DNA from: Oscillospiraceae bacterium
GTDB lineage: Bacteria; Bacillota; Clostridia; Oscillospirales; WRJC01
DNA: 64,000 nt
Assembly: GCA_009783265.1 (NCBI GenBank)
Contig: WRHM01000001.1
Span: forward strand, 682,001-746,000
Direction of reading: 5' to 3'
In this document: one piece after another, positions 1 to 64,000 of the stretch
Numbering within the stretch: the stretch's first letter is position 1
Layout of the letters: the number at the start of each line of letters is the position of its first letter
The notes under the pieces: model-generated
The model's database searches: none
What the model was told of the DNA's origin: nothing
Seen by the model: only the letters and a program-made list of their open reading frames with translations
Made by a program: the position numbers and the translations under genes

Positions 1-216
1 CAGATTTACCGCCCAGACCGCGACATGGTCGCCTTTTTTAAATCCCATGTATAAAAGCCCTCTGGCTATCCTGTCGACTTTTTCGTCAAATTCTTTCCAT
101 GTTTTATTAAATTCCGTCTCGATATATTTGACTGCCTGAACAGTCGGGTATTTTTTTGCGGTTTCTTCGAGCATAGCCCCGATAGTAATGTTTCTTGATT
201 CTCTTGATTCTTTCAT
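1..216 (-). CDS. AMP-binding acyl-CoA synthetase-like enzyme, N-terminal part (runs off the left edge)
   Basis: The minus-strand frame from the ATG at 216 reads 72 codons to the window edge. The translation has the opening of an ANL-family adenylate-forming enzyme: a helical start (GAMLEETAKKYP) and then the TWKEFDEKVDRIARGL and GFKKGDHVAVW segments typical of the first N-terminal subdomain of acyl-CoA ligases. Such enzymes activate a carboxylic acid with ATP and load it on CoA; the substrate cannot be read from this fragment. A strong GGAGG sits about 10 bases upstream. The gene lies directly behind a T-box leader, which is unusual for this family and suggests control by charging of one tRNA. 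The ATP-binding P-loop and catalytic motifs lie outside the window. Confidence 0.75.
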   Translation of the reverse strand, partial: MKESRESRNITIGAMLEETAKKYPTVQAVKYIETEFNKTWKEFDEKVDRIARGLLYMGFKKGDHVAVWAVNL

Positions 217-280
217 GTTTAATTTGTGACCCTCCTGCAAATAATTATAATAATTTTGTTTCTGCGGAGAAAAAACCAAC

Positions 281-821
281 AAAAAAAGCTCCGTTCTTCC
301 CCCACACTTTTTAAATAAAGTATAGGGGCGAAAGAGCAAATATATAAATATATATCGCCGTCACGCGGTACCACCCTAATTTTTGGGACTGCAAAATAAT
401 ATCGCTATAATTTTTACAATCTTCTCAAACTCAGCTTCTCAAAAACAATATAAAAAATAATCACTGTTTTATTTAAAGCTTTTACCGTAACGCGGTATTT
501 ACGTCCGAACCTTTTGTAGTATGCGGAACGCCGAGGGCGGCGTTCCCTACATTCGGAACGGCAACTCCGGGACGAGTTATACACTTATAATATGCTCTTT
601 TGCCTCGCACCAAACCGGCAAATCTCTGACTTTACGAGTAAAATAAATACGCAAAAATTATTATAACACTAACGTAAAACACCGCGATTTAAGTTTAAAA
701 TAATAGCGATAATTTTTACGTTAGAATATAATTCGTATCTGCTGCATGTAACCCACTCGTAAACTAAACATAACTACAAGTCTTGTTCCCTTCATCGTTT
801 TTCATATTTTTTCAAATATTG
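281..821 (-). promoter_or_regulatory. T-box riboswitch leader
   Basis: Read on the minus strand, the T-box sequence AGGGTGGTACCGCG is at 377-364. Behind it is a long terminator stem (337-288) followed by seven U residues (287-281). Upstream, at 629-600, is the apical Stem I signature: an AGAGA bulge followed by a hairpin whose loop is GGTTTGGTGCGA. These three parts define a T-box, a leader that reads through when an uncharged tRNA binds. An 8-bp helix (666-659 with 592-585) would place a bulge at 584-576 that could present UAU (Tyr) as specifier codon; this is tentative. A GTAG-type palindrome (514-551) is inserted between Stem I and the T-box. An AT-rich stem at about 733-665 is also unexplained by the standard fold. 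Confidence 0.88.
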
Positions 822-827
822 TTACGT

Positions 828-856
828 ATTATATCAGAACTTTATTGCTTTGTCAA
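828..856 (-). promoter_or_regulatory. Promoter of the T-box transcript
   Basis: On the minus strand there is TTGACA (856-851), a 17-base spacer and TATAAT (833-828), with TG one base before the -10 (extended -10). This is a perfect sigma-A-type consensus. Transcription would start near 821, just before the T-box leader. Confidence 0.85.
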
Positions 857-894
857 TAGCATTTGCATAAAAAATAAAAAATAATTTACTCCTT

Positions 895-1021
895 GCCCTC
901 TTTCGTAAAGAGAGCGCCCGCCGCAACGGGCGGGTGTTTTATCTAAAAGACATCAAATCCAATAAAACACCCGTCACTCGCTACGCTTCGCGCCACCCTC
1001 TTTAAATTAAAGAGGGCTTTT
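895..1021. repeat. Composite inverted repeat, CCCTCTTT family
   Basis: The element contains two hairpins (CCCTCTTT/AAAGAG-type, at each end) around a larger inverted repeat ACACCCG...CGGGTGT with TAAAA flanks. It belongs to the same family as copies near 7454, 10950, 22083, 28391, 35406, 35574, 40441, 41838 and 43271. It sits between the T-box promoter and the 3' end of the GH4 gene and could act as a terminator for the latter. Confidence 0.7.
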
Positions 1022-1045
1022 GCGCGAGATATTCAACGTTTAATT

Positions 1046-2383
1046 TTATATATACTTCGGCAGCCAGTCCCCGTGTTCTGCTATCAAATCATCGCACATC
1101 GCTATTATATCGTCGATAGACAATTCGCTTGAGGCGTGCGGGTCGAGCATTACGGCCTGATATATATGCTCTTTCTTTTTTGTCACGGCGGCTTCGATTG
1201 TCAGAAGCTGCACGTTTATATTAGTCATGTTTAAAGCTGCGAGCTGAACGGGCAAAGGCCCCTGAATTGTCGGGGTCACGCCGTTTTTGTCAACTAAACA
1301 AAAGACTTCTACGCAGGCTTCTTTCGGCAGGTTGTCAATCAGGCCTTTGTTTATCACGTTGCCGCCGATTTTATACGGCGTGTCAGTATAAATCGAGTTC
1401 ATGATATAAGAAGCATACTCGTGGGTTTTATGATGCGTGAGCGAATCGTTTATAAATTCGTCGCGCATTTTTGCCCACCCCGCGATTTGATCAACACATC
1501 TTCTTGGATATTCGTCTAACGGGATATTATACCTGTCGATAAGCTCCGGGTATTTTGACTTTATAAATAAATTATTATATTCTGCGTTGTGTTCGCTCGA
1601 TTCTGTGCAGTAATACCCGAAACGCCTTATGTATTCATATCTGACTAAATCCCAGTGTTTCGGCTTGTTGCCTTTAAACGCTTCTTTTTCGAGAACTTCG
1701 CAGGCGCGTTTTCTTATTTCGGGATATAAATCAGTGCCGTCTGAATCATAGACTTCAAGCAGCCAGCCCATGTGGTTTATCCCGGCGATTTTTTCTTTTA
1801 TCGGCTCTGTATATTTTATGCCCAGAGAATTTAGTATCCCCCGTGTGCAGCCCTGAACTGAGTGGCAAAGCCCGACCGTTTTGATTCCCGTGTATCTCTG
1901 CATGAATCCGGCAAGCATACCCATAGGATTTGTATAATTCAAAAACCATGCGTCCGGGCATACTTCTTCCATGTCGCGGGCAAAATCTTCAAGGACGGGG
2001 ATAGTTCTCAAAGCCCTGAAAACGCCCCCAACGCCGAGGGTATCGGCGATAGTTTGGCGCAAACCGTATTTTTTCGGCACTTCAAAATCTGTGACTGTGC
2101 AGGGCTCATATAATCCGACCTGAATCGCGTTTACCACAAAATCCGCGCCTCTCAGCGCGTCTTTTCTGTTACCCACGCCAAGAAATCTCGTGATTTTAGC
2201 TTTGTTATTATTAGTGTTTTTATTTAACGCGCAAATCATTTTAAAAGATTCTTCAAGCCTTTGCGGGTCAATATCATATAGAGCTATTTCAAACTCCCTC
2301 AAAGAATCAGTCTGTAGTGAGTCGCCCAAGACATTTTTCGCGAAAACCGTGCTTCCCGCGCCCATAAACGTAATTTTTCCCAT
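1046..2383 (-). CDS. melA: Glycoside hydrolase family 4 (alpha-galactosidase/alpha-glucosidase)
   Basis: The 445-residue protein begins with the Rossmann-type NAD site MGKITFMGAGSTVFAKN. It continues with the GH4 landmarks NYTNPMGML (about residue 150) and GLCHSVQG (about 172), whose cysteine and a later histidine (GINHMGW) bind the divalent metal. GH4 enzymes cleave alpha-glycosides by an NAD-dependent oxidation-elimination mechanism in the cytoplasm. The length and the opening motif match MelA-type alpha-galactosidases better than LplD or 6-phospho-glycosidases. An AAAGGTG ribosome site precedes the ATG. The gene is monocistronic here, with no transporter gene adjacent. Exact substrate is inferred. 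Confidence 0.85.
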   Translation of the reverse strand: MGKITFMGAGSTVFAKNVLGDSLQTDSLREFEIALYDIDPQRLEESFKMICALNKNTNNNKAKITRFLGVGNRKDALRGADFVVNAIQVGLYEPCTVTDFEVPKKYGLRQTIADTLGVGGVFRALRTIPVLEDFARDMEEVCPDAWFLNYTNPMGMLAGFMQRYTGIKTVGLCHSVQGCTRGILNSLGIKYTEPIKEKIAGINHMGWLLEVYDSDGTDLYPEIRKRACEVLEKEAFKGNKPKHWDLVRYEYIRRFGYYCTESSEHNAEYNNLFIKSKYPELIDRYNIPLDEYPRRCVDQIAGWAKMRDEFINDSLTHHKTHEYASYIMNSIYTDTPYKIGGNVINKGLIDNLPKEACVEVFCLVDKNGVTPTIQGPLPVQLAALNMTNINVQLLTIEAAVTKKKEHIYQAVMLDPHASSELSIDDIIAMCDDLIAEHGDWLPKYI

Positions 2384-2681
2384 ATTTTATTTTTCACCTT
2401 TCGTTTTTTATAATATAAAAATATAACTTGTTTTTAATTATATATAAAAAATCAAAAAAAATCAATATAAAATTCTTTTTTTGCACTTGATATTGTTAAT
2501 TTTTTTTGATATTATGGATAAGTGTAGGGAATTTATATTAGGTACGGCGTATGAATTGTAGGGGCTGGCGTCCCCGACAGCCCGCAAATATGATTTAACG
2601 CCGGTTTTTTCGGCGGGACGTCGAGGACGCCGTCCCCTACTAATAACCATTTTCTGCGTTAAATAAAGGATAACAAATTTT
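2384..2681. repeat. Intergenic region with a REP-like GTAGGGG pair
   Basis: The divergent gap between the GH4 gene and the recombinase is AT-rich and holds a head-to-head palindromic element at about 2556-2640. It starts TTGTAGGGG and ends CGTCCCCTAC, with variable inner stems. I see no RNA gene. An AAGGA ribosome site for the next gene lies at 2666-2670. Confidence 0.7.
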
Positions 2682-3698
2682 ATGGATAATCACGATAATA
2701 TCGACACTTTGCCTGAAATAGCAAGGCAATATCTCATGTATCTCCTCACGATCAAAAGCAGTTCGAAACTCACCGTGAGGGAATATATATTTGACCTGCG
2801 CGTATTTTTCAGGTTTATGAAAACGCGCAAATTAAAAATAAATCAGGAATTTGACGAAATCAATATAACTGATATAAATATTGATTTTATAAAAACAATA
2901 ACCAAAGAGGATATTTTTGAATTTTTGTTTTATATGTCCGAACAGCGCGATAATATAAATAATTCACGGGCGCGAAAGCTTTCGGCAGTCAAGGGATTTT
3001 TCAAGTATCTGACCAAACAGGTCGGCAAACTTGACGTAAATCCCGCTGAAAATATAGAGTCCCCGACTATAAGACAATCTTTGCCGAAATATTTAACGCT
3101 TGATGAAAGCGTGAATTTATTGAATACTATACAGAACGACGAGAATAATCCCGACAGAATACGCGACTATTGCATTGTCACGCTGTTTTTGAACTGCGGC
3201 ATGAGGCTCTCTGAGCTTGTGGGCATAAATTTAAACGATATAGCCCCGGATTTATCGACTGCGAGAATAATCGGCAAAGGCAGGAAAGAACGGTTTATTT
3301 ATCTCAACGAACCGTGCAGGCAGTCGATGACGGATTATCTTGAAATTAGAAGAAACGACGGGAATCTAAAAGACGAAATTGCGCTGTTTGCCTCAAGGCA
3401 GCATAGAAGAATTTCAAACAGCGCAGTCCAGAAAATGCTCGACCGCAGTTTTTTCAAAGCCGGGCTTGCGGACAAGAATTACTCGACGCATAAACTCCGG
3501 CATACCGCCGCGACCCTGATGTATCAGTCCGGAGTTGACACAAGGGTTTTACAGGAGATTTTGGGGCATGAGCATTTGAACACGACTCAGATTTACACCC
3601 ATGTCGCAAACACACAGCTCGCTGAAGCCGCAAATAAAAATCCGCTTGCTAAAATAAAGCAAATAAACAAGATAAATAAAGAGAACGGGGAAAAATAA
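2682..3698 (+). CDS. Tyrosine recombinase, XerC/XerD-like
   Basis: The 338-residue protein has an N-terminal SAM-like core-binding domain (about 1-115) and a C-terminal catalytic domain. The visible catalytic set is the Arg in NCGMRLSELVG, a Lys in IIGKGRKER, HKLRHTAATL (His-x-x-Arg), the His in LGHEHLNTTQIY and the Tyr nucleophile of that same block. Such enzymes resolve chromosome dimers or integrate elements. It is longer than typical XerC/D (about 300). No phage or conjugation genes are near, so a housekeeping Xer role or a stand-alone recombinase is more likely than a prophage integrase. The next gene starts 3 bases downstream. Confidence 0.85.
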   Translation: MDNHDNIDTLPEIARQYLMYLLTIKSSSKLTVREYIFDLRVFFRFMKTRKLKINQEFDEINITDINIDFIKTITKEDIFEFLFYMSEQRDNINNSRARKLSAVKGFFKYLTKQVGKLDVNPAENIESPTIRQSLPKYLTLDESVNLLNTIQNDENNPDRIRDYCIVTLFLNCGMRLSELVGINLNDIAPDLSTARIIGKGRKERFIYLNEPCRQSMTDYLEIRRNDGNLKDEIALFASRQHRRISNSAVQKMLDRSFFKAGLADKNYSTHKLRHTAATLMYQSGVDTRVLQEILGHEHLNTTQIYTHVANTQLAEAANKNPLAKIKQINKINKENGEK

Positions 3699-3701
3699 AA
3701 A

Positions 3702-4772
3702 ATGAAAAAAATGAAAAAAATAATAAGCTTTATAATAATATTAGCGATGTTAGCAGGTATGGTTGTATCGCTGTCGTCGTGTGAAAAGCCTGAAATTTAC
3801 ACGCTTATAGAGAATATACTGGAAAATAAAACCGACGAAAGTTATTATTTTAGCGCAGACTTGAATATAAAAATAAACGAAGAATATCTCGACGAAGCTA
3901 TGCCTAAAGAAATGACTTTCGAAATCACCGGTGAAGTTTGGGATTCGGAAGCCAACATACTAGTCAACTTGGTTCAGGTCGATGGCGAAAAATATTACGG
4001 AATTAGTATGTGGATTGATAAATTCGGCGACAGATTATATGTTGATTTAAACGACCTGTCAAAAATAATTCTCGACCTGTTATATTCGACGGGATTTATC
4101 GACGCGCCTGTAATAAAATTGTTCGAGAATGAAATAGCCTATAATTATAGTTATAGTGATAATTATCGTCTGTGCTTTGATTTAACTGATTTTGATTTGG
4201 ATTTCTTCGACAAATATATTAAAAATATAGAAAAAATATTTACTATTAAATCGAGTGTCAATGATAATATTACGATAGACCGCAGAATGGTTCAGATCGA
4301 TGAACCAAATGATTCTTTTTATTTTTCCGATATAAAACCCAAAATAGACAAAGAACTGTTAAAACTGCCGGGTTACAGATATTATGAATTATATGTAGTC
4401 ATAGAAACCGACGAAAACAAAAATAATTTTATGAATATACTCGCGATCCGTGAAAACGGCAAAATTGAAATTCTCGATAAAATAAAACTCGACTGCGATC
4501 TGTCAAAAGTGCGCAATGATCCTGAGTCTATATACGGGGAAAATATTATCCCCATGAGATATTTGCTGGAGCTTCTCGGCGAAACAGTAGGCTGGGATAA
4601 TACTGATAAAAAAGCATATAAAATCAAAGACGGGGGAAATATATATTTTGAGGGAAATCTTATAAAATCAAAGACATATATAAGTTTATTGGAGATAATG
4701 GTGAAAACGGATTATATGCTCAGCTCTGTTGCGGCAGACGAATATATCGAGTTTAAGCTTAGAAGAAAATAA
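3702..4772 (+). CDS. Lipoprotein with C-terminal copper-amine-oxidase-like stalk domain
   Basis: The protein is 356 residues. It starts with a lysine-rich signal peptide and a lipobox LSSC at about residue 27, so it should be lipid-anchored outside the membrane. Residues about 290-350 (GENIIPMRYLLELLGETVGW...) match the stalk domain first described in copper amine oxidases, common in Clostridia surface proteins. The middle is acidic and AT-rich with no domain I recognise. It follows the recombinase by 3 bases and is probably co-transcribed, though no functional link is evident. Confidence 0.7.
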   Translation: MKKMKKIISFIIILAMLAGMVVSLSSCEKPEIYTLIENILENKTDESYYFSADLNIKINEEYLDEAMPKEMTFEITGEVWDSEANILVNLVQVDGEKYYGISMWIDKFGDRLYVDLNDLSKIILDLLYSTGFIDAPVIKLFENEIAYNYSYSDNYRLCFDLTDFDLDFFDKYIKNIEKIFTIKSSVNDNITIDRRMVQIDEPNDSFYFSDIKPKIDKELLKLPGYRYYELYVVIETDENKNNFMNILAIRENGKIEILDKIKLDCDLSKVRNDPESIYGENIIPMRYLLELLGETVGWDNTDKKAYKIKDGGNIYFEGNLIKSKTYISLLEIMVKTDYMLSSVAADEYIEFKLRRK

Positions 4773-4923
4773 TTTAAAATAATATAAATTTTTATTATAA
4801 TTACGGAACTTTTTTAATTTAAGACAAGTATAATTAATATAAACTTTTATTAAAAACCAAAAAATAAAAAATAAAACGAAATCTATAATTTATTTTTATT
4901 TATGAAAGGAAAAGTGATAAATA

Positions 4924-7260
4924 ATGTTCAAAAAGCAAAATTTAAAAGCAATTTTATCGGTAATCTCTGTCATTTTGATTTTTTCTCTTATGTTTGGTTC
5001 TCTTGTTATGATAGCTTCAGCGGCTCCGGCGGTCAACGTGGATTATGAGGCTACGGCTGCGCCGTCTATGCCTGTGCCCATGCCTGTTGTGCCGGTGGCA
5101 GAAGAGGACATCGACATAGACTACGGCGATAAAATAATGTCAGACGATAAAGCAGGCCTCGACGAAAAAATGAAAGAAGTCCTGACAGCCGTAAAAAAAG
5201 TCATTAGCATCGACGATAAAGTCTACCCAAACTTTAATTATAATTATTATCCCGACGGAATGAACGACACATGGTATTTTAGCTGGAACGGCGACAAAAA
5301 ATCTATAGAGGTGACTGTTTTAGGAACCGGCAAGATTATATACTACGGCAAATACGAATACAACGAAAATTATTATGCCAATTATATCAAACTTGCGAAA
5401 ATAACAAAATCCGACGCGGCAAAAAAATCCGACACTTTTTTAAAAAAAGTTCTCGGCGATGAATTTAACGGATACAGGCTATATTATCAGAATATGTATT
5501 ATCCGTCCGACAGATACAGTTTATCTTATGTACTCAGTAAAAACGGATATGACTACACTAATTTTCAGTTAAACGTCAATGTGGATAAACTAACCGGCGA
5601 AGTCGTAGGTTTCTCTCGCAATTATCTGTATTATGACGCAAATAACAATACGATAAGCTATCAGGACGCTTCAAAAGTAATATCTGAAGAAGAAGCGCTG
5701 GAGTCTTATCTTGAAAACATCGGGCTTGAACTTGTATATATGAGCAATTACGACTGGCAGAAAAAAGAACTCAACGTCCAGCCGGTTTATAGATTAAAAG
5801 GCAATTATAACGAGTATATAAGCGCAGTCAGCGGGGAATTGATTCAGATAGAAGATTATTACGGGCCTGTCCCGTTGATGAACGACGGCAACATAGTAGC
5901 CGAAGAGAGAGAAGCAGGCGCATCTATGGATTTCGGGGGGGTATATTTCTCCGAGGCGGAACTTGCCGGTATGAAAAACGCGAAAGATTATATAACTGCC
6001 GACAAAGCAATCGAAATAATTGCCGAAGCGTTTGATATTGATTTCGGCGATTTTGAAAATTATCAGAAAAACACAAATTTATACGCCGATTATATGGATC
6101 AGGACAAATATCTCTGGAATATAAATTTATACAGCAGAGACGACAGGACCAGATACGAATATTATCACGCGAATATCGACGCAAAAACCGGGACGGTGAT
6201 TTCGTATTCGGGTTATTCTTACCCGGTTTATTATGATTATGACGGCAGCGGAATAATAAAAGGCTATGTTGAGCCTGAGCCGGTTTATAATTACGGCGAA
6301 GTCAAAAAAATAGTTCTGGATAAAATCAAAGAGCTTTGCCCGGTTGATTTTGAGAGCAACTTTGAGCTTATAAGCTATGCGGACGTTGATGATGAAGATA
6401 TGTCAAATTATTATTATTTTAACTTCGTAAGAAAAGTAAACGGCATAAAATTCGAGTCCAACGGCATATATGTCGGTTTCGATAACTCTACCGGAAAAAT
6501 TGCTTCTTATAATTTTAACTGGTATGAAAAAGCCAAGTTCCCGAAACTTGATAAAATAGTTTCTCCGGAAAAAGCACTGGACGCTGTCGCCGAATACTCA
6601 GGCTATAATATATATTACGCCACCGACGGCCTGACTGACGATGGCAAATTAAACGCAGTTTTGATATACAGGTTCGACAATAATATTTTGGTTGACCCGT
6701 TCACAGGTAAATGCATAGACTGGGGCTTTAGCGAAGCGAAAAAGCCTGAAGCCTTGCCGGATTATAAAGATTTGAGCGGGCACTGGAGCGAAAAAATCGT
6801 GAAAACCCTCACGGATAACGGCATATATGTCTGGGGCGGCGAGAAATTCGAACCCGACAAAGCCATAACAAAAGGCGAGTTTATCAGCTATTTAAGATTT
6901 TTGATATATAACTCTTATTATTTCACCCAGAGCGAATCAAGTATTTTCGTCAATCAGTACGCGTACAGGTTTATAGAACAAGACGGCGAAGATTCAGATA
7001 AAATTATCACAAAACAGGAAGCGGCGAAAATAATCTGCGAAATCGCGGGTTACGGGGAATTGGGCAAACACGCTGAAATTTTCGTGTATCCGTTTGAAGA
7101 CGACAAATTCGACGATGAATATAAAGGCTATGTCGCGATTATAAAAGCGTTCGGTCTTGTTCTCGGCGACGGCAAAGAGAATTTCAACGGGACAGACGAA
7201 TTGACGAGAGCCGGAGCAGCTGCTATCGTATATAATATAATTATGAGTTTTAGTAAATAA
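4924..7260 (+). CDS. Surface protein with YcdB/YcdC-like repeats and C-terminal SLH domains
   Basis: The 778-residue protein opens with a signal peptide (about 1-33, ending in ASAAP). The long ectodomain (about 60-605) contains repeated units, each with a helix ending in a SPEKALDAV-like motif followed by beta strands ending in V(D)PFTGK-like turns. This is the pattern of YcdB/YcdC and PepSY-related repeats. Two S-layer homology segments follow (about 612-665, beginning DLSGHWSEKIV, and about 715-775 with ITKQEAAKIICEIAG and LTRAGAAAIVYNII), which would bind secondary cell-wall polymers. The ribosome site is a GAAAGGA about 10 bases upstream of the ATG. Tyrosine is very abundant. Function is unknown beyond surface display. 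Confidence 0.75.
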   Translation: MFKKQNLKAILSVISVILIFSLMFGSLVMIASAAPAVNVDYEATAAPSMPVPMPVVPVAEEDIDIDYGDKIMSDDKAGLDEKMKEVLTAVKKVISIDDKVYPNFNYNYYPDGMNDTWYFSWNGDKKSIEVTVLGTGKIIYYGKYEYNENYYANYIKLAKITKSDAAKKSDTFLKKVLGDEFNGYRLYYQNMYYPSDRYSLSYVLSKNGYDYTNFQLNVNVDKLTGEVVGFSRNYLYYDANNNTISYQDASKVISEEEALESYLENIGLELVYMSNYDWQKKELNVQPVYRLKGNYNEYISAVSGELIQIEDYYGPVPLMNDGNIVAEEREAGASMDFGGVYFSEAELAGMKNAKDYITADKAIEIIAEAFDIDFGDFENYQKNTNLYADYMDQDKYLWNINLYSRDDRTRYEYYHANIDAKTGTVISYSGYSYPVYYDYDGSGIIKGYVEPEPVYNYGEVKKIVLDKIKELCPVDFESNFELISYADVDDEDMSNYYYFNFVRKVNGIKFESNGIYVGFDNSTGKIASYNFNWYEKAKFPKLDKIVSPEKALDAVAEYSGYNIYYATDGLTDDGKLNAVLIYRFDNNILVDPFTGKCIDWGFSEAKKPEALPDYKDLSGHWSEKIVKTLTDNGIYVWGGEKFEPDKAITKGEFISYLRFLIYNSYYFTQSESSIFVNQYAYRFIEQDGEDSDKIITKQEAAKIICEIAGYGELGKHAEIFVYPFEDDKFDDEYKGYVAIIKAFGLVLGDGKENFNGTDELTRAGAAAIVYNIIMSFSK

Positions 7261-7311
7261 CTGACTGATAATATAAAAATAAAACAGGATCATACCATAA
7301 CGCAGGGTTAA

Positions 7312-7390
7312 TTGTAGGGGCGCGCATTGCGCGTCCGTAAACCAAAGTAAATTCCATGTTTTACACGGACGACCAATGGTCGCCCCTACA
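7312..7390. repeat. REP-like pair (BIME-like), GTAGGGG...CCCCTAC
   Basis: One arm begins TTGTAGGGGCGCGCATTGCG and the opposite arm ends GACCAATGGTCGCCCCTACA, separated by about 30 bases. Each arm is its own hairpin with a different inner stem, while the GTAG foot is shared. This head-to-head layout is that of bacterial interspersed mosaic elements made of two REPs. Confidence 0.85.
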
Positions 7391-7453
7391 TAATATCATA
7401 AAACCACATGAACACTGTATAACGGTATTATTCCGAAATTAAAAGTCCGCGCC

Positions 7454-7590
7454 AAAGCCCCCTTCAGCCGCAAAGCGGCGGTGTGAAGGGGGTGCCGCAG
7501 GCGGGGGTTGTGAAATTTTATATTGGTCTAAAATCTGCAACCCCCGTCACGCTGACACGTGCCACCCCCTTCTGAGAAGGGGGCTTTTTT
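7454..7590. repeat. Composite inverted repeat, AAAGCCCCCTT family
   Basis: Begins AAAGCCCCCTTCAGCCGC and ends CTTCTGAGAAGGGGGCTTT. Each end is a hairpin, and the inner parts (GGCGGGGGTTG...CAACCCCCGTC) pair with each other. The final hairpin plus T run can serve as an intrinsic terminator for the upstream surface protein gene. Confidence 0.75.
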
Positions 7591-7642
7591 GTTATATTTT
7601 TTTGCATTTATTAATCGCCTGAAAAATTTTAATAATTTTGTG

Positions 7643-7671
7643 TTGAATAATTTTATATTTTGATGTATTAT
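7643..7671 (+). promoter_or_regulatory. Probable promoter of the first solute-binding lipoprotein
   Basis: TTGAAT (7643-7648), a 17-base spacer and TATTAT (7666-7671). Both hexamers are one or two bases from consensus. Confidence 0.5.
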
Positions 7672-7722
7672 TAAATTGTAAGAAATAAAAGTGTTTTTTG
7701 TTAATTTAACAGGGAGATGTTG

Positions 7723-9267
7723 ATGATTATGAAAAAATATTTTAAATTAATCCCGGTAATTTTTATTCTGGTTATAATTATAATTTTATCCGGATTTTTG
7801 TTTTCATGCGGTGAAAATAAACCGGCGGATAAAAACGATCCGGATAATGCACCGGAAAATCAAAACGCGCAAAATATTCCGGATAATCCTGAAAATGACG
7901 TAAATCTCGAAGATGGCGAAATACCGGAGAAAATCGCGTATGACGTTCCGGAAATGGACTGCGGGGAATATACTTTCACGGTAGTTGACAGGGACGGGTA
8001 TTTAGGCGTGCACTGGATAACTGTGGATATGTTCGCAGAATCTGAAAACGGCGACCCGATAAACGACGCTGTTTTCAAAAGAAACAGGTTTCTTGAAGAT
8101 ATGTTTAATATTAATATAGTTGAAGTACGCAGAGAGGACGTTTTGAGTTACGTCCAAAAGATTATTCAGTCCGGAAGCGATGATTTTGACGTTATGTATC
8201 CCCACATGCAGCAGGCGGCGAATATGATCCAGAAAGGGCAGATTTATAATTTATACGAAATGCCTTATCTGGATTTTGACAAGCCGTGGTGGGATAAAGT
8301 CGCAAATGATTCTATGACTATAGGCGGGAAATTATACGGGGCTACGGGAGATATTACTACTATGACAAACGACGCGACATGGACGGTTTTGTTTAATAAA
8401 GACTTAAACCAGCAATACGCGCTCGGCGACCCGTATCAGTTAGTAAAAGACGGCAAATGGACTCTCGGCGCTTTACACGAAAACAGCAGGGCCGCGACAA
8501 AAGATTTGAACGGCGACGGGATTTTTGAACCCGAAGACCAGTGGGGGACTGTACATCAGCACGAGTGCGCTTATTGCCTTTTCGCGGCGTCGGGGCAGAA
8601 AGTTATCGAAAAAAACACTGATGATTTACCCGAACTCGCGCTAAATAGCGACAGGACTGTATCTGTTCTGGGGAGAGTTTCAGAATTTATGTCGGACGTG
8701 ACAGCTCAGATAAAAGCCGACGATTATACCGGGAAATATAAAGACGTCTGGAGCGATGTAAGCATCAGGACTTTTGACGAAGACAGGGCTTTATATATGA
8801 TAACTAATTTTGACATGGTTAAATTACTGCGCGGAATGGAAACGAATTTCGGGATACTGCCGTTGCCGAAATACGATGAGACGCAGGAAAAATATTATAA
8901 CACGGTGCAGTATAACAACGCGACTGTGATGTGCATTCCCATAACTGCGTTAAATATAGAACGCAGCGGGGCAATTCTCGAAGCGTGGGCGGCCGAATCA
9001 GTAGATACGCTGACAAAGGCGTATTATGATATAACTCTAAAAGGCAAATTTTCAAGGGATAACGAATCTGAAGACATGCTTGATCTGATATTTTCGACCC
9101 GCGTAATAGATCAGGGGCTATATTTCAACTGGTCGGGAATGCAGGGATTTTTCGAGGACTTTTCCAGAAAAAAGAACGTAGAGTTTGCTTCACAATATGA
9201 AAAATCCGAACCCAAGTGGGCAAAAGAAATAGATAAAACTATAACTGCAATCGAAGAAAATAATTGA
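7723..9267 (+). CDS. Extracellular solute-binding lipoprotein (ABC sugar-binding-like), paralog 1
   Basis: About 514 residues. A signal peptide ends in the lipobox LFSC, followed by an acidic Asn/Pro-rich linker, so it is an anchored binding protein. The body has the family-1 solute-binding pattern: GDPINDAVFKRNRFLED near the start of the mature domain, a central EF-hand-like DLNGDGIFEPEDQWG loop, and TNFGILPLPKYDETQEKYYN. These three motifs recur in the proteins at 33072 and 58151. The track's upstream ATG (7717) touches the AGGGAG site; the ATG at 7723 has correct spacing. No permease or ATPase gene is adjacent, so the transporter partner must lie elsewhere. Confidence 0.8.
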   Translation: MIMKKYFKLIPVIFILVIIIILSGFLFSCGENKPADKNDPDNAPENQNAQNIPDNPENDVNLEDGEIPEKIAYDVPEMDCGEYTFTVVDRDGYLGVHWITVDMFAESENGDPINDAVFKRNRFLEDMFNINIVEVRREDVLSYVQKIIQSGSDDFDVMYPHMQQAANMIQKGQIYNLYEMPYLDFDKPWWDKVANDSMTIGGKLYGATGDITTMTNDATWTVLFNKDLNQQYALGDPYQLVKDGKWTLGALHENSRAATKDLNGDGIFEPEDQWGTVHQHECAYCLFAASGQKVIEKNTDDLPELALNSDRTVSVLGRVSEFMSDVTAQIKADDYTGKYKDVWSDVSIRTFDEDRALYMITNFDMVKLLRGMETNFGILPLPKYDETQEKYYNTVQYNNATVMCIPITALNIERSGAILEAWAAESVDTLTKAYYDITLKGKFSRDNESEDMLDLIFSTRVIDQGLYFNWSGMQGFFEDFSRKKNVEFASQYEKSEPKWAKEIDKTITAIEENN

Positions 9268-18220: not shown

Positions 18221-18784
18221 ATGTCGAGAATCGGAAAAATGCCTGTGGTTATACCCAAAGGCGTTGACATTAAGATAGAGAGCTTGAATGATGGCGGCAG
18301 CAGCGTGACGGTCAAAGGGCCGAAAGGCACGCTGAATCAAATAATGCACAAAGACATGGCAATAAAAATCGAGGGCGGCGAGGTATTGGTGACGCGTCCG
18401 TCTGAAAAAAAAGAACACAAATCGCTTCACGGACTGACAAGAGCGCTTATAAACAACATGGTAGTCGGGGTCACGGACGGATTCACAAAAGAATTAGATA
18501 TGGTCGGAGTAGGCTGGAGGGCGCAGAAACAGGGAAATAGCGTTGTATTTAATATCGGGTTTTCGCACCCTGTGACGGTAAACGAAGAACCCGGGATAAC
18601 GATTGATATTCCCGCGCAGAACAAAATTTTAATATCGGGACCGGATAAACAGAGGGTAGGACAGATAGCGGCTGAGATCAGAAGCCTGAGATTATTGAAA
18701 CGCGACCCGTATCCGAGCGGCAGCGGTTTTAAATATTCAAACGAGAGAATAAGGCGCAAAGCCGGTAAGGCAGGCAAGAAATAA
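18221..18784 (+). CDS. rplF: 50S ribosomal protein L6
   Basis: The protein is 187 residues. Two tandem L6 folds are readable: SRIGKMPVVIPKGVDIKIE first, and the C-terminal copy with ISGPDKQRVGQIAAEIRSLR and the KYSNERIRRKAGKAGKK end. L6 lies near the factor-binding site. Site TGGAGG before the ATG. Confidence 0.97.
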   Translation: MSRIGKMPVVIPKGVDIKIESLNDGGSSVTVKGPKGTLNQIMHKDMAIKIEGGEVLVTRPSEKKEHKSLHGLTRALINNMVVGVTDGFTKELDMVGVGWRAQKQGNSVVFNIGFSHPVTVNEEPGITIDIPAQNKILISGPDKQRVGQIAAEIRSLRLLKRDPYPSGSGFKYSNERIRRKAGKAGKK

Positions 18785-18796
18785 TAAATAAAGTCG

Positions 18797-18848
18797 GATA
18801 CGTGGCTTAATTAATATAATTATAATTAATATTTAAAGCCGGCGTATC
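18797..18848 (+). other. Stem-loop between rplF and rplR
   Basis: GATACG-x-GGCTT pairs with AAAGCC-xx-CGTATC around an AT-only, self-complementary loop. There is no U run, so it may be an RNA processing or stability element. It does not resemble the two repeat families. Confidence 0.5.
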
Positions 18849-18879
18849 TGCAATGATTGAAAGGAAAGAAAATAATAGT

Positions 18880-19239
18880 ATGATTAATAAAATTTCTTCG
18901 AATGACGCGAGAAAAAAACGTCACATGAGAATGAGAAGCAAATTGTCGGGAACTCCGGAAACGCCGAGGCTTTGCGTATTCCGGTCAAACTCGAATATAT
19001 ACGCCCAGATAATTGACGACGTAAACGGTAAGACTCTTGTTTCGGCGTCAAGTATAGAAAAAGATTTTGAAGCGGGCGCGACGAAAAAAGAAACGGCTAA
19101 GAAAGTCGGGACTGCTGTCGCAAAAAAAGCCGTCGCGGCTGATATAAAAACAGTGGTTTTTGACAGGGGCGGCTATCAGTATCACGGCAGGGTCAAAGAA
19201 CTCGCCGAAGGAGCTCGCGAGGGCGGTTTAGAATTTTAA
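18880..19239 (+). CDS. rplR: 50S ribosomal protein L18
   Basis: The protein is 119 residues from the ATG at 18880, which follows GAAAGGAAAG; an in-frame ATG at 18853 lies upstream of that site and is not favoured. The core is [20 protein letters not shown], followed by [12 protein letters not shown] and [21 protein letters not shown]18 binds 5S rRNA with L5. Confidence 0.95.
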
Positions 19240-19242
19240 TTT

Positions 19243-19292
19243 ATGTAGGGGCGGCCATCGACCGTCCGCGGACGCGCATTGCGCGCCCCTGC
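19243..19292. repeat. REP-like pair between rplR and rpsE
   Basis: TATGTAGGGGCGGCCATCGA and the opposed GGACGCGCATTGCGCGCCCC form two hairpins. The left foot GTAG is intact; the right one is altered to CTGC. Confidence 0.85.
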
Positions 19293-19349
19293 GACAAAAT
19301 AACAAAAAATGCAATATTTATAAAAATATTATTATGAAAGGGAGCAAAC

Positions 19350-19847
19350 ATGGTAGAAAAAGTTGATGTTGCGGCACTTGATATAAAAGAGCGTCTGGTG
19401 GCGACGAAAAGCGTGTCTAAGACTGTCAAGGGCGGTCGTATAAGAAGATTTACGGCGCTTATGGTAGTCGGCGACGAAAACGGGCATGTCGGATACGGAC
19501 TGGGAAAAGCGGCCGAAATCCCCGACGCGATAAGAAAAGCGATAGAAGACGCGAGAAAAAACGTGATAAAAGTATCTCTTAAAGGGACTACTATACCTCA
19601 TGAGATAGTCGGCGAATACGGAGCGGGAAAAGTTTTGTTGAAGCCTGCCGCCGAAGGCACCGGAGTAATAGCCGGCGGCGCGGTCAGGGCAGTTCTGGAT
19701 ATGGCCGGGGTAAGGGATATAAGAACAAAATGTCTGAGGTCGAACAATCCGACAAACGTCGTAAAAGCTACTTTCGAGGGACTGCGCGCATTGCGCACGG
19801 CTGACGAAGTGGCTAAGATGCGGGGAAAAGCCGTCTCGGAGATATAA
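19350..19847 (+). CDS. rpsE: 30S ribosomal protein S5
   Basis: The protein is 165 residues: [22 protein letters not shown] (dsRNA-binding fold), then [28 protein letters not shown] and the C-terminal [17 protein letters not shown]-like and [15 protein letters not shown] segments. S5 shapes decoding fidelity and the mRNA entry. AAAGGGAG site. Confidence 0.97.
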
Positions 19848-19874
19848 TATAGAGATAAAAATTAAGGAGTTAAT

Positions 19875-20051
19875 ATGGCTAAAATTAATATAAAACTTGT
19901 AAAAAGCCTTATCGGCAGAAGCGATAAGCAGATAAAAACGGCCGCTTCTTTGAATTTGAGAAAAATCGGCGATATTTCATCGCATGAAGAAGGCCCTGTT
20001 CTCGACGGTAAACTGAGAGTTATTTCGCATCTCGTTGAAGTCGGGAAATAA
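19875..20051 (+). CDS. rpmD: 50S ribosomal protein L30
   Basis: The protein is 58 residues, starting MAKINIKLVKSLIGRSDKQI, the usual bacterial L30, and ending GKLRVISHLVEV. AAGGAG (19864-19869) precedes the ATG by five bases. Confidence 0.95.
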   Translation: MAKINIKLVKSLIGRSDKQIKTAASLNLRKIGDISSHEEGPVLDGKLRVISHLVEVGK

Positions 20052-20078
20052 ACAAAAAGTCCGGGTTTCGGAAAACCC

Positions 20079-20159
20079 GTAGGGGCGGGCATTACCCGTC
20101 CGCTAAGAATAAAATGATGTGATTATTATTAACACGGACGCGCAATGCGCGCACCTACA
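20079..20159. repeat. REP-like pair between rpmD and rplO
   Basis: GTAGGGGCGGGCATTACCCG on the left and GGACGCGCAATGCGCGCACC plus TAC on the right, with an AT spacer. It is preceded by a separate hairpin (CCGGGTTTCGGAAAACCCG) at 20061-20079 that abuts the GTAG. Confidence 0.85.
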
Positions 20160-20231
20160 TGAATTAAATATCAATTAATGCTAATGCATAATTTTATCAA
20201 AAATTTAAGATACGCAAGAAGGAGGAAAAAA

Positions 20232-20678
20232 ATGAAGCTCCATGAATTATCACCCGCGCCCGGTTCTGTGAAAAGCAGATACAGAAAGGGCAGAGGAACA
20301 GGCTCCGGCAACGGAAAGACAGCGGGTAAGGGACATAAAGGGCAGAATGCCCGTTCAGGCGGGGGAGTAAGGCCCGGCTTTGAGGGCGGACAGCTTCCGT
20401 TGTACAGGAGATTGCCTAAGCGCGGGTTCAAAAATTTTATATTCAAAAAAGAATACGCCATAGTAAATCTGAAAACGCTTGAAAATAAATTTAGTGATGG
20501 CGACGTAGTCACGGCTGAAAATTTAATTGAATTAAAAATTATAAAAAACAAGCTTGACGGCGTAAAGATTTTAGCCGCAGGAAATCTGACAAAAAAACTG
20601 ACGGTCAAAGCCGACGTATTCTCAGAGAACGCCAAAAATAAAATAGAATCAGTCGGGGGAAAGGCGGAGGTGATCTGA
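20232..20678 (+). CDS. rplO: 50S ribosomal protein L15
   Basis: The protein is 148 residues from the ATG at 20232 (site AAGGAGG). The glycine-rich N-terminal extension is visible: [53 protein letters not shown]. Earlier in-frame ATGs at 20178 and so on lack sites. One base separates its stop from secY. Confidence 0.97.
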
Positions 20679-20679
20679 T

Positions 20680-22047
20680 ATGTCCGGTATGTTCGCAACA
20701 TTCAGGAACGCCTTTAAAATCCCCGAGCTGAAGTCAAAACTTATATTTACGCTTATTATACTGGTGCTTTACAGGCTCGGGGCGTCGATTCCGGTTCCGT
20801 TTATCAATTCTGAATTAATGCAGGATTTATTTAAAAGCCAGGGCGACACGATTTTCGGTTATCTTAATATTTTATCCGGGGACGCGTTCTCCAAAGCGAC
20901 TCTGTTCGCTTTGTCTATAAGCCCTTATATTACTTCGTCGATCGTAATGCAGCTTTTGACTATAGCGATCCCGGCTCTTGAAAAAATGCAGAAAAGCGGC
21001 GACGACGGAAGAAAAAAGATAACGCAGATCACAAGATACGTAACAGTTGCATTGGGACTTATAACCGGTTACGGATATTACATGACGCTTCGTTATACTT
21101 ATCATATCGTAAGCAACGAGAGTTTATTTGCCGGAATTATAATAGTGGCGTGTTACAGCGCGGGTTCGGCCCTGATTATGTGGCTGGGCGAAAAAATAAA
21201 CGAAAACGGCATAGGCAACGGAATCTCTATGATATTATTTGCAAATATTATATCAAGGGTGCCGAGTTCGGCTGTAAACCAGATATGGGGCATAATCCAG
21301 ACAATTCAGGATTCTGCAAAAGGCGCGCGCGAAGTTATATGGGAAACAGGAAAATCTCTGATTGTAGTAGTCGTGGCTCTTGTAATAATCGCTTTTGTAG
21401 TGTATATGTCAAACGCCGAGAGGCGAATCCCGGTGCAGTATTCAAAAAGGGTCGTCGGGCGCAAAATGTACGGCGGGCAGAGCACATATCTGCCTATGAA
21501 AGTAAATATGTCAGGAGTTATGCCGATAATCTTTGCATCGTCGATGGTTTCGATACCTGCTACTATAATAAGCTTCATGAACAAAAATCCTAACGGAAGG
21601 TCTCCTATACAGGCTGACCAGCCGATATTGCACTTTATGTATAACCTGTTCGGGACAACAAGTATATTATATATAGTTTTAGAGTTTGTGCTTATTGTGG
21701 CGTTTTCGTATTTTTATATAGCGATTTCGTTTAATCCGCTTGAAGTGTCAAATAATTTAATGAAAAACGGCGGATTTATCCCCGGTATAAGACCGGGCAA
21801 GCCCACGACTGAGTTTATAACTAAAATTTTAAACAGGATAGTTTTGATTGGCGGTCTGTTTTTGGGAATCGTCGCGGTTTTCCCGTTGATTATAAACGCT
21901 GTGGCTTCGGCGTTTAATCTGGGGACTCTCGGAGCGATTGCGTTCGGAGGCTCGTCGTTATTGATTGTCGTCGGGGTCGCCCTTGAGACTACAAGAGAAA
22001 TAGAGGCCCAGATGACAATGAGGCATTACAAGGGATTCTTGGAATAA
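20680..22047 (+). CDS. secY: Preprotein translocase subunit SecY
   Basis: The protein is 455 residues with ten predicted membrane segments. SecY signatures include YRLGASIPVPFI in TM1, QLLTIAIPALEKMQKSGDDG before the cytosolic loop, GNGISMILFANII and the C-terminal NGGFIPGIRPGKPT loop that contacts SecA and the ribosome. It forms the channel with SecE and SecG. The ribosome site is GGAGGTGAT in the rplO end. A 170-base gap with a repeat separates it from adk. Confidence 0.98.
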   Translation: MSGMFATFRNAFKIPELKSKLIFTLIILVLYRLGASIPVPFINSELMQDLFKSQGDTIFGYLNILSGDAFSKATLFALSISPYITSSIVMQLLTIAIPALEKMQKSGDDGRKKITQITRYVTVALGLITGYGYYMTLRYTYHIVSNESLFAGIIIVACYSAGSALIMWLGEKINENGIGNGISMILFANIISRVPSSAVNQIWGIIQTIQDSAKGAREVIWETGKSLIVVVVALVIIAFVVYMSNAERRIPVQYSKRVVGRKMYGGQSTYLPMKVNMSGVMPIIFASSMVSIPATIISFMNKNPNGRSPIQADQPILHFMYNLFGTTSILYIVLEFVLIVAFSYFYIAISFNPLEVSNNLMKNGGFIPGIRPGKPTTEFITKILNRIVLIGGLFLGIVAVFPLIINAVASAFNLGTLGAIAFGGSSLLIVVGVALETTREIEAQMTMRHYKGFLE

Positions 22048-22082
22048 AAAAAACTGAAAATTAATTCGTAAGGCGTTAATGT

Positions 22083-22196
22083 AAAGGCTCCTTTTCCAAA
22101 GGAGCTGTCAGCGTAAGCTGACTGAGGATTAATTAATTCACAATAATCCCCCGTCAACACCTCGTGTTGCCACCCCCTTTGAAAAAGAGGGCTTTC
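22083..22196. repeat. Composite inverted repeat between secY and adk
   Basis: Same family and order of parts as 10950: AAAGGCTCCTTTTCC hairpin, GTCAGCGTAAGCTGAC, GTCAACACCTCGTGTTG, and a final CCCCCTTT...AGAGGGCTTT hairpin. Differences between the copies fall mostly in loops. Confidence 0.8.
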
Positions 22197-22240
22197 GGAA
22201 AAAAAATTAACTTTGCGAATTGAATACGGAGAAAATTTAT

Positions 22241-22897
22241 ATGAATATTATTTTCTTGGGTGCGCCGGGAGCCGGAAAAGGCACTCAGGCTGAAAATGTC
22301 AGCGAAAAGCTCAATATCCCGAATATATCTACAGGGGCATTGTTTCGGGAGGCTGTCGCCGCAAAAACAGATACGGGATTGAAAGCAAAAGAATATATGG
22401 ACAACGGGGGGCTTGTTCCCGACGGCATAACTGTGAATATCTTAAAAGAAAGACTCGCTAAACCGGATTGCGAAAACGGGTTTATACTCGACGGTTTCCC
22501 AAGAACGGTCCCGCAGGCTGAATATCTCGAAGAATCTGGCGTTGTTATAGATTTAGTAATAGATATATATGTTCCCGACGATAAAATAATCGAGAGAATA
22601 AGCGGCAGAAGAGTATGCCCTATGTGCGGCGCGTCGTATCATATAATCTATAAGCCGTCGCACAGGGGAAATATATGCGGCAGGTGCGAGAGCAGATTGA
22701 TTATCAGGGACGACGACAAGCCCGAAGTTGTTTTCAGCAGACTTGAAACTTATCACGGGCAAACTGAGCCGTTGATAGATTTTTATAAAAATAAAGGCGT
22801 GCTTGAAACAGTTATAGGACAGGAAGAAGTCGACGACACGTCAAAACTGACTTTTGAAGTTATTCAGAATTTTAATGCTAAAACTAAAATTGAGTAA
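22241..22897 (+). CDS. adk: Adenylate kinase, zinc-LID type
   Basis: The protein is 218 residues from the ATG at 22241. It has the P-loop LGAPGAGKGTQAE, the NMP motif STGALFREAV, GFPRTVPQAE, and a LID with CPMCGASYH and ICGRCESR (about 126-150), a four-cysteine zinc site. It interconverts AMP, ADP and ATP. It lies after secY as in most Firmicutes. The upstream ATG at 22220 has no proper site. Confidence 0.97.
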   Translation: MNIIFLGAPGAGKGTQAENVSEKLNIPNISTGALFREAVAAKTDTGLKAKEYMDNGGLVPDGITVNILKERLAKPDCENGFILDGFPRTVPQAEYLEESGVVIDLVIDIYVPDDKIIERISGRRVCPMCGASYHIIYKPSHRGNICGRCESRLIIRDDDKPEVVFSRLETYHGQTEPLIDFYKNKGVLETVIGQEEVDDTSKLTFEVIQNFNAKTKIE

Positions 22898-22914
22898 ACG
22901 GATTTGATTTTGAT

Positions 22915-23700
22915 ATGATAAATATAAAATCCCAGCGTGAGATCGAGGTAATGCGAAAAGCGTGCAAAATTGCGGCAGAGGCTTTAAAAATCGCCGGCGA
23001 AATGATAATCCCGGGAATATCGACGAAAAAAATCGAAACGCAAATGCGGAAATATATCGAGAGCCGCGGGGCTGTCCCGTCGTTTTTTAACTATAACGGA
23101 TTTCCCGCAAACGCGTGCATAAGCATTAATGACGAAGTAATCCACGGGATTCCCAGAGAAAGCAGGATAATGCGGGAAGGCGATATAGTTAAAATAGACG
23201 TCGGGGCAAAATTTAACGGCTATCACGGGGACTGCGCCAACACGTTTTACTGCGGAAATTTTAATAATATAAACGCGAAGATAAAAAAGCTGATTGAGAC
23301 GGCGAAGCAGAGTTTTTTCGAGGGGATAAAATTCGCGTGCGTGGGATACAGGATCGGGGACGTCGGCGCGGCTATCCAGAATTATGTCGAATCAAACGGA
23401 TTTTCGATTGTGCGGGAATATATAGGACACGGAGTGGGAAGAAACCTGCATGAAAAACCGGATATACCCCATTATGTCGAAGAGGGCAAGGGAAAAGGCC
23501 AGCGTCTGGCCGAAAACATGGTGATCGCGATTGAACCAATGGTAAACATGGGCAGCTATGAAGTGAAAGTTCACGAAGATAAATGGACGGTAAAAACTCT
23601 TGACGGCAGTTTGTCTGCGCACTATGAAAATACTGTGTTAATTAAAAAAAACGGCTGCGAAATACTTACTGTTACGGATGCAAGCGCAAATTATAAATAA
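22915..23700 (+). CDS. map: Methionine aminopeptidase type I
   Basis: The protein is 261 residues. Metal ligands of the pita-bread fold are visible in KIDVGAKFNGYHGDCANTF (two Asp), GHGVGRNLHEKP (His), IAIEPMV (Glu) and HYENTVL (Glu). It removes the initiator methionine co-translationally. It starts 17 bases after adk with no strong Shine-Dalgarno, hinting at coupling. Confidence 0.96.
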   Translation: MINIKSQREIEVMRKACKIAAEALKIAGEMIIPGISTKKIETQMRKYIESRGAVPSFFNYNGFPANACISINDEVIHGIPRESRIMREGDIVKIDVGAKFNGYHGDCANTFYCGNFNNINAKIKKLIETAKQSFFEGIKFACVGYRIGDVGAAIQNYVESNGFSIVREYIGHGVGRNLHEKPDIPHYVEEGKGKGQRLAENMVIAIEPMVNMGSYEVKVHEDKWTVKTLDGSLSAHYENTVLIKKNGCEILTVTDASANYK

Positions 23701-23719
23701 TTCCGGAGGCTTATATTTT

Positions 23720-24007
23720 ATGACGGGAGGCAATAAAGCTAATTATAATGTCGGGGATATAGTTCTCGCCGTTGCGGGGAGAGATTCGGAGAGGTTGTTT
23801 CTGGTTGTGGGGATTTTAGACGAAAGCTATGTTTATATTGCAAACGGCAAATCAAGGAAAGCAGATTCCCCGAAAAAGAAGAAAATCAGGCATATAAAGC
23901 TTTTAAAAAAAGCCGAAAATAATTTTATCGAAAGCCTGAATTTAAAAAACGGGAAATTTAATAATTCTGTTTTGAGGAAAATAATAAGCGAATTCAAAGA
24001 AATTTAA
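23720..24007 (+). CDS. KOW-domain RNA-binding protein (L14e-like)
   Basis: The protein is 95 residues from ATG 23720 (GGAGG at 23703-23707). An N-terminal KOW-type SH3 strand set (YNVGDIVLAVAGRDSERLFL, VVGILDESYVYIANGKSRK) is followed by a lysine-rich patch (PKKKKIRHIKLLKK) and a short helix. Small proteins of this kind are conserved between map and infA in Clostridia and are thought to bind ribosomes or RNA; the role is not established. The frame opens inside the end of map, but translation from there is unlikely. Confidence 0.8.
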   Translation: MTGGNKANYNVGDIVLAVAGRDSERLFLVVGILDESYVYIANGKSRKADSPKKKKIRHIKLLKKAENNFIESLNLKNGKFNNSVLRKIISEFKEI

Positions 24008-24105
24008 TATTTTTATGTTAAAATAATTATTTGCGGCAAAAAATAATAATATAAATTAAACTAAAAAATTTAAAAATTAAAAAAGATTAAAAAGGGGGAG
24101 TTGTT

Positions 24106-24324
24106 CTGCCAAAAGATGATGTTATAGAATTTGAGGGAGTTGTAACTGAAGCATTGCCAAACGCCGTGTTTAAAGTTAAACTGCCGAACGACCATATAAT
24201 TACAGCGCATATATCCGGGAAATTAAGAATGAATTATATAAGAATTCTGCCTGGGGACAAAGTCACGGTCGAAGTTTCGATTTATGATTTGGACAAGGGC
24301 AGAATAACATGGAGATCAAAGTAA
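24106..24324 (+). CDS. infA: Translation initiation factor IF-1, apparent CTG start
   Basis: The 72-residue reading [19 protein letters not shown]...GRITWRSK is a full IF-1 (S1/OB fold), with [19 protein letters not shown] in place. It was found by reading the sequence because no ATG, GTG or TTG opens this frame. The only sensible start is CTG at 24106, five bases after AAGGGGGAG (24092-24100). The first in-frame ATG is at residue 42, far inside the fold. IF-1 blocks the A site during initiation. Rare starts are known for infC (AUU), where they serve autoregulation; the same here is inference. Confidence 0.92.
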
Positions 24325-24332
24325 ATATTATT

Positions 24333-24362
24333 ATTGTAGGGCGCGACGGCCCCGGCGCGCCG
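24333..24362. repeat. Single REP-like hairpin between infA and rpmJ
   Basis: TTGTAGGGCGCGACGGCCCC followed by GGCGCGCCGTG. The GTAG foot is intact, but only one arm is present. Confidence 0.7.
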
Positions 24363-24413
24363 TGAAAAAATATCGGGTTAATAGAAACAGTAGAAAGCGA
24401 GAGTGTAATTAAA

Positions 24414-24548
24414 ATGAAAGTAAGGCCGTCGGTTAAGCCGATATGCGAAAAATGCAAAATAATAAAAAGACATAACAAAGTAATGGTCATCTGCGAAAAC
24501 CCGAAGCACAAGCAGAGGCAGGGCTCCAGGGGCGGGTCCAATCCGTAG
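24414..24548 (+). CDS. rpmJ: 50S ribosomal protein L36, with six extra C-terminal residues
   Basis: The protein is 44 residues. [20 protein letters not shown] and [15 protein letters not shown] are the standard 37-38 residue L36 with its zinc Cys-Cys-Cys-His set. A short tail SRGGSNP continues to TAG, where most L36 proteins stop after QG. Shine-Dalgarno is weak (GAGAG). Confidence 0.95.
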
Positions 24549-24574
24549 AATTAATATATAAAAAAGGAGTTTTT

Positions 24575-24727
24575 ATGGCGACGAAAACAAAACGCGGAAA
24601 CGCTATCAAGTCAACCCCGAACTGGAGGGGAACGTGCCCGTCGTGCAAAAGAACGGGAGTAAAGCTTCTCTGGACGAAAGTCGAGGGGGAGAGCAGTCTG
24701 AAAGTTTGCAAGCACTGCGGCAAATAA
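24575..24727 (+). CDS. Small zinc-ribbon protein of unknown function in the alpha operon
   Basis: The protein is 50 residues with a perfect AAAAGGAG site and ATG at 24575. It is basic at the N-terminus (MATKTKRGNAIKSTPNWRGT) and then has CPSCKRTGVKLLW and VCKHCGK, two CxxC pairs about 23 residues apart, so a zinc ribbon. It is not L36, L33, L32 or S14. Its place between rpmJ and rpsM, on the same strand and with its own good site, suggests a ribosome-associated or RNA-binding role. I do not recognise the family. Confidence 0.75.
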   Translation: MATKTKRGNAIKSTPNWRGTCPSCKRTGVKLLWTKVEGESSLKVCKHCGK

Positions 24728-24731
24728 AAAA

Positions 24732-24789
24732 TTGTAGGGACGCCATAAATGGCGTCCGCGGACACGAACGATATATCGTGTCCCTATGG
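24732..24789. repeat. REP-like pair between the zinc-ribbon gene and rpsM
   Basis: TTGTAGGGACGCCATAAATG and the opposed GGACACGAACGATATATCGT plus GTCCCTA. It carries the same two palindromes as 13307 and 16061 but in the opposite order. Confidence 0.85.
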
Positions 24790-24824
24790 ATAAATTTAAT
24801 TTTTAAGAAAGGAGAAAAATTTAT

Positions 24825-25193
24825 ATGGCGCGTATTGCAGGTGTCGACATACCGAGGGAGAAGCGCGTGGAAATCGGGCTGACTTATATTTTTGGTATAG
24901 GCAGGACGAGCGCAAATAAAATCCTCGCGGAAACGGGAATAAATCCCGACACAAGAGTCAAAGATTTATCTGAGGACGATGTTGCGAAAATAAGAGAGCT
25001 TATCGACAATGATTATACTGTCGAGGGTGATTTAAGAAGAAATGTCGCGATGGATATAAAGAGAATGATAGAAATCGGCTGTTACAGGGGAATAAGGCAC
25101 AGAAAAGGTCTCCCCGTAAGAGGCCAGAGGACAAAGACAAATGCCAGGACACGTAAAGGCCCGGCTAAAACTATCGCGAATAAGAAGAAATAG
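24825..25193 (+). CDS. rpsM: 30S ribosomal protein S13
   Basis: The protein is 122 residues: [20 protein letters not shown], then the helix-two-turn-helix and RNA-binding tail [20 protein letters not shown] and [15 protein letters not shown]13 contacts the P-site tRNA and S19. AAAGGAG site. Confidence 0.97.
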
Positions 25194-25248
25194 AAGTATA
25201 TAGAAGAAATAATATTAATTTGCTTTAAAAGGAGTGATTAAGAGCAAA

Positions 25249-25650
25249 ATGGCAAAACAAACAATGAAAAAAACTGTTGTCAAAAGACGCCGCGAACGTA
25301 AAAATATAGAAAAAGGCGCAGCCCATATCAGGTCGACGTTTAATAATACTATAGTTACGATAAGCGACGTAAACGGAAACGTAATATCTTGGGCTTCCGG
25401 CGGGGAAATGGGCTTTAAAGGCTCAAGAAAGTCAACGCCGTTCGCCGCCCAGCAGGCTGCCGAGGCTGCGGCTAAGGGAGCAATGGAACACGGGCTTAAA
25501 ACAATTGAAGTTTACGTAAAAGGCCCGGGACAGGGCAGGGAATCGGCAATCAGGTCGCTCCAGACCGCGGGGCTTGAAGTAATAATGATAAAAGACGTAA
25601 CGCCGATACCGCACAACGGCTGCAGGCCGCCCAAACGCAGACGCATATAA
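25249..25650 (+). CDS. rpsK: 30S ribosomal protein S11
   Basis: The protein is 133 residues from the ATG at 25249; a GTG at 25234 overlaps the AAAGGAG site and cannot be the start. [19 protein letters not shown], then [20 protein letters not shown]-like core and final [17 protein letters not shown] are canonical. S11 forms the platform near the E site. Confidence 0.97.
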
Positions 25651-25704
25651 TTATTTTCTGATTTGATTTTATTTGATTTAATTTAGGAGGTTATAAATTA
25701 AAAT

Positions 25705-26337
25705 ATGTCAAGATATACAGGCCCCGTATGCAGGCTTTGCCGCAGGGAGGGCGATAAATTATTTTTAAAAGGCGAAAGATGCTATACTGATAAGTGCGCC
25801 GTTGGAAGAAGGGCAAAATCTATGGCGCCCGGACAGCACGGGGCTTCGGCTAAAAAGCCGAAAGAATACGGGACGCAGCTAAGAGAAAAACAAAAAGCAA
25901 AGAGAATTTACGGGCTTCATGAAACCCAGTTTAAAAATATATTCAGGAGAGCGGAAAAAAGAGAGGGAATGGCAGGCGTAAATCTTCTCGTTTTGCTTGA
26001 ATTGCGTCTGGATAATATTATTTACAAGATGGGAATGGCCGAGAGCAGAAAAGAAGCGAGGCAGCTTGTAACCCACAGGCATTTTACTGTTAATGGCAAA
26101 AAGGCGAATATCCCGTCGATGACGCTTAAACTAAACGATGTTATCGCATTGGACGAAAGCAGCCGTTCTCTTGAAAAAATAAAAGATTTGATAGCGAATC
26201 TGGATAACAGGACGACGGTCAAATGGCTTGACGTTGACAGAACTAACGTCTCGGCTAAAATCGTTTCGGTCCCGACAAGGGACGATATAGATTTCCCGTT
26301 CAGAGAGCATCTTATCGTCGAATTATATTCTAAATAA
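25705..26337 (+). CDS. rpsD: 30S ribosomal protein S4, zinc-containing form
   Basis: The protein is 210 residues. The N-terminal CRLC and later C-x4-C (about residues 9, 12, 26 and 31) are the zinc site of the C+ form. MAPGQHGASAKKPKEYGTQL and the S4 RNA-binding domain (LRLDNIIYKMGMAESRKEAR) follow. S4 nucleates 30S assembly and acts as translational repressor of alpha operons in several bacteria. AGGAGG site. Confidence 0.97.
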   Translation: MSRYTGPVCRLCRREGDKLFLKGERCYTDKCAVGRRAKSMAPGQHGASAKKPKEYGTQLREKQKAKRIYGLHETQFKNIFRRAEKREGMAGVNLLVLLELRLDNIIYKMGMAESRKEARQLVTHRHFTVNGKKANIPSMTLKLNDVIALDESSRSLEKIKDLIANLDNRTTVKWLDVDRTNVSAKIVSVPTRDDIDFPFREHLIVELYSK

Positions 26338-26434
26338 TTAAAATATAATTAAAATTAAATAACAAAAAATAGAATAGAACAGAACAGAATAAAACAGATA
26401 TAGTAAGATAAAAATTGGAGGGTGTATTATAAGT

Positions 26435-27382
26435 ATGATAGAAAAGCCCGTTATTACCCCGTCTTATCTTGATAAAGACGGCGCTCACGGAAGTTTTGTA
26501 ATTGAGCCCCTTGAGAGGGGATACGGTATCACGCTGGGCAATTCGCTCAGGAGGATATTATTGTCGTCATTGCCGGGAGTAGCTGTAACGTCGGTTAAAA
26601 TAGACGGAGTTTTGCACGAAATATCGACGATTCCAAATGTAAAAGAAGACGTGACCCAGATAGTGTTGAATATAAAGGGAATAACAGCACGGCTCAACGG
26701 CGAAGGCCCGAAAACTGTTTTGATAGACGCGCAGGGCGAGGGGATCGTGACGGCGGAGTCGATAAAAACGGACGCGGAACTTGAAATATTAAACCCTGAG
26801 CATCATATAGCCACGCTCGGCGAAAGGGCGAGGCTTTATATGGAATTGACGTTTGACAGGGGCAGGGGATATGTTTCGGCTGAAAAAAATAAAACGGACG
26901 TTCAAAACCCGGCTATCGGGGTTATATATGCAGATTCTATTTTTACACCCGTACTGATGATGAAGTATTCGGTGGAGAATACACGCGTGGGAAACATAAC
27001 GGATTATGACAAACTGATAATGGAAGTAAAGACTAACGGGACAATATCTGCTAAAGAGGCAGTTTCCTTAGCGGCCAAGATACTCAATGAACATCTCAAT
27101 CTGTTTGTGGAACTGTCCGACGAGGGCAAGAAAACAGAAATCATGGTTGAACGGGAAGAAAATATAAAAGAAAAAGTCCTTGAGATGACCATTGAAGAGC
27201 TTGACATGTCTGTGCGTTCGTTTAATTGCTTAAAACGCGCAGGGATTGATACAGTCGAAGATTTGACCAACAGAACCGAAGAAGACATGATAAAAGTCAG
27301 AAATCTGGGTAAAAAATCGCTCGAAGAAGTTATACAGAAACTTCACTCTTTGGGATTATCGTTGAAAAAAGATGACGAGTAG
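26435..27382 (+). CDS. rpoA: RNA polymerase subunit alpha
   Basis: The protein is 315 residues. The alpha-NTD (about 1-230) starts [20 protein letters not shown] and contains [21 protein letters not shown] linker precedes the alpha-CTD (about 245-310) with [19 protein letters not shown] and [12 protein letters not shown], which contacts UP elements and activators. The TAG stop (27380-27382) is part of the GTAG that opens the next REP element. Confidence 0.98.
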
Positions 27383-27480
27383 GGGCGCGCAATGCGCGTC
27401 CGTGTAAAAAATTAAAAAATCGGTTCGCAAAAGATTAAAATTTAAAATTGGTTTGCGGGCGCGCATTGCGCGTCCCTACC
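27379..27480. repeat. REP-like pair between rpoA and rplQ, overlapping the rpoA stop codon
   Basis: Left arm GTAGGGGCGCGCAATGCGCG at 27379; right arm GGGCGCGCATTGCGCGTCCC plus TAC near 27458-27479. About 50 AT-rich bases separate them. The first arm's TAG is the rpoA stop. Confidence 0.9.
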
Positions 27481-27523
27481 AAACAATAAATACGGTAAAG
27501 TATATAAAGGAGGTATAAGAATA

Positions 27524-28240
27524 ATGCCCACAGCCAGAAAATTAGGCAAAAGAGCAGACCAGAGACGGGCGATGCTCCGCGGTATGGTCACGCTGCTTTT
27601 AGATAAAGGCAGGATAGAGACTACTCTTGCCAGAGCCAAAGAATTAAAAAGAGTTGCGGATAAAATGATAACTATCGGCAAGAAAAATACGCTTGCCGCA
27701 AAGCGCGCAGCTTTTGCTTATATAACAAAAGAAGAGGTCGTGAAGAAATTATTTGACCGGATCGCGCCGTCATTTGAAAACAGAAACGGCGGATATACAA
27801 GAGTTTTGAAATTAGGCCCGCGCAGGGGCGACGGGGCTGAAATGGCGATTATAGAACTTGTGAACTATACGCCGAAAGATAAAAAAGACAAGAAAGATAA
27901 AACTAAGAAAGAAAAAGAAACTAAAGAAGTTAAAGACACTAAAGAGAAGAAAGAAACAAAGCCTGCTGAAAAGAAAGAGACCAAAGAAGCCGCAGAAGAA
28001 AAGAAAGAACCTGTAGAAGCTAAAAAGACAAGGGCTCCCAGAGCTAAAAAACCGACAGTTGTTGAAAAAGAAGCAGAAGAAATCAAAGAAGCAGAACCGG
28101 TTGTAGTTGAAGAAGCTGAAGTAGTCGAGGAAATCGTTGAAGAACCTGAAACAGTTGAAGTAGCCGAAGAAGTTGCGGAGGTTGAGGCTGAAGAAGAAAC
28201 GGCTGAAACTGAAGAAATTGCGGAGACGGCAGAAGAATAA
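27524..28240 (+). CDS. rplQ: 50S ribosomal protein L17 with long charged C-terminal tail
   Basis: The first 115 or so residues are L17 ([20 protein letters not shown], then [20 protein letters not shown] and the ending [18 protein letters not shown]). They are followed by about 120 residues, first lysine-rich ([19 protein letters not shown]) and then almost purely Glu/Val/Ala. L17 normally has about 115-130 residues. It is the last gene of the supercluster, as usual after rpoA. AAAGGAGG site. Confidence 0.95.
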
Positions 28241-28249
28241 AAAAATAAA

Positions 28250-28287
28250 TTGTAGGGAATGGATTATATTAATCCGTTCCCTATTTA
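28250..28287 (+). terminator. Probable terminator of the ribosomal operon, built from a REP-like hairpin
   Basis: TTGTAGGGAATGGATT and AATCCGTTCCCTATTT form a stem followed by a T-rich stretch. It begins with the GTAG of the repeat family. Because it comes directly after the final gene, it may have been co-opted as terminator. Confidence 0.65.
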
Positions 28288-28298
28288 ATATTCCAAAT

Positions 28299-28313
28299 CG
28301 TTAAAAAACATGA
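28299..28313 (+). promoter_or_regulatory. Candidate operator, copy 1
   Basis: CGTTAAAAAACATGA. It matches the copy at 28351-28365 in 14 of 15 bases and lies 52 bases upstream in direct orientation, about five helical turns. Confidence 0.5.
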
Positions 28314-28342
28314 AAAATATTTAATAATCGTGAAAATAACGC

Positions 28343-28371
28343 TTGACAAACGTTAATAAACATGATATACT
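28343..28371 (+). promoter_or_regulatory. Promoter of the DeoR-FtsK-gamma regulator
   Basis: TTGACA (28343-28348), 17-base spacer, TATACT (28366-28371), with TG before the -10. The second operator-like repeat fills the spacer, so binding there should block RNA polymerase. Confidence 0.8.
28351..28365 (+). promoter_or_regulatory. Candidate operator, copy 2, inside the promoter spacer
   Basis: CGTTAATAAACATGA, the near-identical partner of 28299-28313. Position between -35 and -10 points to autorepression by the regulator encoded downstream, as is common for DeoR-type proteins. Confidence 0.55.
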
Positions 28372-28390
28372 GTGAATAATACAAAAAAAC

Positions 28391-28437
28391 ACCCGGCTCT
28401 GCGGAGCCACCCTCTTTAAATTAAAGAGGGTAGGGGG
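28391..28437. repeat. Partial composite repeat in the 5' leader of the regulator gene
   Basis: ACCCGGCTCTGCGGAGCCACCC plus CTCTTTAAATTAAAGAGGG. It matches half of the larger CCCTCTTT-family elements and will form two hairpins in the mRNA leader. Confidence 0.65.
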
Positions 28438-28492
28438 AATTTTTAATTTTATGTATATTATTAAATTTAAATTAAACAGGAGTGGTTTATTA

Positions 28493-29566
28493 ATGTTTAT
28501 TGAAGAAAGACATGCGGAGATCTTAAAGATTATCAGCGAAACCGGGAGAATATCGATCGGCGATATTCAACAGAAATTTGAAGTGTCAGTAGATTCCGCG
28601 CGTAGGGATTTACGGATACTCGAAGAAAAAGGCTTGCTTAAAAGAACGCACGGAGGTGCGATTCCGTTGCGACAAGTAGGCGCGACACTGAGCCGTTATA
28701 TCGACATGAAAAAATACGCGGAAATGGACAACCCGGACGTTTGGCCGAATTATGCGGCGGTCGCGAAAAAAGCGGCAGAGTTTATCAAAGAAAACGATAT
28801 TGTATTTTTGACAAGCGGATCGCTCGGATTTATCATGGTCAGATATTTGCCGAAGAATTTTAAATATACGCTGGTTGTAAATTCCGTTGCGTTGGCAGAC
28901 GGGTTGAAGTTTTGGGATAATATAACGGTGTATGTGACGGGAGGGAAAATGCGTATGCACAGCAGGGCAAATATGGTCGATACGCTCGCGGCAAATTTTG
29001 TGAAGAATATGCGCTTTGACCTGAATTTATGTACTGGCGGAGGGTATAATGCAGAATTTGGATTGTCAAACGGCACGGACGAAACTTGTAATTTCCAGAG
29101 GACTGTTATTGAACAGTCAAGAAAAAATATTATTATGGCGCCAAATCAAAAACTTGGCATTACGGCATTTATTAAAGTCTGCGACGCGGATAAGTTTGAT
29201 GTGTTAGTCACAGATTGGGACGCTGTGGAAGATGAACTGGCGAAAATCGAAGAACTCGGCGTACAGGTTATCGTTGTTGAGCAGGAAGAAGATAATATAA
29301 ATAATATAAAAAAAGAAGAAGATAATTTTGCTGCCGACGAAAAACCGAATAAAGACGACCCTATGTTAAAATCAGCGATCGAAGTCGCGCTTGAAAATGG
29401 GACTGTGTCAACGTCGGTTTTACAAACGAAATTATCTTTGGGATATTCAAGAGCGGCGAGAATTATCAATACAATGGAGAAAATGAATATTATAGGGCCG
29501 TTTAACGGTTCAACGCCGAGAAAAGTTCTTATCACAAAAGAAGATTTTATAGAGATGTTTAAATAA
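28493..29566 (+). CDS. DeoR-family regulator fused to an FtsK-gamma-like winged helix
   Basis: The protein is 357 residues from the ATG at 28493 (AGGAG at 28479-28483). Residues 1-57 are a DeoR helix-turn-helix (ERHAEILKIISETGRISIGD, then SVDSARRDLRILEEKGLLKR). Residues about 70-265 are the sugar-phosphate-sensing DeoR C-terminal domain, with a degenerate middle. After an acidic linker (about 265-290), the last 68 residues match the FtsK/SpoIIIE gamma domain: LQTKLSLGYSRAARIINTME and IIGPFNGSTPRKVLI. In FtsK that domain reads KOPS sequences. No ATPase motor is present. Two candidate operators precede the gene. The fusion is unusual; its function is unknown. Confidence 0.8.
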   Translation: MFIEERHAEILKIISETGRISIGDIQQKFEVSVDSARRDLRILEEKGLLKRTHGGAIPLRQVGATLSRYIDMKKYAEMDNPDVWPNYAAVAKKAAEFIKENDIVFLTSGSLGFIMVRYLPKNFKYTLVVNSVALADGLKFWDNITVYVTGGKMRMHSRANMVDTLAANFVKNMRFDLNLCTGGGYNAEFGLSNGTDETCNFQRTVIEQSRKNIIMAPNQKLGITAFIKVCDADKFDVLVTDWDAVEDELAKIEELGVQVIVVEQEEDNINNIKKEEDNFAADEKPNKDDPMLKSAIEVALENGTVSTSVLQTKLSLGYSRAARIINTMEKMNIIGPFNGSTPRKVLITKEDFIEMFK

Positions 29567-29619
29567 AAAATAAGGAGCGGCAAATTGCCGCCCTTACGCA
29601 ATAAAATGTAAATTTATTA

Positions 29620-29648
29620 TTGACAATTCGATAAAATTATGATATAAT
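29620..29648 (+). promoter_or_regulatory. Promoter of the toxin-antitoxin pair
   Basis: Perfect TTGACA (29620-29625), 17-base spacer and TATAAT (29643-29648). Confidence 0.85.
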
Positions 29649-29684
29649 ATTGATAATATATTGATATTTTAAGGGGAAATAATT

Positions 29685-29942
29685 ATGATTCAAATACGTC
29701 CTGTCTCCGATTTGCGGAACAAATTCACAGAAATCGAACGTACCGTCAGCAACGGCGAGCCGGTATATCTGACTAAAAACGGCTATGGTTCAATGGTGGT
29801 GATGAGCCTTGAAAAGTATGCCGAAATTACAAACGATATAGAATTGAAATTAGACGAAGCTGATAAATTTGCCGAACAATCGGATTCGCGCCTCACACAC
29901 GAAGATGTTTTTGCAAAACTACGGGGAAAAATTCATGAATAA
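29685..29942 (+). CDS. Phd/YefM-type antitoxin
   Basis: The protein is 85 residues. The N-terminal PVSDLRNKFTEIERTVSNGEPVYLTKNGYG is the Phd/YefM DNA-binding fold, followed by MSLEKYAEI and an acidic C-terminus that should wrap the toxin. AAGGGG site. It overlaps the toxin gene by 8 bases. Such antitoxins usually repress their own promoter, which lies just upstream. Confidence 0.88.
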   Translation: MIQIRPVSDLRNKFTEIERTVSNGEPVYLTKNGYGSMVVMSLEKYAEITNDIELKLDEADKFAEQSDSRLTHEDVFAKLRGKIHE

Positions 29943-30246
29943 AAAATATACTTTGCGTTATTTGACTCTGTTTGATAAAGATATAACGGAAACGGTAAAC
30001 TATATTGCCGTAAATCTGCAAGACCCTATTTCGGCGGAACGTTTTGTCGATGAAGTTGAGGCGGCGATAGAAAAACGTCTTGAAATGCCAAAGGCATTTG
30101 CGCCATATCCGTCAACTAAAAAACGAAAATATCCGTATTATCGAATAAATATAAAAAATTATTCGGTTTTTTATGTAGTGATTGGAAACGTAATGGAAGT
30201 CAGGCGGTTTTTATATAATAAACGTAATATAGATGACATGCTTTAA
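29935..30246 (+). CDS. ParE/RelE-superfamily toxin
   Basis: The protein is 103 residues from ATG 29935. The fold signature is readable: YTLRYLTLFDKDITETVNYI, AERFVDEVEAAIEKRLEMP, and the C-terminal YYRINIKNYSVFYVV and VRRFLYNKRNIDDML strands. ParE toxins poison gyrase and RelE toxins cut mRNA; which applies cannot be read. Coupled to the antitoxin by overlap. Confidence 0.85.
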   Translation: MNKKYTLRYLTLFDKDITETVNYIAVNLQDPISAERFVDEVEAAIEKRLEMPKAFAPYPSTKKRKYPYYRINIKNYSVFYVVIGNVMEVRRFLYNKRNIDDML

Positions 30247-30249
30247 AAC

Positions 30250-32976
30250 TTATTTCACATTCACATTCACGCCGTCCGGCACATTTATCTTGTCAAATAT
30301 TATCTTCCCGTCGTCGCCTTTATGCCAGCTTATCTCTATATCGCCCAATGGGTGCGGGAATACGCCTTTTGCCCATTTTATATGATCCGTCGTTTTAACG
30401 TCGAGAATTATATTATTTAACCCCTGTTTTATATCAAAATTCACGCCGAGAATATATCTTGACATGATATACGCCGGGCTTGCGGTCCACGCATGGCACT
30501 GGCTTGCCTCCAAATCAAAATGTTCCGGAGTTGTTTTAAGCCCTTTAGATAAAAACCAGCCCCAGCCTTCTTTCATGCAGGATTCGGCAGTTTTATACAT
30601 TCCGGCTTTATATAAACTGTCAAAGATATAATATCCGTAGCTTGTCGTAAACGCAACGCCGCCGAATGCGTCATAGCCGTTTTTGAAGAACGGGACAAGA
30701 AGCGGCTCAAGAGTTTTTTGTATTACCGCGAGTTTATCCTCGCTGACAACTCCGGCGCGTACTGCAAATAACGAAGCGTGCGGGGAAAAATACTGCATTT
30801 CTGTATTGTCTGAAAACAAGCCTTTTTCTTCGCTCCAAAAAGCGGCTGGGATTGATTTCTCTAAAATTTTTATTCTCTTAGTCATATATTCATAATCATT
30901 TTGTTTATTTATCTCTTTCGCCAGAAACTGCGCACCGCGCAAAGCGATTAAATACAGACAGGTAAATATGCAGTTTATGCCCCTGTTATTCGTGCAGCCG
31001 CCGTCGCCTAAATGACGCGTGCGTTTATCGTTGGGATTATTCAGGTCGGGCGGGTCGGCGTCCAGAAGATAATCGTCGCGTTCGTCGGACAACGCGTTAA
31101 AGACATTCATGTTCGTGATTATCGAATCCCACCATGCTTCGATTAATTTTTTATCGCCCGTATATAAATAATAACTGTAAAACCCGTCAACTACATAAAG
31201 CGAAAAATCAGGTAAAATATAATCGCCGGTATTGGGATATAAGCATCTGTACTGGCCGGTCGGGTGAATTGACTGCGCGTATAATTCAAGCGAGCGTTTC
31301 ATGAGTTTCTGGTCGCCGAAACACGCTAAATTATTGTGATACTGCACGAGAGTGTCGAGAACATACAGACCTCTCTCTCTGTCAACGCAGTCGTCGTAAG
31401 CGTCCTCCATGTTTACAGACTGCGTTCTGGCGCATAATTCCCATATATTATTTAAGCACGGGTCAGAACACTCGAACTTTCCGGGTTTATTTACGGGATA
31501 ATGCCCTGATATAAAATCTATTTTTTCAAGAATAACATCGCCTGAAGTATTTCTTACAGTTATGTTTAAATATTTGAATCCCCTCGGCTGAACAGGCGAC
31601 CAGTTTATTATATTGCCGCCGTCTGAGCAAACCAGCCTGTCGCCCAACGGAATCCACGACTGCTGCCGCACATGCTTATTATCAGCCATATATCTGTCGT
31701 TGTATAATAAATCAATAGTCGCGCCTTTCACGCCTTTAAAAATAAATTCCGGGAATACCAGACGCATATATTCCATGTCGAATATAAGCGTAAACCCGTC
31801 TGGATATAAATCTTTTTTAAATATAAACCCTTGTAAATTATCCGGCGCAATAAACTCTAAAGAATTGCCGTAAGTATCCCAGCTTGCCTCGCGGCACGGG
31901 CTTTCGGCTTTATTTTGTTTTGTCGAAAATACCCATTCCGTTTTTTCATCTTTAAGATTTATTTTCGTATATTTAAACAAATTCCCGCTGTTTTCGTCTC
32001 TGTCGGCAGATATTATCAGGCCTTTGTTTTTCGGGATTGCCAGATAGCAGTCATAAATATCCTGATAAATCTTCACGTTCCCCGAAACTTCATTCCACCC
32101 CTCGTTTAAACGCATGATAAAATTATATCTCAAAGGCTTGGATTCGTCCTCGAATTTCGGCTCGCATATAATATTATTCACAAAAACCGTTTCATATAAT
32201 ACAGCCGAAGCTATATCCTGCTTGCATGGCGAATAAATAAAAGTATTCCAATCGACAGTATCTTTATATTGCGTCTGAGGCTTGGTCGTATCGAGTGTAT
32301 ATGGCAATCCGATATAAAACGAATATAAATCTTCGTCGTTATTTAACGGGAAAACTCTTGTTTTTGTTGTGACGGGCATGTTTTCCATTGACATAAACGG
32401 AATTTCTCTGGGGATTAATCCGCCGAAATGATTTTGATTCGCAAGCTCAACAGCGTTATGCCAGCCGGAATCGTCATAATCAGTATTTATCCAGTTTTCG
32501 TCGAATTTATTCTGGTCATAAAAAATCTGCGCGTTTAACGCAAAACTCAGTTTCGGCGTATAACGCGAATAAGCCGTGTATTCTTCGCATTTCCAGTTTT
32601 GACTGCCTGTCGATAAATCTATATCGTCTATTTTTCCCCACGCGATCATCGCGGCAATTTCCGGGACGTTCTTAAAAGTTTTGTGCCCGTGGAAATTAAC
32701 GAGTACGGCTAAAATATTTTTGCCGTTTTGCAGATATTGCGTTAAATCATAAGTATCAAATTGCGGGAACTTTGGGTCAAACCTGACAGGGCCGAACCCT
32801 ATAAAAATCCCGTTGATATATAATTTATAATTTGTGTCGGCGAAAATATTAAACTCCGCGTTTTTTATATCTGACAAATTATTTATCTCAAACGTTTTTC
32901 TGAATGCGGCATACGGATTTCTCGACGTATCGCCGCTGTTGAACCATATATATTTTGCCTGATTTACATTTGACAT
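30250..32976 (-). CDS. Alpha-L-rhamnosidase, GH78-like
   Basis: The protein is 908 residues, without a signal peptide. N-terminal beta-sandwich domains (AFRKTFEINNLSDIKNAEFN with FADTNYKLYINGIFIGFGP) precede an (alpha/alpha)6 barrel. The barrel shows the GH78 acid region as DDCVDRERGLYVLDTLVQY (about residue 530) and LEASQCHAWTASPAYIMSRY near 860. It hydrolyses terminal rhamnose from plant or microbial glycans, here in the cytoplasm. It lies at the end of the operon-like minus-strand block 35227-30250. Start with GGAGG-like site in TGGAGGAATAAAAT. Confidence 0.85.
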   Translation of the reverse strand: MSNVNQAKYIWFNSGDTSRNPYAAFRKTFEINNLSDIKNAEFNIFADTNYKLYINGIFIGFGPVRFDPKFPQFDTYDLTQYLQNGKNILAVLVNFHGHKTFKNVPEIAAMIAWGKIDDIDLSTGSQNWKCEEYTAYSRYTPKLSFALNAQIFYDQNKFDENWINTDYDDSGWHNAVELANQNHFGGLIPREIPFMSMENMPVTTKTRVFPLNNDEDLYSFYIGLPYTLDTTKPQTQYKDTVDWNTFIYSPCKQDIASAVLYETVFVNNIICEPKFEDESKPLRYNFIMRLNEGWNEVSGNVKIYQDIYDCYLAIPKNKGLIISADRDENSGNLFKYTKINLKDEKTEWVFSTKQNKAESPCREASWDTYGNSLEFIAPDNLQGFIFKKDLYPDGFTLIFDMEYMRLVFPEFIFKGVKGATIDLLYNDRYMADNKHVRQQSWIPLGDRLVCSDGGNIINWSPVQPRGFKYLNITVRNTSGDVILEKIDFISGHYPVNKPGKFECSDPCLNNIWELCARTQSVNMEDAYDDCVDRERGLYVLDTLVQYHNNLACFGDQKLMKRSLELYAQSIHPTGQYRCLYPNTGDYILPDFSLYVVDGFYSYYLYTGDKKLIEAWWDSIITNMNVFNALSDERDDYLLDADPPDLNNPNDKRTRHLGDGGCTNNRGINCIFTCLYLIALRGAQFLAKEINKQNDYEYMTKRIKILEKSIPAAFWSEEKGLFSDNTEMQYFSPHASLFAVRAGVVSEDKLAVIQKTLEPLLVPFFKNGYDAFGGVAFTTSYGYYIFDSLYKAGMYKTAESCMKEGWGWFLSKGLKTTPEHFDLEASQCHAWTASPAYIMSRYILGVNFDIKQGLNNIILDVKTTDHIKWAKGVFPHPLGDIEISWHKGDDGKIIFDKINVPDGVNVNVK

Positions 32977-33018
32977 ATATTTTATTCCTCCATGATTTAT
33001 AATACGTAAATATATAGC

Positions 33019-33046
33019 GCAGGGGCGACCATTGCGCGGCCGCCCG
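33019..33046. repeat. Degenerate REP-like hairpin
   Basis: GCAGGGGCGACCATTGCGCG followed by GCCGCCCG. The foot is GCAG instead of GTAG and the inner stem is imperfect. Confidence 0.5.
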
Positions 33047-33071
33047 TTTTATTTTATATATTTTATTTTTA

Positions 33072-34559
33072 TCAGTCCATCCCCAAAGCTTTAATTACCG
33101 TATCTATCTCTTTATTTATTCTGTTTTCGACTTTCTCAAGCTGAGAGGCGAGATTGCGGTCATTCTTCTTAAACATATTCAAGAATATACCGTCGCGCAA
33201 TAAGCCGCACCATATAGTGTCGCCAAGGTCAAATACGCGGTCGCTGAAAATAATATCGAGCATTTCGGCAGATTCTTCGTCGCGCGCGAGTTTTGTCTTT
33301 AAAGAAACGTCATAATAAACAGGAATAACTGAATTAAACGATTCGCATGACAGAGCTTCCATTATTGCGCCGATATTTTCGGGATTTTCCACGGTTATCG
33401 GTATAATAAACGGGTTACAGCCTTCCATGCGGGTATAATATTTGTCCTGATCCGTATTATATTTCGGATACGGTATTATGCCGAAATCAGTATCCATACC
33501 GCGAAGCGCCTCGACTCTCTGGAATGTGCTGTTGAAAAACAAAGCCTGATTGTTTATAACAAGCGCGTCGCCGGTTTCGCTGATATTAGTGTCGTTCTTG
33601 ACGTCCTGATACCACACGTTTGTGTCGTAAGTCATAGAAAATATTTTATCTATTACTCCGGCAAATTTTTCATCGCTCCTTAAAGTAAACTGGGGTATGC
33701 CGTCGTTTGATTTTGAAATTGATTCAGTTCCGGCAGATACCCAGAAACACGGCAGGACATATTTTACCATCGAAACTAAGCCGTACCTGTCGTTCTGGTC
33801 CATGATTCCGTCGCCGTTCATGTCTTTAACAGCCGCTTTTGCCATTTCCTCGAATTTGTCAAACGTCCAGTTTCCCCCTGCGACAATTATATACGGATTT
33901 TCAAGTTCTAAATCCGTAATCATTTGTTTATTAAAAAGCAAAACGTGCGTATAATCGTATGACGGGATATCCGAAGCCCCTATTGGAAATAAAACCGTGC
34001 CGCCGAATGTCAGCGCCTGTGTGATACTGTCGTCCCAGTAAGGCTGGGTCAAATCAATATATAAATTATAATCGTCAAAATTATATCCCAGACCTTCGTT
34101 GTAATGCGTGAGCATTGTGGCGCACCACGCCGTAACTATATCATACTCGTCCGAACCGGCCAATATAGCGGGCTTTGCTTTTGAAACGTCGTTAATTTCA
34201 GTTATTAATATATTAAAACGCTCTTCTATTTTCCGGTTTCTGTGATAAATGCTGTCCTGTATAATATCTCCTGTCTGTTCTTCAAAATTCATTTCCGCGT
34301 GAAGCCAGTCGCTGTGGTGTGAAAGTATTCTGAAATTATACCCGCCGAGATCCATTTCAGGGACATTGTCTTTATTTAATTCTGGTTCCGGTTGGTCCGG
34401 TTCTTCGTCCTGAGACTCGTCTTGCCGGTCATCATCGTTTTTATTTTCTGTTTTTTCTGTATTTTCGTTTTGATTATTGCTGTCGCATGATGAAAAAATA
34501 AACGGCAGGCAGCATATTAATAAAAATATTACAAAAACAAATAATAATTGCTTTTTCAT
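33072..34559 (-). CDS. Extracellular solute-binding lipoprotein, paralog 2
   Basis: About 495 residues from the ATG at 34559 (AAAGGAG site); upstream in-frame codons lie in lexA's 3' end and are not used. A signal peptide with lipobox FSSC leads to an acidic Asn/Glu/Asp-rich linker. The three family blocks seen in the other paralogs recur as GDIIQDSIYHRNRKIEERF, DMNGDGIMDQNDRYG and TDFGIIPYPKYNTDQDKYYT. Placed between lexA and the rhamnosidase, it may bind rhamnose-containing oligosaccharides; this is inference from context only. No permeases are near. Confidence 0.8.
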   Translation of the reverse strand: MKKQLLFVFVIFLLICCLPFIFSSCDSNNQNENTEKTENKNDDDRQDESQDEEPDQPEPELNKDNVPEMDLGGYNFRILSHHSDWLHAEMNFEEQTGDIIQDSIYHRNRKIEERFNILITEINDVSKAKPAILAGSDEYDIVTAWCATMLTHYNEGLGYNFDDYNLYIDLTQPYWDDSITQALTFGGTVLFPIGASDIPSYDYTHVLLFNKQMITDLELENPYIIVAGGNWTFDKFEEMAKAAVKDMNGDGIMDQNDRYGLVSMVKYVLPCFWVSAGTESISKSNDGIPQFTLRSDEKFAGVIDKIFSMTYDTNVWYQDVKNDTNISETGDALVINNQALFFNSTFQRVEALRGMDTDFGIIPYPKYNTDQDKYYTRMEGCNPFIIPITVENPENIGAIMEALSCESFNSVIPVYYDVSLKTKLARDEESAEMLDIIFSDRVFDLGDTIWCGLLRDGIFLNMFKKNDRNLASQLEKVENRINKEIDTVIKALGMD

Positions 34560-34615
34560 AAATTTAATTCTCCTTTGCGTATATTTCGCATATATTTTCC
34601 TAAGTTTAATAAAAA

Positions 34616-35227
34616 TTAATAAAATCTCAAAACCGAAATTACTTTTCCCAAAACTGTCGCGTCTTTGACAATAATAGGCCTCATAGCCGGGTTGCACGGC
34701 TGTAAGCGTATGTTCCCGTCTTCAGTATAATATTTTTTAACTGTCGCTTCGTCGTCTATCAGGGCAACGACAATTTCACCGTTGTCGGCGTAATTTTTCT
34801 TTTCGACGACGACATAATCGCCGTTCATGATTCCGGCTTCGACCATACTGTCGCCCCTGATTTTAAGCGCGAACAGCCGCGCGTTTAAATAACTCTGCTT
34901 GTATATCGGAAAATCGAGATACCCGTCGTGATTTTCTATCGCCAGTATCGGGATACCCGCCGTGACCTGACCCACAATCGGCACTCTTATAGAAGTCCTC
35001 CTGCCGTTTGCGTCCACGTTGTCAACCCGTATCGTCCTGCTTTTGCCGGCTTCTTTTTGAATATAGCCTTTTTTCTCTAATTTCTCCAGATACGCGTGAA
35101 CCGTTGACGTGCTTTTAATATTAAGCGCAATTTTTATATCCCTCACCGAAGGGGAAAAGCCTTCTTTTTTTATTGTGTCAATAATAAACTCATACACTGC
35201 GCGTTCTTTATGATTCATTTCAGCCAT
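34616..35227 (-). CDS. lexA: LexA repressor
   Basis: The protein is 203 residues. A winged HTH (residues about 1-65, with GFSPSVRDIKIALNIKSTST) is followed by the self-cleavage domain. The cleavage bond is Ala90-Gly91 in QVTAGIP; the catalytic pair is Ser127 (RGDSMVEAG) and Lys164 (ATVKKYY). It represses SOS genes until RecA-stimulated cleavage. I could not find a convincing LexA box upstream. The next gene starts 56 bases downstream. Confidence 0.95.
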   Translation of the reverse strand: MAEMNHKERAVYEFIIDTIKKEGFSPSVRDIKIALNIKSTSTVHAYLEKLEKKGYIQKEAGKSRTIRVDNVDANGRRTSIRVPIVGQVTAGIPILAIENHDGYLDFPIYKQSYLNARLFALKIRGDSMVEAGIMNGDYVVVEKKNYADNGEIVVALIDDEATVKKYYTEDGNIRLQPCNPAMRPIIVKDATVLGKVISVLRFY

Positions 35228-35701
35228 TTTTATTAATTAATCCTGCCTTTCTGTTTTTATCATGTTATTTCGACATTTTTATAATAAATTTATGATAAAT
35301 CATATTATAACACAAAAAAATAATCAGAACAAGTATTTTGATTAAAAATTTAATATTCTTAATCAAAATTTAACAATTTATAATAATATAGTAATTCTAC
35401 TTGAAAACCACCCGTCCTACGGGTACCCCTCCACTGAGGGGAATTAGACAAAACGCCGAATTTGCGCGCAATTCCCCTCTGTGGAGGGGTGGCAAGCGTT
35501 AGCTTGACGGGGTGGTTGTAAACCTGCTTTATAATAAAAAATAAAAAAATCGCTAAAATTATGAATATAACCCAAAAGCCCCCTTTTGAAAGGGGGACAA
35601 GCGACGAAGTCGCAGGGGGATTGCAATCCTCAGTCAGCTTCGCTGCCAGCTCCTTTTAAAAGGAGCCTTTAATCTTTACACTATGATTTTGCGAATAGTT
35701 A
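35228..35701. repeat. Intergenic region between lexA and glgP with two composite repeats
   Basis: After an AT-rich stretch, a nearly perfect composite inverted repeat spans 35406-35518 (CCACCCGTCC...GGGGTGG ends, CCCCTCCACTGAGGGG centre). A second element of the AAAGCCCCC/GGAGCC family spans 35574-35670 and is the inverse of the one at 10950. No gene or RNA is seen. The second element can terminate glgP transcription. Confidence 0.75.
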
Positions 35702-38152
35702 TCAATTCAGCGGCGCTATATGCCATATATTTTCAGCATATTCTTTTATGCTCCTGTCAGCCGCGAAAATCGCCGCCGAAGCTATATTATTCAACGACAT
35801 CTTATTCCATTTTATAGAGTCTTTATACGATTCGTTCAACAAATTATGCACTCTGTAATAATCGCTGAAATCCGCGAGGCACATAAACGGGTCGGCAACA
35901 TAATTCCCCGACAATAAATATTGCGTTATATGACTGAACGAAACCCCGTTGAACCCGTTATTTAACGCCACTATTATTTTCATAAGTTTTTCGTTGCGAA
36001 CATAATAATCATCGGGGTCGTATTTAGCCGCCCATAACGTGTCAACTTCTTTTGCCGTCATGCCGAATATAAATATATTCTCTTTGCCCACAGCGTCTAA
36101 AATCTCTATATTCGCGCCGTCCATAGTTCCAATAGTCACCGCGCCGTTTATCATCAGCTTCATGTTTCCAGTCCCGCTCGCTTCTTTTCCGGCAAGCGAA
36201 ATCTGCTGGCTGACTTCGCTCGCGGGCATTATCTTTTCGGCAAGCGAAACAGAATAATCCTCAAGAAACACGACGCTTAATTTATCTTTTATCAACGGGC
36301 GTTTTTTTATATCCTCGCCTAAGCAATATATTAATTTTATTATCTGTTTTGCCATCTGATAACTCGGGGCGGCTTTTGCGGCGAATATATAAGTCTGGGG
36401 GAGTATATCAAGATTTGGGTTTTCTATTAAATCATTATAAACCGAGATTATCCTCAAAACGTTTAATAACTGCCGTTTATATTCGTGCAGTCTTTTTACC
36501 TGAACGTTAAAAACAGATTCAGGGTTTAGAGAATATCCGAAAGTTTTATTTATATAATTGCTCAGATATATTTTATTTTTATGTTTTATCTCGCCGAGGG
36601 CTTTTAAAATGCTTTCGTCGTTCTCAAATTTTCTAAATTCTGCAAGAATCGCCGCGTTTTTTCTGTAATCTGTGCCTATGCATTCGTCAAGTAAATCAGT
36701 CAATAACGGATTTGACTGCACAAGCCACCGCCTGTGCGCTATGCCGTTTGTGACATTCGTGAATTTATCGGGAGTGTATTCATAAAAATCTTTAAAAAAA
36801 TTGTTTTTTAATATATCAGAATGAATCTTCGCGACGCCGTTTATCGAATGTCCCCCGGCTATGCATAAATTCGCCATTCTGATCTGATTAAACGCAAGTA
36901 TCGCCATTCTCTGTATTTTATCCCAGTCGCCGGGATGTTTTTTCCATAAATCAGCACACAGCCTTTTGTTTATCTCACAAATTATAGAATATATTCTCGG
37001 CATATTTGTCTTTACGAGATATTCGGGCCATGTTTCAAGGGCTTCGGGCAGTATAGTATGATTGGTATATGCCATAGTGTGTCTGGTTATATGCCATGCT
37101 TTGTCCCAGTTATAATTATAATCGTCTATTAATATGCGCATAAGCTCCGGTATCGCGAAAGCGGGATGCGTATCGTTTATGTGAACCGCGCATTTTTTGT
37201 GTAAATTATCAAGATTGGGATAAACAGCGAGATGGCGCGATATTATATTCTGAATCGAAGCCGAGACGAAAAAATACTGCTGTTTTAATCTCAGAGTTTT
37301 GCCTTCGTAGTGATTGTCGGCGGGATATAAAACTTTTGATATTGCCTCGACTATCGCCGTTTCTTCTATCGCTTTGACAAATTCGCCCTGCGAAAAAAGA
37401 GTTACGTCTATACTCGTAGGACTTTTTGCCCTCCAGAGACGCAACACGGCAGGGCTTTCAGTAGAGTATCCCGAAATCATCAGATCATACGGTATAGCCT
37501 CGACTGTCTGGTAATCTTTATACTCAGTTTTCATTTTTCCGTTCTGCCAGTTCTCTTCGATATATCCGCCGAAATTCACTTTGACCGTATAATCCGCTCT
37601 GGGCACAAGAAAAACTTCTCCAGACGGCAGCCAGTCATCCGGGAATTCAACCTGCCAGCCGTCGACTAATTTTTGCTTGAACAGCCCAAATTCATATCTT
37701 ATAGAATAGCCCATAGCGGGATATTTCAAAGTCGCCATAGAATCCATAAAGCAAGCCGCCAAACGTCCGAGACCGCCGTTTCCCAAACCGGGGTCAACGT
37801 CTTTTTCGTATAGATCCTCAAGAGTATACCCATAATCGTTCAATATTTCCTCAAGTTCGTTTTCCAGCCCCAGATTATAAATATTATTTTTAAGCTGTTT
37901 GCCGACGAGAAATTCCATGCATAAATAATATATGTTTTTAAGCCGCTTGGATTTTGTCTGAAGCCTGAAATCGCGGCGTTGTTCTGATAATATATCTCTT
38001 GTCAGAATAGCGACGGCTTTATAAAAATGCGCCGCAGCTGCGTTTTCGCAAGTCAAGCCGTAATATCCCGACAGTTTTTCTTCTATTATTTTAAGCAATT
38101 TTTGTTTTTTATTATTTTCGATTTTGTTTTCTTCTGTTTTATTTGTTTTCAT
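35702..38152 (-). CDS. glgP: Glycogen/alpha-glucan phosphorylase
   Basis: The protein is 816 residues, typical for GT35. It shows VDPGLGNGGLGRLAACFMDS near residue 120, the NDTHPAFAIPELMRIL block, and the pyridoxal-phosphate lysine in ASGTGNMKLMINGA with GTMDGANIEI after it. It releases glucose-1-phosphate from glycogen with phosphate. It is the last gene of the glgC-glgD-glgA block. A broken transposase gene lies between it and glgA. Confidence 0.96.
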   Translation of the reverse strand: MKTNKTEENKIENNKKQKLLKIIEEKLSGYYGLTCENAAAAHFYKAVAILTRDILSEQRRDFRLQTKSKRLKNIYYLCMEFLVGKQLKNNIYNLGLENELEEILNDYGYTLEDLYEKDVDPGLGNGGLGRLAACFMDSMATLKYPAMGYSIRYEFGLFKQKLVDGWQVEFPDDWLPSGEVFLVPRADYTVKVNFGGYIEENWQNGKMKTEYKDYQTVEAIPYDLMISGYSTESPAVLRLWRAKSPTSIDVTLFSQGEFVKAIEETAIVEAISKVLYPADNHYEGKTLRLKQQYFFVSASIQNIISRHLAVYPNLDNLHKKCAVHINDTHPAFAIPELMRILIDDYNYNWDKAWHITRHTMAYTNHTILPEALETWPEYLVKTNMPRIYSIICEINKRLCADLWKKHPGDWDKIQRMAILAFNQIRMANLCIAGGHSINGVAKIHSDILKNNFFKDFYEYTPDKFTNVTNGIAHRRWLVQSNPLLTDLLDECIGTDYRKNAAILAEFRKFENDESILKALGEIKHKNKIYLSNYINKTFGYSLNPESVFNVQVKRLHEYKRQLLNVLRIISVYNDLIENPNLDILPQTYIFAAKAAPSYQMAKQIIKLIYCLGEDIKKRPLIKDKLSVVFLEDYSVSLAEKIMPASEVSQQISLAGKEASGTGNMKLMINGAVTIGTMDGANIEILDAVGKENIFIFGMTAKEVDTLWAAKYDPDDYYVRNEKLMKIIVALNNGFNGVSFSHITQYLLSGNYVADPFMCLADFSDYYRVHNLLNESYKDSIKWNKMSLNNIASAAIFAADRSIKEYAENIWHIAPLN

Positions 38153-38255
38153 TTATTAAAATTTTTATCTCCTGTTGTTTATTGTTATTGCGATAGATTA
38201 AATTTTTGCTAACGTATATTATGCTTGATTTCGACTATCAATTAAAATATAAATT

Positions 38256-38757
38256 TTATTTTTTCACAAAATATTCATCTTCCGCCCATTTGGCGGGGTT
38301 ATTGTCTATGTAATTCCATCTAATCCGATATTCTTCTTCGTTTCGGAGTATGCGTTCGTGGTATGAGCGTTGCCACATATTAAAACCGAATTTCCTTGTT
38401 GTCATTGATTTCAAACTTTGCACAATTTGGGGAATAACCGCCTTTGTAGGGGACGCGCCCCCGCGCGTCCCGTCTTTAATAATGGCGAGTATATGGATAT
38501 GATTTGGCATGATGACATAATTATCAACCAAAACATGAGGATATATGCGATTGATTTTTTGAATCTGCGCCTCAGCAAAGACACCGTATTCTGTCAATTC
38601 AACAAGCGGGACGCGCAGGGGCGCGTCCCCTACAAATAACCTTACCCAACATCTCGTGACCGCCTTCAATACATATCGTTATAAAATAATATCCCGCTTG
38701 CGAATAATCATATCCCTTTAAGCGAATACTCTTTCTAACCGGTAATTCTTTCTGCAT
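38256..38757 (-). pseudogene. REP-associated tyrosine transposase (RAYT, IS200/Y1-like), frameshifted
   Basis: An ATG at 38757, behind GGAGG, opens a good RAYT N-terminus (MQKELPVRKSIRLKGYDYSQ, then AGYYFITICIEGG) that runs into a stop near 38616. A second frame then carries the rest to 38256: VELTEYG, the metal-binding YVIMPNHIHILA (HUH-type His pair), WQRSYHERILRNEEEYRIRW with the likely catalytic tyrosine, and NYIDNNPAKWAEDEY. The frame change falls at a GTAGGGG palindrome (38607-38636). A second such palindrome, in opposite orientation, lies in frame at 38444-38475. The two frames together make a complete protein of about 165 residues. A sequencing slip in the palindrome cannot be excluded. 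Confidence 0.85.
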
Positions 38758-38828
38758 AAATCCGCCTCCAAGCGTATATAATACAAATTTCCTTCGCTCA
38801 ATACATATATTAAATTTATTTTAATTAT

Positions 38829-40364
38829 CTATATCCCCAATAAATCATTATACATTTTAATATATTCTTTTGCCGAAGCTTCCCAGCTGAAATCCCATTC
38901 CATCGCGCGTTTTACAAGCCCCGGCCAGTTTTCTCTGTCGTTATAAGCCGCAAAAGCCCTGTTTATCACTTCTGTTATGCCTTCGCACGAATAATCCGTA
39001 AATACAAATCCCGTACCCTCGCTTTTTTCCGCGTCATACGGCACAATAGAATCTTTAAGCCCGCCGGTTTCGCGCACTGCCGGAACCGCGCCGTATCTTG
39101 CGGCTATCATCTGGCTTAACCCGCACGGCTCAAACTGCGACGGCATCAAAAATATATCTGACCCTGCGTATATTCTTCTTGCGAGTTCCGGATTAAATCC
39201 CAGATGCACGCGTATTTTATCGGGGAACCGCTCACGAAACAGTTCAAATTGCAGTTCGTATTCCCTGTCCCCGTTTCCCAAAACCACAAGTTGCAGCGGC
39301 AGTTTTACGATTTCGTTCATAGCTCCGATAACTAAATCTATGCCCTTATGTCTGACTAATCTTGTCACCATCGCGATTACCGGGATTTGATTATTTTTTG
39401 GCAAGTCTAATACAGTCTGGAGTTGTAACTTGTTTTCAGCTTTTTTATCTATGTTTTCGCTGTCATAATTTGCGAAAATTTTCGAATCAGTTTTCGGGTT
39501 ATAAGATTCTGTATCTATTCCGTTGAGTATGCCGCGAATTTTATCCGTATACATATTTATGACCGGATCAAGGCCGTGGGCGTATTTATAATCGTGTATT
39601 TCTTTTGCGTAAGCAGGCGAGACTGTCGAGATAATATCTGAGCAAACCATTGCGCCTTTCATAAGATTTATCAGCCCGTCAAATTCCACGATTGATCTAT
39701 ACTCATACGAAATATCAAATATATCTTCAAGAATCGACATATTAAATTTACCCTGATATTCTATATTATGCACTGTGAAAACAGTCCTGATATTCTTGAA
39801 TTCTTTTTTATTTGAATAAGTCGTCCTGAGATAAACCGGAATTATCGCAGACTGCCAGTCGTGCGCATGTATTATATCCGGGATAAAATCTATAGCTTCA
39901 AGGATATCCAAAACAGCCTTGCCGAAAAAAGCAAATCTCTCCCCGTCGTCAAAATATCCGTAGCAGCCGCTTCTCTTGAAATAATACTCGTTGTCGATAA
40001 AATAATATATAACATCCCCGGCTTTTGCCGTATATATCCCGCAATACTGATGCCGCCAGCTTAAATCAACGTATATTTTCCCGACAAACTCTAATATATC
40101 TTTGAATTTTACCGCTATTTCTTCATATAACGGGATAACCACACGGACATCTGTATCTTTATCAGATTTACAAAGATTTTTAGGCAATGCCCCGATAACT
40201 TCGCCCAACCCTCCGGTAGTTATAAGCGGCGCGGCTTCGCTTGAAACAAACAATATTTTTTTTGCTGCCTTTTTGACTTTCTTCGCGGCGGGCTTTTTTG
40301 GTTTAACTGCCGGTTCGGTTTTTATTATTTCTTTTGTTTTGGTTGTTGGTGTTTTTGTGGGCAT
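38829..40364 (-). CDS. glgA: Glycogen synthase (ADP-glucose type)
   Basis: The protein is 511 residues, GT5. An N-terminal tail of about 38 residues rich in Lys, Pro and Thr precedes KKILFVSSEAAPL. The core has VFTVHNIEYQGKF, the nucleotide-binding VTRLVRHKGIDLV and the C-terminal FEPCGLSQMIAARYGAVP. The conserved KTGGL sugar-nucleotide motif reads TTGGL, with Thr in place of Lys. It elongates glycogen from ADP-glucose made by GlgC/GlgD just upstream. Confidence 0.94.
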   Translation of the reverse strand: MPTKTPTTKTKEIIKTEPAVKPKKPAAKKVKKAAKKILFVSSEAAPLITTGGLGEVIGALPKNLCKSDKDTDVRVVIPLYEEIAVKFKDILEFVGKIYVDLSWRHQYCGIYTAKAGDVIYYFIDNEYYFKRSGCYGYFDDGERFAFFGKAVLDILEAIDFIPDIIHAHDWQSAIIPVYLRTTYSNKKEFKNIRTVFTVHNIEYQGKFNMSILEDIFDISYEYRSIVEFDGLINLMKGAMVCSDIISTVSPAYAKEIHDYKYAHGLDPVINMYTDKIRGILNGIDTESYNPKTDSKIFANYDSENIDKKAENKLQLQTVLDLPKNNQIPVIAMVTRLVRHKGIDLVIGAMNEIVKLPLQLVVLGNGDREYELQFELFRERFPDKIRVHLGFNPELARRIYAGSDIFLMPSQFEPCGLSQMIAARYGAVPAVRETGGLKDSIVPYDAEKSEGTGFVFTDYSCEGITEVINRAFAAYNDRENWPGLVKRAMEWDFSWEASAKEYIKMYNDLLGI

Positions 40365-40440
40365 GGTTATTTTTCTCCTTTTTGAGGTTTTTAGGTTTTA
40401 GTTTTGTGTTAAGTAATTATAGTAACGCATGGTGTCAGTC

Positions 40441-40574
40441 AAAGCCCTCTTTAGCGGCGAAGCCGCGTAAAGGGGGTGTCACGCAGTGACGGGGGATTCA
40501 TAAAGTTGATGTCGTTTGGAAGAATCACCCGCCGCCTGCGGGCGGCACCCTCTTTTGCGAAAGAGGGCTTTTTT
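40441..40574. repeat. Composite inverted repeat between glgA and glgD
   Basis: AAAGCCCTCTTTAGCGGCGA start and CCCTCTTTTGCGAAAGAGGG plus CTTTTTT end, with GTCACGCAGTGACGGG and CCCGCCGCCTGCGGGCGG hairpins between them. It belongs to the same family as 7454 and 43271. Confidence 0.75.
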
Positions 40575-40633
40575 AGATAATTTCCTTTTTTTGCTGTTTT
40601 TTCTATTAATGCCACGAACTAAATTCTTTTTTC

Positions 40634-41776
40634 TCATATCCTCTTATTCTTCGTGATATACATCAGGTATTCTTTATCAGCCGTGAGCTTTTTTCCGTCG
40701 GTTATAATTACGCCTTTGTCGGCTATTATCCATTCGAGATTGCAGTCCTCGCCAATTATTCCGTCCTGCATTACCACGCAGTTTTTTACAACTGAGTTTT
40801 TGCTTACTTTTACCCCTCTGAAAATAACGCTGTTTTCAACAGTTCCGTCTATAATACAGGCGTCTGCGACAAGTGAATTTCTGACGTTTGCGTTTTCGCC
40901 GTATCTCGCCGGCTCAGAGTCCCTGACTTTTGTGTAAACATTTCTGCCTGTATTATAAAATAATTCGTTTCTCTTATTATTATCGAGCATTTCTATGTTA
41001 TATTTAAAATAATTGTTTATTGAGTTTATATGCGCGCAATAGCCTTTATGCTCATATCCGGCTATATTTATATTATCGACCTCGGCTAATAAAATATCCC
41101 TGACCAAATGAGTCTTTCCGGTCGCGATTGAGTTGGCTATCATGTTTAACATATAATCTTTACGCATAACCCAAGTATTCATGCTTACTTTAAACGTTCC
41201 GCCCTCGACATACCACGGCTCTATATAAACTTCGGTTATCCTGTCCGGATTATGATTACTCGAATCTTCAGGGATTGTATAGAGAGTGGAATGCGCCGCG
41301 CTTTCTTTATCTATATAATGCTCGTTGTAAACCGCAGTTATATCAGCTCCGGATTTTATGTGAAAATCTATTACGTTTTTATAATTTATATTGCAGATCA
41401 TATCGCAGTCGCTCATGACGACAAATTCCTGCGGGGAATTGCTTATATAATTCGCAATTCTCGTAAGCGCGTCGAGTCTGCCCCTGTAAAGACCCGCCCT
41501 GCTGTCCTCGCCATAAGGCGGGAGTATCGCTATCCCTCCGTTTTTACGCGATAAATCCCAGTCTTTGCCCGAGCCTATATGCTCCATCAAAGGCTGATAA
41601 TTGCTTTTTGTTATAACCCCGACTTTATGTATTCCCGAATTTATCATATTTGACAAAACGAAATCTATAAGCCAGTATCTCCCGGCAAACGGAATCGCCG
41701 CGACCGTCCTGTTTGTCGTCAGAGCCCCGACGTCCCACTCGTGTATATCCGAAAAAACTATTCCCAACGCCTGCAT
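40634..41776 (-). CDS. glgD: GlgD, non-catalytic partner of ADP-glucose pyrophosphorylase
   Basis: The protein is 380 residues. It aligns with GlgC along its length (SNMINSGIHKVGVITKSNYQ, GSGKDWDLSRKNGGIAILPP, and a left-handed beta-helix C-terminus). It lacks the catalytic GGxGxRL loop, having FSDIHEWDVGALTTNR instead. In Firmicutes GlgD forms a hetero-oligomer with GlgC and raises its activity. It lies directly between glgC and glgA. Confidence 0.92.
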   Translation of the reverse strand: MQALGIVFSDIHEWDVGALTTNRTVAAIPFAGRYWLIDFVLSNMINSGIHKVGVITKSNYQPLMEHIGSGKDWDLSRKNGGIAILPPYGEDSRAGLYRGRLDALTRIANYISNSPQEFVVMSDCDMICNINYKNVIDFHIKSGADITAVYNEHYIDKESAAHSTLYTIPEDSSNHNPDRITEVYIEPWYVEGGTFKVSMNTWVMRKDYMLNMIANSIATGKTHLVRDILLAEVDNINIAGYEHKGYCAHINSINNYFKYNIEMLDNNKRNELFYNTGRNVYTKVRDSEPARYGENANVRNSLVADACIIDGTVENSVIFRGVKVSKNSVVKNCVVMQDGIIGEDCNLEWIIADKGVIITDGKKLTADKEYLMYITKNKRI

Positions 41777-41837
41777 GTTTATTTATTCCTTTCTAATTTT
41801 TGATTTTATAGACATAAGTAAAATTATTTATTTTACC

Positions 41838-41886
41838 CCTTACCCTCTTTACTAAAGAGGGTAACTCCGCAGAGCCGGGTGTTTTA
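41838..41886. repeat. Short composite repeat between glgD and glgC
   Basis: TACCCTCTTTACTAAAGAGG followed by CTCCGCAGAGCCGGGTGTTT. This is the inverse of the element at 28391. Confidence 0.65.
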
Positions 41887-41901
41887 TTACCCGCATAAAT
41901 T

Positions 41902-43116
41902 TTACCCCACAATATCCCCGTCGATCATATCTCCCGGATTTACAGTGACCCCACCGCCTATTTTTATATCTTTCGCCACGACTGTAATCCCTGTTGCTTC
42001 TGTTCTTTTTTCGCCGATTTTCGAGTTGCTCCCGATTTCGGCGTTTTCGTCTATTATAGAATACTCCACCGATGTGTTCGCGCCAATTACAGAGTTTGCC
42101 ATAATTATAGAATCTTTGACATAACAGCCCTCGTTGATTTTTACTCCGGGGAATATTATAGAATGCTCGACAAACCCGTAAATTTCACACCCTTCTGATA
42201 TAATAGAATTTTTCATGCTCCCCGTCGCGCCTATATAATGCGGGGGCTTCCCCGTAGTTCTCGAATATATTTTCCAGTCGGGCAGATCGTTTTTGAAATC
42301 TTCGTCTAATAAATCCATATTAGCCTGCCATAAACTCTCGATAGTTCCCACGTCCCTCCAGTATCCCCTGAAAGAATACGCGAACATTCTCTCACCTGCG
42401 GCAAGCATTTTAGGGATTATATTTTTTCCGAAATCTTTAGACGATTCTGCGTCTTCGTTATCCTCGATTAAAAACTTTCTCAGTTTATCCCAATTAAATA
42501 TATATAAACCCATAGAAGCCTTGTTGCTTTTGGGGATTTTCGGCTTTTCCTCAAATTCATAAATACTGCCATCGTCGTTTATGTTCATGATTCCAAACCG
42601 GCTCGCTTCTTCTATCGGCACGTCAATAACCGCAATCGTGCAGTCCGCGTTTTTTTCCTTGTGATATTCAAGCATTAAGCTATAGTCCATTTTATAGATA
42701 TGATCTCCGCCCAAAACTATAACATAATCAGGGTCAAATCTTTCGACATAATGCAAATTCTGATATACGGCGTTAGCCGTTCCGGTGTACCAGTCATAAC
42801 CGAAGTTTTTCTGATACGGGGGCAAAATAGTAACTCCGCCCTCTAATCTGTCCAAATCCCACGGCTGCCCGTTGCCGATATACTCGTTGAGCAATAACGG
42901 CTGATACTGCGTCAAAACACCGACAGTATCAAACCCTGAATTTACGCAGTTTGAGACAGTATAATCTATAATCCGGTATTTTCCACCGAACGGGACTGCC
43001 GGTTTCGCGATTTTGCTTGTGAGTACATAAAGCCTTGACCCCTGTCCTCCCGCCAGTATCATTGCCACACATTCTTTTTTCTTTGTGTTTAAAATATTAT
43101 TTATATTTGTAACCAA
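41902..43116 (-). CDS. glgC: Glucose-1-phosphate adenylyltransferase, catalytic subunit
   Basis: The protein is 404 residues. The catalytic loop [20 protein letters not shown] (about residues 18-37), [19 protein letters not shown], the ADP-glucose site GTANAVYQN and the [13 protein letters not shown] motif are all present, with a beta-helix C-terminus. It makes ADP-glucose, the committed step of glycogen synthesis. First gene of the minus-strand glg block. Confidence 0.95.
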
Positions 43117-43270
43117 AAAAACTCCCCCCGATTTCGTTATTATAATATATTATAATAATTATACAACTAATTTCAGGCTTTTACAATATTATTTATGTAA
43201 AATGCGCAAAAAATATATAAAATAAACCCGGAATATTTTTTTATAATAGGCAAAAACTACGCACTCACTA

Positions 43271-43422
43271 AAAAGCCCCCTTCTCAGAAGGGGGTGGCAA
43301 CGCCGCAAACACAGTTTGCGAACAACGTTGACGGGGGTTGTAATTTCGCGCAATCCAAATTCCGCAACCCCCGCCTGCGGCACCCCCTTCACGTCGCCGC
43401 TTCGCGGCTGAAGGGGGCTTTT
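43271..43422. repeat. Large composite inverted repeat upstream of glgC
   Basis: AAAGCCCCCTTCTCAGAAGG start, GGGCTT-type end and inner GACGGGGGTTG...CAACCCCCGCC pairing. It is essentially the reverse of 7454-7590. The 340-base gap holds no gene; the last hairpin can terminate the isomerase gene. Confidence 0.8.
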
Positions 43423-43455
43423 ATTCTATATTTTTACGTTGTTATAATATTATTT

Positions 43456-44190
43456 TTAATTTATTGTTTTAATATAGTCATAGCTTACTTTTATAGACTC
43501 AAACGGCGGGAAATTCACGCATGAATCCTGCTCGACGATTCCCCATTCGACCCCGAATTTTGCCGCGGTTTCCATGACGCTTTTCATATCGACTTTTCCG
43601 CTGCCTATTTCTGTAGGGGTATTTTTTTCATCAACGTCTTTTATGTGAATATAAGCCAGACGGCTTCCTAATTTATTCAGGGCGGCGACAACGTCTGCGC
43701 CTCCGGCGTAAGCCCAGCCCGCGTCAACCTCGAATTTTAAAGACGGAGCTTCGTCATATAAAATATCTATAACAGGCTTTCCGTTGAATTTTCTCTCGAA
43801 TTCTGTAATATGATTATGAAACCCAAGTTCATATCCCATAGGCGCGAGTTTTTGCGCTGCTGCTTCAAATCTTTTAGCCGTGGCTATTGTGCTTTCTTCG
43901 GTGTCTATGCCGTCAGTCCAAGGTATTACTATGCTCTTGGCCCCGATAAAGTCCATAAATTTTGTGACAGTATCAAGATTATTCTCGATTTCGCCTATGC
44001 CTATGTGCGCCCCGTTCGCGATAAGCGAATATTTTTGCAAAAGTTTCCCCACTTCTTCGCCGTGTTCAGGGTCATAAGTCATTTCTATGCTTTTGTATCC
44101 AATGTCAGCTATTCTCTTTAAAACTTCGTCATATCCCAGACCCATTTCGTCTCTAAGAGTATAAATCTGAAGACCGATATTCATTTTCAT
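43456..44190 (-). CDS. Sugar phosphate isomerase/epimerase-like TIM barrel
   Basis: The protein is 244 residues: MKMNIGLQIYTLRDEMGLGY, then GYKSIEMTYDPEH, GFHNHITEFE, FEVDAGWAYAGGAD, YIHIKDVDEK and WGIVEQDSC. The His and Glu/Asp positions at strand ends match the metal site of AP-endonuclease-2-type xylose-isomerase-like barrels. Substrate unknown; typical of inositol or keto-sugar metabolism. GGAGGG site upstream. Confidence 0.8.
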   Translation of the reverse strand: MKMNIGLQIYTLRDEMGLGYDEVLKRIADIGYKSIEMTYDPEHGEEVGKLLQKYSLIANGAHIGIGEIENNLDTVTKFMDFIGAKSIVIPWTDGIDTEESTIATAKRFEAAAQKLAPMGYELGFHNHITEFERKFNGKPVIDILYDEAPSLKFEVDAGWAYAGGADVVAALNKLGSRLAYIHIKDVDEKNTPTEIGSGKVDMKSVMETAAKFGVEWGIVEQDSCVNFPPFESIKVSYDYIKTIN

Positions 44191-44375
44191 AAAAAAATTC
44201 CCTCCTGCAAGATTAATTAATTTTTATTTTTTTCTTGGTTTTACTAATTATATCATAAATAAAAAATATTGCATATAGTTTTTTGTAAAATTTCAAAATA
44301 ATTTTTTTCGCATTATGTTTTATCTAATCATATATTGTTATTATGGGCATATATAATCCGGAGGTATTTAAAATC

Positions 44376-44630
44376 ATGCTTTTAAGCGAGTTAAAAATAG
44401 GGGAAAAAGCAAAAATAATAAATATATCTGATATATCCGGCAGTAAAAACGATAAATCCGATAAATCCATAGATAAACAGAGATTATCTGATTTGGGAAT
44501 TATTGAGGGGACCCGGATAGAAACGCTTTATAAAAGCCCTTTCGGGAATCCCGTAGCTTATTTTATACGCGGGACTGTATTTGCTCTGAGAAACGAAACG
44601 GCGGAAAAAATAACTGTGGAAAAAATATAA
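44376..44630 (+). CDS. feoA: Ferrous iron transport protein A
   Basis: The protein is 84 residues from ATG 44376 (CGGAGG at 44359-44364). The SH3-like fold shows LLSELKIGEKAKIINI, LSDLGIIEGTRIETLYKSPF and RNETAEKITVE. An insertion of about 12 hydrophilic residues (GSKNDKSDKSIDK) lies in the first loop. It assists FeoB, the next gene. I see no Fur box upstream. Confidence 0.93.
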   Translation: MLLSELKIGEKAKIINISDISGSKNDKSDKSIDKQRLSDLGIIEGTRIETLYKSPFGNPVAYFIRGTVFALRNETAEKITVEKI

Positions 44631-44649
44631 GGAGTTATATAATATAAAA

Positions 44650-46539
44650 ATGTCGGTTAAAACAATAAAAATAAACAATAAAAATAATATAAATATAACT
44701 GTGGCACTCGCCGGAAATCCAAATGTGGGAAAAAGCACGGTGTTCAATTATTTGACCGGGCTTAACCAGCATACAGGCAACTGGTGCGGCAAGACAGTCT
44801 CGACTGCGTACGGGCAATATAAACATAACGGCAAAATTTACACAGTCGTAGATATTCCCGGGACTTATTCGCTCAACGCAACTTCAGGCGAAGAAAAAAC
44901 CGCCTGCGATTTTATAGTTTCAGGATGTCCCGACGTTACTGTAGTTATAGCCGACGCGACATGCCTTGAAAGAAACTTAAATCTTGTCCTGCAAATTCTT
45001 GAGGTATCAGACAGCGTTGTTCTGTGCGTAAATTTACTGGACGAGGCAAAAAAAAGAAAAATACATATAGATTTAAAAAAACTATCGGAACTTTTGGGGA
45101 TTTTGGTAGTTGGGACGTCGGCGGCGAAAAAATCAGGGCTGAAAGAACTGATGGACGCAATAACTCAAACTGCCGAAAATCCCGGTATTTATAAACCGTT
45201 AGAAATAATGCCTGAGAATAATACAAAAAATTTCATAGGCAAATGCGAAGAAATATATAATCAGACAGTTGTATGCGAAAATCCTGAATATAAAGCAAAA
45301 GACAAAAAGGCCGATAAAATATTAACGTCAAAATTTACCGGGATTTTAATTATGATTGCGGGCCTTTTCGGAATATTATGGCTCACTCTTGTGGGAACAA
45401 ATATAATTTCCGATTTTTTAAGCGTCCCGTTGTTTGGGGCAATCGGGCGGCTTTATTCTTTTTTTGATTTTATATACGCCCCTGTGTGGCTTAAAAGCCT
45501 GATAGTTGACGGGGTATATAAAACTTTGGCGTGGGTCGTATCGGTCATGCTCCCGCCGATGGCAGTATTCTTTCCATTATTCACTTTACTCGAAGATCTG
45601 GGTTATCTTCCAAGAGTCGCATTTAATTTAGATAATTTTTTCAGGAAAGCGGACGCTCACGGCAAACAGGCTTTGACTGCATGTATGGGATTTGGGTGCA
45701 ATGCGTGCGGAGTTATAGGCTGCCGGATCATAGATTCCCCAAGGGAACGCTTGATAGCGATACTGACAAATAATTTTATCCCGTGCAACGGAAGATTTCC
45801 CGTGCTTATATCAGTAACGGCAATATTTTTTTCGCATGGGTCAAATACTTCCCCGGGTTCTGCAAATTCGTTAATATCCGCGCTTTTTTTGACTTTGTTT
45901 ATAATATTCAGCATAGCTATGACTTTTGTAGTTTCAAAGATTTTATCAAAAACTATATTAAAAGGCCTGCCGTCGTCATTTCAGCTTGAACTCCCGCCTT
46001 TTCGCCGTCCTCAAATTGCAAATATTATTATCCGGTCAATTTTTGACAGGACTTTATTTGTTCTGGGACGCGCTATAACTGTCGCGGCTCCTGCCGGTTT
46101 AATTATATGGATAATGACAAACGCAAATATAAGCGGCGCAAATTTACTCTCGCGCTTTGCGGAGTTTTTAAATCCGTTTGCGCGGCTGATGAGTTTTGAC
46201 GGATATATATTATTGGCGTTTATTCTGGGATTTCCGGCAAACGAAATAGTTATCCCGATAATTTTGATGAGCTATATGTCCGCACAGTCGCTCACAGGAT
46301 TTGAAAATCTTGCGCAACTGCGCGATATATTAATAAACAATGGCTGGACATGGGTGACTGCGGCCTGTATGATAATATTTACTTTGTTTCATTTTCCGTG
46401 CGGAACTACATGCCTCACGATAAAAAAAGAAACGAAAAGCATAAAATGGACTGTGGCTTCGATTATTATTCCGACGGTTATCGGCATTATTTTATGTATG
46501 TGCGTTACGGGAATCGCGAATATCATAAAATTATTTTAG
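44650..46539 (+). CDS. feoB: Ferrous iron transporter B
   Basis: The protein is 629 residues, shorter than E. coli FeoB (773). The G domain has GNPNVGKST (G1), DIPGTYSLNA (G3) and a G4 of NLLD where NMxD is more usual. The membrane part has the gate motifs CGVIGCRIIDSPRER and ACMGFGCNACG and about ten TM segments. It imports Fe2+ in anaerobes. 19 bases after feoA. Confidence 0.95.
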   Translation: MSVKTIKINNKNNINITVALAGNPNVGKSTVFNYLTGLNQHTGNWCGKTVSTAYGQYKHNGKIYTVVDIPGTYSLNATSGEEKTACDFIVSGCPDVTVVIADATCLERNLNLVLQILEVSDSVVLCVNLLDEAKKRKIHIDLKKLSELLGILVVGTSAAKKSGLKELMDAITQTAENPGIYKPLEIMPENNTKNFIGKCEEIYNQTVVCENPEYKAKDKKADKILTSKFTGILIMIAGLFGILWLTLVGTNIISDFLSVPLFGAIGRLYSFFDFIYAPVWLKSLIVDGVYKTLAWVVSVMLPPMAVFFPLFTLLEDLGYLPRVAFNLDNFFRKADAHGKQALTACMGFGCNACGVIGCRIIDSPRERLIAILTNNFIPCNGRFPVLISVTAIFFSHGSNTSPGSANSLISALFLTLFIIFSIAMTFVVSKILSKTILKGLPSSFQLELPPFRRPQIANIIIRSIFDRTLFVLGRAITVAAPAGLIIWIMTNANISGANLLSRFAEFLNPFARLMSFDGYILLAFILGFPANEIVIPIILMSYMSAQSLTGFENLAQLRDILINNGWTWVTAACMIIFTLFHFPCGTTCLTIKKETKSIKWTVASIIIPTVIGIILCMCVTGIANIIKLF

Positions 46540-46547
46540 AATATTAA

Positions 46548-48749
46548 TTATAATCTAACCTGTTTAGAAGACAAAAACCTGTCTATGATCTGCTGCCTGT
46601 ATTCTTTTGAAAGAGAGGCGAAAAATGCCGAATATCCCGTGACCCTGACGACTAAATCCGGATGGCTTGCGGGATCTTCATGCGCTTCTCTTAGTTTTTG
46701 CTCGCTCAGGCAGTTCATGTTTATCAAAGTGCCGCCCATGTGATTGTGCGTGTGAATCAGCGAGATAAGCGCGTCTATGCCGCCGTTGGCTGAAAGCATA
46801 TTCGTGTCAATATCAAGATGCAGGGGAGCAGAGTTGCCGTAACCTGCCTGTAGTTTTGCGACTGCCGTAGCTTTAAGCGACGGCGAAAAACTGTCAAGCC
46901 CCCTCGCAAATCCCGGGTCAGGCTCATTCGAATGTGAAATCGGCTCTCCCGCAAACCGTCCGTTCGGCGTGGCCTGCAGGTTTTTGCCATACGAGAATAT
47001 ATCCCCGTGTGAAAACATTCCCGGTATCGTTTTTATATTATATTTCGGCGTATTTCTTCTGCATAGCCTGACAAATTCGTCCCTGATTTTTTCAGCCCAT
47101 GAATTAGCAAGGGATTCGGGGTCGCCGAATCTTTTTATATTTTTTAGCATTAATCTTATATCTTCTTTTCCCTCGAAATTGTTATCCAGAACATTAAATA
47201 ATTCTTCAAAAGTCAATTTTTTCTCGTTTATTATTCTCTGCTCTATCGCCGCAAAAGAATCCGCGACTGTCGCAAGGGCAATCCCGTCTATATTCAGGTC
47301 CATTATGTCAACGCCGCCCTCAGCGCAGTTCAGGCCGCGTTCAATCGGGCCGTGCATGAATAAATTATAGACTATCTCAGGCGTATTTCGCGATATAACC
47401 TCAAAATGCCTGTCAAATCCCGCGAGTATGCTGTCAATCATTATTCTCAAATGATATTTGAACCTGTCGAATAAAATATTTAAATTATAATCTTTATTAT
47501 TTTCTATATCCTCCAGAGCAAATACAAAAGCCTGCGCCATGTTTACCCTCGTAACGTCCTGCAACGGATATTCGCGTCCGGGAATTGCAACCCAGTTGCA
47601 GCCGACTTTTGCCCTCATTCTGCCCAACGCCGGAGCAAATCCGTTTTTCGCGTAGCCGTCCTCGCACCCTATATTGCATGAATAACACACGCCCGAACCG
47701 TCCTCAATCATATATTCAAGCGAACGGCGCAATAGAGTTTTATTTATGTTGTCATGCACTCTTATTGCGAGATTTACCGGGATTTTTAAATAATGCATGG
47801 CGTCAAGAATTATAAAAGACAGTCTTGAAGTCATATCTCTTGAGCCGTCTGGAGTCAATCCGGCAATCTGCGAATAATGCGTGTCGTTAAAAAATAAACT
47901 CGCGATATACCAGACGGCTTCTTCGTCTGTCAATATTCCCGATTTTAAGTCTTTTTCATAATAGGGGCGAAGTTTTTCGTCAAGCTGGTCTAACGCTCCT
48001 CCCGCGAAATACATTCTGTCAACGCTCTGGAAATGCGCGATAAACTGGCAAGCCTCGCGCATATTTGACGGCGGATATTCTGCAAGCCTGTAATTCATTT
48101 CCGCAATTTCAAGCAGATTATTTTTATCTTGCTGATTTGCTTCGCTTTCAGCAAGTTTTTTCGCGTGATCCGCGATTTTTTTCACCCATTCGATAATCCC
48201 GGTCACAAGTTCTTCTTCGCCGTCATAAAAAGTAGTGTCAGAGGGGTTATTAAACTCTCTGTAATATCTTATTTTGTCAAGTAATCCTTTCCAGCCGAGC
48301 TTTAAGCCTATTTCAATATCGCCGGCGCAATGATTCATCGCCCCAAAGCCGGGCTGTGTTATAAAATATTTATCCCAGATTTTTTTTAAATCATTCGGGT
48401 AATCGCCGGGGGCGATTCCCATTGGAACCCAGTTCGCGAGATAACTTATCCATGCGCCTCCGAGCGCGCTGTTTTTATTTGTATATTGCGGGCTTTCGTT
48501 TAAAAACCGCCTGAAATTCACGCCTATCTCGCACATTCCCGTGACTTTGCCGTAATCTCTCGTTATTGTCGGCGTAAACTTAAAATCAGGGAAATATACA
48601 AACCCGTGGTCGTCGATATTTATACTTCCGAGGGCTTTTATTTTTTCTTCGTTGATTTTTTGCTTGTCGTCGTGCAATGCTTTGATTCTTTTTGCGCACA
48701 AAGGCGACAATATTATTTTTTCTTCGTTTAATTGTGATAATCCTAACAT
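46548..48749 (-). CDS. Glycyl radical enzyme of unknown substrate (PFL family)
   Basis: The protein is 733 residues. The glycyl radical loop RVTGYSAFF is near the C-terminus, radical at Gly705. The thiyl-radical cysteine is most likely Cys384 in RAKVGCNWVAIPGREY; the position equivalent to CxE of diol dehydratases and decarboxylases has Trp instead of Glu. Three more cysteines precede it (355, 358, 362). Its activase gene overlaps its start by 7 bases. Family members in Clostridia are annotated only as pyruvate-formate-lyase-like. PFL itself has a Cys-Cys pair, which is absent here, so this is neither PFL nor a standard dehydratase. Confidence 0.85.
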   Translation of the reverse strand: MLGLSQLNEEKIILSPLCAKRIKALHDDKQKINEEKIKALGSINIDDHGFVYFPDFKFTPTITRDYGKVTGMCEIGVNFRRFLNESPQYTNKNSALGGAWISYLANWVPMGIAPGDYPNDLKKIWDKYFITQPGFGAMNHCAGDIEIGLKLGWKGLLDKIRYYREFNNPSDTTFYDGEEELVTGIIEWVKKIADHAKKLAESEANQQDKNNLLEIAEMNYRLAEYPPSNMREACQFIAHFQSVDRMYFAGGALDQLDEKLRPYYEKDLKSGILTDEEAVWYIASLFFNDTHYSQIAGLTPDGSRDMTSRLSFIILDAMHYLKIPVNLAIRVHDNINKTLLRRSLEYMIEDGSGVCYSCNIGCEDGYAKNGFAPALGRMRAKVGCNWVAIPGREYPLQDVTRVNMAQAFVFALEDIENNKDYNLNILFDRFKYHLRIMIDSILAGFDRHFEVISRNTPEIVYNLFMHGPIERGLNCAEGGVDIMDLNIDGIALATVADSFAAIEQRIINEKKLTFEELFNVLDNNFEGKEDIRLMLKNIKRFGDPESLANSWAEKIRDEFVRLCRRNTPKYNIKTIPGMFSHGDIFSYGKNLQATPNGRFAGEPISHSNEPDPGFARGLDSFSPSLKATAVAKLQAGYGNSAPLHLDIDTNMLSANGGIDALISLIHTHNHMGGTLINMNCLSEQKLREAHEDPASHPDLVVRVTGYSAFFASLSKEYRQQIIDRFLSSKQVRL

Positions 48750-49642
48750 AAAATATTTCTCCTTTTAAATATATCTTTTATTTCGTTAATTAAATTATCG
48801 TCCGGCGTATTAAATATATTTGCAGTATCGGGGTTTGCAATCCCGAGAGGCTTATATTTCCCTGCGCCGAGTTTGTGATAGGGCATAAACTCGCATTTAT
48901 TTATATTTATTTTACTCAAAAATTCAGCAATATCCGCCATTTCATCTGTATTCGCTCTGGGAATCACGGGGATTCGCACCAGTATATTTACGCCGCCAGT
49001 ATCCGAAAGTCTTGTTAAATTTTCGAGTATTAATTTATTTGATACTCCGGTCAAATTTTTATGTATATTATTTTTATATGCTTTTATATCGTATAAAAAT
49101 AAATCGCAGTACGGCATGATTTTTTCGAAAGCGTCAAACCCTACCGCCCCGGCTGTATCTATTGCAGTGTGAATATCATGATTTTTGCATATTTCTAAAA
49201 TATCGCGCAGAAAATCAATTTGCAGCATAGGCTCGCCTCCTGAAAAAGTCACGCCGCCGCCCGACTGCCTGAAATATTCTTCGTCTGTCAAAAGAGACTT
49301 TTCGAGATCAGTTAAATTTATTTCGCGGTAAACCGGCGCAAGGGCTTCGGCATAACATTGTTTTGAGCAATTCAGGCAGACTTCGCACTTATCTCTGTCT
49401 AATATATGCAAGCTTTCTTTAAATTCATGGGCTTTGTTTTTGCATATATCAAAACATTTGCCGCATAAAATACACTGGTCAGAATTAAATTTAAGCTGCT
49501 GTTTATTTGATATAGATTCGGGATTGTGGCACCACAGGCAATTTAAATTGCATCCCGAAAAAAACACGACTGTTCTTATTCCCGGCCCGTCATAGACCGA
49601 GAATCGTTGTATATTAAAAATTTTCCCTGATTTATTTTTCAT
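48743..49642 (-). CDS. Glycyl radical enzyme activating enzyme (radical SAM)
   Basis: The protein is 299 residues. GIRTVVFFSGCNLNCLWCHN holds the radical-SAM CxxxCxxC cluster. A ferredoxin insert carries two further 4Fe-4S sets (CILCGKCFDIC and CEVCLNCSKQC), as in activases of non-PFL glycyl radical enzymes. GGVTFSGGEPMLQ binds SAM. It installs the Gly radical on the following enzyme and is translated first in the operon. Confidence 0.93.
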   Translation of the reverse strand: MKNKSGKIFNIQRFSVYDGPGIRTVVFFSGCNLNCLWCHNPESISNKQQLKFNSDQCILCGKCFDICKNKAHEFKESLHILDRDKCEVCLNCSKQCYAEALAPVYREINLTDLEKSLLTDEEYFRQSGGGVTFSGGEPMLQIDFLRDILEICKNHDIHTAIDTAGAVGFDAFEKIMPYCDLFLYDIKAYKNNIHKNLTGVSNKLILENLTRLSDTGGVNILVRIPVIPRANTDEMADIAEFLSKININKCEFMPYHKLGAGKYKPLGIANPDTANIFNTPDDNLINEIKDIFKRRNILC

Positions 49643-49696
49643 AATTATTTTAACTTATTTCTTAATTGATTTACATATAAATTTTTGTTCAAGTAT

Positions 49697-49724
49697 ATTA
49701 TAACATATTTTATTGACTTTTCAA
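49697..49724 (-). promoter_or_regulatory. Probable promoter of the activase/glycyl radical enzyme operon
   Basis: On the minus strand: TTGAAA (49724-49719), 16-base spacer, TATAAT (49702-49697). Its -35 abuts the -35 of the divergent promoter, so the two operons may share control. Confidence 0.65.
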
Positions 49725-49742
49725 GTGGTGATATAGTATAAT
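49713..49742 (+). promoter_or_regulatory. Probable promoter of the isomerase/UroD-like operon
   Basis: TTGACT (49713-49718), 18-base spacer, TATAAT (49737-49742). Back-to-back with the minus-strand promoter. Confidence 0.6.
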
Positions 49743-49789
49743 ATTCATACAAAAATTTATTAATTCAAAAAAAGAGAGGTTTTATATTT

Positions 49790-50671
49790 ATGAAAATCGG
49801 AAGCGTGGCGTGGGGTTGGACTCCTGTTCCTGAAGATATGCCTGAGGGCGACAGCCTGCTCAGGATTGCCGACAAAATAAAAGCGATTGGATTTGAAATC
49901 GTTGACTATCTTTCAGATTACAATTCGCTCGATCAGTTTTTTACCGACGAAAAATCAAAAGAAATCGGGGAATACAGCAGAAATATCGGGCTTGAAGTCG
50001 GCGGGCTTGTTTTCCAGTCTGATATCTGGAATCAAACCGACGAATCAATAAAGCAAAAACAGCTCGATTATTTCAGGAAATGTGCTCAAGCGGCAAAATG
50101 CATGGGAGCGTCTGCCGTATCGTGTATTATTCCCGGTCCTTACGGCGCAAAACCCAATTATACTCCTTCACCGTCGGACAAAAAAGCCCTGAATCTCCCG
50201 TCTGATTACAACTGGGATAAAGATTTTGATAATTATATATCACAAATGACAAAAGCCTGCGATATTGCGAAAGAATACGGGCTGAAAATAGCGTTGGAAT
50301 GTTTCCCCGGTTCGCTTTGCTCTACTCCCCACGCCATGCTTAAAACTCTTGAATGCGTAAACCGTTCAAACATAGGGATACAGCTTGATACTGCCCATTT
50401 GATGAACCAGCGCATAGATATAGAAACGGCAATTTTTATGCTTGGCGGAACCCGGATATTTAACGTTCACGCCAAAGATTCTGACGGCATGACGAGGGCG
50501 AATTTGGCGTGCGGCACGGGGCTTGTGGACTATTCGGCCGTATTGCGCGCTTTAAAAAATATCGGATATAACGGCAATATTTCGATCGAGGTTGAATTTA
50601 CCGCTAATCCCGGACGTTATATGAGGCAGGCTTATAATCATCTGCGCGAATGTATGGCGGGAATATATTAA
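49790..50671 (+). CDS. Sugar phosphate isomerase/epimerase-like TIM barrel
   Basis: The protein is 293 residues: MKIGSVAWGWTPVPEDMPEG, CAQAAKCMGASAVSCIIPGP, LKIALECFPGSLCSTPHAML, IQLDTAHLMNQR, FNVHAKDSD and ISIEVEFTAN. The Glu, Asp-His and His residues at strand ends are the metal ligands of xylose-isomerase-like barrels. It is not a close copy of the protein at 43456. Located divergently from the glycyl radical operon and 44 bases before the UroD-like gene. Confidence 0.8.
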   Translation: MKIGSVAWGWTPVPEDMPEGDSLLRIADKIKAIGFEIVDYLSDYNSLDQFFTDEKSKEIGEYSRNIGLEVGGLVFQSDIWNQTDESIKQKQLDYFRKCAQAAKCMGASAVSCIIPGPYGAKPNYTPSPSDKKALNLPSDYNWDKDFDNYISQMTKACDIAKEYGLKIALECFPGSLCSTPHAMLKTLECVNRSNIGIQLDTAHLMNQRIDIETAIFMLGGTRIFNVHAKDSDGMTRANLACGTGLVDYSAVLRALKNIGYNGNISIEVEFTANPGRYMRQAYNHLRECMAGIY

Positions 50672-50715
50672 ATTAAAAATTAAAGAATTAAATTTAAAGA
50701 AAAGGAAAATATATC

Positions 50716-51786
50716 ATGACGCCGCGAGAAAGAATTTTAACCGCGTTAAATCATAAAGAAACTGATATTATACCGTTTTCACTGGGGTTCGGGATAAATT
50801 ACCCCGCAAAAAAAGCGTTTGCCGAATATATGAGACGCGATATTTCCGAAATTGATGAAATACTTGAAAAAATCTCTGACATACGCCATATAGGGGCAAA
50901 ATATATAGGCCCGAAAGACAGAAACACAGGATTGTCTGACGGGTCATATACAGATATATGGGGCGTTAAGCGCAGCCCAGTAAAAAATAACAAAGATATT
51001 TATATGGAAATAAGCGAATATCCGCTGCAAAATTTCACGGATATAAAACAACTCGAAAATTATATTTTCCCGAAAGCCGAATGGTTTGATTTTTCAGGTA
51101 TTCCCGAAATGATTGAGTCACGCGGCGATAAAGGATATTACGCAGTTATGTTCTCGGCGGGAAATATTTTTGAATCGGCATGGTATATGCGCGGATTTGA
51201 AAAGATGTTCACGGATTTGCTGCTCGAAAAAGAGTTTTCTTGCTGGCTTTTAAACAAAGTCACGGATTTTTTTATAGAATTTACGCGCAGAATGCTTGAA
51301 GCCGCAGACGGAAAAATAGATCTTGCGTTTACTGCCGATGATATAGGCGGACAAAACGGGCTTTTATTTTCACTGCCTCTGTGGGAAGAAATGATAAAGC
51401 CGCATCATAAACGCTTAAATAATATAATTCACGGATACGGCGCAAAAGTAGTATATCATACCGACGGTTCTGTTATGGATGCGCTCGGCGGGCTTATAGA
51501 TATGGGGATTGACGTACTGGAAGCGTTGCAGTTTGACGCTAAAAATATGGACCCTGTTGGGTTAAAAGAAAAAGCGGGCGGTAAAATCAGTTTTCACGGA
51601 GGAGTAAGCGTGCAGTCAACGCTTCCGTTCGGAACTCCTGACGAAGTTGAGGCTGAAGTGAAATATTTGATAAAAACTCTGGGTAAAAACGGCGGATATA
51701 TATTAGCCCCATCACACGCGATTCAGGCGGGTACGCCTCCGGAAAATATTTATGCTTTTTTAAAAGCGGCGGGGAAATTAGATTAA
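50716..51786 (+). CDS. Uroporphyrinogen decarboxylase/MtaA-family protein
   Basis: The protein is 356 residues: MTPRERILTALNHKETDIIP, GMFSAGNIFESAWYMRG-like FSAGN block, FTADDIGGQNGLLFS, VYHTDGSVMDALGGL and ILAPSHAIQAGTPPEN. The family includes heme UroD and cobalamin-dependent methyltransferases. No heme genes are near and the HxCG zinc motif of MtaA is replaced by HTDGS. Members near sugar isomerases are common in gut Clostridia, with unknown role. AAAGGAAA site. Confidence 0.75.
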   Translation: MTPRERILTALNHKETDIIPFSLGFGINYPAKKAFAEYMRRDISEIDEILEKISDIRHIGAKYIGPKDRNTGLSDGSYTDIWGVKRSPVKNNKDIYMEISEYPLQNFTDIKQLENYIFPKAEWFDFSGIPEMIESRGDKGYYAVMFSAGNIFESAWYMRGFEKMFTDLLLEKEFSCWLLNKVTDFFIEFTRRMLEAADGKIDLAFTADDIGGQNGLLFSLPLWEEMIKPHHKRLNNIIHGYGAKVVYHTDGSVMDALGGLIDMGIDVLEALQFDAKNMDPVGLKEKAGGKISFHGGVSVQSTLPFGTPDEVEAEVKYLIKTLGKNGGYILAPSHAIQAGTPPENIYAFLKAAGKLD

Positions 51787-51875
51787 TGACAGGCAATTTA
51801 GATAGTAATTTAATTAAAATCGTGTAAAATCATTGAAAGATACTGAAAAAAATTGAAAAAATTGAAAAATTGTTG

Positions 51876-51904
51876 TTGCAATTTTAATTTTATTGTGATA
51901 TAAT
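51876..51904 (+). promoter_or_regulatory. Promoter of the rimP-nusA-infB operon
   Basis: TTGCAA (51876-51881), 17-base spacer, TATAAT (51899-51904), with TG before the -10. About 80 bases before rimP. Confidence 0.8.
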
Positions 51905-51928
51905 ATTAATACAGTTAAAGTTTTATGA

Positions 51929-51956
51929 TTGAGAGAGTGGGTTTCCACTCTCTCAA
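51929..51956 (+). promoter_or_regulatory. Leader hairpin upstream of rimP
   Basis: TTGAGAGAGTGG and CCACTCTCTCAA form a perfect 12-bp stem over a GTTT loop, followed by a weak AAAATTT run. Such a stem is common ahead of rimP/nusA and may be an attenuator that senses NusA; a link to the described rimP leader family is inference. Confidence 0.6.
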
Positions 51957-51983
51957 AATTTATAGGAGCGCTTAATAAAATAA

Positions 51984-52514
51984 ATGAGTAAAAACAAAAA
52001 TAATTCAAATTCCAAGAAAACACAGTCGAGAAAACAAATAGAGCAAACTGTCAGAAATCTTGTCGGGGCTGAAATAATAAATCTCGGCTATGAAATTTGG
52101 GATATTGAATATTATAACGACAAAATCGAATGGCTGCTTGATATAACTATCGAAAATCCGTCGGGAACGCCCATATCTATCAGCGACTGCGAAAAAGTCA
52201 CTCATGCAGTAAGCCCGATTATAGATGCCGCCGACCCTATCGAAAACAGTTATTCTCTCGCAGTTTCATCTCCCGGGTTAAACAGGGAACTCAAAAACGA
52301 TTTGCATTTAAGCAAATATATAGAAAAAGAAGTCACTGTTAAACTGTTCACGAAAAACGAAATAGCCGGGGACAAGAATTTTAACGCAATATTAAAAGAA
52401 TTTTCGAAAGAGAGTTTTAAATTTGAAAAAATATCTGAAGATGAAAATATAATAATCAATCTCGCAAAAAAAGAAATCGCGCATATTTACGCGTATGATG
52501 AAATTAATATTTAA
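51984..52514 (+). CDS. rimP: Ribosome maturation factor RimP
   Basis: The protein is 176 residues. After a Ser/Asn/Lys-rich start, the RimP N-domain shows GAEIINLGYEIWDIEYYND, DITIENPSGTPISISDCEKV and SLAVSSPGLNRELKND, followed by an SH3-like C-domain ending KKEIAHIYAYDEI. It assists 30S maturation. It is first in the operon, as usual. Confidence 0.93.
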   Translation: MSKNKNNSNSKKTQSRKQIEQTVRNLVGAEIINLGYEIWDIEYYNDKIEWLLDITIENPSGTPISISDCEKVTHAVSPIIDAADPIENSYSLAVSSPGLNRELKNDLHLSKYIEKEVTVKLFTKNEIAGDKNFNAILKEFSKESFKFEKISEDENIIINLAKKEIAHIYAYDEINI

Positions 52515-52604
52515 TATATATTTTTACCGGCAGGAGCAAAATTCTTGCAATGCAATAAAAAATCAAATGAATCAAAATGAATCAAATGGAGGAACTTTGA
52601 AAAA

Positions 52605-53639
52605 ATGAACGCCGAATTTTTCGCCGCGCTTGACGCGCTTCAGTCAGAAACGGGAATATCAAAAGAATATATGCTGGAAAAAATAGAAGCCGCGCTTATC
52701 GCCGCTTTTAAACGCGACAGCAGTAACTCAAACATAAAAGTCTATCTGAACGAAAATAAAAAAGAAATGAAAGTCTATCAGTTGAAAGACGTAGTCGAAA
52801 CTGTTGAAAACCCAACTTTGCAGATAGATTTGCAGAGCGCGAAAAAAATAAGCCGGAGATATAATATAGGCTCAGTCGCCGAAGTTGAATTTAAACCGAA
52901 AGATTTCGGGAGAATTTCGGCTCAGACAGCGAAACAGGTTATAATACAGGGAATAAGAGAGGCAGAGCGCGGGATTTTAATAAAAGAATACGAGAGCAAA
53001 AAAGAAGAGTTAATTTCGGCGGGGGTATATAAAATAGACCCTCCGACAGGGAACGCTATATTAGATATAGGCAAAGGCGAAGCCGTGCTGATAAAATCCG
53101 AGCAGATCCCGGGTGAAGTAATAAGAGAGGGCGAACGCATAAAAGTTTATGTTATAGAAGTCAAAAACCAGACCAAAGGCCCGCTGATAACTTTGTCAAG
53201 GCGGCATCAGGGGCTTGTTAAACGGCTCTTTGAACTTGAAGTCCCCGAAATAAACGACGGGACGGTCGTAATAAACGCCATAGCGAGGGAGCCGGGCTCA
53301 AGGACAAAAATAGCCGTAAGCTCGAATAATCCCGACGTTGACCCGATAGGCTCGTGCATAGGGGCAAAAGGCGGCAGGATAAATGCTGTGGTAAGCGAGC
53401 TTGGAAACGAAAAAATAGATATAATAAAATATTCGGAAGACCCTGTAGAGTATATAAAAGCGGCGTTGTCGCCGTCAAACGTCGTGGACGTCAGGGTAAA
53501 CGAAACTGAGAGAAGCTGCCGGGTAATCGTCGAGCCTTCGCAGCTTTCGCTTGCAATCGGCAAAGAAGGCCAGAACGCGAGATTAGCCGCGAAGCTCACA
53601 GGATATAAAATAGACATAAAAACTTCAGCCGCGCAGTAA
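52605..53639 (+). CDS. nusA: Transcription termination/antitermination protein NusA
   Basis: The protein is 344 residues, the short Gram-positive form without C-terminal repeats. N-domain (about 1-130) starts NAEFFAALDALQSETGISKE; S1 (about 135-200) includes GKGEAVLIKSEQIPGE; KH1 and KH2 follow with DPIGSCIGAKGGRINAVVSE and SLAIGKEGQNARLAAKLTGY. It modulates pausing and termination. GGAGGA site. Confidence 0.96.
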   Translation: MNAEFFAALDALQSETGISKEYMLEKIEAALIAAFKRDSSNSNIKVYLNENKKEMKVYQLKDVVETVENPTLQIDLQSAKKISRRYNIGSVAEVEFKPKDFGRISAQTAKQVIIQGIREAERGILIKEYESKKEELISAGVYKIDPPTGNAILDIGKGEAVLIKSEQIPGEVIREGERIKVYVIEVKNQTKGPLITLSRRHQGLVKRLFELEVPEINDGTVVINAIAREPGSRTKIAVSSNNPDVDPIGSCIGAKGGRINAVVSELGNEKIDIIKYSEDPVEYIKAALSPSNVVDVRVNETERSCRVIVEPSQLSLAIGKEGQNARLAAKLTGYKIDIKTSAAQ

Positions 53640-53656
53640 ATTTAGGGAGGCTATTA

Positions 53657-53920
53657 GTGGAACTTGCAAGAATAAAAATGCATAAACAAGCCGAAAAATA
53701 TTTCGATAAGCTTGATAATAGCACAAAAGAGCGTATAAAAGAAGGCTTAAAAGGATTGTTGAAAACTCCCCCTTCCGGGAACATAAAAGAATTAAAGGGA
53801 GAATTTGAAGGTTTAAAAAGACTTCAAATAGGCGGGTTCAGAATAATATATATAATAGACGGAGAATTAATAAAAATAACAAATATTTTTCCGCGTGGAG
53901 ATGTATATAAAAGAATATAG
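53657..53920 (+). CDS. RelE/ParE-type toxin inserted in the nusA-infB operon
   Basis: The protein is 87 residues from GTG 53657, with AGGGAGG 5-6 bases upstream. The RelE core is clear: KYFDKLDNSTKERIKEGLKG, KELKGEFEGLKRLQIGGFRI, IYIIDGELIKITNIF and the terminal RGDVYKR, where the basic residues would act on mRNA. It follows nusA by 17 bases. Gene order is toxin first, the reverse of the pair at 29685. This insertion is not part of the standard operon. Confidence 0.85.
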   Translation: MELARIKMHKQAEKYFDKLDNSTKERIKEGLKGLLKTPPSGNIKELKGEFEGLKRLQIGGFRIIYIIDGELIKITNIFPRGDVYKRI

Positions 53921-53937
53921 ATAAAAGAGGTGATAAC

Positions 53938-54120
53938 ATGTCAAGCTACGCGCAAACATTAACTGCGTTGGCAGAAAAATTGACAGACGAACAGTGCAAA
54001 GCGTTAATTGAAATGATAACAGTTTTCTCTTTAGGAGATTGTTTTACGGCAAATGAAATAGAGGAAATACGTCGGGCAATGAACGCTGACGAAAACGAAT
54101 ATGTTGATTTTAATTTGTGA
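53938..54120 (+). CDS. Small acidic protein, probable antitoxin partner
   Basis: The protein is 60 residues: helical, with AQTLTALAEKLTDEQCKALI and a Glu/Asp-rich end (ANEIEEIRRAMNADENEYVD). It has its own AGAGGTGAT site and sits 17 bases after the toxin and 14 before ylxR. It matches no antitoxin fold I can name; the role is inferred from position, size and charge. Confidence 0.65.
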   Translation: MSSYAQTLTALAEKLTDEQCKALIEMITVFSLGDCFTANEIEEIRRAMNADENEYVDFNL

Positions 54121-54134
54121 GGTGAAAAAAATAT

Positions 54135-54413
54135 ATGCCTGCAATAAAACGAATACCCCAGAGAAAATGCGTAGGTTGCGGGATTTCGAAAAATAAAAGC
54201 GATCTGATAAGAGTCGTGAGAAGTCCGGAAAACGAAATAAGCATAGATATAAAAGGCAAAAAATCAGGGCGCGGAGCATATATATGTAAAGACGAGAATT
54301 GTCTGAAAAAAGCAGTAAAAGCAAAAAGATTTGACAGGAGCCTCGAAGTGAAGATTTCAGACGATATTCTTGAGTTGCTGCTAAATCAAATCAAAGAGAT
54401 TGAATCAGAATAA
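54135..54413 (+). CDS. ylxR: YlxR family RNA-binding protein (RnpM)
   Basis: The protein is 92 residues: RIPQRKCVGCGISKNKSDLI and KKSGRGAYICKDENCLKKAV are the YlxR signatures (DUF448). In Bacillus it binds RNase P RNA and modulates its activity. It has its usual place after nusA, apart from the toxin pair between them. Confidence 0.92.
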   Translation: MPAIKRIPQRKCVGCGISKNKSDLIRVVRSPENEISIDIKGKKSGRGAYICKDENCLKKAVKAKRFDRSLEVKISDDILELLLNQIKEIESE

Positions 54414-54466
54414 TTATTAATTATAAATATAATTTCAGTAAATTTAAGAAGGTGTGTTTTTTAATT

Positions 54467-54859
54467 TTGCGTAATTTAAGTGAAAAAAATTCCGGTATAA
54501 AAAATAATAATAAAAACAGGGCAGAAAATATTCTGGGGCTTGCGAAAAAAGCCGGGGCGATAATTTCGGGGACGGAACTTGTGATAGAATCCGTTAGGAA
54601 AAAAAGAGCCTGCCGTGTATTTGTCTGTTCGGACGCTTCTCCCGGGACTTTAAAAAAACTAAGCGATAAAGCCGGTTATTACAAGATTCCGGTCACGAAA
54701 TTAGATCTGACTATGTCCGAACTTTCACACTGCATTGGATTAACGCGTCTGACTGCCGCTGTTTCGCTCACAAACAAAAACTTTTTAAAATTATTTGAAT
54801 TATCTGAATTAATTGAATTAACTGAATTAACTGGAAAATCAACGGAGGTGCATCTGTAA
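54467..54859 (+). CDS. ylxQ: L7Ae-family ribosomal-like protein (YlxQ)
   Basis: About 130 residues. The L7Ae core reads [60 protein letters not shown], which binds kink-turn RNA. The GTG at 54452 overlaps the AAGAAGG site, so TTG at 54467 is the better start. The tail ([15 protein letters not shown]) is an Asp-free Leu/Glu repeat. AGGTG for infB lies in its last codons. Confidence 0.85.
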
Positions 54860-54860
54860 T

Positions 54861-57599
54861 ATGGCAATAAAACAATTTAAAGTTAAGGAACTCGCCGCGA
54901 ATTTCGATATGAAAAGCAAAGAAATAACCGATATTCTCGTCTCTTACGGAATATCGGCGAAAAATACGACGGCAACTCTCGAAAGCGCAGAGCTTAACAT
55001 AATTTTTGAATATTTAACCCGGCAAAATCAGGTCGGGGACTTGGATATTTACATGTACGCTCCGAAAAAAGCTGTCAAACCGGTTGCGCAAACTGTTAAA
55101 AAACCGGAAACTCCCGATAAAAATATAAAAACCGAAAAACCGAAAATTATTGAAATTGCGGCTAAAGAAAAGGAAACAAAAATACCTGAAAAAACAACTG
55201 CGCATGTCGCACAGGCCCAGCCGCAGAATCAGCCCCGTACCCAACAATCTCAGCCGCAAGCTCAACCTCAACGACAACCTCAAAGATTTAACCAGCCGCA
55301 ATCCCAGTCTCAGTCTCAATCTCAATCCCAATACCAGAGAAAAGAAAGGGATTTCTCAAATCCCGCGTTTAACAGGGACGGCAGAAATAATAAAAGAGAC
55401 AGAAACGACAGGCCCGGATTCAGGCAAAACCAGCAGGGTCAAAACCAACAGAATTTTAATACGCGCAATCAGAATCAGGTCAAAAGCACAGTAGATATAA
55501 TTTCAAGCGATAATATAAAACTTGCGGCAGGAGTGAAAAACGAAGCGGCAAAAATAGTCGATACAAGAACGTCTACTGTGGATTTATCGAAATATGACGA
55601 AAATCTTGAGACTTTTGTCCCTGAATCCGACAAAAAAATAAATTTTGCGAACGATAATAAACCAAAGCCGAAAAACCCGTTAAAAAAAACTCCGACATAT
55701 TCTTCTTCTTCGGGATACCCGGGCAGAGACAAGCCTAAAGATAAATCTTATGTAAAAGACAGATACAGCAAGCCCGTAGACAAAGAAAAAATGGCCCTTG
55801 AAAAACTCCAGAAACAGCAGCGTGAACAGGAACTGGAAAAAGCAAAGAAAAAACAGCTCTCGATAATTCTGCCTGAGAAAATACTCCCCTCGGCTCTTGC
55901 GTCTAAGCTTCAGATAACATCGGGAGAAGTTGTAAAAAAATTGTTTATGCTCGGAGTGAAAGTAAATGTAAACGAAGAGATAGATTACGATACTGCGGGG
56001 CTTGTCGCAATGGAATTCGGCGCGAAAGTCGAAAAAGAAGTAGTAGTTACAATAGAGGACAGGTTATTTGACGAACATGAAGATCCGGAAGAAAAACTTG
56101 TTTTGCGCGCGCCGGTAGTCGTAGTCATGGGACACGTCGATCACGGCAAGACCTCGCTTCTGGACGCAATAAAGCACACAAACGTCACCGCGAGCGAAGC
56201 CGGCGGGATAACGCAGCATATCGGCGCGTACAGGGTTGACGCAAACGGCAGGGAGATAACTTTTTTGGATACTCCCGGACACGCCGCGTTCACGGCGATG
56301 AGGGCAAGAGGCGCAAAAAGCACAGATATAGCGATTCTTGTAGTTGCCGCAGACGACGGGATAATGCCGCAGACAGTCGAAGCTATAAATCACGCGAAAG
56401 CGGCGAATGTTTCGATAATTGTCGCCATAAACAAAATGGATAAGCCTCAGGCAAACCCCGAACAGGTCAAACAGGATCTGACCAGATATGAGCTTGTCCC
56501 GGAAGAATGGGGCGGGGATATTATATGCGTGCCGGTGTCGGCTGTGACGGGGCAGGGACTTGACGAACTGCTTGAGATGATATTGCTGGTCGCGGATATG
56601 AAAGAACTTAAAGCAAATCCCGAAAGGCTCGCGCAGGGCGTTGTAATAGAAGCCAAACTCGATAAAGGCAAAGGCCCGGTCGCCACTGTACTGGTACAGA
56701 AAGGCACTTTGAGGGCGGGGGATATAGTAATCGCCGGGACGACAGTCGGCAGGGTCAGGGCAATGAACAGCGACAGGGGCAGGAGCATAAAATCAGCCGG
56801 GCCGTCGGTTCCGGCGGAGATTATAGGGCTTGCCGAAACGCCGAACGCGGGAGATACGTTCAGAGTTGTAGAGGACGAAAAAATGGCGAGGGAGCTTGCA
56901 GAGCAGAGAAAATCCGAAGAAAAAGAAGAACTGTTCAAAACTTCGTCGAATATTACGCTCGAAGATTTGTTTTCGCAAGTCAAAAGCGGCGTAAAAGAAT
57001 TAAATATTATAATAAAAGCAGACGTTCAGGGCTCAGTCGAAGCATTAAAGGCTTCGCTTATTAAAGAATCAAACGAAGAAGTAAAAATAAAAGTGATACA
57101 CAGCGCAGTCGGCGGAATCACGGAGTCGGATATAATGCTTGCGTCGGCTTCAAACGCTATAGTTATAGGGTTTAACGTGCGCCCGGATAAAGCCGCAATA
57201 GACACAGCCGAGAGAAAAGGCGTTGACGTTAGAACATACAGGGTTATTTATGAGTGCATAGAAGAAATAAACGCCGCAATGAAAGGCATGCTCGCGCCAA
57301 AATTCAAAGAAGTCGTGCTCGGCCACGCTCAGGTAAGACAGACAATAAAAGTCCCGAATACCGGGACAATCGCGGGCAGTTATATTCAGGACGGGAAAAT
57401 CACGAGAAATTCACAGATACGCGTAGTGCGCGACGGTATCGTTATATTTGAAGACAAGATTTTATCGCTCAGACGGTTCAAAGACGACGTACGCGAGGTC
57501 GCTCAGGGTTATGAGTGCGGCGTGGGATTAGAGAAATTTAATGATATTCAGGAACTCGACATTTTGGAATCGTTTATAATAGAACAGATACAGAATTAA
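54861..57599 (+). CDS. infB: Translation initiation factor IF-2
   Basis: The protein is 912 residues. After the IF2N domain ([20 protein letters not shown]) is a long Gln/Pro/Ser-rich stretch (about 112-165) and charged linkers to about 400. The GTPase starts with [13 protein letters not shown] (about 417), then DTPGHAAF (G3) and NKMDKP (G4). Domains II-IV close with [20 protein letters not shown]. It places fMet-tRNA on the 30S subunit. Confidence 0.97.
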
Positions 57600-57689
57600 T
57601 TTAATTATAGTATAATATCAGTAAATACAGGGATAATAAATATATCATGTTTAATATTTTATGTTTAATGCGAAAGGAACGTGAGAATT

Positions 57690-57884
57690 GTGATTTATCC
57701 CGATGATAAAAAACCCGTAAAAAAAGATGTTATGAAAAAAGCAGAAGAAGCGGTCAGGGCGTTCAGAATGTCGAATAAAACGAACGGGAACGAGCATGAT
57801 AATATTCAAAGCGATGTTCTCGGCTCATACACAGGCATGTTTTACGATGGCGACGAACCTGATCAGGACGCTGATGATTTGTAG
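57690..57884 (+). CDS. Small hypothetical protein after infB
   Basis: About 64 residues: basic start (IYPDDKKPVKKDVMKKAEEA) and acidic end (DGDEPDQDADDL), no known domain. GTG at 57690 has the better distance from GAAAGGAA; GTG 57681 is the alternative. It could be the last gene of the infB operon, followed by a clear terminator. Confidence 0.55.
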   Translation: MIYPDDKKPVKKDVMKKAEEAVRAFRMSNKTNGNEHDNIQSDVLGSYTGMFYDGDEPDQDADDL

Positions 57885-57900
57885 ATAATAAAATATAATT

Positions 57901-57936
57901 AAAACAGGAGCGAAATAATTTTTCGCCCCTGTTTTA
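57901..57936 (+). terminator. Intrinsic terminator after the infB operon
   Basis: AAAACAGGAGCGAAA and TTTCGCCCCTGTTTT pair with one mismatch, loop TAATT, then TATAATAAAA. It works on either strand. Confidence 0.8.
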
Positions 57937-58034
57937 TAATAAAACAACAAAAATTGCTATAAATTGATTTGATTTATCATATCCGGGAGATATTTTTTCA
58001 TATTTACGTTGATATTTAATTTATTTGTAAGTGA

Positions 58035-58063
58035 TTGCAAATTTTTTCAATTTATGTTATAAT
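58035..58063 (+). promoter_or_regulatory. Promoter of the third solute-binding lipoprotein
   Basis: TTGCAA (58035-58040), 17-base spacer, TATAAT (58058-58063). The gap 57885-58150 has no other feature beyond this and the terminator. Confidence 0.75.
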
Positions 58064-58150
58064 AAAAAAAATAATTATACCGGCGAAAAAAAGGAGTTAA
58101 GAATTTATAGTTTTTAATTAAAAATTTAATTTAATTTTCTGGAGGTAATT

Positions 58151-59716
58151 ATGTTAGAAAAATCAAAGTTAATTTTCATGAAAAAAATATTGTGTTTAAT
58201 TATCGTATCTGTTATGTCTGTTATGGTTTTATTTTTGACGGTATCATGCGGAAATGACGACAAAGGCGATAATATTGCGCCAACTGATTCGCCTGATTCA
58301 AATTCAAATACTGACGCTGGCATGAATGAAAAAGAAGAAGACGTTCAGGAACCTGATGCAAGCGAGTTTGCTCCCGTTGAAGAAGATATGGACGGCTATA
58401 AGTTTAAGATACTCGGTTTCGCAAGCGAAACAGGCTCATGGATTGCCGGAATGTATTCGGACGTAATGGCAGAAGGAGACACGGGCGACCCGATCAACGA
58501 TGCGATATATAAACGCAACAGGGCTGTGGAAGAGCTTTATAACATCGAAATTTCGCTTATCGAATGGCCTCAAAGCGATTCCCCGAACATGGCGTCGCGT
58601 TTGATTAAATCAATACGCGCCGGCGACGACGATTACGACGCTGCGCTTTTGTCGGGTTCTTCTCTTCCAAATGTGTTCAGTATTAAAAACAGCTTATATG
58701 ACATAAACGAAATAACAAGCCTTGATTTGTCAAAATCCTATTGGGACCAGAAATCACGCAAAGACCTGTCGATAAATAACAAACAGTTTGTCGTCGTTGG
58801 AGATATTAGCCTTTATTCGTTTTTTGCAAACACCGTAATGTATTTCAATAAAAAAATATTAGGCGAATACGAACTTGAAGATCCGTATGACTTAGTAAGG
58901 CAAAACAAGTGGACATGGGATAAGCTCCATTCGATGGCGAGAGACGTCACAAAAGATTTGAACGGCGACGGTGTAATAGATCAGGAAGACCAGATAGGTT
59001 TTATATCTGAAGGCTCGCATCTGGGGACTATATATCTTACCACAGGCGAAAGCATAACAAAAAAAGACGAATCGGATATACCTATGCTCGCCCTCGGCAC
59101 GGAAAGGTCTTTAAAAGCTTATGATTACGCTTTTGATTTACTGAGCGACGCAAACACCACGTTCAGGGTAGAAAACGCTAAGGGAAAGTTTACCAACCCG
59201 TTTCATGAATGGGCAACGCCGAAATTTTATCAAAACGAGGTTCTCTTCTTTTATAACCAGCTTCTCGTTACATTTGAACTCCGCAATATGGACACGGATT
59301 TCGGAATATTGCCGCCGCCTAAATTTGACGAATCTCAAGACAGATATTTTACGACGTCCGCCAACTGGTTTCTCACGCATGTAGCCATACCTACGACAAA
59401 TCAAAACCCTGAGCGGAGCGGGAAAATCTTAGACGCTATGTGTTATTATTCCCAGCAGTATGTCAAACCTGCATTCTACGATGTTTCGATCACATCCAAA
59501 CTGACCCGCGACGAGGATACGCTCGAAATGCTCAATATAATCCGCGAAAACCGAACGTTTGAAATGGCGTATATATTTAACTGGAACAATATGACTCACG
59601 ATTTATTTTATCAGATTATAACGTCAAAGAGAAACACTTTTGTTTCGGCGTATGATAAAATTCAGGACAAAATAAAAAGTTCTATTGAAAAAACTATTAA
59701 TGAAATACTGGATTAA
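58151..59716 (+). CDS. Extracellular solute-binding lipoprotein, paralog 3
   Basis: The protein is 521 residues with a signal peptide and lipobox TVSC at about residue 33, preceded by GGAGG at 58141-58145. Same three family motifs as the proteins at 7723 and 33072: GDPINDAIYKRNRAVEELYN, DLNGDGVIDQEDQIG and TDFGILPPPKFDESQDRYFT. It converges with the hybrid kinase gene with under 100 bases between stop codons. It is the only one of the three beside a regulator; the two may respond to the same sugar (inference). Confidence 0.8.
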   Translation: MLEKSKLIFMKKILCLIIVSVMSVMVLFLTVSCGNDDKGDNIAPTDSPDSNSNTDAGMNEKEEDVQEPDASEFAPVEEDMDGYKFKILGFASETGSWIAGMYSDVMAEGDTGDPINDAIYKRNRAVEELYNIEISLIEWPQSDSPNMASRLIKSIRAGDDDYDAALLSGSSLPNVFSIKNSLYDINEITSLDLSKSYWDQKSRKDLSINNKQFVVVGDISLYSFFANTVMYFNKKILGEYELEDPYDLVRQNKWTWDKLHSMARDVTKDLNGDGVIDQEDQIGFISEGSHLGTIYLTTGESITKKDESDIPMLALGTERSLKAYDYAFDLLSDANTTFRVENAKGKFTNPFHEWATPKFYQNEVLFFYNQLLVTFELRNMDTDFGILPPPKFDESQDRYFTTSANWFLTHVAIPTTNQNPERSGKILDAMCYYSQQYVKPAFYDVSITSKLTRDEDTLEMLNIIRENRTFEMAYIFNWNNMTHDLFYQIITSKRNTFVSAYDKIQDKIKSSIEKTINEILD

Positions 59717-59804
59717 ATAAAAAATATTTGATATATAAATTTAAAAATTTTTTGTAATCATGATTCTTGCAACACTCTCTTAAAACTTGCAAACATTACA
59801 AATA

Positions 59805-62771
59805 TTACAAATATTTTCGAAGCACTTTTAACACTTTATCAAAATCAATCGGTTTGCGGAGATGCTCGTCCATTCCAGCCGCAAGGCTATCCTCAATGTC
59901 GCTTTTAAAAGCGTTCGCGGTCATAGCTATAATCGGCAGTTTGACGCTTTGCATAGCCGGCAGCGCGCGTATAGCGCGCGTCGCTTCATACCCGTCCATT
60001 TTAGGCATTTGTACATCCATGAACACAATATCATACTTGCTGACAGACGATTCTATCATTTCAAGAGCTTCCTGACCGTTCTCAGCACAGTCTATATCAA
60101 TCCCCGTATCTGCTAAAAGAGCTATAAGAATTTCACGATTGATTTCCATGTCTTCGGCAAGCAGCAACCGTTTGCCCGCAAATTCACCGGCTATATATTC
60201 AGCATTTTCATCGTCAATTTGGGCTATGCCGAAACATTCGTTTATACAGTCGATAATCGCTGAAGTAAAAAGCGGTTTCAGCAAGTGCCTGTGTACGCCC
60301 GCGCCGGCAGCTTCATTTCTGATTTGCTCCCAGTCCAGCGCTGTAATCATTATCACCACAGACGGTTTATTACCGGCCTCATGGAATTTGATATGCCGGG
60401 TCAGCTCGATCCCGTTCATGCCGGACATGTGCCAGTCAATAAAATATATGTCATAACCGCCATTCTGGTCAATTATACGGCACGCGTCATGGCCGTCAGC
60501 CGCCACGTCGCATTTTATATTTAACTCGTTGAATATATCTTTAAACTGGCCGCGAATTTCCAAAGTATCGTCCACGACCAGAATACGCACGTTTTTCCAA
60601 TTTACGCCCGGGGCAAGCAGTGAGCGTGGATTTTGCTCGCCGCGCCGCACTTTTACGGTAAAAATAAATTTTGCCCCTTTGCCAAGCTCTGATTCAATCC
60701 AAATCATGCCATCCATAAGTTCAACAATACGTTTGGCAATTACAAGCCCGAGACCCGTGCCGCCGTATTCACGGCTTGTCCCGCTTTCCGCCTGTTCGAA
60801 AGCTCTAAATAGTTTCTCCCGTTGTTCGGGAGAGATACCTATTCCGCTGTCTTTAACTGAGATACGCAATTCACAAATTCCGTCAGTTTCTGTTTTTTCA
60901 TTTAAAGAAGCTTCTAAATAAATTTTGCCGCCTTTAGGCGTGAATTTCACTGCGTTTGCCATCAGGTTAGTTATTACCTGCGCCAAACGCTGGTCGTCCC
61001 CTATAACAAAGTGCGGTATATTTTTATCTATATTTACAGAAAGATTATGTTCTTTTTCGCTCACACGGAAATTAACGAATGTTAAAACTTTTTGTATCAT
61101 GCGTTCAAAATTAAATTCAACAGGAGCGAGTTCGAGTTTTTCCGCCTCGATTTTCGACATGTCCAGTATATCGTTTATCACGCCCAGCAAATGGGAAGAA
61201 GCGTCCCCTATTTTATTCAGGGCGTAATCTTTTTCGTTTGCGTCTTTTGCTTTTTTTCCAATAGCCGTCATGCCTATTATGGCGTTCATCGGCGTTCGCA
61301 TTTCGTGGCTCATACTGGAGAGAAAATTACTTTTCGCCTTACTGGCTTCATTTGCCTGTTTGAGCGTCGATTTCAACAAATCGTTCTGATACTGTATTTC
61401 TTTTATCAATCCCGCGCCTTTTACGGCAGTGGATATATTTACGCGCAGCGTTTCGTATGTATCCACGGTAATTTCAGGGTCAAAGAACATAAGCATTATT
61501 CCGAATTCTTCGTCTCTGAAAAATAACGGAATAAATAATAAATCGCGCCGTTCGTTTTCAAAATCAAATTGTTCGATAGTTGAGTAATCAGAAAATATAA
61601 TAGGGCTGCTATTGTTATTTTTTATATTGAATTTTTGCTCCCCGTCAAATCCTATGAGCGTATTTATTGTTCTGTCGGAATTGGGGTCGCCGCTTTTTAT
61701 AGGACTGTGATATAAGCCGATTATTGCTGTATTAATCGAAATGCTCGGAAGCGACTTGTATAATTCCTCAGCCAAAGAATCAATGTCAAATATTAAAACA
61801 AGATTGCCCGCTACCCTTCTTACCATCCATCGGTTGTCACTTAGGGCAATTTCCCTGAATTCTCTTTCTTTATCGAAAATAAAAAGCTTTTCTTGTGAGC
61901 ATCCGCAGGACTCGCGCGCGATAAAAACCGGAGACACATAAGTTATTTTTTCTACGGGGTTTCCCTTAATTTGATCAAGAAGCGTTTCCGCGCTGATTAA
62001 TCCCAGTTTATGAAAATCCTGCCGCGCCGTACTTATCGAAGGGATAAACGCCGCAGAAGATTTATCGTCGTCAAATCCCGTTACTGCAAAATCGGCAGGC
62101 ACTGACAAATTATTATTTTTCAGTTCGTTTAAAACGCCTATTGCGGACACATCGTTGCTCGCGGCAAACGCGTCTGCGGAAAGCCCGGGCGTTTCAAGCA
62201 ATTTTTTCACTGCGTTCCGCCCGCCGTCCTTATCGAAACGCCCGGGGAAAATATATTTCTCATCGTAGGGTATCCCGTTTGCCGTCAATGCTTTTTTATA
62301 TCCTTCAAAACGGTCTTCAGCTTCGGGATGTCCGTCAGGACCTTTGACAAAAGCAATTTTTTTCTTTCCGTGAGCCCGTATCAAATGCTCTACTGAATTA
62401 TACATTCCGGCGACGTTATCTACTATAACGGACGGAACTCCGGGCATTACATACGAAACGGAAACAATGGGAAGGTGCTTTGGGATTCTGGCGGCATACT
62501 TTTCAAAATTTTCATTTCCCACTATATGGGCGATGAACCCGGAAAACATAATTATCCCGTCTAATGAATCGCAGTTCTTTATAGTCTCAAAACAAGTCTC
62601 GAAATGTGATGCGAAATCGCTGACGGTCATTTGATATGTTCCGAAATACGCCGTTAGATTAATATCATTTTTACGCGCATATTCTACAATACCAGTCCAG
62701 ATATTATATTGGTTTGTATTGTCCATAGTGGAAAATATGACGCCGAAGTGAAGCCGTTTTTTGCTTTTCAT
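59805..62771 (-). CDS. Cytosolic hybrid histidine kinase with PBP1/LacI-type sensor and two receiver domains
   Basis: The protein is 988 residues with no signal peptide, membrane segment or DNA-binding helix. Residues about 5-290 are a periplasmic-binding-protein/LacI effector fold (FGVIFSTMDNTNQYNIWTGI, IAFVKGPDGHPEAEDRFEGY, FAVTGFDDDKSSAAFIPSIS). About 300-450 is a GAF-like region. A coiled coil (455-480) leads to HisKA (His489 in SMSHEMRTP), then the ATPase (NLMANAVKFTP, KDSGIGI, GGTGLGL) to about 710. Receivers follow at 727-845 (Asp779) and 868-988 (Asp919). It would sense an intracellular sugar and pass phosphate to an unlinked regulator. GAGAGGA site. Confidence 0.88.
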   Translation of the reverse strand: MKSKKRLHFGVIFSTMDNTNQYNIWTGIVEYARKNDINLTAYFGTYQMTVSDFASHFETCFETIKNCDSLDGIIMFSGFIAHIVGNENFEKYAARIPKHLPIVSVSYVMPGVPSVIVDNVAGMYNSVEHLIRAHGKKKIAFVKGPDGHPEAEDRFEGYKKALTANGIPYDEKYIFPGRFDKDGGRNAVKKLLETPGLSADAFAASNDVSAIGVLNELKNNNLSVPADFAVTGFDDDKSSAAFIPSISTARQDFHKLGLISAETLLDQIKGNPVEKITYVSPVFIARESCGCSQEKLFIFDKEREFREIALSDNRWMVRRVAGNLVLIFDIDSLAEELYKSLPSISINTAIIGLYHSPIKSGDPNSDRTINTLIGFDGEQKFNIKNNNSSPIIFSDYSTIEQFDFENERRDLLFIPLFFRDEEFGIMLMFFDPEITVDTYETLRVNISTAVKGAGLIKEIQYQNDLLKSTLKQANEASKAKSNFLSSMSHEMRTPMNAIIGMTAIGKKAKDANEKDYALNKIGDASSHLLGVINDILDMSKIEAEKLELAPVEFNFERMIQKVLTFVNFRVSEKEHNLSVNIDKNIPHFVIGDDQRLAQVITNLMANAVKFTPKGGKIYLEASLNEKTETDGICELRISVKDSGIGISPEQREKLFRAFEQAESGTSREYGGTGLGLVIAKRIVELMDGMIWIESELGKGAKFIFTVKVRRGEQNPRSLLAPGVNWKNVRILVVDDTLEIRGQFKDIFNELNIKCDVAADGHDACRIIDQNGGYDIYFIDWHMSGMNGIELTRHIKFHEAGNKPSVVIMITALDWEQIRNEAAGAGVHRHLLKPLFTSAIIDCINECFGIAQIDDENAEYIAGEFAGKRLLLAEDMEINREILIALLADTGIDIDCAENGQEALEMIESSVSKYDIVFMDVQMPKMDGYEATRAIRALPAMQSVKLPIIAMTANAFKSDIEDSLAAGMDEHLRKPIDFDKVLKVLRKYL

Positions 62772-63087
62772 TTCGTATCCTCTCTGCTTATGTTATTTGC
62801 AACTATATTCTTTGCTATTTTAGCTCAAAGTGTGCAAATCGCACACACCTGACCGCTTGGTAATTCACAGGCCAAACTATAAAGTTATAATTATAATTTT
62901 TGTAATTATCAGTATAAATCATATTTACTATAAATGAAAGTATTTTTTGTAAATTTTATTTTTGATTTCGCGACGAGTTATTATTATTCATAAAGTCAAA
63001 TTGTAGTTTCTTTGCGCCGCAAAAATTAAATTCCCAAACCTGCTGTAAAATTGGCGGTTTGGGAAATATATGGGGAATTTTAGCTTA
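62772..63087. other. Intergenic region before the hybrid kinase
   Basis: AT-rich with a short GTGTGCAAATCGCACAC-type palindrome near 62829-62845 that could be a regulator site upstream of the kinase gene. The tRNA terminator (63020-63066) is at its right end. No gene is visible. Confidence 0.5.
63020..63066 (-). terminator. Terminator of the tRNA-Glu transcript
   Basis: On the minus strand TTCCCAAACC (63065-63056) and GGTTTGGGAA (63040-63031) form a perfect 10-bp stem, followed by TTTAATTTTT. Confidence 0.75.
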
Positions 63088-63159
63088 TGACCCGTAGGGG
63101 AATCGAACCCCTGTATCTGCCGTGAGAGGGCAGTGTCTTAGCCGCTTGACCAACGGGCC
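63088..63159 (-). tRNA. tRNA-Glu (anticodon CTC)
   Basis: 72 nucleotides reading GGCCCGTTGGTCAAGCGGCT from 63159. The acceptor stem GGCCCGT pairs with ACGGGTC (one G-U pair), the anticodon loop is CTCTCAC with CTC at positions 34-36, the T-arm is AGGGGTTCGATTCCCCT, and the discriminator base is A. CCA is not encoded. This sequence is typical of tRNA-Glu. Confidence 0.95.
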
Positions 63160-63186
63160 TGCTGTATAATAATATATTATATAATT

Positions 63187-63215
63187 ATTATACATATTTT
63201 TAATTAATTTGTCAA
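63187..63215 (-). promoter_or_regulatory. Promoter of tRNA-Glu
   Basis: Minus strand TTGACA (63215-63210), 17-base spacer, TATAAT (63192-63187), ending about 28 bases before the mature 5' end. Confidence 0.85.
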
Positions 63216-63256
63216 TATCATTTATTTTGATATTTAAAAATTTTTCACATAAAAAT

Positions 63257-64000
63257 TTATACTATAATATCTATTTTATGCTCCCCGCCGCATATTTTTA
63301 TCGGATTTTCCGCTTCTTTTGAATCAATATATATTTTTGTTCCGGTATTTTTTAAATTTTCAGAGTTTTTAGATATATTTATATTATAAATACTTTCTTT
63401 TAATTTTAACTCAACTGAAATATTATCAAAATCCTGAATATATTTAACTGCTTCAGGATTTATCGCGAATTTATCGCCTGAAAACTCAAATCCCAGCAAT
63501 CCTTCGAGTATTAACCTATAATACCATGCCGCCGAACCTGTGTACCAGCTCCACCCGCCCCTGCCTGCATGAGCTTCGTTTGAATATATATCCCCTGACA
63601 AAACATACGGCTCGATCCTGTATATATCCGCAAGTTCTTTATCCGAGCATCTGATTGCCGGATTAAGGGCTTTTATTATTTCCCAGCTTTTTTTATAAAA
63701 CTCACCGGGCGATTGATAATCGCCCCTACACAAATTCCCCAAAGATAAAAATCCCAGTGCCCCCCATGCTGCGGCGTGAGTATATTGCCCTCCGTTTTCG
63801 CGTATTCCCGGGACGTAGCCTTTTATATAGCCCGGATTTTGTACGCTTTCGTTAAATGCCGGGGTAAATAACTTTAAGATTTTATATTTTTTATCGAATA
63901 AATTATTATATGCAGTATTTAAAGCAATTTTTGCGCGTTCTATAGATTCTTCGCAGGGATATGATATATTATTATTATCGTGTCCGCCGCCGGACGCCAT
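63257..64000 (-). CDS. GH94-type glycoside phosphorylase or cyclic beta-glucan synthase-like enzyme, C-terminal part
   Basis: An open frame enters from the right edge; the ATG at 64000 lies in a repeat and is not the real start. The C-terminal GH94 catalytic pattern is clear: GYIKGYVPGIRENGGQYTHA, YRIEPYVLSGDIYSNEAHAG and RGGWSWYTGSAAWYYRLILE. These enzymes phosphorolyse or build beta-glucosidic links. Two stretches do not belong to the family and match REP elements in frame: CRGDYQSPG (63706-63730) and ASGGGHDN (63974-64000). Confidence 0.85.
   Translation of the reverse strand: MASGGGHDNNNISYPCEESIERAKIALNTAYNNLFDKKYKILKLFTPAFNESVQNPGYIKGYVPGIRENGGQYTHAAAWGALGFLSLGNLCRGDYQSPGEFYKKSWEIIKALNPAIRCSDKELADIYRIEPYVLSGDIYSNEAHAGRGGWSWYTGSAAWYYRLILEGLLGFEFSGDKFAINPEAVKYIQDFDNISVELKLKESIYNINISKNSENLKNTGTKIYIDSKEAENPIKICGGEHKIDIIV
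63706..63730. repeat. REP-like hairpin inside the GH94 coding sequence
   Basis: On the minus strand, TGTAGGGGCGATTATCAATC followed by GCCCG. The GTAG foot and the palindrome are intact, and the frame is kept. It adds about 9 residues where related enzymes have a short turn. Confidence 0.8.
63974..64000. repeat. REP-like sequence inside the GH94 coding sequence at the window edge
   Basis: TATCGTGTCCGCCGCCGGAC plus GCCAT matches the middle of the repeat at 13307-13360. The rest lies outside the window. Confidence 0.75.

Follow-up and report, generated by a model that had tools for sequence, protein, structure and literature searches.

A DeoR-type regulator with a predicted FtsK gamma winged helix in an Oscillospiraceae genome

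Within a 64,000-nucleotide stretch of an Oscillospiraceae genome, analysed as a whole and referred to here as the window, one gene encodes a protein that, judged from its sequence, is a normal DeoR regulator extended by a genuine FtsK gamma winged helix. The tail is a copy of the 3' end of the resident ftsK gene, which was fused in frame to a DeoR gene and has long been kept under purifying selection. It is a predicted folded winged helix that most probably still binds DNA.

Domain architecture and predicted structure

The fusion gene (28493–29566; plus strand, as are the other features of the gene and its leader) encodes 357 amino acids and starts with an ATG at 28493, which is preceded by the ribosome-binding site AGGAG (28478–28482); an alternative longer frame opens at 28451. 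A Pfam search recovered the ordinary DeoR N-terminus and sensor domain that the initial annotation had described for this open reading frame: a DeoR winged helix-turn-helix (HTH_DeoR, PF08220; aa 6–57, 28508–28663; 2.2e-15) is followed by a DeoRC sensor domain (PF00455; aa 89–241, 28757–29215; 7e-30), and both exceed the Pfam cut-offs. An acidic linker of low model confidence, which is probably flexible and contains the fusion point, covers aa 263–286 (29279–29350). The remainder had been assigned, at residues 290–357, to the gamma-type winged helix of FtsK/SpoIIIE, and the HMM search indeed placed this region in the FtsK_gamma family (PF09397; aa 287–348, 29351–29536) at 1e-27 and 96 bits, with a gathering cut-off of 30.6. 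In addition, the fusion protein matches the Pseudomonas aeruginosa FtsK gamma structures 2j5o and 2ve8/2ve9 at 2e-8 (phmmer against the PDB). A chance match is excluded as the source of this assignment, and the score together with the position of the tail beside FtsK gamma in the tree rules out a generic winged helix. Across the whole genome, the Pfam search yielded two FtsK_gamma matches, namely ftsK and the fusion gene. Neither the FtsK_SpoIIIE AAA+ motor nor the membrane domain was detected in the fusion protein by Pfam.

AlphaFold modelling, for which an alignment of DeoR orthologues alone was used as input, predicts a DeoR part that resembles Escherichia coli DeoR (7l6l; TM 0.88 on the target) and a sensor domain that also matches ribose-5-phosphate isomerases (RpiA-like fold). 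The tail is modelled as a winged helix with helices at 290–302, 307–314 and 318–330 and a strand at 343–345, in agreement with the fold initially proposed; this block reaches a pLDDT of ~77–90 with an input alignment devoid of any gamma homologue. Linker residues 268–282 fall below a pLDDT of 50. An alignment that combined DeoR orthologues with FtsK gamma fragments was discarded because MAFFT placed the gammas onto the DeoR helix-turn-helix.

Origin and distribution of the gamma tail

The resident ftsK gene is open over 963 codons and lies on contig C4, separate from the fusion gene. At the DNA level, the tail and this gene share 150 of 208 bases (72% identity over 208 bp). At the protein level, tail residues 272–355 are 67% identical to the FtsK of the same genome and 65% and 64% identical to those of two genus-mates. 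A tree built from 37 gamma domains groups the tail with the resident FtsK gamma as its sister (support 99/88), and the two have the motifs LQTKL and RIINTMEKMN in common where both genus-mates present LQRKL and RIVDKMEKMN. Because the DNA match, the closest protein identity, the sister placement and the common motifs coincide, the gamma-coding segment is taken to be a duplicate of the resident ftsK 3' end. The copied piece would correspond to the last ~75 codons of ftsK, attached via the flexible acidic linker.

In the genus-mate G002, the DeoR orthologue is 73% identical, has the same start and the same type of promoter, and comprises 266 aa, its end coinciding with the beginning of the linker in the fusion protein. 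For the genus-mate G001, no DeoR orthologue turned up in the search, which returned the FtsK tail alone. The tail would thus have been gained by a stand-alone regulator in the lineage of the present genome, after its split from the two known genus-mates. An older fusion that was lost again in G002 is disfavoured, given that the tail groups as sister to the resident FtsK, a placement based on only 67 aligned residues. A chimeric assembly join of the DeoR gene to the end of ftsK is very improbable: the genome is a 17-contig assembly and the fusion occurs in this single assembly, which would suit such an artefact, but the tail is only 72% identical in DNA to a gene that is nevertheless its closest relative, and its frame runs unbroken inside a 775-kb contig. 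Misassembly of ftsK itself was ruled out by the 28% base difference between the two copies and by the saturation of their synonymous sites.

The gamma tail is absent from all of the best 80 orthologues in GTDB r220, which were drawn from Oscillospiraceae, Clostridium, Lachnospiraceae and others and all end at ~250–266 aa. No second DeoR–gamma fusion was found in ~1,000 Bacillota genomes (295 of the order, 391 of the class and 398 of the phylum, in overlapping samples), nor in viral contigs. The one long plasmid match (H1, Erwinia, 24%) was rejected as a DeoR gene running into an unrelated isomerase gene. A common architecture is ruled out by the 80 best orthologues, the genome samples and the plasmid and phage records, and the DeoR–gamma fusion is a singleton within the sequences searched, seen in one genome and one assembly.

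Promoter, putative operator and gene neighbourhood

A sigma-70-type promoter (TTGACA-17 bp-TATACT, 28343–28371) can be read from the sequence upstream of the fusion gene, and the same arrangement precedes the G002 orthologue. It is accompanied by three operator-like boxes: box 1 (GTTAAAAAACATGA, 28300–28313) and box 2 (TTTAATAATCGTGA, 28320–28333) each deviate from RTTAATAAHCRTGA by one mismatch, and box 3 (GTTAATAAACATGA, 28352–28365) is an exact copy, the sole one in the genome, that sits in the -35/-10 spacer and fills most of it. G002 carries two exact boxes at the equivalent place, and exact matches elsewhere in either genome amount to zero. Upstream of 81 genes, i.e. the fusion gene and its 80 orthologues, 67 such boxes with up to two mismatches were counted, compared to 3.75 in shuffled sequence; the motif was derived from the window and G002, both of which are among the 81 and contribute only seven of the 67. 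Since the boxes are conserved over the promoter at this excess, autorepression by the DeoR half via the putative operator is well supported, and control of the gene by its own product is very probable, although the DeoR half may instead activate its own gene. When the operator was used to search for a regulon, one-mismatch sites elsewhere remained near background. A comparison of gene neighbourhoods by eye revealed no metabolic neighbours kept among the orthologues; because neighbouring genes vary, they point to no target pathway or ligand, including the sugar-phosphate signal that had initially been suggested.

The leader of the fusion gene also contains a copy of a dispersed palindromic repeat, which is found between genes (CCCTCTTT...AAAGAGGG, with CACCCG/CGGGTG arms). 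Within the window, this repeat is located at 880–1016, 22160–22190, 28390–28436, 40440–40570 and 41840–41880. It also follows ftsK in both this genome and G001, and the DeoR orthologue in G002. The leader copy includes the perfect palindrome CCCTCTTTAAATTAAAGAGGG (28410–28430), which is missing from the leader of the G002 orthologue.

Upstream, a 238-codon gene (27524–28240, plus strand) directly follows rpoA, at the position of the ribosomal protein L17 gene, and the C-terminal half of its product is a long low-complexity extension rich in K, E, A and V. A Phd/YefM antitoxin and ParE toxin pair (29685–30246, plus strand) lies directly 3' of the fusion gene. Further downstream, the minus strand (30250–43116) carries an alpha-L-rhamnosidase-like gene, a glycogen phosphorylase gene and two GlgC/GlgD-like nucleotidyltransferase genes.

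Selection and evolutionary rate of the tail

Tail and resident gamma share 52 of 67 core residues. Their comparison yields a pS of 0.79 and a pN of 0.13, with no stop in the tail. Long purifying selection is indicated because synonymous sites are saturated while only 13% of nonsynonymous sites differ. When neutral decay of the resident gamma was simulated at 0.3 substitutions per site, none of 5,000 simulations was stop-free and as similar as the tail; at 0.2 substitutions per site, 0.8% reached this similarity without a stop. These results bear on the idea that the tail is left over from the gene fusion as a neutral relic, folded and functionless. In favour of this idea, one can cite the occurrence in a single genome and the dispersed repeat of the leader, which points to local rearrangement. 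Such a relic is unlikely, as it conflicts with the saturated synonymous sites, the low nonsynonymous change and the uninterrupted frame, and simulated decay rules it out at plausible branch lengths. The constraint that the substitution pattern points to is real yet looser than that on the resident gamma, since the tail has a branch of 0.77 in the tree compared to 0.14, i.e. ~five times longer, and the specificity of the tail may have shifted.

KOPS and the recognition surface of the tail

The octamer GGGNAGGG behaves as KOPS in this genome and is strongly polarised. On contig C2, 17 of 17 copies up to 113 kb point rightward, and beyond this position 17 of 18 point leftward. Over the last 290 kb of contig C1, around the fusion gene, 32 of 39 KOPS octamers lie on the plus strand, and the window contains eight, all on the plus strand. 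The sharp flip in polarity at ~111–116 kb of C2 in this genome (G000, locus L153) probably marks the terminus/dif region; a search for a Bacillus subtilis-like dif at the ~113 kb flip returned nothing above shuffled background. A KOPS-like octamer (GGGTAGGG, 28428–28435) is also present in the leader of the fusion gene. It was created by the dispersed-repeat copy that the genus-mate leader lacks and may be incidental to the repeat; the exact 13-mer that holds it occurs twice in the genome. The chance of a plus-strand KOPS in the leader is ~1–3%, and the octamer is a weak lead and nothing beyond that.

Residues for gamma contacts with KOPS and XerD were taken from the literature (PMC2680272; PMC5052618), with E. 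coli FtsK RQFRIGYNR numbered 1289–1297 (PMC5052618). Residues R1300, E1303 and E1306 of E. coli FtsK take part in recognising KOPS (PMC2680272), and three gammas bind one KOPS (PMC5052618). In the tail, R1300 corresponds to R322 and E1306 to E328, and E1303 is replaced by N325, with N in the resident FtsK as well. The recognition helix (aa 318–330, SRAARIINTMEKM, 29444–29482) equals that of the resident FtsK except for S318, which is an A there, and the wing differs by E337N and K340T. Since the two helices are nearly identical, the tail probably recognises the KOPS-type octamer of the resident FtsK, GGGNAGGG.

A competing explanation, possible although clearly short of even likelihood, is that the tail is folded, selected and DNA-binding, with a specificity that has drifted or relaxed, so that it adds affinity for the operator region unconnected to KOPS or to chromosome direction. 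The roughly fivefold faster evolution of the tail, the changes at wing positions 337 and 340 and at 318, and the gamma-like tails of XRE regulators, which are far diverged from FtsK, are in line with such drift; the remainder of the recognition helix, with R322 and E328 kept, speaks against it. A different function has also been considered, in which the tail serves as a protein-interaction module that contacts XerD or FtsK and reports on or interferes with dimer resolution. Gamma also binds and activates the recombinase XerD, in E. coli by the same surface (PMC5052618), and the tail retains Q1288 as Q310. The residues do not favour a XerD role because the position of R1289, the residue of greatest effect, is a T in both the tail (T311) and the resident FtsK; N1296 is moreover S318 in the tail, and this explanation is improbable.

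Comparison with known systems

The fusion protein resembles DeoR/GlpR repressors in its HTH_DeoR and DeoRC domains, in a sensor fold like that of 7l6l and in the operator repeats at its own promoter, and differs from them by the additional C-terminal winged helix, seen in 0 of the 80 best orthologues. It agrees with the FtsK/SpoIIIE gamma domain (PF09397; 2ve8/2ve9, 2j5o) in sequence, in predicted fold and in most of the residues that recognise KOPS. Unlike in FtsK/SpoIIIE, its gamma is not part of a membrane-anchored AAA+ translocase, and the missing motor implies that directional loading would not occur. Capture of a gamma by an unrelated protein has been described for the Bacillus phages Sam46 and Sam112, whose small terminase carries an N-terminal FtsK_gamma (PMC8190038); the same study also refers to separate phage genes that are gamma-like and have no known role. 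There, too, the gamma is close to the host's own FtsK/SpoIIIE, but the protein is a phage packaging protein rather than a transcription factor and the gamma is N-terminal.

Also comparable are two XRE (HTH_3)–FtsK_gamma proteins from the same taxonomic order, encoded at L069:1439–1822 (minus strand) in genome G038 (47 bits) and at L157:1501–1872 (minus strand) in genome G085 (43 bits). Like the fusion protein, they combine the DNA-binding domain of a regulator with a following gamma-type winged helix above the Pfam cut-off; they differ in their size of ~125 aa, in having no sensor domain and in a much more diverged gamma. By their domain matches, these proteins of two other genomes of the order show that gamma has been appended to regulators before. 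A Schlafen AlbA_2/RecG-C-like protein (L068:1881–3179, minus strand, G010) has a C-terminal winged helix with weak similarity to FtsK_gamma (0.0014), below the cut-off. A literature search found no published description of a DeoR–FtsK_gamma fusion.

Proposed mechanism and implications

The preferred reading, held with about even confidence, is a DeoR repressor that regulates its own gene and has gained a second, functional DNA-binding module, which probably reads KOPS-like sites. DNA binding by gamma, KOPS specificity, oligomer geometry and the regulatory effect are what we infer in this model. DeoR proteins form oligomers. Because of this, and because FtsK uses three gammas per KOPS, a DeoR oligomer could present several gammas together. 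The N-terminal helix-turn-helix domains would hold the gene's own promoter, while the tethered gammas would hold a second, most probably KOPS-type, site. The operator and a nearby KOPS, e.g. the leader octamer GGGTAGGG, could thereby be held together, and the outcome would be tighter autorepression or a higher local concentration of the regulator on the chromosome. A lone gamma may bind weakly, as FtsK hexamers present three to one KOPS. The initial suggestion that one protein could bind two distinct DNA sites has become more plausible with the conserved putative operator and the near-intact recognition helix; the other initial suggestion, a sugar-phosphate signal linked to chromosome position, is hypothetical. 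A more far-reaching version, in which KOPS provides a second address that couples effector-controlled operator binding to KOPS position or orientation, or in which the regulator competes with FtsK, can be proposed only tentatively.

The fusion can be viewed as a natural experiment in adding a second DNA-reading domain to a transcription factor, in which the donor (the genome's own ftsK), the recipient (the tail-less orthologue of a genus-mate) and the selection are all readable from sequence. Should KOPS still be read by the tail, this protein would be, to our knowledge, the first transcription factor to use the orientation signs of the chromosome. If true, it would offer a route to test whether regulators can make use of the chromosome's polar layout.
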